Part shown: piece after piece, positions 1-64,000 of the stretch | Layout of the letters: each line of letters starts with the position of its first letter | How positions within the stretch are numbered: the first letter of the stretch is position 1 | Position numbers and translations under genes: made by a program | The notes under the pieces: generated by a model | What the model was told of the DNA's origin: nothing | Databases searched by the model: none | Seen by the model: only the letters and a program-made list of their open reading frames with translations | Assembly (NCBI GenBank): GCA_016744995.1 | Contig: JADGDG010000001.1 | Location: 102,011 to 166,010 of the forward strand | From: Gammaproteobacteria bacterium | GTDB lineage: Bacteria; Pseudomonadota; Gammaproteobacteria; GRL18 | Direction of reading: 5' to 3' | Length of the DNA: 64,000 nucleotides

Positions 1-200
1 CCGGAAATGCTGTTGAAGGCGGTCTGTTAATGCTCAGTTTTGGTCTGGGCACTTTGCCCTTGCTATTAGCAATGGGTATTTTTGCCACCAGTCTTTCCAG
101 TTTTATCCGGAAAAACTGGGTACGCGCTCTGGCCGGAGGCATTATTATTGCTTTTGGCGTATTTTCACTCTTTAATCTCAGTATAAGAATGCAGGCCTAG
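1..200 (+). CDS. C-terminal end of a TauE/SafE-like (COG2836-type) membrane protein, partial
   Basis: Only the last 65 codons are present; the reading frame starts at base 3 and stops with TAG at 198-200. The tail contains a glycine-rich membrane segment with the pattern MLSFGLGTLPLLLAMG, then a basic stretch and a final hydrophobic helix. This pattern is typical of the sulfite-exporter-like or cytochrome-assembly membrane proteins often found beside cbb3 oxidase genes. The identification rests on this tail alone, because the start and most of the protein lie outside the window. The stop codon is directly followed by the end of the opposing DUF4426 gene, so the two converge with almost no spacer. 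Confidence 0.6.
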   Translation, partial: GNAVEGGLLMLSFGLGTLPLLLAMGIFATSLSSFIRKNWVRALAGGIIIAFGVFSLFNLSIRMQA

Positions 201-201
201 T

Positions 202-654
202 CTAGAATTTTTTACTGAATTTAATTTCATATTTCTCTTTACCACCATCCGGCATAATATCGATATAAAAATTGACCGTTTCTTTGCTTTGTACACCAAT
301 TTGAGCAATATAGTATATTGCTTTACCTTCTTTTATCTCTCTGAATTCGATTTCCCTGCTCTGTCCCATCAGATTTTTTAATTGTCCAGTGACTTTAGAT
401 TTAGTACCTGTTGGCACTCCCGCCCCCTTTTCCATAACCGAGATATTAATCATGGCATAATTTTTACTGCGTTTTAAACCATATTGTTTAGTCATTGAAG
501 AAGGTAGTGAATCCGTAGGGAAGGCATTAAAATAAACAATATGATCTGTATATTCTTTAGATGTTTTTCTGTTGGAATCAGCCTGAACCGAGATGCTCAT
601 AAGTAAAAAAAAGAAAGCACTCATTAGAATCGATGTATTTCTTAAAACTTTCAT
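202..654 (-). CDS. DUF4426 family periplasmic protein
   Basis: A 150-residue protein with an N-terminal signal peptide (about 1-25, ending near SVQA). The rest fits the DUF4426 family: a YFNAFPTDSL opening, a YGLKRSKNYAMINISV strand, then LMGQSREIEFREIKEGKAIYY and a C-terminal beta-rich part. Family members are secreted gammaproteobacterial proteins of unknown role. It ends two bases from the stop of the convergent membrane protein gene. About 150 bases separate its start from the typA terminator, so it has its own promoter region. Nothing in the sequence assigns a biochemical activity. Confidence 0.8.
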   Translation of the reverse strand: MKVLRNTSILMSAFFFLLMSISVQADSNRKTSKEYTDHIVYFNAFPTDSLPSSMTKQYGLKRSKNYAMINISVMEKGAGVPTGTKSKVTGQLKNLMGQSREIEFREIKEGKAIYYIAQIGVQSKETVNFYIDIMPDGGKEKYEIKFSKKF

Positions 655-802
655 AAGTAACCCCAGAATTAATCATTGTTTGTTAGTGATGTTTGTTAAT
701 TTAATGATGTTAGTTGTATGAATTAAGAGTACGCAGTTTTTATCAAATACGCAATGCGTATTATCCGAAAGAAGGGAAATAATAGAGTGCTAACAGGAAT
801 TA

Positions 803-856
803 TAATAAAAAAACCGGACAGACACAGCATAGAGGCTTGCCTGAGAGGCTGTCCGG
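803..856 (-). terminator. Rho-independent terminator of typA
   Basis: The 8-bp GC-rich arms at 814-821 and 849-856 (CCGGACAG / CTGTCCGG) form a stem. Read on the minus strand, the stem is followed by a run of eight T bases. It begins 12 bases after the typA stop codon. Confidence 0.9.
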
Positions 857-867
857 AGTTTATTTAC

Positions 868-2694
868 TTATGTTTTTTTAGGACGCGCAGCACGTTTACG
901 TGCATTTTCAGTCAATAAACGTTTACGAAGACGGATATTTTCTGGTGTTACTTCAACCAGTTCATCCTCATCAATGAATTCCAGAGCCTGCTCCAGAGTC
1001 ATTGTTATCGGTGTAGTCAAGGTGACTGCTTCATCTGTACCTGATGCACGAACATTGGTCAGCTGTTTGGCTTTCAGAGCATTGACAACTAAATCATTAC
1101 TGCGAGAGTGAATACCAATAACCATACCTTCATAGATATCAACACCACTACCAATAAACAGACGACCGCGTTCCTGCAGGTTAAATAAACCAAATGCCAC
1201 AGATGCACCCTGAGAATTACTGATCAGAACTCCCTTATCTCGTCGGGCAAAATCACCGGCAACCATCGCTCCATAGTGAGAAAAATTATGATAAAACAAA
1301 CCACTGCCAGATGTCTGAGTCATAAACGCCGTCTGGAAACCAATTAAACCTCTTGAAGGAACAACATATTCCAGTCTGACTCTGCCTTTGCCATCAGGCA
1401 CCATATCCTTCAGTTCGCCTTTCACTTCACCCATTTTTTCCATAATGCTACCCTGATGCTGTTCTTCAACATCCAGCATAACATCTTCAAATGGTTCACT
1501 CATGACGCCATCGACTTCTTTGGTGATGACCTCTGGCCTGGACACACCCAGCTCAAAGCCTTCACGGCGCATGGTTTCGATCAAAATACCCAGGTGTAAT
1601 TCACCGCGACCTGAGACTTTAAATTTATCAGGATCTTCTGTCGGCTCAACTCGTAAAGCAACGTTATGTAATAATTCTTTTTCCAGACGATCTTTAATCT
1701 GACGAGAGGTAACAAATTTGCCTTCACGACCAGCAAAAGGTGAGTTATTGACCTGGAAAGTCATAGTCACAGTGGGTTCATCAACAGTTAATGCAGGCAA
1801 AGCTTCCACAGCATTAGGATCACATAAGGTATCAGAGATATTCAGTCCATCAATGCCACAGAAGGCAATGATATCACCCGCCTGAGCTTCAGGTACTTCA
1901 ATTCTTTCCAGACCCTTAAAACCAAACAGCTTCAGCATTCTGCCTTTACGCTCTTTACCCTCATGATCAATGATAATCACTGGTGTATTGGCTTTAATGG
2001 TACCTTGCTTAATGCGACCAACACCAATAACCCCCATATAGCTATTATAATCCAGGCTGATGACCTGCATCTGAAAGGGTGCATCAATATCAACATCTGG
2101 CGGTGACACTTTATCAACAATGGTTTGAAATAAAGGTTCCATATCGCCGTCACGAACATCATCTTCTAACGAAGCATAACCATTGATTGCTGAGGCATAA
2201 ACAATTGGAAAATCAAGCTGATCATCATTACCACCCAAGCGGTCAAACAAATCAAATGTTTGATCAACAACCCAGTCAGGACGTCCGCCATCACGATCAA
2301 TTTTATTAACTACAACGATGGGATTCAGACCCAGTTCAAAGGCTTTTTGAGTCACAAAACGAGTTTGCGGCATGGGACCTTCAACGGCATCAACTAACAA
2401 ACAAACACAGTCAACCATGGATAAAACACGTTCCACTTCGCCACCAAAATCAGCATGTCCCGGTGTGTCCACGATATTAATGTGGTAATCGTTCCATTCA
2501 ATGGCTGTATTTTTGGATAAAATAGTGATGCCACGCTCTTTTTCCAGATCGTTGGAGTCCATCATCCGTTCAGACACTTCCTCACGTTCATCAAAAGTAC
2601 CTGATTGTTTTAGAAGCTCGTCTACGAGTGTGGTTTTGCCATGGTCAACGTGTGCAATAATGGCGATGTTTCTGATTTTACTAATATCTTTCAC
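868..2694 (-). CDS. typA: Ribosome-associated GTPase TypA/BipA
   Basis: Translational GTPase that binds the 70S ribosome and supports ribosome assembly and stress responses. The G1 motif AHVDHGKT, the G3 motif DTPGHADF and the G4 motif NKID lie in the first 130 residues, followed by the EF-G-like domains and the BipA C-terminal domain. The open frame runs back to a TTG at 2748, but that would add a hydrophobic 18-residue leader unknown in the family. The GTG at 2694 gives [19 protein letters not shown] at the N terminus and 608 residues, the usual BipA length, so I choose it although no strong ribosome binding site is visible. A clear terminator follows at 814-856. Confidence 0.95.
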
Positions 2695-2956
2695 TGTGAA
2701 AGTCCAAAAATAAGCTATAGTTAATAAAAAGTGTATTAATCCAAACAAAAGCAGTTATCATTTCAGACAAAACACTGATTTTATTTAGCTTAAAAGAAAA
2801 GGCGCTATTATAGCGGAATGTTTCTTATAAATCAGAATTTATTACTTAAATTCAGGGGATTCAATAAAAAATGTCCAAATATTAAAGATTTTTTTGAATT
2901 ATCCGTTATTCTTAAACAGACATTGAAAATACCAACCGTTCGGACAGGACTACACA

Positions 2957-3841
2957 ATGAATATGCCAGCAACACAATCTAGTGATTTGCTCCCATCCAA
3001 TAATCATATTATAGAACACTATAAAAGTGGTCTCAGAGCATTTACATTCTGGGTTTCTGACACTTTATATGCCATTGATATCGCAAGAGTTTTAACCATA
3101 AGCCAAGAGATGGAACAGATTCAGTCACTACCTGCTAAAGCTAAGGGGCTGGTGGGTATGGTGGAGTTTCAGGGCAATGCAGTACCGGTACTGGATTTTG
3201 CTAATATGTTGGGCTTTGCTTCCGGGGTTGAAAAAAACAGTGATTTAATCCAGTTACTCAGTGATAGAGAAAAAGAGCATATTGACTGGGTTGCATCTTT
3301 AGAAGACAGCTTGCTTAATGACACCCCCTTTATCAAAGCTAAAGATCCTCACAAATGTACATTTGGCACGTGGTATGATTCTTTCAATTCTCGTGATGAG
3401 ACGTTAATGGAAATTCTTTCCGAATTTGATAAACCACACAACCAAATTCATGCTCTGGCAGATAAGCTTCTGAATATGAAAAAAGAGAATAAACTTAAGG
3501 AAGCTTTAAAAGTGTTACGCTTAGAAAGGAGTATCACTTTAAAACGTCTGATGAAGCGCTTCGACCAGGCCCGCTCCCATTTAAAAGAATCGGCAAGGCA
3601 AGTATTGTTGTATATCACAGAAGATGGCACAGCGCCGATTGTTGCACTTCGTATTGATGATATTAATGATGTCATTGATTTTAAACCGGAACAGTTTAAA
3701 CCAATGGAACGCATTAATAATATTCTTACTAATGAAGCCTCTGAAATTATTATCGCTTATTTAAAACAAGCGGAACATGCCGACTGTTTACTTATAGAAA
3801 CATCAAGTTTAGTTAAACTAGCCCAGGTTTCGGGTAAATAA
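2957..3841 (+). CDS. CheW-like scaffold protein with an inserted CZB zinc-binding domain
   Basis: A 294-residue cytoplasmic protein. Residues about 25-90 match the first half of a CheW domain (FTFWVSDTLYAIDIARVL, GLVGMVEFQGNAVPVLDF). Residues about 100-175 form a helical CZB (chemoreceptor zinc-binding) domain with candidate ligands His108, Cys134 in the CTFGTWY motif, His161 and His165. A further helical stretch follows, and residues about 212-290 resume the CheW fold (ITEDGTAPIVALRIDDIND). CheW proteins couple chemoreceptors to CheA; CZB domains bind zinc and can respond to hypochlorite or zinc. The gene has a good ribosome binding site (AGGAC) and stands alone, with no other che gene nearby. 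Function is inferred from domains only. Confidence 0.85.
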   Translation: MNMPATQSSDLLPSNNHIIEHYKSGLRAFTFWVSDTLYAIDIARVLTISQEMEQIQSLPAKAKGLVGMVEFQGNAVPVLDFANMLGFASGVEKNSDLIQLLSDREKEHIDWVASLEDSLLNDTPFIKAKDPHKCTFGTWYDSFNSRDETLMEILSEFDKPHNQIHALADKLLNMKKENKLKEALKVLRLERSITLKRLMKRFDQARSHLKESARQVLLYITEDGTAPIVALRIDDINDVIDFKPEQFKPMERINNILTNEASEIIIAYLKQAEHADCLLIETSSLVKLAQVSGK

Positions 3842-3884
3842 CCAATCTATTCCCCGTGATACCTGGAAATGCAGCGAGGCTTTT

Positions 3885-4349
3885 TCAAGTATCATGGGTA
3901 TACATGGGCTCCACATCAAAAATAATACCATCAACACCGATCACTTTTACCTGAGTGTTAACGGGTGCCTCTTCACCACGCACCCTCCAGGTTGAATCAT
4001 CTACTTTAATTTTCCCCATACCATTAACAATGGGCTCACTCAGAGTAAAAATACGGCCAATGTATTGATCAGCCCGTCGGTTTAGATTCAGAACTTCTGG
4101 TTCCTCCGGGGGGAAAAATGGACGAGTTAAGCGCCATGTAGCAATGCTCGCAACTGATAAAACTGCAAATAAAATCAGCTGATACTGCCAGTTTAGTTCT
4201 GGATGGATATACAGCACAATGCCGACACAAGCTGCTGCAATTCCCAGCCAGAGAAAAAAGACGCCCGGACTTAACATTTCCAGAATGATTAAAACCACAG
4301 CGAAGGTCAGCCAATGCCAGAACTCCAGATTTGTATATAAGACTTCCAT
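3885..4349 (-). CDS. NfeD-family membrane protein
   Basis: A 154-residue protein with two or three hydrophobic helices in the first 90 residues (FWHWLTFAVVLIILEML, FLWLGIAAACVGIVLYI, LILFAVLSVASIATW). A C-terminal OB-fold-like beta domain follows, with GRIFTLSEPIVNGMGKIKVDDSTWRVRGEE. This is the short NfeD form that pairs with SPFH proteins. An upstream TTG at 4355 is open, but the ATG at 4349 has AGAGG seven bases before it and is preferred. The SPFH gene ends 32 bases upstream, so the two are almost certainly one transcript. The likely role is in membrane microdomain or protein quality control. Confidence 0.9.
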   Translation of the reverse strand: MEVLYTNLEFWHWLTFAVVLIILEMLSPGVFFLWLGIAAACVGIVLYIHPELNWQYQLILFAVLSVASIATWRLTRPFFPPEEPEVLNLNRRADQYIGRIFTLSEPIVNGMGKIKVDDSTWRVRGEEAPVNTQVKVIGVDGIIFDVEPMYTHDT

Positions 4350-4381
4350 TCCCAATCCTCTTTAAAGACAGTACAGCCCTG

Positions 4382-5308
4382 CTAATCTGAGTTTTTCTTA
4401 CTAGTCGCTTCTTTGGTCAGCTCAGCTATACCGCCAATTGCCCCAATCAGCCCCGAGGCTTCCAAAGGCATGAAAACCAGTTTTTGATTCTCTGCACTGC
4501 CAATTACTTTTAAGGCATCTACATATTTGGTTGCAACAAAATAATTAATGGCATTAACATCACCCTTTTCTATCGCTTGAGAAACCATAAGAGTTGCCTT
4601 TGCTTCTGCTTCAGCAAGTCTCTCACGAGCTTCAGCTTCACGATAGGCCGCTTCCCTATCACCCTCAGCCTTAAGTATCACACCCTGCTTCTCACCTTCT
4701 GCACGCAAAATTTCTGCTTGTCTTTCGCCTTCTGCTTCAAGAATACTGGCGCGTTTTTCACGCTCTGCTTTCATTTGCCTGGCCATTGCATCCACCAGAT
4801 CCATCGGTGGAGCAATATCTTTAATCTCAATTCGGGTGACTTTAACACCCCATGGTGTGGTGGCTTCATCAACTACATTCAGCAACTCATTATTGATTTG
4901 ATCGCGCTTGGATAATAACTCATCCAGATCCATTGAACCCATTACTGTTCTGATATTGGTCATAGTCAAATTAAGAATGGCATGTTCCAGATTATTTACC
5001 TCATAAGAAGCCTTGGCACTATCCATAACCTGAAAAAAGACCACACCATCTACTTTAATCATGGCATTATCCTTGGTGATCACCTCCTGAGACGGGACAT
5101 CCATCACCCTTTCCATCATATTGATTCGATGTCCAATAGCATCAAATACCGGAACAATGAAGCTTAACCCTGGACGCAGTGAGCGCGTATACCGTCCAAA
5201 ACGCTCAACCGTATATTCCATTCCCTGATCCACTTTTTTCACCCCTAAAACAATTAGAATGAAGGCAAAAATAATTGAACCAATTACAAATGCATCAAAA
5301 CCCGCCAT
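4382..5308 (-). CDS. SPFH/stomatin-like membrane protein (QmcA type)
   Basis: A 308-residue protein with an N-terminal membrane anchor ([17 protein letters not shown]). The prohibitin/stomatin domain spans about 25-200 ([47 protein letters not shown]). An alanine/glutamate-rich coiled coil with [17 protein letters not shown] repeats occupies about 190-245, and the tail is conserved ([13 protein letters not shown]). Such proteins oligomerise in the inner membrane and shape microdomains, often together with NfeD proteins. It is the promoter-proximal gene of a two-gene unit with the NfeD gene. Confidence 0.93.
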
Positions 5309-5352
5309 AATATTTTCCTTATTTATGTTTTTTTACCAGAGATTGTCTTATT

Positions 5353-5453
5353 CATAGTAGTGCCCGCAGAGGTCGGAGTCAAATAGCATGTTCTACAAGA
5401 GTGTTTATTGTGTTCGGAACTAAAGCCATTTGACTCCGCCCCCGAATACTATG
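5353..5453. repeat. Intergenic inverted repeat between divergent genes
   Basis: Perfect 11-bp arms (CGGAGTCAAAT at 5374-5384 and its complement at 5428-5438) plus outer 7-bp arms (5353-5359 and 5447-5453) surround a 43-base centre. The element fills the region between the SPFH gene and the TtcA-like gene, which are divergently transcribed. It could be a small dispersed repeat or a regulatory hairpin. No T run supports a terminator. Confidence 0.6.
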
Positions 5454-5526
5454 ATATTATCCTGATTAATTTGTCACTGAGTATAAAGCTATCAAAACCA
5501 ACTACCTCAAGCCCCCAAAACAACTC

Positions 5527-6228
5527 ATGCGCCCAGTCGGTCGTGCCATTGCGGATTTTAAAATGATCAATGAGGGCGATAGAATTTTGCTGGGAGTCTC
5601 TGGAGGTAAGGACTCCCTGTCTTTACTGCTTATCCTGCACCATTTAAAACAATATGCACCGGTAAAATTTCATCTGGGTGCCGTTACTGTTGACCCACAA
5701 ATTGAAGGATTTGATCCTTCACCACTAAAAAACTATCTGGCTGATTTAGGTATTCCTTATTTTTATCAGGAACAAGCTATTTTAGAGCAGGCCGAGGATG
5801 CCATAGACGGTGATTCCTTTTGTTCATTCTGCTCTCGAATGAAACGAGGGATCCTCTATTCCACAGCAAGAAAAGAGGCTTATAATATCCTGGCTCTGGC
5901 ACAGCATCTTGATGATCTGGCAGAAAGTTTTTTAATGTCTGCCTTTCATAATGGCAAACTACAAACAATGAAAGCCAATTACACCATTCAGACTGGCGAT
6001 ATTCGGGTCATACGTCCACTTGTCTATACCAGAGAGGAGCTGACCCGATCCTATGCCGAAGCCGCCAGTCTTCCCGTTATCCCAGACAGCTGCCCCGCCT
6101 GTTTTAGTATGCCAACTCAAAGGGAGCATATGAAGCAGCTGTTAACCCAGGAAGAAAAACTCAATCCCAGTCTATTTAACAACTTACTGACAACTTTGAA
6201 ACCGCTGATGGCTATTGATAAGGGATAA
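5527..6228 (+). CDS. TtcA-family tRNA thiolation ATPase (PP-loop)
   Basis: A 233-residue adenine-nucleotide alpha-hydrolase-fold protein. The PP-loop SGGKDSLSL lies near residue 25, the iron-sulfur-type CSFCSRMKRGILY near 97, and a second CxxC (SCPAC) near 190. TtcA enzymes put sulfur on cytidine 32 of tRNA using a 4Fe-4S cluster. This protein is shorter than the roughly 310-residue classical TtcA, so it belongs to the related short branch and its exact tRNA target is uncertain. The frame is open for 19 codons before the ATG and looks coding (YLKPPKQL), but contains no usual start codon and there is no clear ribosome binding site, so the start is doubtful. Confidence 0.8.
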   Translation: MRPVGRAIADFKMINEGDRILLGVSGGKDSLSLLLILHHLKQYAPVKFHLGAVTVDPQIEGFDPSPLKNYLADLGIPYFYQEQAILEQAEDAIDGDSFCSFCSRMKRGILYSTARKEAYNILALAQHLDDLAESFLMSAFHNGKLQTMKANYTIQTGDIRVIRPLVYTREELTRSYAEAASLPVIPDSCPACFSMPTQREHMKQLLTQEEKLNPSLFNNLLTTLKPLMAIDKG

Positions 6229-6276
6229 TAGATAACCAATGCATTATTTTGCTTCATCCCATTATTGCATACATCA

Positions 6277-7860
6277 TTACTGAAAATGATCAATTTTCCG
6301 ATAGCCAATTGACTCGGTAAGATGGTGCAGCTGAATTTTATCGCTATTGTCCAGATCAGCAATAGTACGCGCAAGTTTTAATATGCGGTGATAGGCTCTG
6401 GCAGACAGTTTCATTTTATTCATGGTTTTCTCAAGAACTTTTTGATTATCATCTGACAGGTGACAATCTTCTTCAATTTCTTTATTGCTCAGATGTGCAT
6501 TGCAATGATCACGTCTTATTCTTTGCCTCTGCTGAGCCTTAACAACACGTTTTTTTACCTCAGCACTATTTTCAATCATATCACTGCTCTGCTGTAAATC
6601 CATGTGCGAAAGTGCCGGGACTTCAATATGCATATCAATCCTGTCAAGAAATGGTCCCGAAAGTTTATTCTGATACCGTTGAACCTGTTCACTGGTGCAG
6701 CGGCAATTATTTTGAGTATCTCCCCAATAACCGCAAGGGCATGGATTCATGGCGGCAATAAGCTGGAATGACGCAGGAAACTCCGCTTTCTTTGCTGCCC
6801 GCGAAATGGCAATTTTTCCTGACTCCAATGGTTCTCTCAAAACTTCTAATACTTTTTGAGAAAACTCCGGTAACTCATCCATAAATAATACACCATGATG
6901 AGCCAGGCTTATCTCACCGGGGCTAGGATAACTACCACCGCCAACAAGAGCAACACCAGAGGCTGTATGATGCGGCACCCGAAAACCACGTACCGCCCAG
7001 TTATCAAAACTGACTTTTTCACCACAAACTGAGCGAATGGCTGCAACTTCTTCTGCTTCAGTATCAGACAAAGTGGGTAAGATTGTCACCAGACGGCTCG
7101 CAAGCATAGTCTTTCCTGTTCCCGGAGGTCCTTTCATAAGCAAGCTGTGCTGCCCAGCGGCAGCTATCTCCAGAGCTCGTTTAGCACCTTGTTGACCACA
7201 GATATCAGATAAACAGGTTGAATAGAATTGCTGCTCTGGACTGTTGTTAATCTCTGGTTGGCTGAGTTGTATTTCACCTTTTAAAAAAGCACAAACATCC
7301 AGTAGATGTCCGGCAGTATAAACTGTCAGCCCTTTAATTAGAGCAGCCTCCTGCCCATTTCCTTCTGGTACAATAAGAATTCGCTTCTTTTTATTTGCCG
7401 CAATAGCAATGGGAATAATGCCGTCAACAGCTCTTAATTCACCACTGAGTGCCAGCTCACCTACAAACTCAAATTGCTCAACTGGATTATTATATTCTTT
7501 TTGTATAAGTGAGGAGTTTGAAGATAGGGAGTGTAAAGCCTCAGGTGTTGTAGAGCGGGTTTCTTTTGGGAGTTCAAGTTGACTGGATGAGAGAAGAATC
7601 CCCATTGCAATTGCAAGATCAAAACGACCTCCTTCCTTGGGTAAATCTGCGGGAGCCAGATTGATGGTGATCCGCCGAACAGGAAATTCAAAGCGGCTAT
7701 TAATAATCGCTCCTCTGACTCGATCTTTACTTTCCTTAACAGCCATTTCCGGAAGACCAACAATGCTTAAACTAGGCAGCCCGTTGGTTAACAACACCTC
7801 AACCGTCACCTGAGGAGCACCCAGCCCCCCGGCACGACTATATACAATCGACAATGACAT
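6277..7860 (-). CDS. comM: YifB/ComM-type Mg-chelatase-like AAA+ ATPase
   Basis: A 527-residue protein. The N-terminal ChlI-type domain carries the serine-protease-like fold typical of YifB (YSRAGGLGAPQVTVEVLLTNGLPSLSIVGL). Then come Walker A GPPGTGKTM near residue 243, a Walker B-like LFMDELPEF, the conserved CPCGYWGD cysteine motif and a C-terminal helical lid. ComM homologues are hexameric helicases that promote branch migration of incoming DNA during natural transformation. In many gammaproteobacteria yifB lies next to ubiK; here a kinase/receptor block separates them. Confidence 0.93.
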   Translation of the reverse strand: MSLSIVYSRAGGLGAPQVTVEVLLTNGLPSLSIVGLPEMAVKESKDRVRGAIINSRFEFPVRRITINLAPADLPKEGGRFDLAIAMGILLSSSQLELPKETRSTTPEALHSLSSNSSLIQKEYNNPVEQFEFVGELALSGELRAVDGIIPIAIAANKKKRILIVPEGNGQEAALIKGLTVYTAGHLLDVCAFLKGEIQLSQPEINNSPEQQFYSTCLSDICGQQGAKRALEIAAAGQHSLLMKGPPGTGKTMLASRLVTILPTLSDTEAEEVAAIRSVCGEKVSFDNWAVRGFRVPHHTASGVALVGGGSYPSPGEISLAHHGVLFMDELPEFSQKVLEVLREPLESGKIAISRAAKKAEFPASFQLIAAMNPCPCGYWGDTQNNCRCTSEQVQRYQNKLSGPFLDRIDMHIEVPALSHMDLQQSSDMIENSAEVKKRVVKAQQRQRIRRDHCNAHLSNKEIEEDCHLSDDNQKVLEKTMNKMKLSARAYHRILKLARTIADLDNSDKIQLHHLTESIGYRKIDHFQ

Positions 7861-7998
7861 AAAAATTCCTTTTCTTTAAAACTCCTGTACCCAAAGAGGG
7901 CGTATTAGGAAATTATAGCTTATTTCTATCTATAAACCTGTCAGGATAAACTGTCATTGGATATATAATTAGGGCTTGTCACAAAATGTAGATCTGGA

Positions 7999-10452
7999 TC
8001 ACTGACTTCTTTTTATAAACTCGGCCAACTCATCCATTGTTTGGGAAAGTACCTGTTCTAATTGCATCATTAACTCAGTGCAATTATTGTCTTCAGGTAA
8101 TTGCCCATTTTTTAAAGCAAATTCAAGCTTTTCTGCTTCCTCAGCTACTATTTCAATACTCAGTGAACGCGAAGCACCTTTTATTTTATGTGCCAGTTCA
8201 GACGCCTTCAGATATTGATGACTTGCATAGGCCTTTTGTATTAATTTAAAATGATCCTGGTAAGTAATAAAATATTTTTCCAGTAATTTACTTAACAGAC
8301 CTTTGTTATTATTCAATCGACCCATCACCTCATCTAATGACACCACAGACAAATTTTTAAATGGATCATTCTCTGATGAATCCTCCTGCTCACTCACAGG
8401 CAGTTGTGATTCGGTGGATACGGAACTTTCTGCGTCTATAACGCTTTTAAATGACCGTTCAGCATCTCGACGATTGATCAAATCATGGAGTTCAAGCCAG
8501 TGATTAAGTATATTATTAAGATCTTTCATCTGAATCGGTTTAGTCAGGTAATCATCCATGCCTGCTTCAAATGCAGCTTTGCGGGCTTCTTTCTCAACAT
8601 GAGCACTTAAAGCAAGTATGGGTATAGTGACATTATTATCCCTTAATTTTTGACTCACGGCATAACCATCCATACCAGGCATCTGAATATCCATTAAAAT
8701 CAGATCAAAATAATTGCTTCCCTTACTTTTTATTAATGCCAGAGTATCAGAACCACTCTGAGACGTTTTTACATTAAAGCCAAGGCTGTCTAATAATCCG
8801 CTAATAACATCAAGATTAACCGGATCATCATCAGTCACCAATATTTTATATTGTGAATTATCTCTCTCTTCATTGACTGAGACTTCACGAGAAAGCTTAT
8901 GAATAATTTCATTTTCAGCCAATTCGTCAGGTGTGACTTTCTGTAAATCAATAGCAAAGAAAAAGCGACTACCATCACCTTCAATACTTTGAACCTGAAT
9001 TTCACCCCCCATTAATTTTGTCAAATTTTGAGAAATAGCCAGACCAAGACCTGTACCACCAAATTCACGAGTAATTGAGCTATCTGCCTGATGAAAAACA
9101 TTAAAAAGTTCGCTGATAGCCTCTTGCTTAATACCAATCCCTGTATCCTGTACAGAAAAACAAAAGCTCACAATATTTTCTGTTTCTTTCATTTTTTCCA
9201 GACTAAGGGAAACGGTACCGGTATCTGTAAATTTGATTGCATTGGATAATAAGTTATTCATAATTTGCTTTAAACGAAACGGATCGCCAATTACATAACC
9301 TGATATGTCTGGTTCGACATTGAGTTCCAGTGAAATATTTTTATTCTTTGCCTCATTAAAAAAAGTATCTTTAACATCCATTAAAATTTGCTCAGGATGA
9401 AACAGAACTTCTTCCAATTTTAATTTATTTACTTCAATTTTTGAGAAATCAAGAATATCATTTATGATCTTTAACAGCAGCGTACTGGAATTTAAAATCA
9501 TATCTGCATAACGCTTCTGCTTTTCTTCCAGATGACTCATGAGTAGTAGTTCAGTCATGCCGATCACAGCATTCATTGGTGTTCGGATTTCATGACTCAT
9601 GGTCGCCAAAAATTCACTTTTTGCTTTACTGGCTTTTTCTGCCTGTTGGGTTCTTTTTTTAACCAGAGCTTCCAAATGATCCTGATGCTCATTGAGTTCA
9701 ATATCTCTCAATTGTATCTGTGCAAGCATTTCATTAAAACAAAGTCCCAGTTTTGCCAACTCATCCTCACCTTCAATAACAACTCGTAAAGAAAAATCTT
9801 CATTTTGAGAAACTTTTGAACTAACTTCCATCAACTTTTCAATGGGCTCAGTAATCATGACCTGTAATTTTTGCCAGATAAGATAGCTCAAAAAGTTAAT
9901 CAGGATAAAAACAATCATTGCCACACAGACAACCCAAAAGGTATGCAGATAAAACCGATTGAGTGAAATCACAAGAACAATACTGCCAACATACTCTTTT
10001 TCAATTTCGATAGATTGAGTAATAGTGACCCATTTTAAATAATACTCCACAAATGATTCTTCTGAGAGATCTTCATTTGTATTATTAAACTCTTTATTAA
10101 ATCCTTTTTTATTTAATAAAAGAGATGAGGTGTTCTCATTTTGTTCACTATGGTATTCAGAAAGCAATTTATGTTCTTCATTATAAACAAAAACAGCCTC
10201 AACATCTGGATTGATAGCAAAGGCGTTAAGCGCTTTGGAAATATACTTTTTGTCTTCAAATGTAATGGCGCTGCGAACATTTAAACCAATGCTTTCAGCT
10301 AATACAGAATGATGCCGACTCATTTCCTGCCAGTTGAAATAAACTTCCGATACAATAAAAATAATACAGCCTAATGCAACGGCAATAGAAGAAGTCAATA
10401 AGGTCATCAATGACAACTTCTTTTTTATAGAATGTTGACGAAAAAACTTCAT
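7999..10452 (-). CDS. Hybrid sensor histidine kinase with receiver and Hpt domains
   Basis: An 817-residue inner-membrane kinase. A transmembrane helix at about 15-36 is followed by a periplasmic CHASE8-like sensor (about 40-165) and a second helix at 172-193. HAMP (about 195-250) precedes the HisKA domain with His287 in [10 protein letters not shown]. The HATPase has N, G1 and G2 boxes (about 395-505). A receiver domain (about 536-650) has Asp588 in [13 protein letters not shown], and an Hpt domain has His755 in ELAHKIKGA. The layout resembles BarA/TorS-type phosphorelay kinases, but no cognate response regulator is nearby. Its start overlaps the stop of the YfiR gene by four bases, so the two are translationally coupled and probably form a signalling unit with the TonB receptor. 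Confidence 0.92.
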
Positions 10453-11123
10453 GGGTAAACCCTTTTTGAATGACTTTCTTGATCTTTTACTAAAATACCA
10501 AGCTTAAGTAATTCTGAACCAATAATAACTCCTAAACGTTCAGATGCTGTCTTATTGACTTCAAAACGTAACCTTGATTTTTCACGAGTCAATCTGAAAA
10601 TAATTTTATTTTCCAGAAAATATTCATGACTCTGATTTGACTTATACTCGACGTCACCATGACTGAGATCAGTAATCGTGATTTTTTTTTGTAGATCATC
10701 AAAGTCATTATAGTTTACAAATAAAGAAATAGCAGATTCAGGTATTAATACAACATCACAGCGTCCCTTAAGCTTTAGTTCTTTTATTACTTTAATTTTA
10801 ATAGGTTTGTTGTTAATTTTTTTATCCAGAATACTATTAATCGATTCTTTTAAAAAATTATATTGATAAAAACAAAGCACAACATCCTCTTTCTCTTCTC
10901 CCGTTGTTTCCTCCGGCCACTCAATAAATCGAGCCAGGTTAAGAACAAATGCAGCCTTAACTTTCAGTTGCTCATTGACTCTGTTTTTTTGAAAAGCATA
11001 AACATCAGACATTAGAAAAAAACTTAGGATCACAAAAAATAGGCTCATAACAAGACAGGTAGCAAGCTGGCGCTTTGAGATAAAATTAAAGCAATCAAGA
11101 TAATTACGGTTAAGAATATTCAA
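10449..11123 (-). CDS. YfiR/DUF4154 family periplasmic protein
   Basis: A 224-residue protein with an N-terminal hydrophobic signal or anchor (about 20-44, [20 protein letters not shown]). It then matches the YfiR family ([20 protein letters not shown] near residue 53, internal [11 protein letters not shown], and a C-terminal [15 protein letters not shown]). YfiR proteins sit in the periplasm and repress a partner sensor, classically a diguanylate cyclase. Here the partner is more likely the hybrid kinase, whose gene overlaps by four bases. The TonB receptor gene ends nine bases upstream, so the three genes read as one operon. Confidence 0.85.
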
Positions 11124-11132
11124 TGTCTATCC

Positions 11133-13205
11133 TCAAAACCGATATGTATATGTGATTTTACCCCAGAGTTCTCTTTCAGTTCTCTGAGTATTATAACGAT
11201 CATCAAAATCAGCGGCAGTATCAAACACTTTTTCATCGGTTAAGTTTTTAACTCCAACCTGATAAGAAATATTTTCAAAAATCTTACCATAAGCATGAAC
11301 ATTCAGAGTTGTAAAAGCATCGGCTTCATCCTGGCTGAAACTTTGATCATTAGTATCTCTTCTATCATCGTTATACATCAGTGAAAAGACTAAATGATGA
11401 GATGAATGCCAGCGATAATCACTTAATAAACTGGCTGTCCATTCTGCTAAATAAGGAATATCTCCATTGCCAGACTCTCTGGCAGTTAACCAGCCCACAG
11501 TGGCACGCAGATGAACATCACTGATAAGCTGATATTCTGATAAGACTTCCACACCATGTATACGCCAGGTACTATTACTATTGACGAAGTATTCATCATT
11601 TCCATCTGGTGTAGGAATTTCATGCAGATAATCATCAAATTCATTATAAAAAGCAGTGACATTAATATTTGCATTTTCCCATTGGTAACCATAACCGAGT
11701 TCAAATGTTTCCATTTTTTCTGTTTTTGGCGTATCAGCAACAAATGATGTATTTTCAAGAACCTTCAGATATTCTCTATAAGTAGGTTTTCTTACGGCTG
11801 TACCCCAGAGCATTTTAATTGTCTGCTGTACAGTGGGTGTGTAGACTAATGCAATACGATAGTTACTATCATTGTCAAATTGATCAAAAACATCATAGCG
11901 AGCTCCCAGTGTGGCCGTTAATTCAGTATTAATTTCCCAGACATCCTGAAAAAATATTGCGTAGTCATCATTTTCTACATTTTCTCCGGATAATAAAGAC
12001 CCCGCCACAGGAGGATTATAGTAACCGGTATTATGGTTCCAGTTTTTGACATAATCCATATCTTTAGCTTCATCATGCTGCCATTGCCCACCAAAAGCCA
12101 TCGTGTGCTTAACAAACAGGGTTTTTAGCCAGGTTGCCTTAATACCATAATATCGAGAATCTCTATTTTCCTTATAGGCAACTTCATCTTGGCCATGCTT
12201 ATAAATTTCTTTTGCCTGATCATCAACATAGTAGGCAATTGTTTCTATTTTACCTTGCTCCAGATTGCCTGCTTCATAGCGAGCTGAAAGATTATAAAAA
12301 CGTTCCTCAGTATTATCTCTGGTCTTATGAGGAGCATTTTCAGGGAAAAAAACAAATGGTGTCTCACTGTATTGATAATCAAATGAGAGTTGCAGTCCCT
12401 TTATGGGCTCTGCTTTAAGATATAAGTTTTTATATTGCTCATCCAGTGGCTGAGAAACGCTGGTACCAATAAAACTTTCTCTATCTTCATCAAAAGGAGC
12501 ATCTTGATCAAGATAACTGAGAAAGCCCTGTATTTTTTCACTATTATAAAAAACAGTGCCTTTGGCTCGGCTATGGTTGCCAAGTTCAATACCGGTTTCC
12601 ACAACAGCCTCATCAGCATTGCTCCCCTGGCCGATAAATTCCCGTGTTGTGACCGATATGACTCCTGCAAAAGCATTCGCACCATACAAAGAGGATGCCG
12701 GGCCAATAATGACCTCTACTTTACCAATTTTTTCCAGTGCCAGATTTTCTCCCGCAGAAAAATGCCCATAGTAAACATGCTCAATAGGAACACCATCCAC
12801 TATAAGTTTCATTTTATTATTATATCGATCAATCATACCTCTGGCCCAGACAGAGCGATGTCGTTTACGATATTGATTTAATTGAAAACCTGGTACAAAC
12901 CCCAGTAGCTCATTAAGCCGTCTCACCCCCAGGCGTTTAAAATCCTGACGATTAAAACTATAAACAGTACCCGGTGCTTTTTTCAGCTCGGTTGGTAAGA
13001 GTGATGCTGCAGTGAATATTTCCAACGACATGAGTTGTTGAAGACTCATCTCTGTATAATTTTGCTCTTGATCCGTTGAAGACTCTTGATCCAGCGTTGA
13101 GGGCTCTCGTTCCGTTGAGGACTCCTGCTCTGCCGCAGAAAAAGAGTATGTAGGGATAAGCAGAAAAAGCAGGCTGTAATATTTCAGCAGACTTTTAGAA
13201 CACAT
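11133..13205 (-). CDS. TonB-dependent outer-membrane receptor
   Basis: A 690-residue protein. The signal peptide is about 1-24, followed by an unusual Ser/Thr/Glu-rich stretch (about 25-50) made of imperfect ESST repeats. The plug domain (about 65-185) contains LNELLGFVPGFQL, KLIVDGVPI and VEVIIGPASSLYGANAFAGVISVTT. A beta barrel follows and ends in the typical aromatic ITYTYRF. The substrate cannot be read from the sequence. A receptor of this kind upstream of a YfiR protein and a sensor kinase suggests an envelope ligand-sensing cascade. It is the first gene of the three-gene unit, lies 52 bases after ubiK and could be co-transcribed from the ubiK promoter. Confidence 0.92.
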   Translation of the reverse strand: MCSKSLLKYYSLLFLLIPTYSFSAAEQESSTEREPSTLDQESSTDQEQNYTEMSLQQLMSLEIFTAASLLPTELKKAPGTVYSFNRQDFKRLGVRRLNELLGFVPGFQLNQYRKRHRSVWARGMIDRYNNKMKLIVDGVPIEHVYYGHFSAGENLALEKIGKVEVIIGPASSLYGANAFAGVISVTTREFIGQGSNADEAVVETGIELGNHSRAKGTVFYNSEKIQGFLSYLDQDAPFDEDRESFIGTSVSQPLDEQYKNLYLKAEPIKGLQLSFDYQYSETPFVFFPENAPHKTRDNTEERFYNLSARYEAGNLEQGKIETIAYYVDDQAKEIYKHGQDEVAYKENRDSRYYGIKATWLKTLFVKHTMAFGGQWQHDEAKDMDYVKNWNHNTGYYNPPVAGSLLSGENVENDDYAIFFQDVWEINTELTATLGARYDVFDQFDNDSNYRIALVYTPTVQQTIKMLWGTAVRKPTYREYLKVLENTSFVADTPKTEKMETFELGYGYQWENANINVTAFYNEFDDYLHEIPTPDGNDEYFVNSNSTWRIHGVEVLSEYQLISDVHLRATVGWLTARESGNGDIPYLAEWTASLLSDYRWHSSHHLVFSLMYNDDRRDTNDQSFSQDEADAFTTLNVHAYGKIFENISYQVGVKNLTDEKVFDTAADFDDRYNTQRTERELWGKITYTYRF

Positions 13206-13257
13206 AGTTTAATTGTACCTGATAGAGAAAAAAATAAGGAAATAATAGTATCCAGGA

Positions 13258-13506
13258 TTATTTTATATCCATTTTGTTTTCAAGTTCAGTCATTCTTTTC
13301 TCCAGTAGTTCCAGCTTTATTCTGGTTTTCTGCAAAACAGAGGACTGGATTTCAAAATCTTCTCTGGTCACTAAATCCAGCTTGTCAAAAGCATTGTGCA
13401 ATATATTTCTAATAGACTGTTCCAGCTCCGCTTTCATCCCAGTTGGAACAGGTGGCAGAGTTTTACTGATTTTATTAGCTAAGTCATCAAAAAACTGGGT
13501 ATTCAT
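13258..13506 (-). CDS. ubiK: Ubiquinone biosynthesis accessory factor UbiK (BMFP/YqiC family)
   Basis: An 82-residue protein with an amphipathic N-terminal helix (FFDDLANKISKTLP), the invariant PPVPTGMKAELEQSIRNIL region and a C-terminal coiled coil (about 45-80, LELLEKRMTELENK). UbiK binds UbiJ and helps the Ubi hydroxylase complex in aerobic ubiquinone synthesis. Length and sequence agree with the family. It starts divergently from glnK, as is common in gammaproteobacteria. Confidence 0.93.
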   Translation of the reverse strand: MNTQFFDDLANKISKTLPPVPTGMKAELEQSIRNILHNAFDKLDLVTREDFEIQSSVLQKTRIKLELLEKRMTELENKMDIK

Positions 13507-13656
13507 AGGTCAACCTTTCGTTTAATTAGAAATCCTGGAGCCTGGCTGAAAAATACGAAATGCATTTATAAGCCAATAAAAATACCAGGTTAAATCCTGG
13601 TGCCACATTCTATCATTTTTTCAATTTTGACCCAATCAATTACTTGTTTTCCATAT

Positions 13657-13673
13657 TGCACCAGCATAGTGCA
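13657..13673 (+). promoter_or_regulatory. Probable NtrC binding site upstream of glnK
   Basis: TGCACCAGCATAGTGCA differs at one position from the NtrC dyad TGCACC-N5-GGTGCA. It lies about 130 bases upstream of the glnK promoter, a normal distance for an NtrC enhancer. Confidence 0.75.
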
Positions 13674-13697
13674 TCAATTTTGTGTACCAAGAGCTAT

Positions 13698-13714
13698 CAT
13701 CCCATTGTGGTGCA
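13698..13714 (+). promoter_or_regulatory. Second, weaker NtrC half-site
   Basis: The right arm GGTGCA is perfect, but the left arm CATCCC is poor. Its centre is 41 bases, about four helical turns, from the stronger site, so two NtrC dimers would lie on the same DNA face. Confidence 0.5.
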
Positions 13715-13778
13715 ATTCAACTCTGTTACACACGAAAAACAACATCTATCTCCTTGTAATTACTATGTTGTTTATCAA

Positions 13779-13794
13779 TGGCATGATATCTGCT
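13779..13794 (+). promoter_or_regulatory. Sigma-54 (-24/-12) promoter of glnK-amtB
   Basis: TGGCATGATATCTGCT has the essential GG (13780-13781) and GC (13792-13793) dinucleotides with the required ten bases between them. It lies about 55 bases before the glnK start. Together with the NtrC-like sites this predicts induction under nitrogen limitation. Confidence 0.75.
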
Positions 13795-13832
13795 TTCTAC
13801 AAGTCAGGTTATTAAATTCAATTATTATCTAG

Positions 13833-14186
<354 letters not shown>

Positions 14187-14234
14187 ACTGTCTTTCTAAA
14201 GACTTACATTCTTACTTACCGCGAGGAGAACACC

Positions 14235-15518
14235 GTGGATAACACTGTATTACAAAACGTTTATCATTTGCAGTATGCACTTGATACTTTTTACTTTCTA
14301 ATGTGTGGTGCATTAGTGATGTGGATGGCTGCCGGCTTTTCAATGCTGGAAGCGGGTCTGGTCAGAACTAAAAACACCGCAGAAATTTTAACTAAAAACG
14401 TCGCTCTTTTTGCCATTTCATGCATTATGTACCTGATTGTCGGTTATGACATCATGTATGGCGGCAGTATGTTCTTAACAGATTTAGTCGTTGGTGACGG
14501 TTATGTTGCTGAAAAACTAACTGAATTTGCAGGGCGTGAAGACGGATTTGGCGGCGACTCTATCTATTCTGGTGCTTCTGACTTTTTCTTTCAGGTTGTC
14601 TTTGTTGCCACGGCAATGTCAATTGTATCCGGTGCAGTTGCCGAGCGTATGAAATTATGGTCATTTTTATTGTTTGCTGTTGTAATGACTGCCTTTATCT
14701 ATCCAATGGAAGGCGCATGGACCTGGAACAGTGAGGATGTATTTGGTCTATATAACTTGGGTGACTTAGGATTTTCTGATTTTGCCGGTTCTGGTATTGT
14801 TCATATGGCTGGTGCTTCAGCTGCTCTGGCCGGTGTTATTTTACTGGGTGCTCGTAAAGGTAAATATGGAAAAAATGGCGAAATTAAAGCCATTCCTGGT
14901 GCTAACCTGCCTTTAGCAACTCTTGGCACCTTCATTTTATGGATGGGCTGGTTTGGTTTTAACGGTGGTTCTGTACTAAAACTGGGTGATATTGCCAGTG
15001 CAAACTCCGTAGCAATGGTTTTCTTAAATACCAATGCAGCTGCTGCTGGTGGTGCAATTTCAGCACTAATCGTAGCTCGAATTTTATATGGTAAAGCGGA
15101 TTTAACCATGCTGTTAAACGGCGCTTTAGCTGGACTGGTTGCAATTACTGCTGAACCATCAACACCAACACCTCTGGTCGCAACACTATTTGGTGCTATG
15201 GGTGGTATTCTGGTTGTCTTCAGCATTCTGACTTTGGATAAATTAAGAATTGATGATCCAGTGGGTGCAATCTCTGTTCATGGTGCTGTTGGCTTCTTAG
15301 GCCTGATGCTGGTTCCTTTTACAAATGGCGATGTCAGCTTCTCCGGTCAGTTAATTGGTGCCGCAACTATTTTCGGCTGGGTATTCTCAACCAGCTTTCT
15401 AACCTGGTTTATCATCAAAATGGTCATGGGTATCCGTGTTAGCGAAGAAGAGGAATACCAGGGTGTTGACCTTTCTGAGTGTGGAATGGAGGCTTATCCA
15501 GAGTTTACCAATAAGTAA
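14235..15518 (+). CDS. amtB: Ammonium transporter AmtB
   Basis: A 427-residue membrane channel with eleven expected helices, including AGFSMLEAGLVRTKN, FAGSGIVHMAGASAAL (with the pore-lining histidine) and ISVHGAVGFLGL (with the second conserved histidine). The C-terminal tail EEYQGVDLSECGMEAY is the GlnK-docking region. The ATG reading gives VDNTVL as the first residues from a GTG start at 14235 behind GAGGAG. There is no obvious long cleaved signal peptide. A strong terminator follows. Confidence 0.97.
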   Translation: MDNTVLQNVYHLQYALDTFYFLMCGALVMWMAAGFSMLEAGLVRTKNTAEILTKNVALFAISCIMYLIVGYDIMYGGSMFLTDLVVGDGYVAEKLTEFAGREDGFGGDSIYSGASDFFFQVVFVATAMSIVSGAVAERMKLWSFLLFAVVMTAFIYPMEGAWTWNSEDVFGLYNLGDLGFSDFAGSGIVHMAGASAALAGVILLGARKGKYGKNGEIKAIPGANLPLATLGTFILWMGWFGFNGGSVLKLGDIASANSVAMVFLNTNAAAAGGAISALIVARILYGKADLTMLLNGALAGLVAITAEPSTPTPLVATLFGAMGGILVVFSILTLDKLRIDDPVGAISVHGAVGFLGLMLVPFTNGDVSFSGQLIGAATIFGWVFSTSFLTWFIIKMVMGIRVSEEEEYQGVDLSECGMEAYPEFTNK

Positions 15519-15574
15519 TCTATTTATAAGTTATTTGGTTACAATAATTAAATAACTTATAAACACAACAACTT

Positions 15575-15604
15575 AAAAAGCATCCTTCAGGATGCTTTTT
15601 TTTG
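15575..15604 (+). terminator. Rho-independent terminator after amtB
   Basis: The arms AAAAAGCATCC and GGATGCTTTTT enclose a TTCA loop and continue into a run of eight T bases. Confidence 0.92.
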
Positions 15605-15699
15605 CTCAGGAAAGAGACTCAGGACACACAATAATCATACCGATTAAACTAAAATCACTCCATAAACATTTTTCATATTTATATTAGAAAAAAAACGGC

Positions 15700-15735
15700 T
15701 ATAATAAAAAAAACGTAACTACTCAGAGTAGTTAC
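15700..15735 (+). promoter_or_regulatory. Putative -10 box followed by a perfect palindrome
   Basis: A TATAAT (15700-15705) is followed after nine bases by a perfect 10+1+10 inverted repeat with arms GTAACTACTC at 15715-15724 and 15726-15735. The position overlaps the expected transcript start of the DUF4124 gene, so the palindrome could be an operator or a 5' hairpin. No good -35 box is visible. Confidence 0.45.
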
Positions 15736-15766
15736 AAAAAACAACATAGTCTGCCAAGGAGTTACA

Positions 15767-16210
15767 ATGAAATCCCTTATTAGCCGAATAGTCAGCCTTT
15801 CTCTGATATTTATCCTGAGCATTACTTTTATTAACTTTGCTTTTGCCGAAGATGATAAGAAAAATACTCAAATATACAAATGGACTGATAAAGATGGTCG
15901 AGTCCACTATGCCGCCAGACCTGGAGATACATCAGCAAAAAAAATGCATCTGGGGAGTAATATTTTTCATAAAAAAGAAAAAGATAAGGCTGAAGAAAGC
16001 GACGGCGGGGAAGCTCTTGAACGCACAAAAATTTGCCAGGATTCAAAAGACACATTGGCAAAATACAAAAAGGCTCCATTTTTAATGCGCTTCGATGAAG
16101 AACGCAAACAAAAAGTACGTCTGACAGAGCAGGAAACCAAGGATACTTTTTTGCAAGTAGAAAAAGACATCAGTTATTGGTGCAATCCTCCCCAAAAACT
16201 TGATAAATAA
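15767..16210 (+). CDS. Secreted DUF4124-domain protein
   Basis: A 147-residue protein with a signal peptide (about 1-26, ending INFAFA). The DUF4124 motif (IYKWTDKDGRVHYAARP) is at about 36-54, and a lysine/glutamate-rich helical tail contains two cysteines. DUF4124 proteins are common periplasmic proteins of Proteobacteria without known activity. A good ribosome binding site (AAGGAG) precedes the start. It is followed by an OmpA-family gene in the same direction after 66 bases. Confidence 0.85.
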   Translation: MKSLISRIVSLSLIFILSITFINFAFAEDDKKNTQIYKWTDKDGRVHYAARPGDTSAKKMHLGSNIFHKKEKDKAEESDGGEALERTKICQDSKDTLAKYKKAPFLMRFDEERKQKVRLTEQETKDTFLQVEKDISYWCNPPQKLDK

Positions 16211-16276
16211 ACCATGCATGGCTGAAGTCTTTAACAGATAGATAAGTTTCAGCCACCAATAGATAGGAGTTACCAT

Positions 16277-16966
16277 ATGCATAAAACTGCTTTACTGAGC
16301 AATAAATCATTTTCTAAAACCCATTTACTCGGCACAGGTATTATTTTATCAAGCCTGCTCCTTGGCGCCTGTACTACGGTAAATCCTTATACTCGCGAAG
16401 AAAAAACAAGCAATGTTGTAAAAGGTGCTGGAATTGGTGCACTCAGTGGTGCAGTAATTGGTGTTATCGCCGGTGATAATAGAAAATCCGCTCTTATTGG
16501 CGCAGGAATTGGCGCCCTTGCTGGCGGTGGTATCGGCTATTATATGGATGTGCAGGAAGCAAAATTACGTCAGGAGCTGGAGTCAACAGGCGTCAGTGTA
16601 ACACGCTCTGGAAATTCTATCGTTCTTAATATGCCGGGCAATATCACTTTTGACACAGCATCCAGTAATATTTCAGCTGACTTTTATCGTGTTCTAGGCT
16701 CTGTAGCTAAAGTTATTAATGAATATGAAAAAACCTATGTTGATATTTATGGACATACAGACAGCGTCGGTAAAGCTTCTTACAATATGAGTCTGTCTCA
16801 ACGAAGAGCAGATTCTGTTTCCCGCTACCTGCAGACCAGACAGGTACTGCCGCAAAGAATTATCACCCAGGGTCTTGGAGAGGATCATCCCATTGCTTCA
16901 AATAGCACTGAATACGGCCGTTCGCAAAACCGGCGTGTTGAAATCAGACTGACTCCTCTTACTTAG
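16277..16966 (+). CDS. OmpA-family lipoprotein with glycine-zipper domain
   Basis: A 229-residue outer-membrane lipoprotein. A signal peptide ends in the lipobox LLGAC (Cys near 32). Two glycine-zipper segments (GAGIGALSGAVIGVIAGD, GAGIGALAGGGIGYYMD) lie at about 49-93. The OmpA-like peptidoglycan-binding domain (about 115-229) has DIYGHTDSVGKASYNMSLSQRRA and a C-terminal NRRVEIRL. This is the YiaD-type layout, which ties the outer membrane to peptidoglycan. The start follows AGGAG by eight bases. Its last eight bases overlap the end of the convergent CWC gene. Confidence 0.93.
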   Translation: MHKTALLSNKSFSKTHLLGTGIILSSLLLGACTTVNPYTREEKTSNVVKGAGIGALSGAVIGVIAGDNRKSALIGAGIGALAGGGIGYYMDVQEAKLRQELESTGVSVTRSGNSIVLNMPGNITFDTASSNISADFYRVLGSVAKVINEYEKTYVDIYGHTDSVGKASYNMSLSQRRADSVSRYLQTRQVLPQRIITQGLGEDHPIASNSTEYGRSQNRRVEIRLTPLT

Positions 16967-17183
16967 GCTTAGGCTCATCCAACTGATATTTCTCCCAACA
17001 GGTCTGGCAAAGGCAAGTTGTTGGGAGTTCCCTGATTGATTTGGGCAACACCTTTTTTATCTGACTCTCATCCAGGTTTCCCTTCACATTAAAACACCAG
17101 CAATGCTCTGAGGCCTGGCATTTATTTTCCTGACCACAAACAGGGCATTTAGTCTCATCAATTTTGCAATCATGGCAATTCAT
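16959..17183 (-). CDS. Cysteine-rich CWC family protein
   Basis: A 74-residue protein with nine cysteines arranged as CHDC, CPVCG, C, CWC and CLCQTC, matching the small CWC family, probably a metal-binding protein of unknown role. It starts five bases after the stop of the TauE exporter gene and is therefore likely co-transcribed with it. The end overlaps the convergent OmpA-family gene by eight bases. Confidence 0.85.
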   Translation of the reverse strand: MNCHDCKIDETKCPVCGQENKCQASEHCWCFNVKGNLDESQIKKVLPKSIRELPTTCLCQTCWEKYQLDEPKPK

Positions 17184-17188
17184 AACCT

Positions 17189-18049
17189 TTAAGCTCCTGG
17201 CATAATGATAGAAAGATAAAGTTTTACCGACAGCACAAAAAGTAAAACAGAGAAGATTCGACTTAACATTTGCTTTGATAAACGATGTGACAAATAAACA
17301 CCCACCTTTGCCGTTAACATAGATAAACTTATAATTGAGAAAAAAGCAGGCAGATAAATATAACCAACAAATAAATCATAAGTCATTACAGCTGTTTCTG
17401 GAAGCCCTTCTTTAAACAAAGGCATTTGCAAACTACTCCAGAAAAAACCGAGTGTACCCGATATTGCAATGGGCAATCCAAGGGCACTGGAAATGGCAAC
17501 GGCTCTTTGTATTGTGATATTGCCCCGATTCAAAAAAGGCACCGTCATCGTCCCGCCTCCGATACCAACAATAGCTGATATTACACCAATTAGCCCCCCG
17601 ACAAAACTCATCCCCGGCCAATCAGGTAATGGCTTCCTTGCATGCGGTGACCAGCCAAACCACATTTTTAAACTAACCACTAAAACAAAGCTGGCAAACA
17701 GAATTAGTAAAGGTGTTCGGGGTATAAAACTGGCAACCCATGCACCCAGAAAAGCACCCAGAAGAATTCCTGGAGCCAGAAGCCAGAATACAGACCAGTC
17801 AATGGCCTTTTTCTTTTGCTGAGAATAAATTGAAGATAAAGCTGTAAAGATGATTGTTGCCAAAGAAGTCGCAATGGCAATATGAACCTGATGCTCATAA
17901 GGAATAACTATACCATTATCAGCACTCAGAATTTCAAATACAATTAAACTAAAGGGCACAATAATTAAACCACCGCCAATACCCAGCAAACCTGCTGCCA
18001 GACCGGTGAAGGCACCAATTAACATGAAGCATAGAATTTCAACAAACAA
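17189..18049 (-). CDS. TauE/SafE family sulfite/anion exporter
   Basis: A membrane protein with about eight helices. Two copies of the family signature appear as FTGLAAGLLGIGGGLIIVP near the N terminus and GVISAIVGIGGGTMTVP in the middle. The frame stays open to 18109, but that extension lies in repeat DNA. The TTG at 18049 has GGAG eight bases upstream and gives a normal 286-residue protein, so I prefer it. The family exports sulfite, sulfoacetate or similar anions; the substrate here is unknown. The CWC gene follows closely. Confidence 0.87.
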   Translation of the reverse strand: MFVEILCFMLIGAFTGLAAGLLGIGGGLIIVPFSLIVFEILSADNGIVIPYEHQVHIAIATSLATIIFTALSSIYSQQKKKAIDWSVFWLLAPGILLGAFLGAWVASFIPRTPLLILFASFVLVVSLKMWFGWSPHARKPLPDWPGMSFVGGLIGVISAIVGIGGGTMTVPFLNRGNITIQRAVAISSALGLPIAISGTLGFFWSSLQMPLFKEGLPETAVMTYDLFVGYIYLPAFFSIISLSMLTAKVGVYLSHRLSKQMLSRIFSVLLFVLSVKLYLSIIMPGA

Positions 18050-18190
18050 GCTTAGATCTCCAGAAATAAAAACACCTGCCCTACGACCTAAGCAGCATCC
18101 CAAGGGCACTTCTTCCAGGGCGTAATTCGTTTGTTGTTCGAAAATAAAAAGAAGGGGGAGCGTTCGGACAAAATGCTGAGCCTGTCAATT

Positions 18191-18302
18191 GCACGCGAGA
18201 CTGACTCATCTAACTGGGGACGCTTCCAGTACGTCCATGTAACGCTTGCTGTCGCCGTCCATGGCTCCAAACACCCCAGTTAGACGAGCCAGTCTCACAT
18301 GC
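18191..18302. repeat. Hairpin A of the repeat family
   Basis: The arms 18191-18219 and 18274-18302 pair at 25 of 29 positions (core GACTGACTCATCTAACTGGGG) around a 54-base loop. The loop holds two GTCCAT segments, one flanked by GCC/GGC. Confidence 0.85.
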
Positions 18303-18450
18303 ACTCTTCTACCTCAGTTGTCCTCTCTGGTGTTGTCCAAAAGCAAAGAAAAATCAAAAGCATTGGATCTACATCTGGTTGAGCTAGAGCACTGTTGCTT
18401 TTTCTTTGCTTTTGATTTGGGACACTCCCAGAGAGAATAAATGCCTTAAG

Positions 18451-18572
18451 AGACTGTGAGGGAAGCTGGTGCAACAAACTGGGGTGTTTGGAGCCATGGA
18501 CGGCGACAGCAAGCGTTACATGGAGGTACTTGAAGCGTCCTCAGATTGTTGCACCAGCTTCCCTTGCAGTCG
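18451..18572. repeat. Hairpin B of the repeat family, with a replaced stem sequence
   Basis: The arms 18451-18484 and 18539-18572 pair at about 29 of 34 positions. The core GGGAAGCTGGTGCAACAA is unrelated to the stems of hairpins A, C and D. The 54-base loop is nearly identical to that of A and D (GTTTGGAGCCATGGACGG start). Stem pairing is thus preserved with another sequence. Confidence 0.87.
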
Positions 18573-18732
18573 TTTTATATACACTTATTCGAACGCCGCC
18601 ACTTCTTTTTTCTTTTTATTTTCAAACAACCAGAGAACTACACCCTGAAAGAAATATCCTTGGGGTGCCGCTTAGGTCGTAAGCCTGACATCCACTTTAG
18701 CAATTCGATTGCAAAATATGGAACTAATCTAC

Positions 18733-19335
18733 CTAGCTACTTAGTTTTTGCATAAAAGTATTAATATTTTTTGCCTTCAGCTGATTTTTTATCTGCTGCA
18801 TTTTCTTATCATCAGTGCTTGGCCCCACTCTGACGCGATATAACTTCTGACCATTATTCTGAATAACCTGAATATTTGACTCCACACCGAGAAATGCCAG
18901 TCGTGCTTTCATTGCATCGGCTTTGGACAGCTCTTTAAATGCCCCCACCTGCAACTGGTATAAGGATGTTGACTGTGGCGTTTTGACTTGATCGGAGGAT
19001 TTTTTTTCAGGTTTTTTATTCTGAACTGGAGCTGCTTTCTTTACCGCCTTCCTCTGCTCAACCTCAACAATTTCAACTTCACGATCAGGCAATACTGTGT
19101 AAAAATCAAATTCATGCTTTGGTGGCTGTTGCGGTTTATTTTTTTTAGCAGATGCTTGTTGCTCTGTGCTTATTGGCTTTTCAGCATCAACTGGTATTTT
19201 ATCCAGATAGACCAAAAAACCCACAAAAGCACTCACCAGGACACCAATCACAACCATTGATAAGGTTGAGAAACTTTGCTCAGTATTACGAGTGGCTCCA
19301 GTTTTTCTCTTACTGCGTTTTTTCTTAGCGGGCAT
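18733..19335 (-). CDS. SPOR-domain (FtsN-like) cell-division protein
   Basis: A 200-residue single-pass membrane protein. A basic cytoplasmic start (KKKRSKRK) is followed by a transmembrane helix at about 27-44 (LSMVVIGVLVSAFVGFLVYL). A Pro/Lys-rich linker leads to a C-terminal SPOR domain (about 125-200, SLYQLQVGAFKELSKADAMKARLAFLG and YRVRVGPS). SPOR domains bind denuded glycan at the septum. It follows argS by 28 bases, as in Pseudomonas and relatives. The hslVU genes usual downstream are absent; the hairpin repeat lies there instead. Confidence 0.92.
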   Translation of the reverse strand: MPAKKKRSKRKTGATRNTEQSFSTLSMVVIGVLVSAFVGFLVYLDKIPVDAEKPISTEQQASAKKNKPQQPPKHEFDFYTVLPDREVEIVEVEQRKAVKKAAPVQNKKPEKKSSDQVKTPQSTSLYQLQVGAFKELSKADAMKARLAFLGVESNIQVIQNNGQKLYRVRVGPSTDDKKMQQIKNQLKAKNINTFMQKLSS

Positions 19336-19363
19336 TATATTTTAATCACCTGATCACACAGCA

Positions 19364-21121
19364 TTACATTTCTTTCGGTGCAGAAACACCCAGAAGTGCC
19401 AGACCATTTTTTATAACCTGACGAGTAGCAACAATTAAAACCAGTCTTGCATTACGTTGTTTTTCATCATCAACAATAAATTGATGGGCATTATAATAAG
19501 TGTGCAGGGCATTTGCTAAATCTCTTAAATAATGAGCGATTAAATGAGGCTCATGCTGAGTGGCTGCTGTCTGCACAGACTCGGGATATTTAGCTAATTG
19601 CTGCAAAATATCTTTCTCATGAGCTTCAGTTAACAGGGGTAAATTTCCCAGCCCCATTGATTGTTCATAGGCAATACTTTTTTCTTCCAACTGCCTGAAG
19701 ATACTGCAAATACGAGCATGAGCATATTGAATATAATAAACAGGATTTTCTGAGGTTCTGGATTTTGCTAAATCCAGATCAAAATCCATATGCTGCTCAC
19801 ACTTACGCATGACATAAAAGAAACGGGCCGCATCGGCCCCCACTTCTTCACGTAATTGCCTTAATGTGACAAATGAACCACTTCGAGTGGACATTTGCAC
19901 CTTTTCACCGCCACGGTACAAGTTGGCAAACTGCACCAGCAGAACATCCAGTCCATCTGCATTATTACCTAAGGCAGTCAACGCAGCTTTTACTCTGGGT
20001 ACATAACCATGATGATCGGAACCCCAGACATCAATCACTGTTTTATAACCTCGATCAAACTTATCCATGTGATAAGCAATATCAGAAGCAAAATAGGTTG
20101 TCTGGCCATTATCGCGCTGTACCACCCGATCTTTATCATCACCAAAGGTGGTAGAACGGAACCATAGTGCCCCTTTTTCCTCATAGATATGTCCATTTTC
20201 TCGCAGCCGTTCAATGCCTTTATTCACCAGACCTTTATCCATTAATGAACGCTCTGAGTACCACTCATGATAACGGACACCAAACTCTGCTAAATCATCA
20301 CGAATATCATCCAGAATAGAATTAAGAGCCAGCTCAAAAACATAGCGATAGCGATTATCACCCAGCAATGTTTTTGCTTTAGCAGTCAAGGCATCAATAT
20401 GCAGCTCTTTATCTCCACCTTCAGGTTCATCTGCTGGCAAATCAGCCATCACATCTTCTGCCGAAGCAATATAGTTATCACCATGTTCATTAGTAATTTC
20501 TGCCACAATATCGTGAATATAGTCACCTTTATAAGCATTGGCAGGAAACACAATAGCTACATTATGAGCCTGCAGATAGCGCAGCCATACAGACGTTGCC
20601 AGTATCTCCATCTGACGCCCGGCATCATTAACGTAGTATTCACTATGGACTTTATAACCAATGGCATTGAGTAAATTAGCCAATGTCGCACCGTATGCGG
20701 CACCACGGCCATGACCTACGTGCAATGGGCCTGTTGGATTAGCGGACACAAACTCAACCTGAATAAGCTGGCCAGCCCCGATGTCTGAACAACCATATTG
20801 GTCTTTTTGTTCGATAACACGATTAACCACATCCTGAATAGAATCACTGCTGACATAAAAATTAATAAAACCAGGCCCTGCGATCTCAACCTTATCCACA
20901 AAGTCACTTGCGGGCAGTGCTTCAATGATCTGTGCGGCAATTTCCCGAGGATTTTTATGGGCAGATCTGGCCAGCAGCATGGCAACATTTGCGGCAAAAT
21001 CACCATGGCTTTTATCACGAGTACGATCAATTTTAATCACAGGCATATCCACAGCCAGTGAACCATTATCAATGAGAGATTGTATTGCTTGAGAAATAAG
21101 TTGCTGCAGTGCGTCTTTCAA
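19364..21121 (-). CDS. argS: Arginyl-tRNA synthetase
   Basis: A 585-residue class I synthetase. The N-terminal Add-1 domain (about 1-110) precedes the HIGH-type motif [11 protein letters not shown] near 134-144. A KMSKS-equivalent [12 protein letters not shown] appears near 388, and the C-terminal DALR anticodon-binding domain ([11 protein letters not shown] to the end) finishes with [14 protein letters not shown]. The start is a TTG (21121) that matches the expected N terminus. It is followed closely by the SPOR gene and preceded by priA on the same strand. Confidence 0.97.
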
Positions 21122-21233
21122 AATCTGTATTCCAGTCTGTATAAGTTCGTGAACTAATCATTTTAACCCGAGAACAAAAAAGAACAAAGCTTTAAAATCA
21201 GTTCATAGAAGGATAAACCGCTCAGACAACCTC

Positions 21234-23495
21234 CTAATATATTTCCTGTGGATCAATATCAATTGACCAATGAACTCTCTGGGCAGCTTTATTAACTTCA
21301 ACGGTTTGAATTAAACGACTCAATATATGATGTAATTGTTTTCGCTGACTCGTCTGAATAAGCAGCTGCCCTCTGAATTTTCCGGCTTTTTTCTCCATTG
21401 GAGCTGGAATCGGGCCCAAAAATTGTGCATCACAGTCTGTGCCCCCATCTTCAGTTGACAGAATTTGCTTAATTGATGTCATCACCTGAAAGCAATATTC
21501 TAAAAATGCCTGATATTTTTCTATTTTATTAGCCTCTGCCCGGATCAGCGCCTGATAGGAATAAGGCGGTAATAGCAGTTCCTTCCGCTCTGCCAGGGTT
21601 TTAACAGCAAAACCGGAATAGCCCAGATTTAACAGAGTGTTGAGCATCTCATCTTCCGGATGAGAGGTTTGTAACACCACTTGTCCTTTTTTTTCTTCTC
21701 TGCCTGCACGCCCTGAAACCTGGACAATTAACTGCGCCAAACGTTCTGGAGCACGATAATCAATGGAGTAAAGCCCCTGATCAATATCTAAAATAGCCAC
21801 CAGTGTCACATTAGGAAAATGGTGCCCTTTAGCCAGCATCTGCGTACCAATCAGTATCTGCTGCCTGCCATCTCTGGCCAGTTCCAACATGTTCTTTAAG
21901 GCACCTTTTCGTTGCGTTGTATCCCTGTCAATCCGCACCACATCCGTTTCAGGAAATAATTCTCTGACCACTTTTTCAACTCGTTCAGTACCCATACCAA
22001 GTTGTGAGAGATCACCATGTCCACATTCAGGGCATTGCAGAGGCAATGGCTGTTCAGTCAGACAATGATGGCAACGCAAATGATTCCTCTGCCGGTGATA
22101 GGTCAACTTGGCATCACAACGATGACAATGACTGATCCAGCCACATTTATTACACAATAGTACTGGCGAATAACCCCGACGGTTCTGAAACAGTAAGACC
22201 TGATTTTCTCTGGCCAGATGCTGTTTAATTAAATCAATCAGTGTACGACTCATTCCATGTTGTAAATACTGACCTCGGATATCAATGAGATGAACTTCGG
22301 GTGCGCGCGCATTACCTGCTCTTTTGTGTAGTTTCAAATGTGCCATTTTGCCACTCTGGCACAGGAACAATGATTCCATTGAGGGTGTGGCTGAGCCAAG
22401 AATTATAGGAATATCTGCATTATTCGCTCGTACCAGAGCAATGTCTTTTGCCGAATAACGGATCCCGTCCTGTTGTTTAAAAGACAGATCATGCTCTTCA
22501 TCAATAATAATGGCTCCCAAGTCAGGCATAGGAGTAAACACAGCAGAACGGGTACCAATTAATATGCGTATTTCACCACTGGCCGCCTGTTGCCAGATTT
22601 TCATTCTCTGAGTATTATTTAAACCCGAGTGCAGAGTTTGTATTTTTACTGAAAAACGATATTCAAAGCGGTTAATTAATTGCGGAGTCAAACCAATTTC
22701 AGGCACCAGAACTAATACCTGCCTGGCATTTTTTAATTGTGCTTCAATAAAAGATAAATAAACTTCAGTTTTACCACTACCGGTAATGCCGTCAATCAGG
22801 CTGGCAAAATAAACCGTGTTATTTTGACTCAACGCATCAACTGCAGCCTGTTGCTCCTCATTAAGAAACAAGCCTGGATTGTTAACAATTTTTGCATCAT
22901 GCTCATTTTGTTCAACAACAGGCTGTTTAATTTTTGAAGCAACCCATTGCTTCTCACATAGCACTTTTAAAGCCGCCTGCCACTGCCCTTCCTGCTCACT
23001 GGCCAGTTGTTCTTTGGTCAAACCTTCAGGCGCATTTTTCAGCTGTTCTAAAATACTGCGTTGACGCACAGCCCGCTTTAATTGATCCCAATCAGCTTGC
23101 TGCGCAAGATCTGTTAAAAACCAGAAGCTAATACCCTGCTCTGATGCTGATTCTTTGTTTCGATAATGCACGGGTAAGGCAGTTTGAAAGACCTCACCAA
23201 TAGGATGATGGTAATATGAGGCCACCCAGTTCAGTAATTTAATAATATCTTCTGATAAGACAGGCTTTTTATCCAGGATTTTACTGATACATCTGAGTTT
23301 TTTTATATCAATCTCAGTTTCAGATGTTTTGCCCAGCACAATGGCAATTTTTTTTGTCCTGCCAAAAGGAACCAGCACACGTACTCCCGGTATAACATGC
23401 TCTGGATTAATGGCATCGGATAGAAGATAATCAAATTTTCTGCGTAAGGGTGTTGGTACAGCAACTTGAACGATATTTAATTTTTTTTCTGACAT
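21234..23495 (-). CDS. priA: Primosomal helicase PriA
   Basis: A 753-residue DEAH-type 3'-5' helicase that restarts stalled replication forks. It has the 3'BD start (VAVPTPLRRKFDYLL), Walker A GITGSGKTEVY near residue 237, the DEEH box (IIDEEHDLSF) and the paired zinc cysteines (CNKCGWISHCHRCDAKL, CHHCL, CPECGHG). Helicase motifs V-VI (QVSGRAGRE) and the CTD (YSYQALIRAEA) complete it. It is followed by argS after 112 bases. Confidence 0.97.
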   Translation of the reverse strand: MSEKKLNIVQVAVPTPLRRKFDYLLSDAINPEHVIPGVRVLVPFGRTKKIAIVLGKTSETEIDIKKLRCISKILDKKPVLSEDIIKLLNWVASYYHHPIGEVFQTALPVHYRNKESASEQGISFWFLTDLAQQADWDQLKRAVRQRSILEQLKNAPEGLTKEQLASEQEGQWQAALKVLCEKQWVASKIKQPVVEQNEHDAKIVNNPGLFLNEEQQAAVDALSQNNTVYFASLIDGITGSGKTEVYLSFIEAQLKNARQVLVLVPEIGLTPQLINRFEYRFSVKIQTLHSGLNNTQRMKIWQQAASGEIRILIGTRSAVFTPMPDLGAIIIDEEHDLSFKQQDGIRYSAKDIALVRANNADIPIILGSATPSMESLFLCQSGKMAHLKLHKRAGNARAPEVHLIDIRGQYLQHGMSRTLIDLIKQHLARENQVLLFQNRRGYSPVLLCNKCGWISHCHRCDAKLTYHRQRNHLRCHHCLTEQPLPLQCPECGHGDLSQLGMGTERVEKVVRELFPETDVVRIDRDTTQRKGALKNMLELARDGRQQILIGTQMLAKGHHFPNVTLVAILDIDQGLYSIDYRAPERLAQLIVQVSGRAGREEKKGQVVLQTSHPEDEMLNTLLNLGYSGFAVKTLAERKELLLPPYSYQALIRAEANKIEKYQAFLEYCFQVMTSIKQILSTEDGGTDCDAQFLGPIPAPMEKKAGKFRGQLLIQTSQRKQLHHILSRLIQTVEVNKAAQRVHWSIDIDPQEIY

Positions 23496-23564
23496 TAAAT
23501 CTTTTTTATCTTTATTGATTCGTTTTGTTAAAGATAGAAGCGTATTTTAAAACAGGGCCTCTCT

Positions 23565-24497
23565 ATGACTCACTGGCATCATATTTCTGACCACATCAGC
23601 CAAACAGTGAAAAAACCATTTCAAATTAAGCAAAAATCCACTGTTGGTGGTGGCAGCATCAACTCAAGCTATCATGTTATTGGCACAGATGTTCAGGAAT
23701 ATTTTATCAAAATCAATTCAGCAAGTCTGGAATTCATGTTTCAGGTTGAGTTTGATAACCTGAATGAATTATCCCAGGCCCTTTCTCTTAAAGCCGATGC
23801 CATGCAAGTACCACAACCTGTCTGTTACGGCATTGCAGACTCATATAGTTATCTGGTACTGGAATACCTTAACTTAAGTGCTTCAGGCAATAACAAAGAG
23901 CTGGGCCATGCACTGGCTGAAATGCATAAAATCACCGCCAGTCAGTTTGGCTGGTATCAAAATAATATTATCGGCAGCACGCCGCAAAGCAATCAACAGC
24001 ACAATGACTGGCTGACATTTTGGCGTGAAGAGCGCATGCAGCCGCAATTTGAGATGCTCTACAATAAAGGCTATAAAAAATATTTGCAGCCTTTGTCCGA
24101 TAAGCTCCTTAATGAGCTGGATTCACTTCTGGCCAATCACACCCCTGAGGCCTCATTATTACATGGTGATTTATGGTCAGGCAACTATGGTTTTTCCAGA
24201 GCGGGCTCCTCTAAAGCGGGGAGCAGTAAAGAAGCTTCATCTAAACACGGAAAACCGGCTATTTTTGACCCGGCTCTGTATTATGGAGATAGGGAAACAG
24301 ATCTGGCCATGACTGAACTTTTTGGTGGTTTCAGTTCAGATTTTTATCAGGCATATAATGACAACTGGCCTCTTGATGCGGGTTATAAGGATCGAAAAAC
24401 ATTATACAATCTGTACCATATACTCAATCATGCCAATTTATTTGGCACATCCTACCTAAATCAGGCAATAAGTATGATGGAAAGACTATGCAAATAA
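23565..24497 (+). CDS. Fructosamine/ketosamine-3-kinase family protein
   Basis: A 310-residue aminoglycoside-phosphotransferase-fold kinase. It shows the nucleotide-binding GGGSINSSYHV loop (about 27-38), the lysine strand EYFIKINS, LVLEYLNL, the catalytic LLHGDLWSGNYGF (about 200-212) and the metal-binding DPALYYGDRETDLAM. The family phosphorylates ketosamines on glycated proteins and starts protein deglycation. Between the two catalytic motifs lies an extra Ser/Lys/Ala-rich insert of about 19 residues made of three imperfect SSK repeats, which the family usually lacks. A FliL-like gene follows after 52 bases. Confidence 0.88.
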   Translation: MTHWHHISDHISQTVKKPFQIKQKSTVGGGSINSSYHVIGTDVQEYFIKINSASLEFMFQVEFDNLNELSQALSLKADAMQVPQPVCYGIADSYSYLVLEYLNLSASGNNKELGHALAEMHKITASQFGWYQNNIIGSTPQSNQQHNDWLTFWREERMQPQFEMLYNKGYKKYLQPLSDKLLNELDSLLANHTPEASLLHGDLWSGNYGFSRAGSSKAGSSKEASSKHGKPAIFDPALYYGDRETDLAMTELFGGFSSDFYQAYNDNWPLDAGYKDRKTLYNLYHILNHANLFGTSYLNQAISMMERLCK

Positions 24498-24549
24498 ATT
24501 TATTAGTCTAAACTAATAAACATAACCATTATTAATCTGGAAGATATCA

Positions 24550-24990
24550 ATGCAAACAACCCCCACACTCTCATTCTCAGCACTTAAGTCTTATTCACAG
24601 TTATTTTTTCTTATTTTACTTTCTTTTACACTAATGACTCCGCTTTATGCAGAAGATGAGGAGGAAGTGGATGACACTAAGTATTATGAGCTTTCCCCCC
24701 CTTTTGTGGTCAACCTGCAAACCAATGAACGAAGGATGCGTTTTTTACAGGTTCGCCTGCAAGTACTTGGCAGTCCAGCAGCAATTGAAGCTGTGCAAAC
24801 ACATAATGCTCCTCTCAGAGATGTAATTATTACTGCACTTTCGGCACAAACCAGAGAGAGCGTCAATACTCCCAGGAAGAAAAAAGACCTGCAGGAAAAA
24901 GTACGTGGGGATGTGGAAAGCGTATTAAAAGATTTGACCGGGAATAAACAGATTGAAGGCTTATACTTTACAAACTTCGTTATACAATAG
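24550..24990 (+). CDS. FliL-like membrane or periplasmic protein
   Basis: A 146-residue protein. A hydrophobic N-terminal segment (about 15-36, LFFLILLSFTLMTPLYA) could be a signal peptide or anchor, and an acidic stretch DEEEVDD follows. The FliL domain (about 43-146) contains YYELSPPFVVNLQTNERRMRFLQVRLQVLG and ends in IEGLYFTNFVIQ. FliL proteins brace the flagellar stator, but stand-alone homologues also occur away from flagellar clusters, as here. The role is therefore uncertain. The hairpin repeat begins about 50 bases downstream. Confidence 0.82.
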   Translation: MQTTPTLSFSALKSYSQLFFLILLSFTLMTPLYAEDEEEVDDTKYYELSPPFVVNLQTNERRMRFLQVRLQVLGSPAAIEAVQTHNAPLRDVIITALSAQTRESVNTPRKKKDLQEKVRGDVESVLKDLTGNKQIEGLYFTNFVIQ

Positions 24991-25043
24991 CTTTCTACAA
25001 TAGTCCTCTGTAATGGCTAACAAATCTGATTTAAAAAAATTGG

Positions 25044-25262
25044 TTGTTCGAAAATCAAAAAAAGGGGCGTTCGGACAAAATGCTAAGCCTGTTGATTGCA
25101 CCCGACACTGGTTCATCTAACTGGGGACGCTTCAGGCCCATCCATGGGTCGCTTGACAGAAAACGTCCATGTTTTCTGACACCCCACTTAGACGAACCAG
25201 TCTCGCGCGCACTCTCCTACCTCAGTTGTCCTCACTGGTGTTGTCCAAAAGCAAAGAAAAAG
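25044..25262. repeat. Hairpin repeat, left border of the accessory region (hairpin C)
   Basis: This copy has the same order of blocks as the left half of the 18-kb element: a GTTCGAAAATC start, GCGTTCGGACAAAATGCT, the hairpin, then TACCTCAGTTGTCC and TTGTCCAAAAGCAAAG. Its hairpin arms (25098-25126 and 25182-25210) share the GACTGGTTCATCTAA-type stem. The 55-base loop differs from the other copies and has its own perfect 8-bp stem CAGAAAAC/GTTTTCTG. The 18- and 30-kb copies extend further outward; this one lacks that outer end. Confidence 0.87.
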
Positions 25263-25548
25263 CAAGAGCAAAATGAGTCAAGTAATTAAAGTATCATACT
25301 AAATATCAAAAAAAATAACCTGAAATTATGGCTTTTTATACTTTGCGGAACAATTAGCATTTTCTTATGTAGTTGTGGAATCTACTATAGCCGCAATTTC
25401 ATAATTTAGAAAAATTTGAATTTGGTTCTTAAATCTCAGGTTGATAAGTTTTTAATCAAACTGAAAATGACCTTAACCGGACATTCGAGGTAAGTGAGAT
25501 TGGTTCTCAACTTTCCGGATAGCTGCAATTACAAATGAAAAAATATGC
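25263..25548. other. Gene-free stretch inside the left border
   Basis: No convincing gene is present. An open frame at about 25327-25410 encodes a lipoprotein-like leader (ILCGTISIFLCSC) but has no standard start codon and stops after 29 residues, so it may be a gene remnant. The stretch separates the hairpin repeat from the first attC-like site. Confidence 0.5.
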
Positions 25549-25623
25549 GGTGAACGCCCCGCATCACCGGGAATTTGCAGCGCGTAGCAGAGCAAATTTT
25601 CCGAGTGAATGCGATTGTTATGC
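25549..25623 (-). other. attC-like recombination site downstream of the nuclease gene
   Basis: Read on the minus strand it runs from GCATAAC to GTTCACC over 75 bases. The two halves pair imperfectly (AACAATCGCATTCACTCGG against AACGCCCCGCATCACCGG, then a shared AATTTGC), with unpaired bases on one side as in integron attC sites. The outer GCATAAC complements the GTTATGC at the cassette's other end (27186-27192), as expected for one excisable cassette. It overlaps the stop codon of the nuclease gene. A covariance search is needed for proof. Confidence 0.5.
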
Positions 25624-27135
25624 ACTGCTTCCACCTAGCCACCTATATGCTCTCCTGAAGCCAAGATTCTCAGCCTCCTTTACAGTACTAACATATTTGT
25701 CACCTTTGTGTAACTTAACTTGAAACACATCATATTTTTGATCGAATGGTAGATGGTATATTTTGTCCTCTTCAGAATTAGCGTTACATTTTATCATTGG
25801 AAACTCTTCTAGCTTTTTATTCTGCACCACATCAACACCTAGCAAGTTTGCACATATCTTGGCTTGAGCAGATATCTTAGTAGATGTGAAGAATACAGGA
25901 ACAACTTTAAACTGCTGAAATACTGAATCGTAGTTATTGTTATTAACCTTGGCCCCATACTTTTCAACGAGATAAGATACGGCTGTTCCAAATATTTGAA
26001 AAATATGTTTTTCATGAATTATTTTGCTTTGTGACCAGTTTTTACACTGGATAATTTTAGTGACACCACCCTTTATAGCAATTAAATCTCTACCCATATC
26101 CTCAAATCCCTTTATCGCTCCTTGCATATAAACATCCCAGCCATCAGAAATGTAGAGATATGCTGCATACCTTTCATAAAGTATCCCAATTTCCCATTTT
26201 GACTTATTACTTCGTACATACCTATCTAGTTTAAGCTGATTCTTCTCTGACTCTGGAAGATTTGCTTCCTCATTGGTTAGAAGGTAACTCCCTTCTTCTG
26301 AATTTGATGATGATTCATTCACATCATTCCTTTCTTGTGAGATAGGAATAGCTGGCGGTGCATGATTAAATTTCTCTAGCCATGGAAATAGTTGCTCATA
26401 CAAACGGACAGTGTACTCATTGACTTTTGACTCCTTACGAATTCTCTTTACTTCAGCCGCCATTTCAGAGACCTTTTCAGAGCCTTTGTAAGATGGGTGA
26501 CTTTTAGTTCTAAGTGAATAGGCAACATTATCAAAGATGGCTTTATTAAGATCTGATACTTGCTCTCCCATCCATTCATGTAGTGTTAATATAGAGTTAT
26601 TTTCTTTACATCTGTTTACATAGTGTTCAGACAATTCAGAAGCTTGGAGAACTCCTTCCTTGATAATTCTCTCTACTTCATTCTTATATTGCCCTTCTTT
26701 ACTATCCCACAATGCACTGATTTCAATCGCCCGTTTTTCTAGACGTTGCTTTTCTTTTTCAAGATTATTCTTTGTCTTTATAATTTTTTTATTATCAGTT
26801 CCTATATTTATCAATTCTTTTTCTATTGTTTCATTATTGTTTACAAGCTGATCAATCCTTTTTGTCATTTCATTGACATAACGGTCTTCAACCCAAGGCA
26901 TCTTAGCATCGATAGGTAACCCCTTGTTATCTAGCTTGATACTTGCAATAGTCTTATTAAGATATTCCTTAAGCGCATTATTCTCTGATGTTTCTACAAC
27001 CTTTTTTAAAAACACCATATGAGATTGGAACATTTGATTAAATATATTCTTCGACCTTTTTCGTTCATTGCCGATGCGATAATGATTAAATGCTGCATAA
27101 AGTAAGCTGGCAGCTATGATCCATATTGCTTCCAT
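25618..27135 (-). CDS. Membrane-anchored Mrr-like restriction endonuclease
   Basis: A 505-residue protein of unknown exact role. An N-terminal transmembrane helix (about 2-20, AIWIIAASLLYAAF) is followed by a helical region with a strong coiled coil at about 85-160. Residues about 315-420 form a PD-(D/E)XK nuclease domain of the Mrr/type IV type. Candidate catalytic residues are Glu321 (YERY), Asp350 (MGRDLIAIKGG) and Gln363/Lys365 (IIQCKNW). The C-terminal 50 residues (YHLPFDQKYD to EAENLGFRRAYRW) resemble a cysteine-free version of the Ada-type DNA-binding module. It sits alone between two attC-like sites, consistent with one cassette. A defence or DNA-processing role is inferred, not shown. 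Confidence 0.75.
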   Translation of the reverse strand: MEAIWIIAASLLYAAFNHYRIGNERKRSKNIFNQMFQSHMVFLKKVVETSENNALKEYLNKTIASIKLDNKGLPIDAKMPWVEDRYVNEMTKRIDQLVNNNETIEKELINIGTDNKKIIKTKNNLEKEKQRLEKRAIEISALWDSKEGQYKNEVERIIKEGVLQASELSEHYVNRCKENNSILTLHEWMGEQVSDLNKAIFDNVAYSLRTKSHPSYKGSEKVSEMAAEVKRIRKESKVNEYTVRLYEQLFPWLEKFNHAPPAIPISQERNDVNESSSNSEEGSYLLTNEEANLPESEKNQLKLDRYVRSNKSKWEIGILYERYAAYLYISDGWDVYMQGAIKGFEDMGRDLIAIKGGVTKIIQCKNWSQSKIIHEKHIFQIFGTAVSYLVEKYGAKVNNNNYDSVFQQFKVVPVFFTSTKISAQAKICANLLGVDVVQNKKLEEFPMIKCNANSEEDKIYHLPFDQKYDVFQVKLHKGDKYVSTVKEAENLGFRRAYRWLGGSSA

Positions 27136-27185
27136 AATGTCGTTTTGTACCTTATTTTTATCTGTAGTGTAGATTCATTATTTAT

Positions 27186-27275
27186 GCATAACGTTTCGCC
27201 TCTAAGGCGAGCGCCATCGCACTCATCGAAGCGGCACTAACCGTGCCGCGAGCCCTTTGCAGGCGCTTGTTGTAA
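27186..27275 (-). other. attC-like recombination site upstream of the nuclease gene
   Basis: The 90-base imperfect palindrome runs on the minus strand from TTACAAC to GTTATGC. The outer arms share AAC and CGCCT, and inner arms are GGGCTCG and CGCTCGCC. A perfect apical stem GCGGCAC/GTGCCGC is at 27231-27237 and 27243-27249. Size and the CGCCT..AGGCG pattern resemble chromosomal integron attC sites. The nuclease ATG lies 51 bases beyond its end. Confidence 0.55.
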
Positions 27276-27285
27276 CCGCCACTTG

Positions 27286-28305
27286 TGTGTGATTCATAGA
27301 CATCGTTTCAATTTTCTCAGCTTTAAATCTAACCTATAATTGGGATTTTGTATACGCTCATTTTCGATATGGTAATCTTTATGAGTGTCTTCCTTAAAGG
27401 GAGTTTTATCGGCTAACTCGAAGTACTTTTCCATTGGGAATTTACCATTATGAGCACTGTGTGGTCGATCCCAGTTGTAATAATGTTGCCACTCAGCCAA
27501 TTGTTCATGCAATGATTCAGAATCTATATCTGTAATCGAGTAAAATTCTGTTTTATCCGTACCTTGAGAACGTTCAACTTTCCCATTTAAGTGGGGAGAG
27601 CCTGGTTTATTAGGTCGAAATTTAATCGTATATTTTTTCAGTTTTTCCTGAACTTTAACGGCGAAAAATTCAGTACCACGATCGGTTTGAATACGCTGAA
27701 TAGGAAATGGCATTTCTTCTATCAAACAATCAAGAAAGTCTAATGTATTAGCAGCGGTTCTGCGGCGATAAATTCTTAAAACTCTACAACGGGTACAATC
27801 ATCTATTGATGTGTATTGATAAATCCCTGGTGCAAGCTTACAGGTGTCCATCTGGACACGATCACCAGGAATGGGTCTCTGATAACGAATAAAATCCTTT
27901 TTCCTACGAAATTTCTTTATGGGTTTAACATTGTTCTTCTTAAGAATTTTATGAATAGTTGCCAGTGATAATGAAATCTTATGAAGGCGTTTTAACTCAC
28001 TCTGTATCCGCCTTGCTCCCAAGTTTCTTGATGTTCGCAACTCGAGGATAAGTGACTCTTCCTTATTAGAAGCTTTTCTATTTGGAGAGCTGTGTGGACG
28101 CCGACTTTGGCTTTCCAGACCAGCAATTCCTAACTCAGAATATCGACGCCACCACTTCCTTAGAGTTGGCCTGGAAATACCGCATCGACGACAGACAAAA
28201 CCAGCATTACCTGTCTGCTCATAAAGTTTAACCCACTTTAATCTTTGTTGAATTTCTCTGTTCATAATACCCCATTATAGTGAAAGGATGTCTATGAATC
28301 ACACA
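27286..28305 (-). mobile_element. IS481-family insertion sequence, 1020 bp
   Basis: Terminal inverted repeats TGTGTGATTCATAGACATC are perfect over 19 bases at both ends (27286-27304 and 28287-28305). One transposase gene fills the element. No target duplication is visible: the left flank ends CACTTG and the right flank starts GGTAT. The right end lies inside vapC; the missing vapC end is not found on the left side, so a flanking deletion or rearrangement probably followed insertion. Confidence 0.93.
27294..28265 (-). CDS. IS481-family transposase
   Basis: A 323-residue DDE transposase. The N-terminal helix-turn-helix (about 1-60) contains KWVKLYEQTGNAGFVCRRCGIS and a second HTH follows. In the catalytic core the first Asp is in VQMDTCKL, the second in IQTDRGTEF and the Glu in NGKVERSQGTDK. 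The end has the YNWDRPHSAHNGK motif. The gene is intact from ATG to stop and fills the element between the terminal repeats, so it could be active. Confidence 0.95.
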   Translation of the reverse strand: MNREIQQRLKWVKLYEQTGNAGFVCRRCGISRPTLRKWWRRYSELGIAGLESQSRRPHSSPNRKASNKEESLILELRTSRNLGARRIQSELKRLHKISLSLATIHKILKKNNVKPIKKFRRKKDFIRYQRPIPGDRVQMDTCKLAPGIYQYTSIDDCTRCRVLRIYRRRTAANTLDFLDCLIEEMPFPIQRIQTDRGTEFFAVKVQEKLKKYTIKFRPNKPGSPHLNGKVERSQGTDKTEFYSITDIDSESLHEQLAEWQHYYNWDRPHSAHNGKFPMEKYFELADKTPFKEDTHKDYHIENERIQNPNYRLDLKLRKLKRCL

Positions 28306-28578
28306 GGTATATCAATGCCATTTGAACCTGATTTCAAACAAGAAACTTGATAGTCTCTAATTTCTTCCCAATCAGGATGCATATGGTGTTGTTTTACCAT
28401 TTTTAATAAATTTATTATTTTTTTTTCTTGTTTTACAATGAGGAGAGGTAATAATTCTGTAAGAATCAGATCATTAATTACAATCAAATTTTCATCAATT
28501 AAAAAATCCAATTTTTCTGATTTATCTCCAGAGCGAAAATAATCAATCCACACAGAAGTATCTACTAACTACTTCCAT
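28306..28578 (-). pseudogene. vapC: vapC PIN-domain toxin remnant, frameshifted and cut by the insertion sequence
   Basis: The preserved part encodes VDTSVWIDYFRSGDK with the PIN-domain acidic residues, then a helical middle and CLKSGSNGIDIP, where the IS starts. The C-terminal third (the DLLIA region) is missing. The ATG at 28578 overlaps the vapB stop and reads MEVV, but the PIN frame is shifted there. The coding sequence looks two bases short in a T run (GTTAGTAGAT where GTTTTAGTAGAT would fit). Two independent lesions make the toxin inactive. Confidence 0.8.
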
Positions 28579-28772
28579 TATGATCTGTCTCTAATTGCAT
28601 CTAGATCAATGTCTAAATTAATTTTACCTTTAAATTTTTTTAGTTCAGATAATTCTGATTTTCTAATAAGCTCTTGAAGTGCAAACGTAATTACTTTTGT
28701 TTTTGTTTTTATATGTGAAACAGACATTGCTTCAAGTAAAAGCTCTTCTGGCAAATCTAGTGTTGTTCTCAT
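28578..28772 (-). CDS. vapB: VapB-type antitoxin (ribbon-helix-helix)
   Basis: A 64-residue protein starting MRTTLDLPEELL, a ribbon-helix-helix start typical of VapB antitoxins. A helix VITFALQELIRKSEL follows, and an acidic tail (INLDIDLDAIRDRS) would bind the toxin. The longer open frame back to 28871 is rejected because the ATG at 28772 has GGAG eight bases upstream and matches the family N terminus. Its stop overlaps the vapC start by one base. With the toxin destroyed, it is an orphan antitoxin. Confidence 0.8.
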   Translation of the reverse strand: MRTTLDLPEELLLEAMSVSHIKTKTKVITFALQELIRKSELSELKKFKGKINLDIDLDAIRDRS

Positions 28773-28853
28773 CTTGTTTACTCCAGTTTGCATGCATAGA
28801 ATTGCACTTTTATGCATAATTATCAAGATAGTAGGAGTGATGTAGTTTTGTGT

Positions 28854-28927
28854 ACCCAACGCCAAAATCATCGGGGTGTCTTTTAGCCTCTGATGAATTT
28901 TTTTATTATCTTTCTATCGTTCAGTTT
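28854..28927 (-). other. Possible degenerate attC-like site after higA
   Basis: On the minus strand the right half GGCGTTGGGT fits the GTTRRRY core of attC sites. An inner stem CATCAGAGG/CCCCGATG is present. The left half (AACGATAGAAAG) pairs only weakly. It lies exactly between higA and vapB, where a cassette boundary would be expected. Evidence is weaker than for the other three sites. Confidence 0.35.
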
Positions 28928-29285
28928 AAGCAATATCAGCTAATAGGCTTTCGTATGGAATGTTTAGCCCATCATGTAGACGTTTAACCATGCGCAGACT
29001 TAAAGGACGTTTTTTATTTAGTATTTCTGACACTCTTCCACTGCTCCCAATAAAAGTTTCTAAATCTCTAGCGGTTAAACCCTGTTGTTCCATTCTAAAC
29101 TTTATTGCTTCTATAGGGTTAGGAGGACTAATAGGGTAATGCTTATTCTCATAAGCTTCTATCAAAGTGACTAAAATCTCCATTTCATCAGATTCTTCAG
29201 TACCTTTTTTAGATTGAAACACCACCTCTAATTGACGGAAGGCAGCTTTTAAGTCTTTATCATTTCGGATTGGTTTAATATTCAT
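28926..29285 (-). CDS. higA: HigA-type antitoxin (XRE helix-turn-helix)
   Basis: A 119-residue protein. The N-terminal half is helical (LKAAFRQLEVVFQSKKGT), and the C-terminal half is an XRE DNA-binding domain with IKFRMEQQGLTARDLETFIGSSGRVSEILNKKRPLSLRMVKRLHDGL. It neutralises HigB and represses the operon. Its start overlaps the end of higB by 11 bases, the usual toxin-first order of higBA. Confidence 0.9.
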   Translation of the reverse strand: MNIKPIRNDKDLKAAFRQLEVVFQSKKGTEESDEMEILVTLIEAYENKHYPISPPNPIEAIKFRMEQQGLTARDLETFIGSSGRVSEILNKKRPLSLRMVKRLHDGLNIPYESLLADIA

Positions 29286-29583
29286 TTACATTCTCGACTG
29301 AAATTTTATCGTATTGAGCATGAGTACCTATAAATTTTACCCAAACAATACCAGCTTGATATTGAATTTCGACTACTAGTCGGTATTTATTGCCACCAAT
29401 ATTAAAAACCACTCGATTGTTTCCGCATATACTTGCGTTACCATATTGATTTTTTACATCTCGTGGTGATAACCAATTTGCTTTTATGGTTTCTTCATAC
29501 CAACTTTCAAGTGAACCTTTTGAATCACCATATGCTGGTTGCTCCCAGAATTTTCTTATAGTGCTTTTAGCAATCACTCTCAT
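29275..29583 (-). CDS. higB: HigB-type mRNA interferase toxin
   Basis: A 102-residue RelE-superfamily toxin with IRKFWEQPAYGDSKGSLESWY, the core NNRVVFNIGGNKYRLVVEIQYQAGIVWVKFIGTHAQYDKI and a short acidic tail. HigB cleaves mRNA on the ribosome. The gene is complete and preceded by a clear promoter with an operator between -10 and the start codon. A self-promoted toxin-antitoxin pair is typical for toxin cassettes in integrons. Confidence 0.9.
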   Translation of the reverse strand: MRVIAKSTIRKFWEQPAYGDSKGSLESWYEETIKANWLSPRDVKNQYGNASICGNNRVVFNIGGNKYRLVVEIQYQAGIVWVKFIGTHAQYDKISVENVNEY

Positions 29584-29595
29584 AACTTACATTTA

Positions 29596-29641
29596 TCTCC
29601 CATATGGGGAGAATTATAATCAAAATACTAAATTTAATCAA
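29596..29641 (-). promoter_or_regulatory. higBA promoter and probable HigA operator
   Basis: On the minus strand -35 TTGATT (29636-29641) and -10 TATAAT (29613-29618) are exactly 17 bases apart. An inverted repeat TCTCCC-N5-GGGAGA (29596-29612) follows directly and ends 12 bases before the higB ATG. Repressor binding there would block the transcript start. Confidence 0.8.
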
Positions 29642-29684
29642 TAAAAACTGTGAAATTATGAAGAGAACTAGAATTTGTCCAAAG

Positions 29685-29741
29685 ATATAACGCTTAAACC
29701 ACTGGTTCGTCTCTTTGCATCCAGTACATTTTTTGGTTATG
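29685..29741 (-). other. attC-like site overlapping the end of the 78-residue gene
   Basis: Exactly 57 bases, running on the minus strand from CATAAC to GTTATAT. The inner arms TACTGG/CCAGT(GG) pair around a 15-base loop and the outer arms ATAAC/GTTAT pair, as in short attC sites. It overlaps the last codons of the upstream gene and is followed by the higBA cassette. Confidence 0.45.
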
Positions 29742-29930
29742 TGCTTTGTTTAATTCTGAAAATTTAGGGAAGTTTTCCCAAATTTCTTTTATATTGCTAC
29801 CCCATAGATGGTTAATTAAATGAATGTGATTCCCTTCAACCCAATGGTTATCAGATGTGTCAGAATCACACTCTGAAAAGTAAATAAGATGCCAATCATT
29901 GTCTTTTATAAAAAAGTGGAATATTGCCAA
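29694..29930 (-). CDS. Small hypothetical protein, cassette-like
   Basis: A 78-residue protein that I do not recognise. It is rich in aromatic and histidine residues (FHFFIKDNDWHLIYFSE, HWVEGNHIHLINHLWG) and has no membrane segment. Composition and single-gene setting next to an attC-like site fit the many unknown proteins carried by integron cassettes. No ribosome binding site is obvious. The gene is short, so it may not be expressed. Confidence 0.5.
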   Translation of the reverse strand: MAIFHFFIKDNDWHLIYFSECDSDTSDNHWVEGNHIHLINHLWGSNIKEIWENFPKFSELNKAHNQKMYWMQRDEPVV

Positions 29931-29986
29931 TCTGCTTTTTTTGTTATTTGATGTGTTTTTCTTATAAACTTTTGTTGTAATTCTTT

Positions 29987-30208
29987 TTAATTTTCTATTT
30001 TATTACTTGTGTTTAATGATTGAATCTCTTTATCACTTGGTGATATGTCTTCTGGACATATCATTTCTTGTTTTCTATGGTAGGAGTACCCTAAATGTTC
30101 ACAGCCAACGATTGCTTCAAACAGCACTCCTCCAGTAATTGTGAGCCCAGCCGAATACTTCTTGAGTTTGTTCTTTTTGGAAAAACCAAAAATCTTTATA
30201 TTTAGATA
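29987..30208 (-). pseudogene. Fragment of an unrecognised gene without a start codon
   Basis: An open frame of 73 codons with protein-like composition (KKNKLKKYSAGLTITGG, VLFEAIVGCEHLGYSYH, CPEDISPSDKEIQSL) stops at 29987. It opens right after a TAA and has no ATG, GTG or TTG in its first half. It looks like the end of a gene whose beginning was lost or mutated. I do not recognise the family. It lies between the small cassette gene and the right-hand hairpin repeat. Confidence 0.4.
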
Positions 30209-30316
30209 TTACTGCTTTGAAGAATTTAACTCAAAAGATAAATTATGCTCAATGGGCTATAGGCTGACAGATTAAGCATTTGCTAATACTCCCTGACATT
30301 TAGTATGAATATTACT

Positions 30317-30600
30317 GAGCTAGAGTGCTGTTGCTGTTGCTGTTTCTTTGCTTTTGGACAACACCAGTGAGGACAACTGAGGTAGAAGAGTGTACGCGAG
30401 ACTGGTTCGTCTAACTGGGGTGTTTGGAGCCATGGACGGCGACAGCAAGCGTTACATGGACGTACCAGAAGCGTCCCCAGCTAGACGAATCAGTGTCGGG
30501 TGCAATCGGCAGATTCAGCACTTCGTCCGAACGCCCTCTTCTTTTGACCTTCGAACACCAATGAATTACGCCCAGGTAGAAGTCCCCTTCAGGGCCACTA
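30317..30600. repeat. Hairpin repeat, right border of the accessory region (hairpin D)
   Basis: An inverted copy relative to 25044-25262 that matches the right half of the 18-kb element: GAGCTAGAG start, TTTCTTTGCTTTTGGACAAC, then the hairpin with arms 30391-30420 and 30475-30504. A 54-base loop nearly identical to those of hairpins A and B follows, then TTCGTCCGAACGCC and an outer end with AATTACGCCCAGG. It ends about 30 bases before the hemE stop codon. Open frames inside it are not genes. Confidence 0.88.
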
Positions 30601-30631
30601 TGGTCATATAACAGATATTTAGAGAGCTAAT

Positions 30632-31696
30632 CTACTGATGATACTGTGTACTATGCTCATGAACTGCATCAATAAACACACCCACATTATCAGGGTCAAT
30701 ATGCTGATGAATACCATGGCCCAGATTAAAGACATGTCCATTGCCTTTGCCATAACTTTCCAGAACGATTTTAACTTCCTGCTCAATGCGCTCAGGTTTT
30801 GCATACAGGATACTTGGATCCATATTGCCCTGCAGTGCCACTTTATCGCCAACACGAGCACGGGCATCCGCTAAATCTAAAGTCCAGTCTACGCCTAATG
30901 CATCACAGCCAGTCTCAGCCATAACTTCTAACCAGCCACCTGCGCCCTTGGAAAAGAGAACAATCGGTACCGTTCTGCCATCGTTGCTGCGTGTAACACC
31001 GTCAACAATCTGCTGCATATAACGCAGGGAAAATTCTTTATAATCTCTGGGAGTCAAAACACCGCCCCAGGTATCAAAAACCATAACAGCCTGGGCACCA
31101 GCGGCTATTTGAGCATTGAGGTAAGAGATCACAGATTGAGCCAGAGTATCCAGCAACTTATGCATGGTTTGCGGCTCATCAAACATCATGCCTTTTACCT
31201 TACCAAATTCTTTAGTTGAACCACCTTCAACCATATAGGTAGCCAGAGTCCAGGGACTGCCTGAAAAACCAATCAGGGGCACACGACCATCCAGTTCTTT
31301 ACGAATAGTACGTACTGCATTCATCACATACTGAAGCTCACCCTCTGGATCAGGTATGCCAAGTGCATCAACATCGCTGGCAGAGCGGATAGGTTTATCA
31401 AACTTAGGTCCTTCACCCTGAGCAAAACGCAGTTGCAGACCCATAGCATCAGGGATAGTTAAAATATCAGAAAATAGAATCGCCGCATCCAGATCATAGC
31501 GTTCCAGAGGCTGAAGAGTCACTTCACAGGCCAGTTCAGCATTCATGCATAAATCCATAAAGCTGCCCGCCTTTTCACGGGTCGCACGATATTCTGGAAG
31601 ATAACGACCAGCCTGACGCATCATCCAGACAGGCGTTTTGTCAACAGGTTGGCGCAACAGGGCTTTAAGAAAACGATCGTTCTTCAATTCACTCAT
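30632..31696 (-). CDS. hemE: Uroporphyrinogen decarboxylase
   Basis: A 354-residue cytoplasmic enzyme that decarboxylates uroporphyrinogen III to coproporphyrinogen III in heme synthesis. The N-terminal [16 protein letters not shown] signature (near 22-37), [14 protein letters not shown] with the essential Asp, [17 protein letters not shown] and the C-terminal [16 protein letters not shown] are all intact. It is the last gene of the gltB-gltD-hemE run on this strand, as in Pseudomonas. The accessory region begins directly after it. Confidence 0.98.
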
Positions 31697-31746
31697 TTAT
31701 GTTTTTCCCGGGAAGAGATTTATTTAAAATAGAAATTTATTCAGGC

Positions 31747-33162
<1,416 letters not shown>

Positions 33163-33220
33163 TTAAACTTTTTTGTAACAACTCATTTGTAGCAACACTT
33201 ATTAACGTTAAACCCTAGAA

Positions 33221-36200
33221 TTAAGCGGCTTCATTAGAGAGCGTTTCTAACAAACTCTCTATTGATGCAGCTTTAGGTTTCACTAACCAGAACTTAGAAC
33301 TCAGCTCTGCAAAATCATCCAGAACCGATTGCCCCCATTCACTGCCCGTTGCCTGTACAAATTCTTCAATCTTACCTTTCAGGTAGTGCCGGTGTGCTTC
33401 CATCTGTTCACTGCCGATTCGGTTAATGTCAATAAGCTCATGATTATAACGATCAACAAATTTATTATCCTGATCCAGGACATAAGCAAAACCACCGGTC
33501 ATACCGGCACCAAAGTTAAGACCTGTCTCACCCAGTACAGTGACAACACCACCAGTCATATATTCACAACCATGGTCACCAATGCCCTCAACGACAGCAT
33601 GTGCACCTGAGTTACGAACACCAAAGCGTTCACCGGCCAGACCTGCAGCTAATAATAAACCGCCTGTCGCACCATAAAGGCAGGTATTACCCATAATTGC
33701 GGCTGCATTACTCTTAAATGATGTACCACAAGCCTGATTAATAACAATCCTGCCCCCAGCCATTCCTTTACCCACATAGTCATTGGCATCACCTTCAAGC
33801 TCCAGATGCAGACCTCCGGCATTCCAGACGCCCAGGCTTTGTCCAGCAGAGCCGGTCATCTTAATGGTGATTGGTGTATCACTCATACCCAGATTACCAT
33901 GTCGTGAAGCTATCTCACCAGAAAGACGTGCACCGATAGAACGGTCAGTATTCATGACATTAAACTGAAAAACACCACCGGTTTTATTTTCAATTGCAGA
34001 CAACGTTTCTGCCACCATTTTTTCAGCCGTCTCACCCTTATCATAGGGGGCATTTTTTGGCTCATGGCAAAATCTCGGCTTAGTCTGATCAGACACTGTT
34101 TTTAATAGCGGTGACAGATCAATATGGGATTGACGATCAGTACTGCCTGCAATAATTTCCAGTAAATCAGTACGGCCGATTAAATCTTCTAATTTGCTGA
34201 CACCCAGTGATGCCATCCATTCCCGTGTTTCTTCAGCAACAAATTTGAAGTAGTTCATCACCATTTCAACTTTACCGATAAAGTGGTGCTGGCGAAGCTC
34301 GACATTTTGAGTTGCAACGCCCATAGCACAAGTATTCAGGTGACAGATGCGTAGGTACTTACAGCCCATAGCAATCATGGGTGCAGTACCAAAACCAAAG
34401 CTTTCAGCCCCTAATATAGCGGCTTTGACAATATCAAGACCAGTTTTTAAACCACCATCGGCCTGCAGACGAATTTTACCGCGTAAATCATTGGCACATA
34501 GTGCTTGTTGTGTCTCACTCAGGCCCAATTCAAAAGGCGAACCTGCATATTTAACCGATGCAAGCGGACTGGCAGCAGTGCCGCCATCATAACCTGAGAT
34601 TGTGATTAAATCTGCATAGGCTTTTGCCACACCGGCAGCAATGGTACCAACACCAGGTTCCGAAACCAGCTTCACTGAAACCAGGGCATCAGGATTGACT
34701 TGTTTCAGGTCATAAATTAGTTGTGATAAATCCTCAATTGAGTAAATATCATGATGTGGTGGAGGTGAAATCAGCGTCACGCCGGGCACAGAATAGCGTT
34801 GCCTGGCAATATTAATGTCGACTTTATGTCCCGGTAACTGGCCGCCTTCTCCGGGCTTAGCACCCTGAGCCACTTTAATCTGCAAAACTTCAGCATTGAC
34901 CAGATAGTGGGGAGTAACACCAAAACGGCCGGAAGCAATTTGTTTAATCTTGGACACTTTAAGGGTATTAAAACGTACTGGATCTTCACCACCTTCACCG
35001 GAGTTAGAGCGAGCACCCAGACGATTCATAGCTTCAGCCAGTGTTTCGTGAGCTTCTGGTGATAATGCCCCTAAGGACATGGCCGCACTGTCAAAACGTT
35101 TGAACATGTTTTCAATCGGTTCAACTTCATCAAGCGGAATAGCATCAATGTCTTCACGCAGTTTCAGCAAGTCGCGCAGGGTTGCCACTGGCCGCTGATT
35201 AACTTCATCTGCATATTTTCTATAAAGACTATAATCACCTGACTGCACAGCCTGCTGCATATACAGAACCACATCTGGATTATAGGCATGATATTCACCA
35301 CCATGAACATAGCGGTAGATACCACCATGATCATTCGTTTTACGAGGGTTCCAGGCAACTTTATTCAACAAGCGCTGATCCGAATCAAAATGCTTGAAAC
35401 CTGCTCCGGCAATACGGCTGGTAGTTCCTTTAAAGCACATATCAGTGACTTCTTCATCAATACCGATCGCCTCAAATAACTGTGACCCGCGATAGCTGGC
35501 AATGGTTGAAATCCCCATTTTGGACATGACTTTATATAAGCCTTTATTGATCCCTTTACGGTAAGCTTTAGTCACTTTACCAATATCGGTATTTTTGATT
35601 TCATTATGCTTAATTAGCTTAGCCAATGTTTCATAGGCCATATAAGGGTAAATAGCAGATGCACCATAACCAATCAATGCCGCAAAATGATGTGGGTCAC
35701 GTGCAGTACCTGTTTTAACAATGATATTGGCATCACAACGCCTACCTTTAGCTATCAGATGGTGGTGTACTGCACCAGTAGCCATTAATGCATGCAGGGT
35801 GGTTTTATCTTTTGCCAGATTTTTATCATCTAGTACAATAATTACCTTACCATCGTTGACGGCCAGTTCTGCTTGTTGGCAAACATTTATAATGGCTTCT
35901 TTAAGTGTCAATTCCGGTGAATAATTCAGATCAATAATAACATTGGCATAATCAGGATCATCCATTTCAATAAGATTTTCATACTTGGCGCAGGACAAAA
36001 CCGGTGAATCCACCAAAAGACGCTGTGCATGTTCTGCTGTTTCTTCAAAAAGATTTTTTTCAGCCCCAAGACAAGTCTCCAAAGACATGACAATACTCTC
36101 GCGAATAGGATCAATCGGTGGATTGGTTACTTGAGCAAATTGCTGGCGAAAATAATCATAAAGGGGTCTTACTCGTGTGGAAAGCACTGCCATCGGGGTA

Positions 36201-37810
36201 TCATCACCCATTGAACCGATAGCTTCTGCCGCTGTTTCTGCCAGTACTTTGATCACATATTCTTTTTCTTCATTAGTGATCTGAAACTGCTTTTCATAAA
36301 CCTTAAAGAGCTCTTCGTCCATACAGCCGACAAGCACTGAAGGCTCAAAAAGTTCAGATTTAAGATGTCTAATACCTGCGCGCAACCATTGCTTATAAGG
36401 TTGCTGGATCTTTAAATGTTGATCAACGTCATCGGGTAGGAGTAATTCACCAGTCTGAGTATCTGCTGCTAACATTTGACCCGGTTTTAAACGTCCTTTA
36501 GCCACCACATCAGTTTCACTATAATCATAAACACCGGTTTCAGAGGCTAAGGTAATGACACAATCTGTGTAGGTTGCTTCTTTAAGACCGTTACTTCCCT
36601 GGGTATTTCGGGTGATCACATAGCGTGCAGGACGCAGACCATTTCTATCCAAAGTACAGGCAGCATAGCGGCCATCGGTCATAACGATGCCGGCAGGTCC
36701 ATCCCAGGCTTCCATGTGCATAGAGTTATATTCATAGAACGCTTTTAAATCAGAGTCCAGGGAATCAACATTTTGCCATGCGGGTGGGATCAACAGGCGC
36801 ATCGCACGAAAGATGTCCATACCACCGGCGAGTAAAGCTTCCAGCATATTATCCATACTACTGGAATCAGAACCGCTCATTGAAACCAGCGGACGTATAT
36901 CTTCCATATTGGGGATCAAGGACGTTGCAAATTTATGTCCGCGGGCAACTGACCAGTTACGATTCCCCTGAATGGTATTAATTTCGCCATTATGGGCCAG
37001 ATATCGAAAGGGCTGTGCTAATCGCCACTCTGGCCAGGTATTGGTTGAAAAACGCTGATGAAAAACACTCATGCCCGAAGCCATACGAGGATCCGTCAGA
37101 TCTTTAAAAAACTGAGGTAAAATGTCTGGCATCACCAGACCCTTGTATGAAATCACCTGTGAAGTCATTGAGGGAATATAAAAGACCTCATCGGTTTCCT
37201 GTATCGATTTTTCAGCTCGACGCCGGGCAATATACAAGTGGCGATCAAAAGCTGCCGTATCCATATCATCGGGTGCATTAACGAAAACATGCTCAATCTG
37301 CGGCAGTGATGCTTTCGCTTCTTCACCCAAGACGCTTTCATCAATGGGTACAACACGCCAGCCAGCCACTTCCAGACCTTCCTGAGATAGATCCTGCTCG
37401 ATTTTATTTCTTGCTTTTTCTGCTCTTGCTGTGTCTTGATTAAGAAAAACGACAGCCACTGCATAATTATTGCCCAGCTGAATATTTTGTTCTTTGGCCA
37501 CAGCCTGCAACAAAGCATCAGGCTTTTGCAGCAGCAGTCCACAGCCATCACCTGTTTTACCATCCGCAGAAATACCCCCGCGATGAGTCATTCGTGTTAG
37601 TGATTTAATAGCTGTATCAACGAGCCAATGACTACTGGCTCCGTCCATATGGGCGATTAGACCAAAACCGCAATTATCTTTTTCAAATGAAGGTCGATAA
37701 AGAGTGGATTCCAGTTCTTTAGGGAAATTTTGTTTCGCTGGCTCTGGTTTACTTTTTTCAAAAAAAGAAGTCTTAGAAACAGAAGGGTTAAATGGTTCAA
37801 ATGCTGGCAT
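33221..37810 (-). CDS. gltB: Glutamate synthase, large subunit
   Basis: A 1529-residue amidotransferase that makes glutamate from glutamine and 2-oxoglutarate. The class II glutaminase starts at the catalytic cysteine of [13 protein letters not shown] (near residue 47), so a propeptide of about 46 residues is removed. The central domain, FMN/3Fe-4S synthase domain ([28 protein letters not shown]) and the GXGXG beta helix at the end are present. The TTG at 37822 is rejected because the ATG at 37810 has GAGG six bases before it. With gltD it forms the GOGAT operon, which complements glnK-amtB in nitrogen assimilation. Confidence 0.97.
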
Positions 37811-37918
37811 TACAGACCTCAAGCAGTGGATATAATGAATGTAATCCTTACGCCCAACTCAAGGTTAATAATCGATGAGACGAAAGGCCCGATATTATAC
37901 CCTTTCAATCCCGTCCTG

Positions 37919-40810
37919 TCATCTGCCATTCATCATTCCATGAATAGCAGAGAAACTACGTACCCATGGCTTGCTATCTTTGGCTTGTAAAGCTAATTTT
38001 GCCCCCGCCTGTACAGCCTGACTTTTATCACTATATCGGCCATAGAGTAAAACAAAAAGTGATTTGCCATCACGAATGGTTTTAAAATAAACAGATTCCG
38101 ACTGCAGTTTATAGCGTTTAATATAATCCTTGATCCCAGTTTCCGAGCTCAAAGCAATCAGCTGAACAGTATAATCAGCAGGGTTCTGAGTCCAGATCCA
38201 TGCTTCATCTTTAGGGCCTGAATGAGTTCTGCCTGAGGACAGACTGAGGGGGGAATCATTTTTCTCTGGGGTCTTATCCAAAGACTGAGAGCCTAATTGC
38301 CCAGTTTGGAGTATTTCCTTAATACTTCCCATACTCCTGATCCAGGGTGTCGGTGAGGTTAATGCAGGAGCTAAAGCAGCAACAGCCTCATTAGCCAGTT
38401 GCTTTGATTGATAATTACCATAAGTTAAAGTAAACCAGTTTTTACCATCTCTTTGGGTTTCAAAGCGGATAATATCACCCTTTAGAGAATGTTTCTTAAT
38501 TAATTCATCGATAGCCTGCTTGTTGTGAGAACCAAACAACTGAATAGTATAGTTTGTATCAGCTTGTTGCTTTATCCAGATTTCATTTTTTAGTGTCTGC
38601 TTAGAATTTGAAATCACAGCAATATTATTTGCAGACTGGACAATATTAAAAGAAGAGGCGCTAGTATTCCCTTGTGGGCCAATCGCCAATACATGCCATT
38701 TACGCTCTTTGAGCCCAGTTGCAATAAAGAGTCGAATTTCATCAGAGCTGATAAATTCAAATTGACTGGGGGTCAACCGGGATGAAAACTGCTTTTTGTT
38801 CTTAGCCCATTTGAGTTCTATAGTGGTCTGTTTTGAGAATCCCTGTCCCAGAATAGTTAATGTTTGACGCTTATCACTCCCAATGAAGGGGTTGGGAGAA
38901 AGAGTCTTAATCGACATTTTTGCAATAAAGGGTCTGATCACATCAAATTTAACATCTGCAGATTGAACACCACTGCTATTTTTAGCTGAAACCAGCCATT
39001 GCCGAGCTTCAATACCCGTAGTCAAATGCAGTTTGATTTTATTTTTATTAATATATTGCCATTGTTCAGGGGTCTGTTTTTCTGAAAATTCTTTTTTATT
39101 ATTGTCCCAACGGACAACTAAAGTGACTTCTTTTTCTAAGTGATCACCTGTCACAGTGATATACTGAGCACTTCTGGAGCCAATCACTGGTTCTGGTTCA
39201 ATACCGGTCAACTTAGCAGGAGAGGGGACTGACACTGTCGAAATTTCTTCAACAACCGACTCTTCTCTAATTTGCTCTTCTCCAGGCGGAGCAGACTCTG
39301 TCGTTTGAATAACTTCTAATTCACTCACAGCCTCCTGAGTACTTTCTTTTTCTGTTGCTTCTGTTGTGTCCGCTGCAGAATTGGCTGGGCTATTAATGGC
39401 CGTTTCTAATACCATTTCATGTGGAATTGCAGCTTCAGTCTCAGCCGGTGATGAACCATTATCCGTTGGGAGCGTTTTAGGTATGTTTTTTTCTACAGTA
39501 TTTTGAGGCGGCAGCTCAAGCGGCAATAATTCAATTTTTTCCTTGCCTTCCTGTTGAGTTGTTTCCTGTTGCTGCTCATCAAACACACTATTGATAACAA
39601 TCACAGCAACAATCAATAGACCCACAACCGCAACAGGAATAATAAATTTTGGTAAGCCGGATGATGAATCATCATATTGAGTTGTTGGCGTTTCAGATAG
39701 GTAATCATGTTCGACTAACTCATCATCATCAACATCATCACGTTCTTTGGAACTGTCATTGACAAATAATGTGTCAACTTCTTGTTGCTCACCTAATTGC
39801 TCTATTTCTTCGAATTTTTCAGCCAATCGACTGATCTGCTCTGCAGCTCGATCACTCCGATCATCCTGCAACTCATTATCATTGTATTCCTGGTTCAAGG
39901 GTTCATCATTTTGGGGAGTAATAAATTCATCAATCTGTTTATTTAAATCTGTTTCATAATCACTTCCCATCTCAAGGCTATTACCAATTTCAGAGTGAAC
40001 ACTTGGTTCAAAATCAAAGCCATCAGTCGTTTTTTTCTGAGGCTCAGCTGGGAGCTCAATATAATTGTCTGCTTTACCACTGGAAGCCAGAAACTTATCA
40101 GCAAAAAAATTAATTTTTTCGGGCAAACCTTCAGAGTTATTATAAATGCTGTCAATTATACGCGTCGTAAAAGGCAACTCTCTGTCGTAGCCAACAACAG
40201 CCATTTTATGTCTCAGATAGCCTGAAACCCCTTCTTTATCAAAACGCTCCAGTGTTGCAATATGAACAATATCTCTAAAGTCTTTAAGTTCTGCACTTTG
40301 TAAGGCTTCTGTAATATCTTCATTCGCAAATAAAACAATATTAATATAGGGATCTTCATTTTGCTTTTGTTGAGACAGTTGAATAAGAAACCGTAAGGAA
40401 TCAATAGATAGGGTATGCGCATTATCAATCAGAAGTACCGGCTTAAATCCCAATTGAGCAATTTCTGCAAGTTGTGTTTCCAAAACCTCCATAGGCTCCG
40501 AAGGAACAGTCTGCTTTACACCAAAGGCATCCAGGATTGCCTGAATAAGAGAAAGCGTATCGTATGTCTCTGCATGATTAAATTTTGCAACTCGCCAGTT
40601 ATTATCGATCCGATTGGCAACAGCTTCCAGCAAATGACTTTTTCCAACCCCAGACTCCCCAATAATAACTTGCAGATTACTTGAGAACTCAATCAGATGT
40701 TCTGTTGATTCTATAATCTGTGCCCGATTTTTATCCGCATAAAAATAGCGTTGATCGGTATTTTTCTTAAATGGATTGCCTCTTAAGCCTAGTCCGTCCA
40801 ATTGTGGCAC
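37919..40810 (-). CDS. DamX-like division protein: AAA+ ATPase, membrane helix, two Ig-like and two SPOR domains
   Basis: A 963-residue protein, far larger than E. coli DamX (about 430). Order of parts: ExeA-like AAA+ ATPase at about 10-245 (Walker A GESGVGKS at 51-58, Walker B VLLIDNAHTL), acidic linker, and transmembrane helix at about 390-411. A Glu/Thr/Pro-rich linker leads to two similar IPT/TIG-like segments (about 545-640 and 645-730), each with an RW/KW..NKK(E/Q)FS..TP and a GIE/LK(E/A)R(Q/K)W motif. Two SPOR-like repeats (about 745-830, 870-955) end in PWIRSMGSI and PWVRSFSAI. It lies between gltB and dgt, the DamX position. A septal peptidoglycan role is inferred. Confidence 0.87.
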   Translation of the reverse strand: MPQLDGLGLRGNPFKKNTDQRYFYADKNRAQIIESTEHLIEFSSNLQVIIGESGVGKSHLLEAVANRIDNNWRVAKFNHAETYDTLSLIQAILDAFGVKQTVPSEPMEVLETQLAEIAQLGFKPVLLIDNAHTLSIDSLRFLIQLSQQKQNEDPYINIVLFANEDITEALQSAELKDFRDIVHIATLERFDKEGVSGYLRHKMAVVGYDRELPFTTRIIDSIYNNSEGLPEKINFFADKFLASSGKADNYIELPAEPQKKTTDGFDFEPSVHSEIGNSLEMGSDYETDLNKQIDEFITPQNDEPLNQEYNDNELQDDRSDRAAEQISRLAEKFEEIEQLGEQQEVDTLFVNDSSKERDDVDDDELVEHDYLSETPTTQYDDSSSGLPKFIIPVAVVGLLIVAVIVINSVFDEQQQETTQQEGKEKIELLPLELPPQNTVEKNIPKTLPTDNGSSPAETEAAIPHEMVLETAINSPANSAADTTEATEKESTQEAVSELEVIQTTESAPPGEEQIREESVVEEISTVSVPSPAKLTGIEPEPVIGSRSAQYITVTGDHLEKEVTLVVRWDNNKKEFSEKQTPEQWQYINKNKIKLHLTTGIEARQWLVSAKNSSGVQSADVKFDVIRPFIAKMSIKTLSPNPFIGSDKRQTLTILGQGFSKQTTIELKWAKNKKQFSSRLTPSQFEFISSDEIRLFIATGLKERKWHVLAIGPQGNTSASSFNIVQSANNIAVISNSKQTLKNEIWIKQQADTNYTIQLFGSHNKQAIDELIKKHSLKGDIIRFETQRDGKNWFTLTYGNYQSKQLANEAVAALAPALTSPTPWIRSMGSIKEILQTGQLGSQSLDKTPEKNDSPLSLSSGRTHSGPKDEAWIWTQNPADYTVQLIALSSETGIKDYIKRYKLQSESVYFKTIRDGKSLFVLLYGRYSDKSQAVQAGAKLALQAKDSKPWVRSFSAIHGMMNGR

Positions 40811-40893
40811 ATGTAACTCCCTATTTTACTGAACCCGATTTGGGGGCTGGTGAAGTTTTGATTATACATCTGAGTGTACTGGCATAATGATGT

Positions 40894-42042
40894 TCAAGTC
40901 AAAGTGAGTGGATTAAATAGTTTTTCATACTCTGAAATAGCAAAACGATCCGTCATCCCGGCAATATAATCAGCAATCATTCTAGCCTGATGAACATCTT
41001 TATCCTGAAGCACACCAGATGCTATACGGAGTTGTACATCCTTCGGCAGCACTCTGATATCAGTCATAAAGACTTCAAATAAAGAATGAATAATTTTTGT
41101 CGCTTTCAGGCTCATACGATGAACTCGATAATGACGATACAGGCTCTCTTTCAGGAATTTTTTTAGTGCTTTATGCTGAGAATAACCCACCTCACTGAGC
41201 TTAATGACAGGCTCAGATTGACGAATATCATCAATTGATTGAGGTTGCAGTTTTTTTATATTTTCCTGTGATGTTTCAACCAGATCCACAACCTGATAAT
41301 TGATCATCCTGCGAATTGTCTCATAAATCATTCGCCTGACAGGGAGTGATGACCATGTTTCACTGACTTTTTCAAAATGTATCGCAAACAAAGCCTGCTC
41401 ACGAAGGGATTCCATTTCAATTAAACCTGCTCTTAGGCCATCATCCAGATCATGATTATTATAAGCAATTGCATCTGCAAGATCGGCAACCTGAGCTTCA
41501 AGTGATGGCTGAGTCTGTTGTATAAAACGCTGCCCTAAATCTCCCAGCTTTCTCGCTTCTGATTTTGAACAATGTTTTAAAATACCTTCCCGCGCTTCAA
41601 AAGTGAGATTTAAGCCTGAAAATTCGGCATAACGTTCTTCCAGCTTATCAACAACTCTCAGGGATTGAAGATTGTGCTCAAAACCACCATAATTTTTCAT
41701 GCATTTATTAAGTGCATCCTGTCCTGCATGACCAAATGGCGTATGCCCCAAATCGTGAGCCAGACAAATGGCCTCAACCAAATCTTCATTCAGGTTCATA
41801 ACCCGTGCAATCGAACGTCCGATTTGAGCCACCTCAATTGAGTGAGTGAGACGTGTACGAAACATATCACCCTCATGATTGACAAAAACCTGGGTTTTGT
41901 ATTCTAAACGTCTAAAAGCACCCGAGTGAATAACACGGTCTCGATCACGTTGAGTTTGACTGCGATACTGCGGAGCCGGTTCAAGCGTCAGACGGCCTTT
42001 AGAATTAAGTTCAGAAACTGCATATTTTGCAATATTAGTCAT
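40894..42042 (-). CDS. dgt: dGTPase-like deoxynucleotide triphosphohydrolase
   Basis: A 382-residue HD-domain phosphohydrolase of the short dGTPase-like family. Metal ligands lie in RLTHSIEVAQIGRSIAR and CLAHDLGHTPFGHAGQDALN (the HD pair), with DLADAIAYNNHDLDDGLR further on. It converts dNTPs to deoxynucleosides and triphosphate. The gene begins 9 bases after the end of aroB and is in the same transcript. The N-terminal QYRSQTQRDRDRVIHSGAFRRLEYKTQVF is the family's start. Confidence 0.93.
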   Translation of the reverse strand: MTNIAKYAVSELNSKGRLTLEPAPQYRSQTQRDRDRVIHSGAFRRLEYKTQVFVNHEGDMFRTRLTHSIEVAQIGRSIARVMNLNEDLVEAICLAHDLGHTPFGHAGQDALNKCMKNYGGFEHNLQSLRVVDKLEERYAEFSGLNLTFEAREGILKHCSKSEARKLGDLGQRFIQQTQPSLEAQVADLADAIAYNNHDLDDGLRAGLIEMESLREQALFAIHFEKVSETWSSLPVRRMIYETIRRMINYQVVDLVETSQENIKKLQPQSIDDIRQSEPVIKLSEVGYSQHKALKKFLKESLYRHYRVHRMSLKATKIIHSLFEVFMTDIRVLPKDVQLRIASGVLQDKDVHQARMIADYIAGMTDRFAISEYEKLFNPLTLT

Positions 42043-42051
42043 AGTTATTTT

Positions 42052-43167
42052 TTAAGTTTGTGCCTTGTGTTGCTTGTCTGTTGCAAAAGCCTGTAGTGTT
42101 TCTGTTAATTTTTCAGTGTCAAAATCTGATGTGATCAGGCTGTTTCCAAGAGCATCCATTAGAACAAGGTGCAGCTGCCCATCAAGCACCTTTTTATCAC
42201 CTGCCATAAGCTCTAAGAGCATTTGTACAGAAAGACGCACATCCTGAACTATAGGGATCTGTACTGGAAGTTTTGCCTCTGTGATCAATGATATAATCTG
42301 CTCCAGGGCAACTGAATCAATCCAGCCATGTCTGACAGAAAGATCCGCAGCCATAACCATGCCGATAGCCACTGCCTCACCATGTAGACAATTACCATAC
42401 CCCAGACCGGTTTCAATCGCATGTCCAAATGTATGACCAAGATTAAGTAAAGCCCTTTGCCCCTCTTCCCTTTCATCCGCAGCAACCACATCAGCTTTAT
42501 CCTGACAGGAGAACTCAATAGCATAGGCCAGTGCATCTGATTCACGATTGATCAAAGCCGACATATTATTACTTAACCATTGATAAAATTGACTGCTGTT
42601 AATTAATGCATATTTTATGACTTCAGCCAGACCCGCACTTAACTGCCTGTCATCTAATGTCTTCAGAGTATTAGTATCTGCCAGTACACATTGAGGCTGA
42701 TGAAATGCCCCAATCATATTTTTCCCCAGAGGATGATTAACTCCTGTCTTTCCACCTACAGATGAATCGACCTGAGCCAGCAATGTGGTTGGAATTTGAA
42801 TAAAATTAACACCACGACGGTATACAGCAGCAGCATAGCCCGTCATATCACCAATGACACCACCGCCCAGGGCAACCAATGTGACTCGTCGATCCAATTT
42901 ATTTTCCATTAAGCAATTAATAATGGGCAAAATGCCATCATAAGTTTTATAAATTTCACCATCCTGCAAAATTACTGTTTCACACTGGTAGTCTGAAAAA
43001 AGTTTTTTTACCGTATCAAGATACAGAGGAGCAATGGTTTCATTAGTGACAATAACCACTTGTTGACCATCCACATAGGGGGCAACAAGAGATCTATCTT
43101 CTAATAAATTCTGCCCGATAAAAATGGGGTAGCTGCGTTCACCTAAATCTACATTTAATGTAATCAT
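42052..43167 (-). CDS. aroB: 3-dehydroquinate synthase
   Basis: A 371-residue NAD- and zinc-dependent enzyme of the shikimate pathway, which cyclises DAHP to 3-dehydroquinate. It carries ALGGGVIGDMTGYAAAVYRRGVNFIQIPTTLLAQVDSSVGGKTGVNHPLGKN and the zinc-binding LNLGHTFGHAIE and LHGEAVAIGM. It follows aroK after 66 bases and precedes dgt, matching the usual aroK-aroB-damX neighbourhood. Confidence 0.97.
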   Translation of the reverse strand: MITLNVDLGERSYPIFIGQNLLEDRSLVAPYVDGQQVVIVTNETIAPLYLDTVKKLFSDYQCETVILQDGEIYKTYDGILPIINCLMENKLDRRVTLVALGGGVIGDMTGYAAAVYRRGVNFIQIPTTLLAQVDSSVGGKTGVNHPLGKNMIGAFHQPQCVLADTNTLKTLDDRQLSAGLAEVIKYALINSSQFYQWLSNNMSALINRESDALAYAIEFSCQDKADVVAADEREEGQRALLNLGHTFGHAIETGLGYGNCLHGEAVAIGMVMAADLSVRHGWIDSVALEQIISLITEAKLPVQIPIVQDVRLSVQMLLELMAGDKKVLDGQLHLVLMDALGNSLITSDFDTEKLTETLQAFATDKQHKAQT

Positions 43168-43233
43168 ATCTCTTTCGAGTCATAAGTCTGTAGTCTAATC
43201 TGTAGTCAAAACATTTTTCTTTGACTGGCAGCT

Positions 43234-43764
43234 TCAGACTGACGACTGACGACTTATCAATTCCTCGAGTTCTTTAACTGCCATATAAACAGTCATTTTA
43301 TTTGTTTCCAATATTATATCAGCTAATTCTCGATAAATGGGTTCCCGCTCTGTCAAAATTGCTTGAAGTTTTTTTCTCGGATCATCCGTTTGCAAAAGAG
43401 GACGATTTTTATCTTTGGCTGTTCTTTCAAGTAAATCATCAATTCCTGCACAGAGGTAAACCACGGTACCTGAAGATTTCAGGGCCTGCTGGTTTTCGGA
43501 CTTTAATACCGCACCACCGCCAGTAGCCAGAACAATATTTTTTTTCTTACTCAGATCAGCGATCACATCAATTTCTCTGCGACGAAAACCATCTTCACCT
43601 TCCAATTCAAAGATCAGAGGAATAGCGACACCGGTTCGCTCTTCAATTTCACGATCACTATCAAAAAATTCAAAGCCAAGAACTCTGGCTATCTGCCGTC
43701 CAATAGTTGTTTTTCCAGCCCCCATAGGGCCGATTAAAATAATATTGCTAATGATATGCTCCAT
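43234..43764 (-). CDS. aroK: Shikimate kinase
   Basis: A 176-residue P-loop kinase. The Walker A motif is [11 protein letters not shown] (about 12-22), Asp in DSDREIEE binds shikimate, and the Walker B region is VLATGGGAV. The LID contains [11 protein letters not shown] and the end [14 protein letters not shown]. Its start is about 90 bases downstream of the pilQ terminator, so the aro genes are a separate transcript from the pil operon. Confidence 0.97.
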
Positions 43765-43852
43765 TAGGAAGGAAGGATAAATAAATTATGATGTGTAATA
43801 TGACAAATCATAATACTTTAATCAAGTACCCTGACCACTAACAATGATACTT

Positions 43853-43890
43853 ACAAAAAAAGGGCTGTGGTTTCCCAACAGCCCTTTTTA
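43853..43890 (-). terminator. Rho-independent terminator of the pilMNOPQ operon
   Basis: The arms AAAAAGGGCTGT and ACAGCCCTTTTT enclose GGTTTCCCA. Read on the minus strand the stem ends in a run of eight or more T bases. It begins 23 bases after the pilQ stop codon. Confidence 0.93.
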
Positions 43891-43912
43891 TCATTGGATG
43901 AATTAAGTGATT

Positions 43913-46030
43913 TTATCGTACGGACAAAGTCTCATCCATAATTTTGGGTGTGATAAAAATAATAAGTTCAGATTTATCATCCTGATTATTTTTCACTCGA
44001 AAGGCTGCACCGATCACTGGAATATCACCTAAAACCGGCACTGAGTCAATACCTGTTCTTAGCTCTCTTTCAAAGATACCACCCAGAACCACTGTATCCC
44101 CATTATCAACTAATACTGAAGTCAAAATCTCTTTGGTATCAATTGCAGGAACACCCAGAACAGCTTGTGAAAAGTCAGGCACATCCTTGTTAATTTTAAG
44201 CTCCATATGCACCTTATTGCCAGGAATAATCAATGGTGTCACTTCAAGACTTAAAACTGCATCTTTAAATGCGACCGTATTACCACTTTCATTTTGTTCC
44301 AAGTAAGGAATTTCAGTACCTTGCTTTATTTTAGCAGGTGAGCCATTTGTTGTGACTACTCTTGGACTGGAAATCAACTCTGAAGTACCTTCTTCCTGAG
44401 ATGCTGATATTTCAAGGTCAATAAGGCCATTTTTCAAAAAAGCAAAAGTTAAACCAAATACTCCATTTGCATCAATAACATTTCCTAAATCAACCAAGGC
44501 ATCGGCAGTTTTATGATTACCTACAGAACGCTCATCAACCACATCAAAGCCACGTTCTTTTAATTCATCAACGCCACCACCCTGATGTGAATTTTTATCA
44601 ACACTACGGTACTGCCAATTTAAACCAATCTCTTTTTTAAAGTCATTGCCTGCTGAAACAACTCTTGCATCAATTAACACTTGGCGTGTTGGTGTATCAA
44701 TTTGCTCAATTAAATATCTCAATTGAGCAATATTCCGTGCTGTATCACGGACAATTAACTTATTAGTCCTATTATCACCCACTATCGTTGCTCTGGAAGA
44801 AACATAAGAGGCGCCTTCTTCATCATCCGCATCACCGCTTGAAGAATCACCAGCCTGGTTTTTATCTGCCTCACCCGAATTCATCATATCTTCAAGTAAT
44901 TTTACAACAGCAAGGGCTGGAACAAATTGAAGCTGAATGGTTTCAGTCACTAGTGGCAGCAAATCAGCAATTTGCTTTTTCGCTTCTAATTCTTGTTTTT
45001 CAATTGCGGCAAGTTCTTCAGCTGGAGCAACTCGCATAACATTGCCCTCTTCACGCATGCCAAGACCTTTTGTCTTCAGAATAATTGCCAGAGCCTGATC
45101 CCATGGGACATTTTTTAATCTTAGAGTAATGCTGCCACTGACCGTGTCACTGGTCACCATGTTTTTTCCGGTAAAATCTGCAATTAACTGCAAGACTGCA
45201 CGCACTTCAATATCCTGGAAATTTAATGACAGTCTCTCACCAGAATAACCAAACTTGGCTTTAGCTCTGGCTTCTTTTTGTGCTTTGGTCAATCCTTTCA
45301 CTTCAATAGTAAATGTGTTTCCAGCCTGATAACCTAAGTGTTCAAATTCATTTTTTGTATCAACCAATAGTTTAATGTTTTTTCCAGAAGCAAACGTATC
45401 AATAAAAGAGACCGGGGTATTAAAATCATTGACATCAAGACGTCGTTCTAAATTACGAGGCAAACTGACATTTTTTATTTCAACAACCAGTTTTTCTAAT
45501 TCTTGCTTCACATTGACATTTTTTGGCTGCTCTGCAAAAGTGATAATAATATTACCCTCACCTTCAGCCCCAAGACGAAAATCAATATTTCTAATTGCAT
45601 TCCGCCCCAAAGATGCCGTAGAACGGGCAACATTGGCTTCATCAAGGGTAATAATGACTCTGCTGCCATCAATTTCTGTTGAATATGTCGTTAACGACAC
45701 CATATTTAAAACAACACGAGTGCGCCCCCCTGCTGCAACAGCAGTAATACTGCGAGCAAGTCCTATACCGATTGATTGACGTTTTTTCTTCAGTGCAACA
45801 CCTGTATCAGGAAAATCCAGGGCAATTCGAGCTGGAGTATCAATAGTAAAAGTACCAGGCTCTGGTGCTGCCTCACTAAACTGCAGAACAACTTGAACTT
45901 TATCTCCTGGAATAGAAGCAAAGGAGATATCTTCAAGCATATTCGCAGCATGTACAGCACCCGCAACGCTTATGAATATGCCCCATAAAACAGTCATTAA
46001 GAGCTGTTTAAAAATAATTTTACTGTTCAT
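43913..46030 (-). CDS. pilQ: Type IV pilus secretin PilQ
   Basis: A 705-residue outer-membrane secretin through which the pilus passes. It has a signal peptide (about 1-30) and two AMIN domains that bind peptidoglycan (about 30-250). STN/N0 starts at GYSGERLSLNFQDIEVRAVLQLIADFTGKN, N1 follows, and the secretin pore domain ends with VVLGGIFERELRTGIDSVPVLGDIPVIGAAF. The open frame continues 15 codons upstream, but ATG 46030 gives a normal signal peptide behind a GAGAG site. A short Asp/Gly/Ser-rich insert (around residue 400) is present in N1. It is the last gene of pilMNOPQ. Confidence 0.96.
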   Translation of the reverse strand: MNSKIIFKQLLMTVLWGIFISVAGAVHAANMLEDISFASIPGDKVQVVLQFSEAAPEPGTFTIDTPARIALDFPDTGVALKKKRQSIGIGLARSITAVAAGGRTRVVLNMVSLTTYSTEIDGSRVIITLDEANVARSTASLGRNAIRNIDFRLGAEGEGNIIITFAEQPKNVNVKQELEKLVVEIKNVSLPRNLERRLDVNDFNTPVSFIDTFASGKNIKLLVDTKNEFEHLGYQAGNTFTIEVKGLTKAQKEARAKAKFGYSGERLSLNFQDIEVRAVLQLIADFTGKNMVTSDTVSGSITLRLKNVPWDQALAIILKTKGLGMREEGNVMRVAPAEELAAIEKQELEAKKQIADLLPLVTETIQLQFVPALAVVKLLEDMMNSGEADKNQAGDSSSGDADDEEGASYVSSRATIVGDNRTNKLIVRDTARNIAQLRYLIEQIDTPTRQVLIDARVVSAGNDFKKEIGLNWQYRSVDKNSHQGGGVDELKERGFDVVDERSVGNHKTADALVDLGNVIDANGVFGLTFAFLKNGLIDLEISASQEEGTSELISSPRVVTTNGSPAKIKQGTEIPYLEQNESGNTVAFKDAVLSLEVTPLIIPGNKVHMELKINKDVPDFSQAVLGVPAIDTKEILTSVLVDNGDTVVLGGIFERELRTGIDSVPVLGDIPVIGAAFRVKNNQDDKSELIIFITPKIMDETLSVR

Positions 46031-46145
46031 AATATTCTCTCTAGTAATTCCCGATTTACTTGTGTAATAACGCAATTATTGTCTTAGTCTTTTTATTATT
46101 ATTTTACTCTATGCCTACACTTACCAGCACCAAAATCTAAACCTG

Positions 46146-46655
46146 CTATTCGCTTAGAGCAATTGAAGATTCACGTTCTTCCCAACCACCATTTCTATCA
46201 GAAATAAGTTCCATTAATAAAACTTTTTCTTCATTAATAGCAATTACTTTGCCATAATTTTTACCAATATGATGACCAATAGAAACACGGTGCAATAAGC
46301 CGTCAGGATCTTTTATTAATATCCATTCCGATTCCTTTTGCGCCAATGTTCCCACCATTCTCAGACTGTCCAGCGAAAAGTCTTCTAATGGTTCTCTGGG
46401 CCTGTTTTCATCAGGTCTGGGACCTCGATAGGGCCCGCTGAAAACTTCAATATCAACAACTGGCTTAAATGGGTCTCTGATATCCTGAGCATTATATGCA
46501 TATGGGGGTGTTGTTGTGAATTCAGGCAAGGCTTCGACTTTACCCTTATACGTTGCCTTAGTTTTTTTCACAAAAGCTTGCAAATCACTCATATCATTTG
46601 AAACACATCCCGAAAGCAGCAGTAATGACGTTATTATAAGTATTGTTCTTTTCAT
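46146..46655 (-). CDS. pilP: Type IV pilus lipoprotein PilP
   Basis: A 169-residue inner-membrane lipoprotein with lipobox LLSGC (Cys near 17). A disordered segment contains FTTTPPYAYNAQDIRDPFKPV, and a C-terminal beta domain (DSLRMVGTLAQKESEWILIKDPDGLLHRVSIGHHIG) docks on the PilQ secretin. It connects the PilNO inner complex with PilQ. It is separated from pilO by 134 bases containing a tandem repeat, wider than is usual within this operon. Confidence 0.95.
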   Translation of the reverse strand: MKRTILIITSLLLLSGCVSNDMSDLQAFVKKTKATYKGKVEALPEFTTTPPYAYNAQDIRDPFKPVVDIEVFSGPYRGPRPDENRPREPLEDFSLDSLRMVGTLAQKESEWILIKDPDGLLHRVSIGHHIGKNYGKVIAINEEKVLLMELISDRNGGWEERESSIALSE

Positions 46656-46679
46656 TTAAATCTATCTCTATTGTTCTAG

Positions 46680-46757
46680 CTAAAAGAGTTTCAACTAATA
46701 AGAGTTCCAACTAAAAGAGTTTTAACTAATAAGAGTTCCAACTAAAAAAGTTCCAAC
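46680..46757. repeat. 15-16-base tandem repeat between pilO and pilP
   Basis: Five imperfect units of the form CTAAAAGAGTTTCAA or CTAATAAGAGTTCCAA lie in tandem, with a higher-order period of 31 bases. They fill most of the 134-base gap inside the pil operon. The sequence is transcribed with the operon and may mark replication slippage. Confidence 0.9.
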
Positions 46758-46789
46758 CGGCAAAAATTCATTAACGATTCTTCAGCTTA

Positions 46790-47467
46790 CTATTTGCTTC
46801 CGCGACGACGCTTCTTCTTATCTTGTTTACTTGATAAAATCTCATCCTGGTCAAGATAACGATAAGTTTTAGCAACCAGTACAATGGTCAGCTTTTTATC
46901 ATCATCTACACCACGAATAGCGGAAGACTCTTCTTTTTCTTTTTTACCCTTGGCCGTCTTCTTAATTTCCATTTCGACATCATGTATGGTCACAATTCTG
47001 GGCAGTGCAGCAACCCCGGTCGCAAACCCGCCAAAATCATGATAAGAACCCGTCACTTCGATATTAACTGGTAGTTCAGCATAAAATTCTTTACGAATTT
47101 CGGCCGAAGGTTTAAACAGACTAAATTCCAGATTGTTACTCAGGCCCGTCTGAGAAATCTCAACCAGAAGATCAGCTACTTCTGTTTTTTGCGGCAGTTG
47201 CCTCAGCATAGAGCCAAAACGCTTTTTCATTTCAACCATTTGCGACTTATAGGCTTCAAGATTAACTGCTTTTCCCTGCTTAGCTTTAAATTCCAGTTTA
47301 AGAGGCTGCTCTTTACTTTGAACCGTCTCCAATTTAGCTATTTGATCCTGAGTAAAATAATAAAACCCGCCGCCAACAACCATAGCAAAAAGAATAAATG
47401 CAGCACCTAATCTAATCCCAATTGGCCAACTGCCTATATTTTCAAAATCCAGTTCATTGATATTCAT
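46790..47467 (-). CDS. pilO: Type IV pilus inner-membrane protein PilO
   Basis: A 225-residue protein with a short cytoplasmic start and a transmembrane helix at about 20-40 (IRLGAAFILFAMVVGGGFYYF). A coiled coil (about 45-95) leads to a ferredoxin-like periplasmic domain (ELPVNIEVTGSYHDFGGFATGVAALPRIVTI). It forms the PilM-N-O platform that aligns the pilus machinery. The C-terminal end is unusually basic (KQDKKKRRRGSK). It follows pilN after four bases. Confidence 0.95.
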   Translation of the reverse strand: MNINELDFENIGSWPIGIRLGAAFILFAMVVGGGFYYFTQDQIAKLETVQSKEQPLKLEFKAKQGKAVNLEAYKSQMVEMKKRFGSMLRQLPQKTEVADLLVEISQTGLSNNLEFSLFKPSAEIRKEFYAELPVNIEVTGSYHDFGGFATGVAALPRIVTIHDVEMEIKKTAKGKKEKEESSAIRGVDDDKKLTIVLVAKTYRYLDQDEILSSKQDKKKRRRGSK

Positions 47468-47471
47468 ATGC

Positions 47472-48053
47472 TTACCCCTTGTCCTTCATAGCTTTTTTCT
47501 TTTTATCTTCGGGATTGGCTTGCTCTGAAGTCAAAGTAAACTGGCTATATCCTTCTTCAGCACCTTTCTTTTTACTTTCAATCACTTTTAAATCCGGGCT
47601 TTGTAACCATTCCGCCCGCTCTATATTTCGCATATAAGCTGAAACTCTCGCATTGGACTGTGCCACTCCATCAAAAGTTAATGCTTTTTTCTTCTGATTA
47701 AATTTGGTTAAATGCACCCCTTCCGGCAGTACTTTAACCAGTTCATCAAGCATATGGACACTATCTGAACGATTACTCTGTAAATCTTGAATAACACTCA
47801 TCCGGGCCAGTAAGTCTGCTTTTTCTTCTTCCAGTGCTTTAATTTCAGCAATGGCTTTCTCAACTTTTTTAATTTCAGATTTGATATAACCATTACGAGC
47901 GGTTTGATGATCAATCATAGCTCCCAGCTGCATTTGCACAGCCAAAATCACCGCAACACCGGCAAGTGCGGCACCGGCAAGAATACCATAAAACTGCTGT
48001 TCAACTTGTTTGCGTCGTTCTTCACGCCAATTGAGTAAATTAATTCTAGCCAT
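47472..48053 (-). CDS. pilN: Type IV pilus inner-membrane protein PilN
   Basis: A 193-residue protein beginning with the conserved INLLNWREERRK segment that inserts into PilM. A transmembrane helix at about 24-46 and a coiled coil (about 55-95) precede a ferredoxin-like periplasmic domain (LPEGVHLTKFNQKKKALTFDGVAQSNARVSAYMRNIE). The lysine-rich tail is variable. It starts directly at the end of pilM and is translationally coupled. Confidence 0.96.
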   Translation of the reverse strand: MARINLLNWREERRKQVEQQFYGILAGAALAGVAVILAVQMQLGAMIDHQTARNGYIKSEIKKVEKAIAEIKALEEEKADLLARMSVIQDLQSNRSDSVHMLDELVKVLPEGVHLTKFNQKKKALTFDGVAQSNARVSAYMRNIERAEWLQSPDLKVIESKKKGAEEGYSQFTLTSEQANPEDKKKKAMKDKG

Positions 48054-49609
<1,556 letters not shown>

Positions 49610-52054
49610 ATGCGCCGTCTATATCAACTTTTTCTGACTCTCCTCACACTTTTTCTTACGATTGCGGTTATTTCTGTGATCACAATCACATCCACTTATT
49701 TCTACCTTGAGCCGAAGCTGCCTGGGATTGATGTATTAAAAGACGTGCAATTACAGGTTCCTCTGAGAGTCTATACCTCTGAGAATAAACTCATTGCTGA
49801 ATTTGGCGAAATGAAACGCGAACCCGTTACTTATAATGAAATTCCAGAGACTCTGATTCAAGCAGTTATATCTGCTGAAGATGAGAATTTTTTCCATCAC
49901 CCTGGTGTGGATTATAAAGGCATACTTCGGGCTGTTATCCACTTGATAAAGACGGGAACCAAGGGTCAGGGTGGTAGTACCATAACAATGCAGGTAGCCA
50001 GAAATTTTTTCTTAACTCGTGATAAAACTTACATCAGAAAGATCAACGAAATCTTTTTATCCCTAAAAATTGAAAAAGAGTTGTCAAAACAAGACATCAT
50101 GGCACTCTATATGAATAAAATTTACCTCGGTCATCGCTCCTACGGTATCGCTGCTGCTGCTAAAGTTTACTATGGGAAAGCACTATCAGAATTGTCACTT
50201 GACCAATATGCCATGATTGCCGGCTTACCCAAAGCACCATCAAAATATAACCCCGTCACCAGCCCTGAACGAGCAACAATCCGCAGAAATTACGTCCTCG
50301 CCCGAATGCGCAAGTTAAACTATATTAGCCAAGAGCAATATGATACATCCGTGCAAATCGTTGATGATGCCAGAATACATTCCGCAATTATAGAAGTAGA
50401 AGCCCCCTATATTGCTGAAATGGTCCGTGCTCAGATGGTTGAACAATATGGAAAGGCAGCCTATACAACCGGTTATAATGTCTACACAACAATCTCAGAT
50501 AAAATGCAGACAGCAGCTAACCAGGCACTCCGCTCTGCTTTAATGAGCTATGAACATCGCCATGGTTATAAGGGTGTTTTAGAGCACCATGATCTAATAC
50601 CTGATACTCCTATTTTAGATCAGGTTGAATTTCTTGATAATTTCAACTCCGTAGGTCATCTTAAGCCTGCTCTTGTGACAGCTATTTTTGACCAGTCTAA
50701 AGAACCTGCTTCCGACAAACAAAAATCAAAAAAAGCTGAAACAAATCAATCGGCTGTCATCTTGCTCAAAGACGGCAGTACACCCTACCTGCACTGGAAA
50801 CATATTAAATGGGCCAGAAAATATATCAATGATCGCCGTATGGGACCTGCCTTAAAGAAAATTGAAGACGTGTTAAATGTCGGCGATATCATTTATGTCG
50901 AACAACTTGAAAATACAGAGTATGCGCTGGCACAAATTCCAGAAGCCTCCGCTGCATTAGTCTCTCTTAACCCTCAAAATGGTGGAGTTAATGCATTAAT
51001 CGGCGGCTTCGACTATTACTACAGTAAATTTAACCGCGTCATACAGGCAAAGCGTCAACCCGGTTCAAATTTTAAACCTTTTATTTATTCAGCTGCATTA
51101 AATAAAGGCTATACCACCGCAACTCTGATTAACGATGCACCCGTGGTTTTTAAAGACAGCTACCTTGAAGGCTTCTGGCGTCCCGATAATTATAGTGGTA
51201 AGTTTTTTGGGCCAACTCGTTTACGCAAAGGTTTAATAAAATCCAGAAACCTGGTCTCTATTCGTATTCTTCGAGATATCGGTATTAATTACGCCATTGA
51301 TTATGTAAAACGTTTTGGCTTTATGGAAAGTGAATTACCTAAAAATCTTTCACTGGCACTGGGAAGTGCTACCCTTACTCCCATACAAATTGCCCGTGGT
51401 TACGCCATTATGGCCAATGGTGGTTATGATGTGAAACCATGGTTTATTGAGCGCATTGAAACCCCGGATCATGAAGTTATTTTTGAACAACAGCATAGCA
51501 CTGTCTGCAGTAAAGATTACCCCGAAGAAAGTTGTCCTGAAGACGAAACCCTACACGCACTGAGAGTTGCAGAGGCCGATAACGTCTTTTTAATGACGAC
51601 GATACTGCGTGATGTTATCCGCTACGGTACAGGAAGAAAGGCACTAAAACTGGGGCGAAAAGATCTGGCAGGAAAAACAGGTACTACCAATGATCAACTG
51701 GATGCCTGGTTTTCCGGATTTAACCGTCAGGTTATGGCCACCGCCTGGGTTGGATTTGATACCCCCCGCTCCCTGGGGCGTCTGGAATTTGGTGGCACCG
51801 CATCACTACCGATGTGGATGAGCTTTATGAAAGTTGCATTAAAAGATATGCCAGAACTTCCTTTAACCCCACCTGAAAATATAGTTACGGTAAAAATTGA
51901 TTCTGAAACAGGTTTATTGGCATCTGGCAACTCAGCAAAAACCCAGTACGAATTTTTTGTTGGAGGAACAGAACCCCAAAGAACTAGCATTCAAACAGGC
52001 TCATCCACCGCTTCTGGAGGCAGTAACGAAGTAACCAATGAAGAACTCTTTTGA
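49610..52054 (+). CDS. mrcA: Penicillin-binding protein 1A
   Basis: An 814-residue bifunctional peptidoglycan synthase. A transmembrane helix is at about 8-32. The glycosyltransferase domain (about 60-235) has the catalytic Glu in AEDENFFHHPGVD plus GGSTITMQVARN. An OB-like linker (about 320-430) follows. The transpeptidase has active Ser in GSNFKPF, SRN, and the KTGTTND motif. The C-terminal tail is Gly/Ser/Thr-rich. The gene is divergent from pilM, a classical arrangement. Its stop overlaps the next gene (TTGA), so that gene is coupled to it. Confidence 0.97.
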   Translation: MRRLYQLFLTLLTLFLTIAVISVITITSTYFYLEPKLPGIDVLKDVQLQVPLRVYTSENKLIAEFGEMKREPVTYNEIPETLIQAVISAEDENFFHHPGVDYKGILRAVIHLIKTGTKGQGGSTITMQVARNFFLTRDKTYIRKINEIFLSLKIEKELSKQDIMALYMNKIYLGHRSYGIAAAAKVYYGKALSELSLDQYAMIAGLPKAPSKYNPVTSPERATIRRNYVLARMRKLNYISQEQYDTSVQIVDDARIHSAIIEVEAPYIAEMVRAQMVEQYGKAAYTTGYNVYTTISDKMQTAANQALRSALMSYEHRHGYKGVLEHHDLIPDTPILDQVEFLDNFNSVGHLKPALVTAIFDQSKEPASDKQKSKKAETNQSAVILLKDGSTPYLHWKHIKWARKYINDRRMGPALKKIEDVLNVGDIIYVEQLENTEYALAQIPEASAALVSLNPQNGGVNALIGGFDYYYSKFNRVIQAKRQPGSNFKPFIYSAALNKGYTTATLINDAPVVFKDSYLEGFWRPDNYSGKFFGPTRLRKGLIKSRNLVSIRILRDIGINYAIDYVKRFGFMESELPKNLSLALGSATLTPIQIARGYAIMANGGYDVKPWFIERIETPDHEVIFEQQHSTVCSKDYPEESCPEDETLHALRVAEADNVFLMTTILRDVIRYGTGRKALKLGRKDLAGKTGTTNDQLDAWFSGFNRQVMATAWVGFDTPRSLGRLEFGGTASLPMWMSFMKVALKDMPELPLTPPENIVTVKIDSETGLLASGNSAKTQYEFFVGGTEPQRTSIQTGSSTASGGSNEVTNEELF

Positions 52055-52707
52055 GCCATCAGCACAGAAAGAGCCTTCAGCATATAAAAGACCACCCGCT
52101 AAAATCTGCATCCAGACAAAATAAACTTCGCCAAAAAATTGCCGTCGAAGCGGCACGTCTGATGACTGAAGAGGGTCTTGACAGCATTCCATCCGCCCGA
52201 AAAAAAGCTGCTCATCAATTTGGTGTCTCAGATGAATACGCACTTCCGGATGACCATGAAGTATTATTTCAAATGCAAATACATCAGTCACTGTATCAGT
52301 CATCTACCCAGAAACAGTCACTTAAAGATTTAAGAGCAACGGCGCTCAATGCCATGAAGCTATTTAAGTCTTTTAAGCCTGGATTAATTGGCTCTGTACT
52401 CCAGGGCTATGCCCACGAACACAGTCGTATTGATCTTCTACTTAGAGCGGATTCAACAGAGGAAGTTGCCATATTACTGATGTCACATGATATACCTTAT
52501 AAGCTTCAGGATTGGACTCTTTATTTCAGTCGTTCAAAAGACAGCGAACAATCCGTACCAGCTTATCAATTTTATGCTGATCAGCACAAAATAAACCTGA
52601 TAATTCTGACAGAACAACATAGAAAAATGACACCGTTAAATCCGGAGAACTGGCAGACTATCCAGAAGGCTTCAATCATACAAGTTGAAAATTTACTAGA
52701 AAACTAG
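52051..52707 (+). CDS. Conserved protein, possibly nucleotidyltransferase-like, coupled to mrcA
   Basis: A 218-residue cytoplasmic protein starting at a TTG that overlaps the mrcA stop as TTGA. The N-terminal part has the motif AVEAARLMTEEGLDSIPSARKKAAHQFG, and the middle GLIGSVLQGYAHEHSRIDLLLRADSTEEVAILL resembles the first strands of a nucleotidyltransferase fold, but the second acidic residues are not clear. I do not know its role. The coupling suggests co-expression with penicillin-binding protein 1A. An ATG-less start makes the exact N terminus uncertain. Confidence 0.65.
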   Translation: MSHQHRKSLQHIKDHPLKSASRQNKLRQKIAVEAARLMTEEGLDSIPSARKKAAHQFGVSDEYALPDDHEVLFQMQIHQSLYQSSTQKQSLKDLRATALNAMKLFKSFKPGLIGSVLQGYAHEHSRIDLLLRADSTEEVAILLMSHDIPYKLQDWTLYFSRSKDSEQSVPAYQFYADQHKINLIILTEQHRKMTPLNPENWQTIQKASIIQVENLLEN

Positions 52708-52740
52708 CTTCCGAAAGGTAAATACAGCTGAGATTAATAT

Positions 52741-53994
52741 TTAAAACTTAAATGCTCTATAAGGTGTTCGGGCAACACCACTGTCTATTGCTGCCTGAGC
52801 CACCGCTGGGGGAATGACCGCCATAAGTCTTGGGTCAAAAGGTTTGGGGATAATGTAGTCAGGACCAAAAGTAAGATCAGACATGTCATAAGCCTGCAGG
52901 ACTTCATCAGGAACAGGGAGCTTTGCCAGTTTGGCTAAAGCATAGACTGCAGCAATTTCCATCTGAGTATTAATGGTAGAAGCCCTGACATCCAGAGCGC
53001 CTCGGAAAATAAAGGGGAAACCAAGTACATTATTCACCTGATTCGAATAATCCGATCGGCCCGTTGCCATAATCAGGTCAGTTCGAACCGCACGAGCGAC
53101 TTCCGGTGCAATTTCAGGATCAGGATTTGATAGCGCAAAAATAACCGGCTTATCTGCCATTGAGGCGATCATATCAGCTGAAACCAGATTGGAACCAGAA
53201 ACTCCAATCAAAACATCAGCATCCTGCATTGCATCAGCCAAAGTCCGGTCTTGTGTTTCTGTAGAAAATTCCATTTTATAAATATTTAAGTCTTTCCGCC
53301 TGTTATGAACAACACCCTTTCGATCAATTAAATTTATCTGATGTTTTTTTACCCCCAGAGAGACCAACAGACGCATTGATGCAATACCCGCAGAGCCAGC
53401 ACCAATACAAACAATCTTAACTTGATCTAAAGCCTTTCCCTGAATTTCCAGAGCATTAAGTAAACCGGCTGAGATAATAATAGCCGTTCCATGTTGATCA
53501 TCATGAAAAACAGGAATATCCAGACGTTCCTTCAGAGCTTTCTCAATTTCAAAGCAATGAGGAGCAGCAATATCTTCTAGATTAATTCCACCAAAAGTTG
53601 GGGCGATATTCACCACTGTTTCAATAAAGGATTCTTGTGAAGGAGCATTAACCTCCAAATCAAAGACATCAATTCCTGCAAACTGTTTGAATAATACTCC
53701 CTTCCCCTCCATAACTGGTTTTCCAGCTAAGGAGCCCACATTACCTAGCCCCAATACAGCCGTACCATCAGTGATCACAGCCACTAAGTTACCCTTACTA
53801 GTATATTTATAAGCCAGCTCTGGATCTTTGGCAATTTCTCTTACCGGCTCTGCAACACCTGGAGTATAAGCAAGTGACAAATCATCCTGCTGCACACAAG
53901 GTTTACTGGGGATCACACTAATCTTTCCTGGGACAGGCATTGAATGATAGTCCAGAGCTTTTTCACGTAAAAGCTCTTGCTGTTTTTTATCCAT
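52741..53994 (-). CDS. maeB: Malic enzyme, short form
   Basis: A 417-residue enzyme that decarboxylates malate to pyruvate with reduction of NAD or NADP. Residues [12 protein letters not shown] and [18 protein letters not shown] lead the malic N domain, with the catalytic Lys in [26 protein letters not shown]. The metal ligands lie in [15 protein letters not shown] and [14 protein letters not shown]. The Rossmann motif is [16 protein letters not shown]. The C-terminal phosphotransacetylase-like domain of E. coli MaeB is absent, as in the shorter homologues of related bacteria. Confidence 0.95.
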
Positions 53995-54121
53995 TAGATC
54001 AACTCCAAATCGGGTAACGGTTTACACGACAGTATAGACTAAAAAGAAAACTCATTGCACAATTGCAGAGTTTTCCAACATACATAATATCCGTTTCACA
54101 ATCATAACAAAGTTAAATTCT

Positions 54122-54937
54122 TCACAACTCAGGTAACTCAAAATCATAAGCCGTGCGTACATGAATTAACTGTCGGTCACGATAGGTATTTACCCAGCCT
54201 CTAACTTTCAGAGCCTTTCCAGTTAACTCATTTAATCTAAAGTTGGGAAAGTATTTCTTATCTTTTTTTGCAACATGAATCGATAGCTTGCTGCTTAATT
54301 TCAAGTAAATACTATTTTTACTTTCACTATAAGCTAAAACCGTACCACTCACATATCGCAGACCTCTGCTTTTTTTTGATAAGTGAGCTGCTTTAATCCA
54401 TTTATTTTCAGGTAAACGCCATAAACCCAAATTAGCCTTACGAGCCTGTGACTCAATACTTCGATAGCATTTGATGCGCCGGTCATTAGGAGGAACAACA
54501 ATGCTGTGAGCCAGCCCTTTAGAAAGTAATATTTGTTCAACACTCCGGCCATCCGGAAGATTGATATAAGCCAGGGTGCGTTGATAACGATCTTTTTTAT
54601 CCTTATCATAGGTCAGACCGATTTTATTATGACCTTCCAACAACTGAACTAAAGCATCATAAGCCTGCCTGCCATATGGCTGTGATGCTTCACCATGATG
54701 TCCTAACTCAGGTGTGTTGATACCAATAAACCGAACTTTACGCCTATCTTTTAAATGAACAGTATCACCATCAATGATACTGTCAATATATCCCCAATCA
54801 TTTACATTTGATAATTGTTGTTTCTCAGATAAACATAAACCATCAGCATTTGCCGTACTAAGAAAAACAATCGCTAATAAATACCACAAAAAAAGGCACT
54901 TCATCAAACTGAAGTGCCTTTTTGTATTGCCAATCAT
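54122..54937 (-). CDS. Secreted staphylococcal-nuclease-like (SNase) protein
   Basis: A 271-residue protein with a thermonuclease domain (about 48-170). Active-site region RFIGINTPELGHHGEASQPYG, a DKDKKDRYQRTLAYI segment and LLSKGLAHS are present. An OB-like C-terminal part (RGLRYVSGTVLAYSESKNSIYLKL) follows. The N terminus is a signal peptide (KCLFLWYLLAIVFLSTANADG). Two starts are possible: ATG 54937, or ATG 54904, which lies inside the terminator hairpin that follows rpmE. It occupies the place of the nuclease gene near maeB and rpmE in Pseudomonas. Ca-dependent DNA/RNA cleavage is expected but not shown. Confidence 0.85.
   Translation of the reverse strand: MIGNTKRHFSLMKCLFLWYLLAIVFLSTANADGLCLSEKQQLSNVNDWGYIDSIIDGDTVHLKDRRKVRFIGINTPELGHHGEASQPYGRQAYDALVQLLEGHNKIGLTYDKDKKDRYQRTLAYINLPDGRSVEQILLSKGLAHSIVVPPNDRRIKCYRSIESQARKANLGLWRLPENKWIKAAHLSKKSRGLRYVSGTVLAYSESKNSIYLKLSSKLSIHVAKKDKKYFPNFRLNELTGKALKVRGWVNTYRDRQLIHVRTAYDFELPEL
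54887..54923 (-). terminator. Terminator-like hairpin after rpmE, overlapping the nuclease start
   Basis: The arms AAAAAGGCACTTCA and TGAAGTGCCTTTTT are perfectly complementary around a short loop, and the minus-strand stem is followed by a T run. The ATG at 54904 sits where the loop meets the downstream arm, so the same sequence can end the rpmE transcript and hold a start codon. Confidence 0.85.
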
Positions 54938-54972
54938 ACTTTTCTGTTTATAAAAAACGACTAAATTGATGA

Positions 54973-55185
54973 TTAGTTGTTTTTCATGCCATACTTCTTG
55001 CGGAACTTATCAAGACGTCCAGCAGTATCAACTAACTTCTGCTTACCAGTATAGAAAGGGTGACATTCTGAACAAACTTCAATTGAAAGTGTGTCTTTTC
55101 CCAGAGTAGAACCAGTTGTAAAACTATGGCCACAACTGCATGTTACCTGGACTTGTTCGTATTTTGGATGGATATCTGCTTGCAT
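54973..55185 (-). CDS. rpmE: Ribosomal protein L31 (zinc form)
   Basis: A 70-residue ribosomal protein with the zinc-binding cysteines in VTCSCGHSF and [30 protein letters not shown]. The C+ form is used when zinc is available. It has its own terminator downstream and an upstream gap of 246 bases to rho. The sequence and length match the family exactly. Confidence 0.97.
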
Positions 55186-55431
55186 AATATTAAACCTTAT
55201 TTTATTCGTCGAGTGCCGCCATCAATTACTTTAAATGATACCGCAAACCGTTAGGAGCCGGGATTATACGCTGATTTATTTTTTATTTCAAGGCGCTTAT
55301 CTAATAAATTGTGTTTCTCTTCATAACCTTGCTCTTTTATAATTAGCAAAGTAATAAAATAACAGTACAGTTTTTAGTTAATGGCTTTATTTTAGCTAAT
55401 GGCTCTTTTCTCAGTTACTATTTCAACAAAA
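55186..55431. other. Gap between rho and rpmE
   Basis: AT-rich, without a gene. It should hold the end of the rho transcript and the rpmE promoter; no clear terminator hairpin is seen. Confidence 0.4.
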
Positions 55432-56688
55432 CTAGCGATTCATTGAGTTAAAGAAATCTGCGTTAGTTTTAGTATCACTCATTTTATCCTGCATAAACTC
55501 CATAGCACTGATCTCATCCATAGGATGTAAAATTTTACGCAAGATCCAGACTTTATGTAAGTCTTCAGGATTCATCAGTAAATCTTCTTTACGAGTGCCA
55601 GAACGATTAACACTAATCGCAGGATAGAGGCGCTTTTCTGCAAGTTTACGACTCAGGTGCAGTTCCATATTACCTGTACCTTTAAATTCTTCGTAGATCA
55701 CTTCATCCATTTTCGAACCAGTATCAACCAATGCAGTCGCCAGAATCGTTAAAGAACCACCTTCTTCAATATTTCGTGCTGCACCAAAGAAACGTTTTGG
55801 ACGCTGCAGTGCATTGGCGTCAACACCACCAGTCAAGACCTTACCTGATGATGGGATTACGGTATTATATGCGCGTGCCAGACGGGTAATAGAATCCAGT
55901 AGAATAACCACATCTTTCTTATGCTCAACAAGACGTTTGGCTTTTTCAATCACCATTTCAGCCACTTGAACATGACGACTGGCTGGCTCATCAAAAGTAG
56001 ACGAAATAACTTCACCTTTGACTGAGCGTTCCATTTCAGTTACTTCTTCAGGACGTTCATCAATAAGCAAAACCATTAAAAAACATTCTGGATGATTGGC
56101 TGCAATTGATTGTGCAATATTTTGCATCATCATTGTCTTGCCCGTTTTAGGAGGGGCTACAATCAAACCACGTTGCCCTTTACCCGTTGGCGACATTAGA
56201 TCAATCACGCGAGCGGTAAAATCTTCAGTACTGCCATTTCCCTGCTCCATGGTAAAGCGATCATTTGGGAATAGCGGAGTTAAGTTTTCAAATAATACTT
56301 TGTGTCGTGAATGCTCAGGCTGATCATAATTGATTTCGTTAACTTTTAATAAAGCAAAATAGCGCTCACCGTCCTTAGGAGGTCTGATTTTTCCTGAGAC
56401 AGTATCACCTGTTCTTAAACCAAAACGTCGTATCTGGCTGGGTGACACATAAATATCATCAGGACCTGCAAGATAAGAACAGTCTGCCGATCTTAGAAAA
56501 CCAAAACCATCCTGAAGGATCTCTAAAACACCATCACCATAAATATCTTCACCACTTTTTGCATGCGCCTTAAGGATTGAAAAAATAACATCCTGCTTTC
56601 TGGCTCTGGAAATGTTGTCAATTTTAAGTTCTTTGGCTATATCCAGTAGTACAGAGGCGGGTTTCTGCTTTAGTTCAGTGAGATTCAT
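55432..56688 (-). CDS. rho: Transcription termination factor Rho
   Basis: A 418-residue hexameric RNA helicase. The N-terminal RNA-binding OB domain contains [17 protein letters not shown] and [19 protein letters not shown]. Walker A is [16 protein letters not shown] (about 175-190) and Walker [17 protein letters not shown]. The Q-loop [44 protein letters not shown] and the end DFFNSMNR are normal. It follows trxA on the same strand, the typical trxA-rho order. No obvious autoregulatory leader peptide is seen in the 413-base gap. Confidence 0.98.
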
Positions 56689-57101
56689 GATGACCTTTGG
56701 TTTTTAGTAATTGATGCTCAATAGATAGGCAATAATTGATGTGATTATGAAATAGTTTAGATGAGTTTTTACTTTAAATTGTTTGTTCAGCTGTCATATT
56801 GTCAGATAAGAGTATTGAAATATTGTGATGCTTATTACGAATGGGTAATGTTCAGAAATATATTCAGGTACTTTAATTATTCAGAAGCTTTAATTATTCA
56901 GAAGCTTTAATTATTCAGGTACCTTACCAGGTAATTTATTTATACAAGGTTATTACAATTTGATATTATGACTCAATGCCGATTAAAAACTGATCAAAAA
57001 ATTTTCTTAATGAGATTTTGAGGAATTTTATCCTATAGACAACGGTATGTCCATAGCCTTATCAAAAAAAATCAAATAAAGCAATGAACATAGTGCAGAA
57101 T
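56689..57101. other. Long gap between trxA and rho with a short tandem repeat
   Basis: A 413-base AT-rich region without a gene. Three direct 17-base units ending CTTTAATTATTCA lie at 56867-56917. The rho promoter and any Rho-sensitive leader should lie here. I see no strong -35/-10 pair. Confidence 0.5.
56867..56917. repeat. Three-unit 17-base tandem repeat
   Basis: The first unit begins GGTACTTTAATTATTCA; the next two are identical (GAAGCTTTAATTATTCA). The repeat lies about 180 bases upstream of rho. Confidence 0.9.
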
Positions 57102-57428
57102 TTAGATATTACTGTCAATAAAAGCAGTAAGCTGAGACTTTGAAACAGCACCTACTTTAGTGGCCTCTACTTGTCCGTTTTTATACATCATTAATGTTGG
57201 GATTCCTCGAATACCAAACTTAGGCGGTGTATTTGGATTATCATCGATGTTTAATTTAGCAACCTTTAAACGCCCTTCATACTCATCAGATATCTCATCT
57301 AAAATTGGCGCTATCATTTTACAAGGTCCACACCAATCTGCCCAAAAATCAACCAATACAGGCAAATCATCCTGAAGCACTTCTTCATCAAAGGTATCAT
57401 CTGATACGTAAACGATCTTATCGCTCAA
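57102..57428 (-). CDS. trxA: Thioredoxin
   Basis: A 108-residue redox protein. The active site WCGPCK (about 31-36) lies in [24 protein letters not shown], with the cis-proline in [14 protein letters not shown]. It reduces disulfides in the cytoplasm and is recycled by thioredoxin reductase. Divergent from rep and upstream of rho, as in E. coli and relatives. Confidence 0.98.
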
Positions 57429-57665
57429 TTTAAATTCTCCAAACTAATTTTTATGGCATTAACAACACAGTGTAGAGTGTCCCGAATAACATTGTCCGAT
57501 ATCTGTGTTATTTATCTTAAGTCAAAGGATATAGTTCAATGTTAGATTATTCAAGCTTCTTTGACAAATAATTCATATTTTATTCAGGATATTAATCCTC
57601 TTCACAGTAGAATTTGCTAAAATGCGCTTTTTTTAACCTAATATCAGCCTCACTGGAACCGTTCA

Positions 57666-59711
57666 TTGCCTGACTTAAATCGACTCCAACAACAAGCCGT
57701 AGAACACATTGACAGTCCATTACTAGTGCTTGCTGGTGCTGGCAGCGGCAAAACACGTGTTATCACCAACAAAATTGCTTACTTAATACAACAATGCGGG
57801 CATAAGGCTCATACCATTGCGTCGGTCACTTTTACCAATAAAGCCGCTCGCGAGATGAAAGAACGTGTGTCACAAATTATTCCCCGTTCGCAAACTCGCG
57901 GACTTCGGGTATCTACATTTCACACTCTTGGTTTGAATATTATTAAATTTGAACTGAAGTTGCTCGGGCTGAAAAGCGGTTTTTCTATCTTTGATACCCA
58001 TGACAGTCATGCTTTGCTCAAGGATTTAATGAGACAACCAGATGCTAAAGGCACAAAACTTGATGAAGAAACCATCAAAGAGCATTTTGAAAGCATTGCC
58101 CGGCAAATATCCAGTTGGAAAAATGACTGCCTGACCCCAGAGCAGCTAGTCCAGCAGACATCATCTGATCCAACATTCACCTATAGCGTTAAAATTTACA
58201 GTGAATACAACCATCACCTGAGAACCTATAATGCTGTTGATTTTGATGATTTAATTATGCTGCCGGTACTCATTTTCACCCAAAACCCGAAAATTCTTGA
58301 AAAATGGCGCAATAGAATTCGCTATTTGTTGGTTGATGAATATCAGGACACCAATACCACCCAATACCAACTGGTCAAACTGCTGGTCGGAGACAGAACG
58401 TCATTGACCGTAGTAGGCGATGATGATCAATCCATTTACTGCTGGCGTGGCGCCAAACCAGAAAATCTGGCACTGTTAGAAAAAGATTTCCCACAGCTGA
58501 AAGTTATTAAACTGGAACAAAATTATCGCTCCACTAAAACAATTTTAAAAGCCGCCAACACACTTATTGCCAAGAACCCCCACGTATTTGAAAAGGCGCT
58601 ATGGAGTGAGTTAGGTAATGGTGAGCAGATACGAGTGATGCGCGTCCCGGATGAACACAAAGAGGCAGTCAGGGTGATCTCATCATTAGTAGCCGACCAT
58701 TTTCGTTTTAAGCGCTCCTATGGTGACTACGCCATATTGTACCGTGGCAATCATCAGTCTCGCTTATTTGAAAAGCAACTCAGGGAACAGCAAGTACCCT
58801 ACTTTATTAGTGGCGGTACTTCATTTTTTTCCCATACCGAAGTCAGAGATATGCTTTCTTATTTACGTCTGTTAGTGAATCCTGATGATGACAATGCGTT
58901 TTTGCGTGTTATCAATACGCCCAGACGACAAATCGGCAGCACAACCATAGAAAAGCTCAGTCAATACGCGACACATTCAAACAATAGTATGCTGTCAGCA
59001 TGTAGCCACCTGGCTTTAAATGAGTATTTACCAGAAAAAGCAGTACAACGGCTGAATGAGTTTTCCAACTGGATTGAGCGATTACAACACCACACTCATG
59101 ATGCTTCAGATGAGAGCAATCCGATAAAAGTTGTTGAACAGCTTATTGTCGATATTGACTATGACACCTGGCTTTATGAGACCAGTAACAATGAAAAACA
59201 AGCTGAAAAACGCATTGAAAACGTCAATGAACTCATTACCTGGTTACAACGTCTGTATGAAAATGAGCCAGAAAGCAGTCTTGAGGATCTGGTTTCAAAA
59301 ATGATTTTATTAGATATTATGGAGCGTAATGAAGAAGACTCGGCCAATGATCAAGTCGCTCTGATGACCATACATGCCTCAAAAGGACTGGAGTTTCCTT
59401 ATGTCTACATTGTTGGAATGGAGGAAGAACTACTGCCTCATCGGACCAGTATCGAAGAAGAAAATATCGAAGAAGAACGACGCTTATGTTATGTCGGTAT
59501 TACTCGGGCACAAAAAGAACTCACCTTCAGCTTGACCAGCAAACGTAAACAATATGGTGAAATAATTGATTCTGCACCCAGCCGTTTCCTGGATGAATTG
59601 CCTCAGCAAGATCTGCATTGGCTTGAAGGTGGAAAACAACAGCTGGAAGGTGAAGAACGCAAGGAATTTGGTCGTGCCAGTATTGCGGGACTTCGAGATA
59701 TTTTGGGATAA
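57666..59711 (+). CDS. rep: ATP-dependent DNA helicase Rep
   Basis: A 681-residue UvrD-like helicase that removes proteins ahead of the replication fork. It shows LAGAGSGKTRVITNKI (motif I), FTNKAAREMKERV (Ia), LLVDEYQDTNTTQYQLV (II), VGDDDQSIYCWRGA (III), YRSTK (IV) and MTIHASKGLEFPYVYIVGMEE with the RRLCYVGITRAQKEL motif VI. The start is a TTG (57666), with a weak GGAACC site. The length agrees with the Rep family. Confidence 0.95.
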   Translation: MPDLNRLQQQAVEHIDSPLLVLAGAGSGKTRVITNKIAYLIQQCGHKAHTIASVTFTNKAAREMKERVSQIIPRSQTRGLRVSTFHTLGLNIIKFELKLLGLKSGFSIFDTHDSHALLKDLMRQPDAKGTKLDEETIKEHFESIARQISSWKNDCLTPEQLVQQTSSDPTFTYSVKIYSEYNHHLRTYNAVDFDDLIMLPVLIFTQNPKILEKWRNRIRYLLVDEYQDTNTTQYQLVKLLVGDRTSLTVVGDDDQSIYCWRGAKPENLALLEKDFPQLKVIKLEQNYRSTKTILKAANTLIAKNPHVFEKALWSELGNGEQIRVMRVPDEHKEAVRVISSLVADHFRFKRSYGDYAILYRGNHQSRLFEKQLREQQVPYFISGGTSFFSHTEVRDMLSYLRLLVNPDDDNAFLRVINTPRRQIGSTTIEKLSQYATHSNNSMLSACSHLALNEYLPEKAVQRLNEFSNWIERLQHHTHDASDESNPIKVVEQLIVDIDYDTWLYETSNNEKQAEKRIENVNELITWLQRLYENEPESSLEDLVSKMILLDIMERNEEDSANDQVALMTIHASKGLEFPYVYIVGMEEELLPHRTSIEEENIEEERRLCYVGITRAQKELTFSLTSKRKQYGEIIDSAPSRFLDELPQQDLHWLEGGKQQLEGEERKEFGRASIAGLRDILG

Positions 59712-59750
59712 AATTAGGATTAATTAAGGGAGGGGATAAGGAAAAGATAG

Positions 59751-59786
59751 AAAGCCGTCTCTCCCTGTCAGTGATGAGACGGCTTT
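59751..59786. terminator. Bidirectional terminator between rep and the porin
   Basis: The arms AAAGCCGTCTC and GAGACGGCTTT (59751-59761, 59776-59786) enclose a 14-base loop. Both strands continue with short T-rich runs. It separates two convergent genes. Confidence 0.8.
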
Positions 59787-59807
59787 AAGTGAGTTTTAAT
59801 TAAAGGC

Positions 59808-61205
59808 TTAAAAGCTTTTGGAAACACTCAGGATAAAGCGGTCATCGCAATTACCTTTTTTATGATCATAACCATAAGCATTACATTCATTTTTGCTTAA
59901 GTCGTTGCCCACATAACTCAGGTCAAAATTTACACCCGCGATATCTTTGCTTAAACCTAACTTATAATCAACGTAGTCATAATCAGTGCCGCCAGAAACT
60001 TCGTAGGCATCACCAAATGATTTACCAACACTTGCACTAAGGGCCAGCCCCATTGGCAACTCATCATAGTCAAATCCAGCGTGAACATACTTTGATGAAT
60101 CATGGCTGCCAAACCAGCTTGGGCTGTAAGCAAATCCTGCAGAAAAATAACTATAGGTACCACTGACATACCACTCAACCGGATCATCATGAGCTGAGGT
60201 ATCATTGTAGTTATACTTTATAACACCCACATCATAACCAAAGTCACCTGCTTCACCAGCATAACCTGCATAGGTATCTAACTCTAAATGAGTATCCCCA
60301 AAGCTTACATTTGAAGCCCAGACACCCACATAAACACCACTATCATGGGCCCAGTCAAATCCACCCTGGAGTGCACCATCATTATCAGTTTGAGAGATAC
60401 CACGGAAATAATAATCTGTCACTAAGGCAACATTTGCTGAAATCGGCAGTTCAGAACCTTCTGATGACTTGCTGACATCATCCAGAGACTTAGACACAGT
60501 TAAAACAAAGCGATCATCACAATTGCCTTTGCTCGCGGCATAACCATAAGCATTACATTCTTTATTGCTTAAATCATTACCCACATAGCTCAATTCCCAA
60601 TTTAAGCCATAATAGTCCTTACTCACACCTATTTTATAATCAACATAGTCATAATCAGTGCCGCCAGAAACTTCATAAGCATCACCAAACGATTTACCAA
60701 CACTAGCACTCAGGGCTAGCCCCATTGGCAACTCATCATAATCAAACCCCAAATGAAAATACTTAGAAGAATCATGGCTGCCAAACCAGCTTGAGCTGTA
60801 AGCAAATCCTGCAGAGAAGTAACTATATGTACCATTAATATACCATTCCACTGGATCATCATGAGCTGAGGTATCATTGTAGTTATACTTTATAACACCC
60901 ACATCATAGCCAAAATCACCGATGTCATTAGCGAAACCAGCATAAGTATCAAATTCTAGGTGAGTATCACCAAAGCTGACATTAGAAGCCCAGACACCAA
61001 CATAAGCGCCGCTATCATGTGCCCAGTCAAATCCACCCTGGAGTGCGCCATCATTATCAGTCTGTGAAATACCACGGAAATAATAATCAGTCGTTAAAGC
61101 AACATTTGCCGAAACTGTACCAAAGCCTTCTGCATTAGCAATAAGTGGTGTTGCAACAACCGAAGCCACCGCCAGTGAAAGTAAAGATTTTCTAATTGTA
61201 CTCAT
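59808..61205 (-). CDS. Internally duplicated TorF-family putative porin
   Basis: A 465-residue outer-membrane protein with a signal peptide (about 1-25, ending IANA). Two nearly identical copies of a TorF/Gcw_chp-type module follow (about 31-250 and 255-465, period 224 residues), each starting SANVAL.TDYYFRGISQT and containing WFGSHDSSKY, a GKSFGDAYEV strand and a pair of cysteines (ECNAYGY..KGNCDDRF). A single module normally makes the whole protein, so this is a tandem fusion. The DNA copies are also very similar, indicating a recent or gene-converted duplication. The substrate is unknown. Confidence 0.87.
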   Translation of the reverse strand: MSTIRKSLLSLAVASVVATPLIANAEGFGTVSANVALTTDYYFRGISQTDNDGALQGGFDWAHDSGAYVGVWASNVSFGDTHLEFDTYAGFANDIGDFGYDVGVIKYNYNDTSAHDDPVEWYINGTYSYFSAGFAYSSSWFGSHDSSKYFHLGFDYDELPMGLALSASVGKSFGDAYEVSGGTDYDYVDYKIGVSKDYYGLNWELSYVGNDLSNKECNAYGYAASKGNCDDRFVLTVSKSLDDVSKSSEGSELPISANVALVTDYYFRGISQTDNDGALQGGFDWAHDSGVYVGVWASNVSFGDTHLELDTYAGYAGEAGDFGYDVGVIKYNYNDTSAHDDPVEWYVSGTYSYFSAGFAYSPSWFGSHDSSKYVHAGFDYDELPMGLALSASVGKSFGDAYEVSGGTDYDYVDYKLGLSKDIAGVNFDLSYVGNDLSKNECNAYGYDHKKGNCDDRFILSVSKSF

Positions 61206-61477
61206 AATTTATCCCAATAATAACTCTGTTGTATAAAAACAATGAAACTAAATTCTATACAGCATGTCTTGTGCCAAAAAAAAACAAATACATTAAAATC
61301 AATAGCTTGAAGAAAGCAAGTAATTTATAAGGATTATGAGCAAGAAACAATTGCACCAAGTTGGAATAAATGTAGTGCGAACGCACCATTTTAGAACATA
61401 TAGTCTTTTTATAAGGAAAAAAGTATAACAAGGGGCAGCTCCTAAAAGTAGGACATCAGGAGCCAGTTCAGTAATAT

Positions 61478-61993
61478 TTATTTCATCATGAATTCAATAG
61501 CCGCTTTAACTTCAGCATCACTTAAGCCAGCATTACCACCACGAGCAGGCATTGCGCCTTTTCCTATAATAGCAGATTTAACCAGTCCATCCATACCACC
61601 GTTAGCCTCAAGGCGTTTATTCCATGCATCCTTATCACCAATTTTAGGTGATTCCAATAAACCAATTGAGTGGCAGGCAAAACAAGTGGCTGTCACAATA
61701 GCATTAGCATCAATCGCACCAGCATCTACCGCAGGTGCTTCAGCAGCGGGTGTACTTTGCTTCTCAGCATCAGCAGAGGCCACTTCTTTTTCTTCACCTT
61801 TAACTGCAACCACTTCTATTGACTTTAAACGTTCAATCACAGCAGAGCGATTCATAACATTTTGCTCTGGTGCACCAAATGAAGCAAAAAAAGCACCTAA
61901 GATGATAAACACCCATAGAACAATCATTGCCATTGTTCCTAAAACAGGGATTAATATAAAATAACTGGTTACGTTTTTTTCATTGCTGCTCAT
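61478..61993 (-). CDS. Cytochrome c5-like membrane-anchored monoheme protein
   Basis: A 171-residue protein with an N-terminal transmembrane helix (about 9-33, FILIPVLGTMAMIVLWVFIILGAFF). An Ala/Glu-rich linker leads to a class I c-type domain with the heme motif CFACH and distal Met in KGAMPARGG, ending in AAIEFMMK. It is an electron carrier, probably near terminal oxidases. The TTG at 62008 is rejected because ATG 61993 has AAGGA upstream. A 270-base gap follows toward the porin gene. Confidence 0.9.
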   Translation of the reverse strand: MSSNEKNVTSYFILIPVLGTMAMIVLWVFIILGAFFASFGAPEQNVMNRSAVIERLKSIEVVAVKGEEKEVASADAEKQSTPAAEAPAVDAGAIDANAIVTATCFACHSIGLLESPKIGDKDAWNKRLEANGGMDGLVKSAIIGKGAMPARGGNAGLSDAEVKAAIEFMMK

Positions 61994-62222
61994 AGGGTAT
62001 TCCTTCAAAGTCTGGATTCATCACTTGCCCAACAAACATGATAAGTTCATTGAAACAATTAAGTAAGCGCGCGATTATATACTAATATAAGAGGAGAAAC
62101 CATTAGGGAACCCCCTTGCATTTTCAGAGACTTAAACCACAAAATAAAAAAGGATATTTATAAAATTTCATATTATATATTTCAAATTTTTTATAATATA
62201 GTGTATAGTTCTGCAGTTAAAT

Positions 62223-62299
62223 GCGCCTGTAGCTCAGCTGGATAGAGCGTCGCCCTCCGGAGGCGAAGGCCGGACGTTCGAATCGTCTCAGGCGCACCA
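62223..62299 (+). tRNA. tRNA-Arg (anticodon CCG)
   Basis: A 77-base cloverleaf: acceptor GCGCCTG/CAGGCGC, D arm GCTC..GAGC and anticodon stem TCGCC/GGCGA with the loop CTCCGGA (anticodon CCG). Variable AGGCC, T arm GGACG/CGTCT, discriminator A and an encoded CCA at 62297-62299. It reads CGG codons. Confidence 0.97.
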
Positions 62300-62337
62300 T
62301 TTTTTTATATTCTGATGGAACCGAACAAACAATTAAG

Positions 62338-63999
62338 TTATAAAAGACATTCCACTCTGTTTCGACCCATTTTTTTAGCTGTATACAGTGCAATATCAGC
62401 CCGTTTAATCAGTCCATCAATATCGGTATCTTCTTCATAATCAACTTGCGTCACCCCTATACTGATAGTAATGTTAATAAATTCCGCTTCTGTAATATAG
62501 ATATGACAAACTTTTACCATATCTTTAATTCTATGTGCAAGATTTAAAGCATCATCAATATCAGTGTCAGGCAGTAAAATAACAAACTCTTCTCCGCCAT
62601 AACGAGTCACCACATCACTGCTCCTGGCAACCTCTTTAAGAACATTTGCACAGGCAACAATCACCTTATCACCGACACCATGCCCGTAGGTATCGTTGAC
62701 ATTTTTGAACAGGTCAATATCCAGCATTAAAACAGATAAGGGTTCATTACTTCGCCGAGATGAGTTAAGAAGCGTACTTGAGACTTCTGTAAAATATCGC
62801 CTATTATATAAATTACTTAGTTTATCGGTAATTGAGTCTTTAAATAATTCTTTTTTTGCTTCTTCCAACTTTTGATTCATGATTGAAAGCTCAAGTGTTC
62901 TTTGCTCAATTTTCATCTCAAGTTCTTGTTCATTTCCTTGCTTTTGAATCAATAATTCGTTTTGCAGCTGCAATTTATGACGCTTCATATCATTAAATTT
63001 ACTGGCTAAGATCAGAGAGAAAAACAAAACCTCACAAAAAGAACCTAAAATAAAAGAATACCGGGTTATATCAGTATTATCCAGAAGTCCATTAAAGGTT
63101 AATGTCATCATGCCCATAGTGGGCATATATAATATCAAAGCCAGGAAATAAAAACGTAAATTATTAAAGGTACAATCCTTCAAAAGAGCAATAACAACAG
63201 TAAACAACAACATAAAAAATAACGATGAAAATACATTAAAAAACAGGCTGACATAGGGTACTTTTAAAGAAATTAAAATACCACATAAAAAAATAACTCC
63301 AGCTGAAAATTGGAATAATTTATTAATACGAGGGTAGATATCTTTTAGTTTAAGAAATTCTGCAGAAAACAAGACTAAAAATAGAATGAGTATCGTTCCC
63401 ACCGCATGAAGTCCTTCATTCCATCCGGGGATCCCAAAAGATAAATAGTAACCGCTTAAAACACTAATCCATATGATAAATGATGTGACATAAGCAACAT
63501 AATAGAAGTAGAGTTTTTTCCATAGAATAGAAAGCAACAAACTGACTAGAAACATCACAAAGAACAACATTACTGAGTAAAAAATATAAAAATCAGTAAG
63601 GCTCAAACGATTTGGACGATAGTACTCTTCAGCTGTAAAAATTTGAAACTCACCAATATGAGCCGAAACCGTTCGTCCCTCTAAAAAATAAGTCTTTGTT
63701 TCTCCTTTTTTGATTTTAAGTGCAAATGCAGGGTTGACGTCTTTTATTTTTCGATTATCTAATGGAACATTTAATGCATTTTTCTCAATAAGCCAATTGC
63801 TTTTAGCATTGTTTAAAATTGTAGTTTGATCTTTTAATCGATATAAATCCATTGATGCCCAAAAAGGCTCGGTAAGATAAAGGATGAACATCTCATTGTC
63901 AGAGTGATTGCTTATTTCAAATTTAAACCATGAACTGCCAGTTTTATACCCCATAGAAAACTGGCTCGAGATGGTTTTCGTAAATTCTTTTCTTGCCAC
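62338..63999 (-). CDS. 7TM-DISM diguanylate cyclase, partial at the window edge
   Basis: At least 553 residues; the 5' end runs past the window. The N-terminal part is a periplasmic 7TMR-DISMED2-like beta domain (about 10-130). Seven membrane helices follow (about 135-345), then a coiled coil (about 340-385). The GGDEF domain (about 390-550) has the active GGEEF motif RYGGEEFVILL and an inhibitory RxxD site (RSSD) five residues upstream. It should make c-di-GMP, often controlling adhesion and pili, and respond to an external ligand. The partner receptor genes are not in view. Confidence 0.93.
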   Translation of the reverse strand: MARKEFTKTISSQFSMGYKTGSSWFKFEISNHSDNEMFILYLTEPFWASMDLYRLKDQTTILNNAKSNWLIEKNALNVPLDNRKIKDVNPAFALKIKKGETKTYFLEGRTVSAHIGEFQIFTAEEYYRPNRLSLTDFYIFYSVMLFFVMFLVSLLLSILWKKLYFYYVAYVTSFIIWISVLSGYYLSFGIPGWNEGLHAVGTILILFLVLFSAEFLKLKDIYPRINKLFQFSAGVIFLCGILISLKVPYVSLFFNVFSSLFFMLLFTVVIALLKDCTFNNLRFYFLALILYMPTMGMMTLTFNGLLDNTDITRYSFILGSFCEVLFFSLILASKFNDMKRHKLQLQNELLIQKQGNEQELEMKIEQRTLELSIMNQKLEEAKKELFKDSITDKLSNLYNRRYFTEVSSTLLNSSRRSNEPLSVLMLDIDLFKNVNDTYGHGVGDKVIVACANVLKEVARSSDVVTRYGGEEFVILLPDTDIDDALNLAHRIKDMVKVCHIYITEAEFINITISIGVTQVDYEEDTDIDGLIKRADIALYTAKKMGRNRVECLL

Positions 64000-64000
64000 T

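Follow-up and report, generated by a model that had tools for sequence, protein, structure and literature searches.

TwoAYGGAY-type hairpins of a gammaproteobacterial genus form a high-copy repeat of inverted pairs in which stems vary and CsrA-type loops are conserved

Results

Four hairpins of one family in a 64-kb window

The window analyzed here, a stretch of 64,000 nucleotides from a gammaproteobacterial genome (G000; 5.18 Mb in 65 contigs), carries four long hairpins, named A to D (Table 1). All four fold far more stably than dinucleotide shuffles (z = -5.6, -10.8, -6.7 and -6.6, respectively), and they score 100-118 bits against R1, a covariance model derived from 52 copies of the family that include hairpins A-D. 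They belong to one family, as originally predicted. The "loop" of the accompanying description, which placed one inside each stem, is not unstructured; it contains two small hairpins. Hairpin B had been singled out for a differing stem, and it indeed carries one (GGGAAGCTGGTGCAACAA...) beneath a tip that is nearly identical to the others. The orientation needed correction: hairpins A and C are read from the minus strand, and A and B consequently form an inverted, 5'-to-5' pair.

The A/B pair is part of a composite of ~600 bp with two sets of inverted arms. Hairpins C and D have the same minus-then-plus order as the short pairs, yet they are ~5 kb apart, with toxin-antitoxin and transposase genes and a gene for a 505-aa protein, which had no Pfam match, between them. 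Elsewhere in the window, the ORF 59808-61205 contains direct repeats (59818-60915; 300 and 115 nt long, at a spacing of 672 nt) that represent internal protein repeats, and a 31-nt unit (GTTCTAGCTAAAAGAGTTTCAACTAATAAGA and variants) occurs in three tandem copies at 46673-46765.

Table 1. Features of the hairpin family in the window (covariance-model E-values are rough by construction)
Feature	Position	Strand	Description	Evidence
Hairpin A	18186..18307	-	TwoAYGGAY-type, A/D-type stem	R1 117.9 bits; RF01731 30.4 bits
Hairpin B	18451..18572	+	TwoAYGGAY-type, B-type stem	R1 116.9 bits; RF01731 40.6 bits, E 0.001
Hairpin C	25093..25215	-	A/D-type stem	R1 100.1 bits; not in the RF01731 listing
Hairpin D	30387..30508	+	A/D-type stem	R1 112.4 bits; RF01731 26.6 bits, E 1.6
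A, first hexaloop site	18256..18263	-	CATGGACG	read from sequence
A, second hexaloop site	18232..18239	-	CATGGACG	read from sequence
B, first hexaloop site	18495..18502	+	CATGGACG (CANGGANG)	read from sequence; invariance computed across copies
B, second hexaloop site	18519..18526	+	CATGGAGG (CANGGANG)	read from sequence
C, first hexaloop site	25164..25171	-	CATGGACG	read from sequence
C, second hexaloop site	25139..25146	-	CATGGATG	read from sequence
D, first hexaloop site	30431..30438	+	CATGGACG	read from sequence
D, second hexaloop site	30455..30462	+	CATGGACG	read from sequence
A/B composite	18098..18733	.	head-to-head hairpins, short terminal inverted ends ACGACCTAAGC / GCTTAGGTCGT	
Inverted arms of A/B composite	18082-18153 / 18610-18681; 18190-18362 / 18396-18568			
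Genes between C and D	25618..29583	-	HigB toxin + HTH antitoxin, VapB-like antitoxin, rve/IS481-like transposase, 505-aa protein	

The hairpins belong to the TwoAYGGAY family

A permissive Rfam scan named the family as TwoAYGGAY (RF01731), a motif described by Weinberg et al. 2010 with gammaproteobacteria among its hosts (PMC2864571). Both features of this motif, i.e., two hairpins with AYGGAY loops and a long closing stem with covariation, are present in the repeat. The gathering score of RF01731 is 43 bits; all scores in the window fall below it, with hairpin B coming nearest, and a standard gathering-score scan of the window detected none of the four hairpins. In a congener, two copies pass this score (45.6 and 43.1 bits). 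The homology of the window copies to TwoAYGGAY is carried by the genus-wide alignment. The permissive list also contained microRNA families, which we rejected as long-stem look-alikes that score far under their own thresholds.

The main stem changes its sequence and keeps its pairing

We aligned 52 copies from the genus (alignment A1) and evaluated a structure consisting of the main stem P1 (32 pairs) and the two small tip stems P2 (3 pairs) and P3 (4 pairs). Across the whole structure 93.4% of cells pair, in comparison to 64.2% in shuffled and at most 43.3% in slid controls, and the covariation score is 0.750 versus 0.198 (shuffled) and at most 0.137 (slid). In P1, 92.2% of cells are paired and double changes occur at 30 of the 32 pairs. 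Changes on both sides were counted in 560 cells of the alignment with 154 expected, counts that carry no tree correction. The original suggestion that pairing is preserved despite altered sequence, through selection for structure, is supported by this covariation, which greatly exceeds both controls. The sequence of the main stem hardly matters; the ~32-bp stem changes almost freely while its pairing stays.

The remaining mismatches carry strand information. Among all collected copies, P1 contains 304 G.T and 46 A.C mismatches (103 and 23 in A1), a 4.5-6.6-fold excess of G.T on the loop strand, while we estimate a ratio of ~1.4:1 from arm composition alone. Such an excess points to folding of that particular strand, either as RNA or as single-stranded DNA; single-stranded DNA of the same strand would favor G.T too.

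Several gaps between genes carry hairpins in more than one species. The FliL/hemE gap contains them in the genome of the window and in G003, G004, G008, G011, and G013, and the gap around position 486268 of contig C35, which we take to be bioF/bioB from protein likeness, contains pairs in G007 and G004 as well. At these shared loci, most stems show no relation between species, with 5' arm identities chiefly of 0.31-0.5 and a few of 0.53-0.72; they are still paired, mostly at 0.87-0.97. Either the shared gaps are insertion hotspots, or the stems there were rewritten in place. Targeted replacement of arms, which the original prediction had offered as an alternative, is conceivable.

Template switching at palindromes, which copies one arm onto the other, would generate covariation without any selection on the fold. 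This process would account for the unrelated yet paired stems at FliL/hemE and in the second neighborhood, and for a stem divergence that far exceeds that of the tip and the flanks. However, arm copying is strand-blind and predicts equal numbers of G.T and A.C mismatches, in contrast to those observed, and it leaves the invariant loops unexplained. As a full explanation we regard it as quite improbable, although arm copying could still underlie a rapid rate of double changes, with selection superimposed.

The tip presents two CsrA-type loops under strong constraint

At the tip of the stem sit two small hairpins, and their CANGGANG loops are almost invariant. In A1, the CANGGANG loop is present in 52 of 52 copies at the first position and 52 of 52 at the second, mostly as ATGGAY with the two N positions free, a figure that is partly due to selection because A1 was gathered with a GGA-containing pattern; 48 of the 52 copies have their two GGA triplets spaced 24 nt apart. 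To obtain a set free of this bias, we used 49 copies from the genome of the window that were found through similarity to the whole repeat, and 97 of their 98 loops are intact. Among these copies, the 12 fixed loop bases show a mean pairwise difference of 0.003, in comparison to 0.324 for the N positions of the loops, 0.223 for the remainder of the tip, and 0.259 for the stem. The loops are thus CsrA-type sites under much stronger constraint than their surroundings.

For RsmE, the published optimum is A/UCANGGANGU/A (PMC5864733, PMC6849547). The CANGGANG of the repeat loops equals this published RsmE/CsrA motif, is presented in a hexaloop and occurs as two sites per molecule. Furthermore, a 2014 publication about the annotation of RNA motifs (PMC4333381) proposed TwoAYGGAY as a CsrA binder, and a scan of E. 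coli K-12 csrB revealed that Rfam clan CL00106 holds both RF01731 and CsrB. Based on these similarities, the family probably binds the global RNA regulator CsrA.

A csrA gene with a canonical sequence is present in the genome of the window (contig 48) and in 22 of 24 genomes of the family; in G015, which is 81% complete, csrA was not detected, yet at least 87 repeat copies were found. Across the class, csrA was found in 59 of 63 genomes carrying the repeat and in 254 of 306 non-carriers (p = 0.03), a co-occurrence too weak to weigh since csrA is nearly universal. The CsrB model RF00018, which is tuned to its own relatives, gave no match in the 24 family genomes and a positive one in the E. coli control; this is weak evidence against a CsrB homologue in the family. 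Sigma-70-like promoters did not exceed chance at 17950-18800, although the promoters of this lineage may differ.

Copy number, subfamilies and distribution

Repeat copies were gathered from the genome of the window by sequence searches, which recovered ~54 copies or fragments. By best match, ~39 of them have the A/D-type stem and ~14-15 the B-type stem, one of the latter being a 43-bp scrap. Hairpin B is hence one of a subfamily of ~14 copies, and stems vary copy by copy across the genus; its reading as a single chance rearrangement, which the original prediction had named as the alternative, is unsupported. The repeat is carried by most sampled members of the genus, and the stems vary even inside one genome while the tip stays constant.

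Scanning with R1 revealed the fold in 14 of 16 genomes of the genus, with at least 53 copies in the genome of the window, at least 113 in G009 and at least 87 in G015, in 20 of 24 genomes of the family, and in 63 of 369 sampled genomes (55 of 271 genera) of the class. Both loops are kept in 28 of the 29 best class-level matches, and these matches are therefore more than mere long hairpins. An exact-pattern scan of genome contigs identified one relevant organism, the MAG BB36, with chance-like remaining matches, and the repeat elements had zero matches in the plasmid and phage collections. Contigs that end in or beside the repeat were noted in two genomes (C3 and C52 of G000; C100 and C135 of G012); with assemblies breaking at the repeat, true copy numbers are probably higher.

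Pair architecture and gene context

All 12 close pairs in the genome of the window are 5'-to-5' inverted and combine one A/D-type with one B-type hairpin, six in the order D-B and six in the order B-D when the pair containing the scrap is counted. In the genus, 31 of 31 close neighbors among the 149 matches listed are arranged minus-then-plus, 77-261 bp apart. The stems were unlike in 24 of 24 pairs from relatives, with a mean best-shift identity of 0.45 versus 0.54 for all same-genome comparisons. Unlike stems prevent the two hairpins of one pair from pairing together, and this may be their purpose. Because of the 5'-to-5' order, any transcript that crosses a pair would include just one hairpin in sense orientation, whichever side it enters from.

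The linker within pairs (18327-18430; also at loci L115, L147, and L148) is an inverted, purine/pyrimidine-asymmetric repeat of AGCAAR/CTTTTG-like units that vary in number. A second conserved stretch (..TTTAGTATGAATCTTTATTACTC..), which differs from the pair linker, is shared by single copies on their 5' side, at 30183-30340 and on contigs C22 and C33 of the same genome; another repeat or island may have its boundary there.

In 22 of 27 single copies in the genome of the window, the 3' tail faces a neighboring gene's 3' end (p = 0.0015), often within 10-80 bp of it; the count omits fragments and one contig-end copy and is approximate, as gene calls were simple ORFs. This placement would fit bidirectional transcription terminators or stabilizers of mRNA 3' ends. 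However, the stems lack a following U-tract, and the intrinsic terminator patterns around A/B occur at chance level only. In addition, by the same simple ORF calls, divergent genes flank roughly one in two complete pairs in this genome and convergent genes flank none, and a Csr motif in the loops would be needless. Taken together, a terminator or stabilizer role seems very improbable.

Mobility and the search for an enzyme

Presence and absence of the repeat differ between species. The site of the A/B composite is empty in the relative G012 (contig 99), and the genes flanking C and D are 63 bp apart there, with the stretch 25618-29583 absent. The site of the pair on contig C7 is short in three relatives, and the sites on C21 and C30 are short in some. 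These empty sites support the view that the repeat has spread. The ends of the element carry an inverted ACGACC(A/T)TAGC-like motif, and no clear target-site duplication was seen at the three sites compared. GCTTTAC/GCTTTGC-like letters occur in the empty sites of relatives (18076-18095, 18664-18684, L252, L253); they resemble the outer end of the element (GCTTTACGACC) and are a possible target motif.

The repeat could be mainly a mobile DNA element, with single-stranded DNA hairpins on which a transposase or recombinase acts and loops that serve as the binding sites of that enzyme instead of CsrA sites. T-shaped hairpins are found at the ends of single-stranded DNA elements, and the many near-identical copies per genome, the terminal inverted ends and the empty sites in relatives are in accordance with such an element. 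Nevertheless, a mobilizing enzyme common to the repeat loci was not found. A linked REP-type (Y1) transposase, which the original prediction had proposed to look for, was not supported: Y1 is absent from G004, which has at least 28 copies, and present in G014, which has none, and no Y1 gene lies near the copies in the genome of the window. Moreover, the loop letters match the Csr/Rsm consensus position by position, free N positions included, and TwoAYGGAY copies of other families were found to be single or otherwise arranged. A mainly mobile function of the hairpins is therefore unlikely. Most genomes of the genus carry one gene for a protein of ~280-300 aa whose Y1 transposase domain is weak (C35:380572-380844 in G000); it is at no repeat copy in this genome and is possibly domesticated.

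Discussion

A paired repeat that may act as a CsrA decoy

We favor the explanation, with a probability of about two in three, that TwoAYGGAY RNAs exist here as a paired dispersed repeat that is most likely transcribed and enlarges the CsrA decoy pool. Each hairpin consists of a ~32-bp stem topped by two small hairpins that would offer CsrA/RsmA two CANGGANG loops ~24 nt apart. In the gammaproteobacterial family of the host, the motif has turned into a dispersed repeat, and its short form consists of two 5'-to-5' hairpins with unlike stems. The copies most likely ride on read-through or untranslated transcripts, and many of them jointly could enlarge the decoy pool of the cell. Transcription, CsrA binding and titration by the copies are predicted here from sequence and conservation, and the mobile repeat may act as a CsrA decoy in this way.

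A bolder version, which is conceivable albeit doubtful, is that a selfish or domesticated repeat captured a CsrA-binding fold, that its 25-110 copies per genome titrate the regulator, and that its stems are actively rewritten in place. Rewriting that keeps the pairing would explain the unrelated stems at one locus across species.

TwoAYGGAY dates from 2010, and none of the papers found reports a demonstrated function for it. With tens of copies per genome, the idea of CsrA binding can be tested through conservation alone: the Csr/Rsm letters resist change and their surroundings do not. The copies also constitute an unusually rich natural data set on long stems that change their letters with the pairing intact.

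Comparison with known systems

The repeat shares two AYGGAY terminal loops on small hairpins atop a long stem with TwoAYGGAY as described. It differs in being a high-copy, 5'-to-5' paired dispersed repeat whose stems vary copy by copy, and the window copies fall under the Rfam gathering threshold. We found no description of this high-copy paired form in the open-access literature searched.

Similar to REP/BIME elements and REPINs with their RAYT, the repeat is intergenic, palindromic and present in many copies and inverted pairs; however, its units are longer (pairs of ~470-650 bp) and have a structured tip, the stem sequence is not conserved, and a RAYT association is absent. Integron attC sites were considered as well, since the A/D-type stem contains letters that read as ATCTAAC/GTTAGAC-like boxes. 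These R-box-like letters are restricted to one stem type, most other family members lack them, and the pairing extends well past the boxes; the likeness is therefore a coincidence of one stem sequence, and we rejected this candidate.

The sponge RNAs CsrB/CsrC and RsmX/Y/Z are encoded by one to few dedicated genes, each with many GGA sites. The repeat resembles them in the CsrA-sequestering GGA motifs in hairpin loops and in the clan shared with CsrB, and differs in that each unit has two sites and the units number in the tens. The Alteromonas Aln1 RNAs (PMC5864184) are likewise dedicated CsrB-like sRNAs and not a repeat. If the copies described here are transcribed, the job of CsrB would be spread over a mobile repeat, and the free level of the regulator would be tied to copy number.

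Follow-up and report, generated by a model that had tools for sequence, protein, structure and literature searches.

A membrane-anchored Mrr-like nuclease with an Ada-like tail, carried in an integron-type cassette, belongs to a mobile family with a putative role in anti-phage defence

Until now, the closest described relative in layout of the protein reported here is SNIPE (PD-lambda-1), which, according to the accessible part of its report, is a single gene joining a transmembrane (TM) segment, a DUF4041 domain and a GIY-YIG nuclease (PMC13190303). The same part of the report places SNIPE in the inner membrane, with its N terminus outside and its nuclease in the cytoplasm, and describes that it cuts lambda DNA during injection, that it is toxic once the helix is removed unless it is catalytically dead, and that it did not block plasmid transformation (PMC13190303). 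Zorya and Kiwa are also membrane-localised and act on DNA; in the portion of the source available they are multi-gene systems in which sensor and effector are separate proteins (PMC12904381), which sets them apart from the family described below. In the open-licence literature we found no membrane-anchored Mrr defence family. The accessible part of the SNIPE report contains no Mrr (PMC13190303), and such a protein does not appear in the accessible parts of DefensePredictor (PMC13092281) or of an E. coli pangenome selection (PMC9519451).

Here we describe a 505-residue protein encoded in a 64,000-nucleotide stretch of gammaproteobacterial DNA (the window; contig JADGDG010000001.1), which begins with a short hydrophobic helix and continues with long helices, a PD-(D/E)XK domain and an Ada-like C-terminal domain (Table 1). 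An earlier, sequence-only reading of the window had given this anatomy, which was right in all main points, and had proposed that a nuclease fixed at the inner membrane could act on entering phage or conjugative DNA. This interpretation is plausible, strengthened by the present analysis and supported in part: for phage DNA it has a precedent in SNIPE, but for conjugative DNA it found no support. Judged against the accessible part of the SNIPE report, the Mrr-like family and SNIPE are alike in their single N-terminal helix, periplasmic N terminus and variable N-terminal region, in the order of a middle domain and then a C-terminal nuclease, in being encoded by one gene, in their sporadic occurrence over many phyla, and in having some members without a TM helix that are attached to the membrane by other means. 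They differ in that the Mrr-like family has a PD-(D/E)XK instead of a GIY-YIG nuclease and an extra sunset domain, in that its anchor can be a separate upstream gene, and in that one clade has a topoisomerase-type zinc ribbon. DUF4041 (PF13250) was absent from the 25 families matched by 55 members at E 0.01 and gave no match to the window protein at E 1, and no DUF4041 protein turned up when 143 genomes and 14 controls were scanned for one. The best reading, by analogy, is that the Mrr-like family would work like SNIPE and yet is not a SNIPE, having neither DUF4041 nor GIY-YIG.

Table 1. Features of the nuclease gene and its cassette (positions in the window)
Feature	Coordinates	Strand	Evidence
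Integron-type cassette around the gene, 1637 bp	25555..27191	minus	complementary R boxes
attC of the cassette (last six bases from cassette start)	25555..25623	minus	joined-site fold
attC-like site of a preceding cassette, immediately upstream	27186..27277	minus	z -2.93, 0/200 shuffles as good
IS481-family insertion sequence near the upstream attC	27286..28305	minus	NF033577 E 1.4e-79; transposase 27294-28265
Gene, 505-aa membrane-anchored Mrr-like nuclease	25618..27135	minus	ORF, translation, homologues; ATG start
N-terminal hydrophobic helix, residues 3-21	27073..27129	minus	KD19, WW octanol, flanking K+R
Long helices with a probable coiled coil, residues 81-179	26599..26895	minus	AlphaFold helices, heptad power
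Middle helical region, conserved, unnamed, about residues 186-278	26302..26580	minus	tblastn, invariants
Nuclease domain of PD-(D/E)XK (Mrr-like) type, residues 311-445	25801..26205	minus	fold matches, invariance, Pfam
C-terminal Ada-like 'sunset' domain, residues 448-496	25648..25794	minus	NF051437, N-Ada fold matches

The PD-(D/E)XK core proposed earlier is predicted with high confidence. AlphaFold pLDDT is about 90-98 over most of residues 290-490, and the model matches the structures of AF1548 (1y88; Z 13.3) and EndoMS (Z 12.2) and, further off, those of the CRISPR ancillary nuclease 2 (Can2; Z 9.6), FokI (8.5), MspJI (8.3) and AspBHI (8.0); Foldseek also returned nuclease folds. A sequence-profile search of the PDB gave only helical or chance matches, plus AF1548 at E 0.71. 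The residues that had been named as catalytic (Glu321, Asp350 and Gln363-x-Lys365) are invariant in 55/55 aligned rows, and G317, D346, G348, R349, W367 and E375 are likewise invariant among the 55 aligned proteins. Against Pfam, the window protein alone gives a sub-threshold match to Mrr_cat_2 (E 0.054, 13.8 vs 22 bits) and otherwise chance helical matches, while Mrr_cat is found in 46 and Mrr_cat_2 in 52 of the 55 members. Against PADLOC, the window protein matched no family at E up to 1, and the 55 members gave no good model, only five weak, scattered families with at most two members each; a weak ZorD match in one of the 55 is the sole trace of Zorya, likeness to Zorya and Kiwa being checked by PADLOC scans alone.

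Mrr restriction endonucleases share with the window family the PD-(D/E)XK core with D-(Q)xK, and most members match Pfam Mrr_cat or Mrr_cat_2. The family differs from the Mrr type IV enzymes by its membrane anchor, long helices and sunset domain, and the N-terminal Mrr_N winged-helix domain that characterises the E. coli Mrr type was matched neither by the window protein (Pfam) nor among the families of the 55 members. RmuC proteins also combine a TM helix, a coiled coil and a PD-(D/E)XK domain, a general layout like that of the window protein, but RmuC is a broadly conserved housekeeping gene and the window family is rare. Neither a search with the window protein, at E up to 1, nor one with the 55 members (25 families), at E 0.01, matched the RmuC nuclease family (PF02646).

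The C-terminal tail resembles the domain of the NCBIfam 'sunset' proteins (NF051437), which 52/55 members match at E 0.01 (best 4.1e-8); the window protein itself lies below the curated cut-off (E 1e-3, 19 bits vs 27), its match covering profile positions 1-41 of 42. No paper on a 'sunset domain' was found in the open-licence literature. When the tail (residues 438-505) was modelled alone, mean pLDDT was 75.6 and Foldseek found only four matches in the PDB, of which three were the E. coli Ada N-domain, all weak (E 3.8 to 5.3); the best alignment with this domain reached Z 4.3 and rmsd 2.6 over 48 residues. The likeness to the Ada N-domain in these models is thus weak but pointed, and the earlier description of an Ada-like tail stands to that extent. 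Its description as cysteine-free was wrong, since C450, the only cysteine in residues 438-505, is present and invariant in 55/55. Together with H461 and D465, which are also invariant, C450 may have a metal or fold role. The four zinc-binding cysteines of Ada would presumably map to H461, D465, A496 and W499; by these positions they are absent from the tail of the window protein, so Ada-like methyl transfer is not expected.

Between the anchor and the nuclease, the AlphaFold model of the window protein contains confidently predicted helices at residues 81-111 and 115-179. Only 17 of 1000 shuffles equalled the heptad power of residues 115-179, so that of the long coiled coil claimed earlier the long helices are firm predictions and the coiled coil itself is likely. 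The middle region that follows is where tblastn similarity to the Hymenobacter protein begins (residue 188); its invariants in alignment A1 are Y246, E247, L249, F250 and P251, and in most of the 55 members it carries no named Pfam domain.

The transmembrane helix is the part on which the membrane reading depends, and it holds, being marginal for the window protein alone and clear in the family. Residues 3-21 of the window protein are hydrophobic, with a Kyte-Doolittle (KD) 19-window mean of 1.15 (the usual threshold is 1.6) and a favourable Wimley-White octanol sum of -6.47, which makes this helix among the weakest of the family. It is flanked by no K+R on its N side and four on its C side, a charge pattern that fits an N-out/C-in orientation. 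We surveyed 59 homologue loci (L004 and L008-L065; L005-L007, near copies of L004, were left out), scoring a helix in cis when the Kyte-Doolittle 19-mean reached 1.6 or more anywhere in residues 1-60. By this automatic rule 42/59 loci have the helix in cis, and L055 and L063 join them once a non-ATG start is allowed, giving 44. Three loci at contig edges (L026, L031, L034) were not judged, which leaves 56 judgeable loci; the 12 of these that have no helix in cis each carry, directly upstream, a gene for a small TM protein (97-161 aa where the length is given) whose product begins with a hydrophobic helix. A TM helix is therefore present, in the protein or in the adjacent upstream gene, at 56/56 judgeable loci. 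Applied automatically, a rule for small TM ORFs just upstream picked 10/17 non-cis members, against 9/196 non-cis neighbour genes. The automatic call was overridden by eye for L027, L040 and L048 (adjacent TM gene) and for L055 and L063 (cis, non-ATG start), where the KD threshold was missed, the upstream start was set too early or the frame was not picked; the upstream helix of L027 is below the KD threshold, and L048 entered the automatic ten only through a spurious 43-aa ORF, its real partner being read by eye. Charge follows the same pattern in most of the family: in 36/42 cis members the K+R count is higher on the C side of the helix than on its N side, in 4 it is lower and in 2 the sides are equal.

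On the tree, the split state, with the anchor in trans, must have changed twice, once within Hymenobacter in a group with good support; a single origin would also be compatible with the strongest branches. The anchor has thus outlasted what were probably gene splits, and it probably has a function: that it was kept through splitting is otherwise hard to explain, which argues that membrane position matters. A topoisomerase-type C4 zinc ribbon is encoded just upstream of the nuclease in 10/59 loci by a strict motif (L022, L024, L027-L030, L032, L033, L038 and L040, of which L022 and L024 also have a helix in cis), and Pfam Zn_ribbon_Top1 was matched by 10/132 genome neighbours. These small proteins mostly begin with a TM helix and are candidates for a second subunit in one clade.

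Relatives were found at 42 genome loci, at 16 viral-contig loci and on four Hymenobacter plasmids, whose protein is 36-37% identical and shorter, with its parts in the same order. The scans with the alignment as query drew the 42 genome relatives from 300 candidate stretches and the 16 viral-contig loci from 61; a single-protein query of the genome collection gave nine pattern matches, none of them a relative, and tblastn against the phages collection gave no match. Alignment A2 was made without L004, L037, L042, L045 and L061 (Hymenobacter or duplicate copies). The family extends over Patescibacteria, Planctomycetota, Bacillota, Bacteroidota, Pseudomonadota and others, with Patescibacteria and other candidate phyla contributing many of the proteins, organism labels being uncertain as many homologues come from MAGs. 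In a survey of the phylum at E 1e-20 only 1/398 genomes had the gene, namely the window's own, and in the class at 1e-10 there were 2/369, again including the window's own; the other family member in the class, L067, was left out of the analysis. The gene is sporadic, mobile and horizontally spread. Homologues could have turned out to be soluble housekeeping proteins; instead all judgeable ones have a TM helix in cis or adjacent, and they are sporadic and occur in prophage-like contigs. Two pairs of near-identical members (L018/L035 and L019/L046) lie in contigs labelled as different phyla, through either recent transfer or wrong binning. One further candidate, L003, also has an Mrr-like domain but is another kind of membrane protein and was set aside.

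That the gene is carried as a cassette, as the sequence-only reading had it, is supported, and the cassette is of integron type. The R'' box GCATAAC (25623-25617), into which the stop codon of the nuclease gene runs, is complementary to G+TTATGC (27192-27186), and TTATGC (27191-27186) precedes the start codon with 50 bases between. When the two ends of the 1637 bp are joined as a circle, they form a 75-nt attC-type hairpin of -18 kcal/mol as DNA (z -4.45), and none of 200 shuffles was as good. No integron integrase was detected in the window's genome (95.8% complete), where 0/13 matches to TIGR02249 exceeded the cut-off, the best scoring 114.9 vs 265 bits; cassette stretches of this kind without an integrase (CALIN) are known. 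A genome-wide pattern search detected no other attC site that shares this R box (one in the reversed control), so no larger cassette array is shown, and within the window other attC sites with perfect 7-bp R boxes amounted only to chance-like pairs. Our data thus support an integron-type cassette in a stretch without a detected integrase. In a congener, the counterpart of the gene ending at 24990 and hemE lie about 60 bp apart, and the entire intervening stretch is missing.

In viral contigs, 84 neighbours at 15 loci (one duplicate dropped) included 8 tyrosine integrases, 2 large serine recombinases, 16 HTH_3 proteins and 1 Abi_alpha, integrase matches being counted over all loci and not each assigned to its own locus. 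The nuclease gene usually lies after a repressor-like gene and before a recombinase-sized or integrase gene, and the repressor-integrase interval is a usual place of lysogenic-conversion genes. In genomes, the near neighbours (n=132) matched 69 PADLOC models at 1e-10; among the 25 of the 69 listed are SoFic (2 proteins), PDC-S04 (2), type IIG and DpnI-type restriction, AbiEi, AbiEii, PDC-S31 and DrmMI. As a control, an equal number of genes (132), picked at random beyond 5.5 kb at the same loci, matched 12 models, DRT and a 2TM effector among them; the figures of 69 and 12 are inflated by redundant models, and the generic mad3, mad8 and AriA occur in both sets. Neighbour lists were made without L037, L042, L045, L061 and ORFs under 90 aa. 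The neighbourhood survey for defence islands suggested earlier therefore yields more defence models near the gene, as a modest excess for which we claim no significance; a strong 'defence island' reading was dropped, given the redundant PADLOC families and the generic models both near and far. Many genomic loci adjoin ordinary metabolic genes.

We consider it fairly probable that this is a mobile anti-phage gene encoding a constitutively membrane-tethered DNA nuclease that cuts phage DNA at injection. Another possible explanation, to which we give a minor share, is a type IV-like, modification-dependent restriction enzyme that is membrane-bound by chance, whose sunset or Ada-like domain would read modified or damaged DNA and license the nuclease. 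In this sense, the modification-dependent MspJI and AspBHI are among the close nuclease folds, the Mrr_cat matches are widespread in the family, and the tail resembles the N-domain of Ada, which handles methylated DNA. Nevertheless, neither Mrr_N nor another known modified-base reader was found by Pfam in the window protein or the 55 members, the missing zinc cysteines speak against Ada-like chemistry, and this explanation by itself gives no account of why the anchor persists once the gene is split.

It is rather unlikely that the nuclease serves competence, conjugation or DNA salvage, acting on DNA that the cell imports or exports, and not defence. A membrane position would suit any passing DNA, and the numerous homologues from Patescibacteria and other candidate phyla would agree with such a role; the rare and patchy occurrence, the position typical of lysogenic conversion in temperate-phage contigs and the integron-type cassette do not, and no com or tra genes were seen among the 25 commonest of 102 neighbour families. 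Least probable, and by our judgement quite improbable, is a membrane-anchored abortive-infection effector that stays off until infection is sensed and then kills the cell, cutting its DNA as well as that of the phage. PD-(D/E)XK domains of close fold do act as effectors in the CRISPR ancillary nucleases Can2 and Card1, but the family shows neither a sensor nor a nucleotide-binding domain, and its only conserved partner is the gene for the zinc-ribbon membrane protein of one clade.

Returning to cutting at injection, the computed architecture, the conserved catalytic residues, the anchor conserved in cis or in an adjacent gene and the mobility of the family are what this reading builds on; from them we infer DNA cleavage, an injection-site mode of action, a phage target and a role for the sunset domain. 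The single N-terminal helix (N-out, C-in) would fix the nuclease in the inner membrane, and the long helices and middle region would hold the PD-(D/E)XK and Ada-like domains in the cytoplasm beside it. Anchoring would then keep the nuclease off the chromosome and at the site of phage DNA entry, where injected DNA could be cut; that the membrane both restrains the nuclease and sites it at entry would be the same logic as in SNIPE, the tested precedent of the same layout from which action on entering phage DNA is suggested by analogy. The sunset domain, and in one clade the zinc-ribbon membrane protein, are likely DNA- or partner-binding parts.

Defence by a membrane-localised nuclease is already known; the present family would be a new version of it, built from Mrr and sunset parts. 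The available portion of the SNIPE report (2026) indicates that the distinction of self from non-self can rest on place, that is, on a nuclease fixed where phage DNA enters. More tentatively, and with somewhat less than even confidence, we propose that the present family constitutes a second, independently evolved injection-site nuclease immunity, in which inner-membrane Mrr-type nucleases with an Ada-like sunset reader and a splittable anchor (with a zinc ribbon in one clade) are carried by prophages, plasmids and integron cassettes against entering phage DNA. If so, the place-based principle arose more than once and is not peculiar to GIY-YIG/DUF4041 proteins, and the sunset domain would gain its first functional setting. 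As anchor and nuclease are separate genes in the split-anchor members, the anchor can be removed or swapped there, which makes the principle directly testable.

Other elements accompany the gene. A conserved 415-aa protein is encoded directly upstream of the nuclease gene in L004 (6468-7715) and L041 (8479-9726), and was found in Hymenobacter plasmids and some contigs. In the window, a repeat of about 230 bp occurs at 25044-25300 and 30320-30544, and at 48 places in the genome; the two that flank the insert are inverted, imperfect copies. We had considered them as transposon ends of the nuclease gene and rejected this, as the repeat is genome-wide and looks like a non-coding interspersed element. 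A HigB/HigA-type pair (28926-29583, minus strand) matches in PADLOC the A component of PD-Lambda-2 (3e-39) and the first 119 of 402 positions of its B component; the peptidase part is missing from the 119-aa antitoxin, so this is either a plain toxin-antitoxin pair or a reduced PD-Lambda-2 relative. The IS481 element has terminal inverted repeats of 25 nt, 96% complementary, and next to it (28299-28871, minus strand) a VapB antitoxin is encoded together with a VapC of only 84 aa (model positions 8-69 of 125), which ends at the IS481 end and was probably truncated by its insertion.
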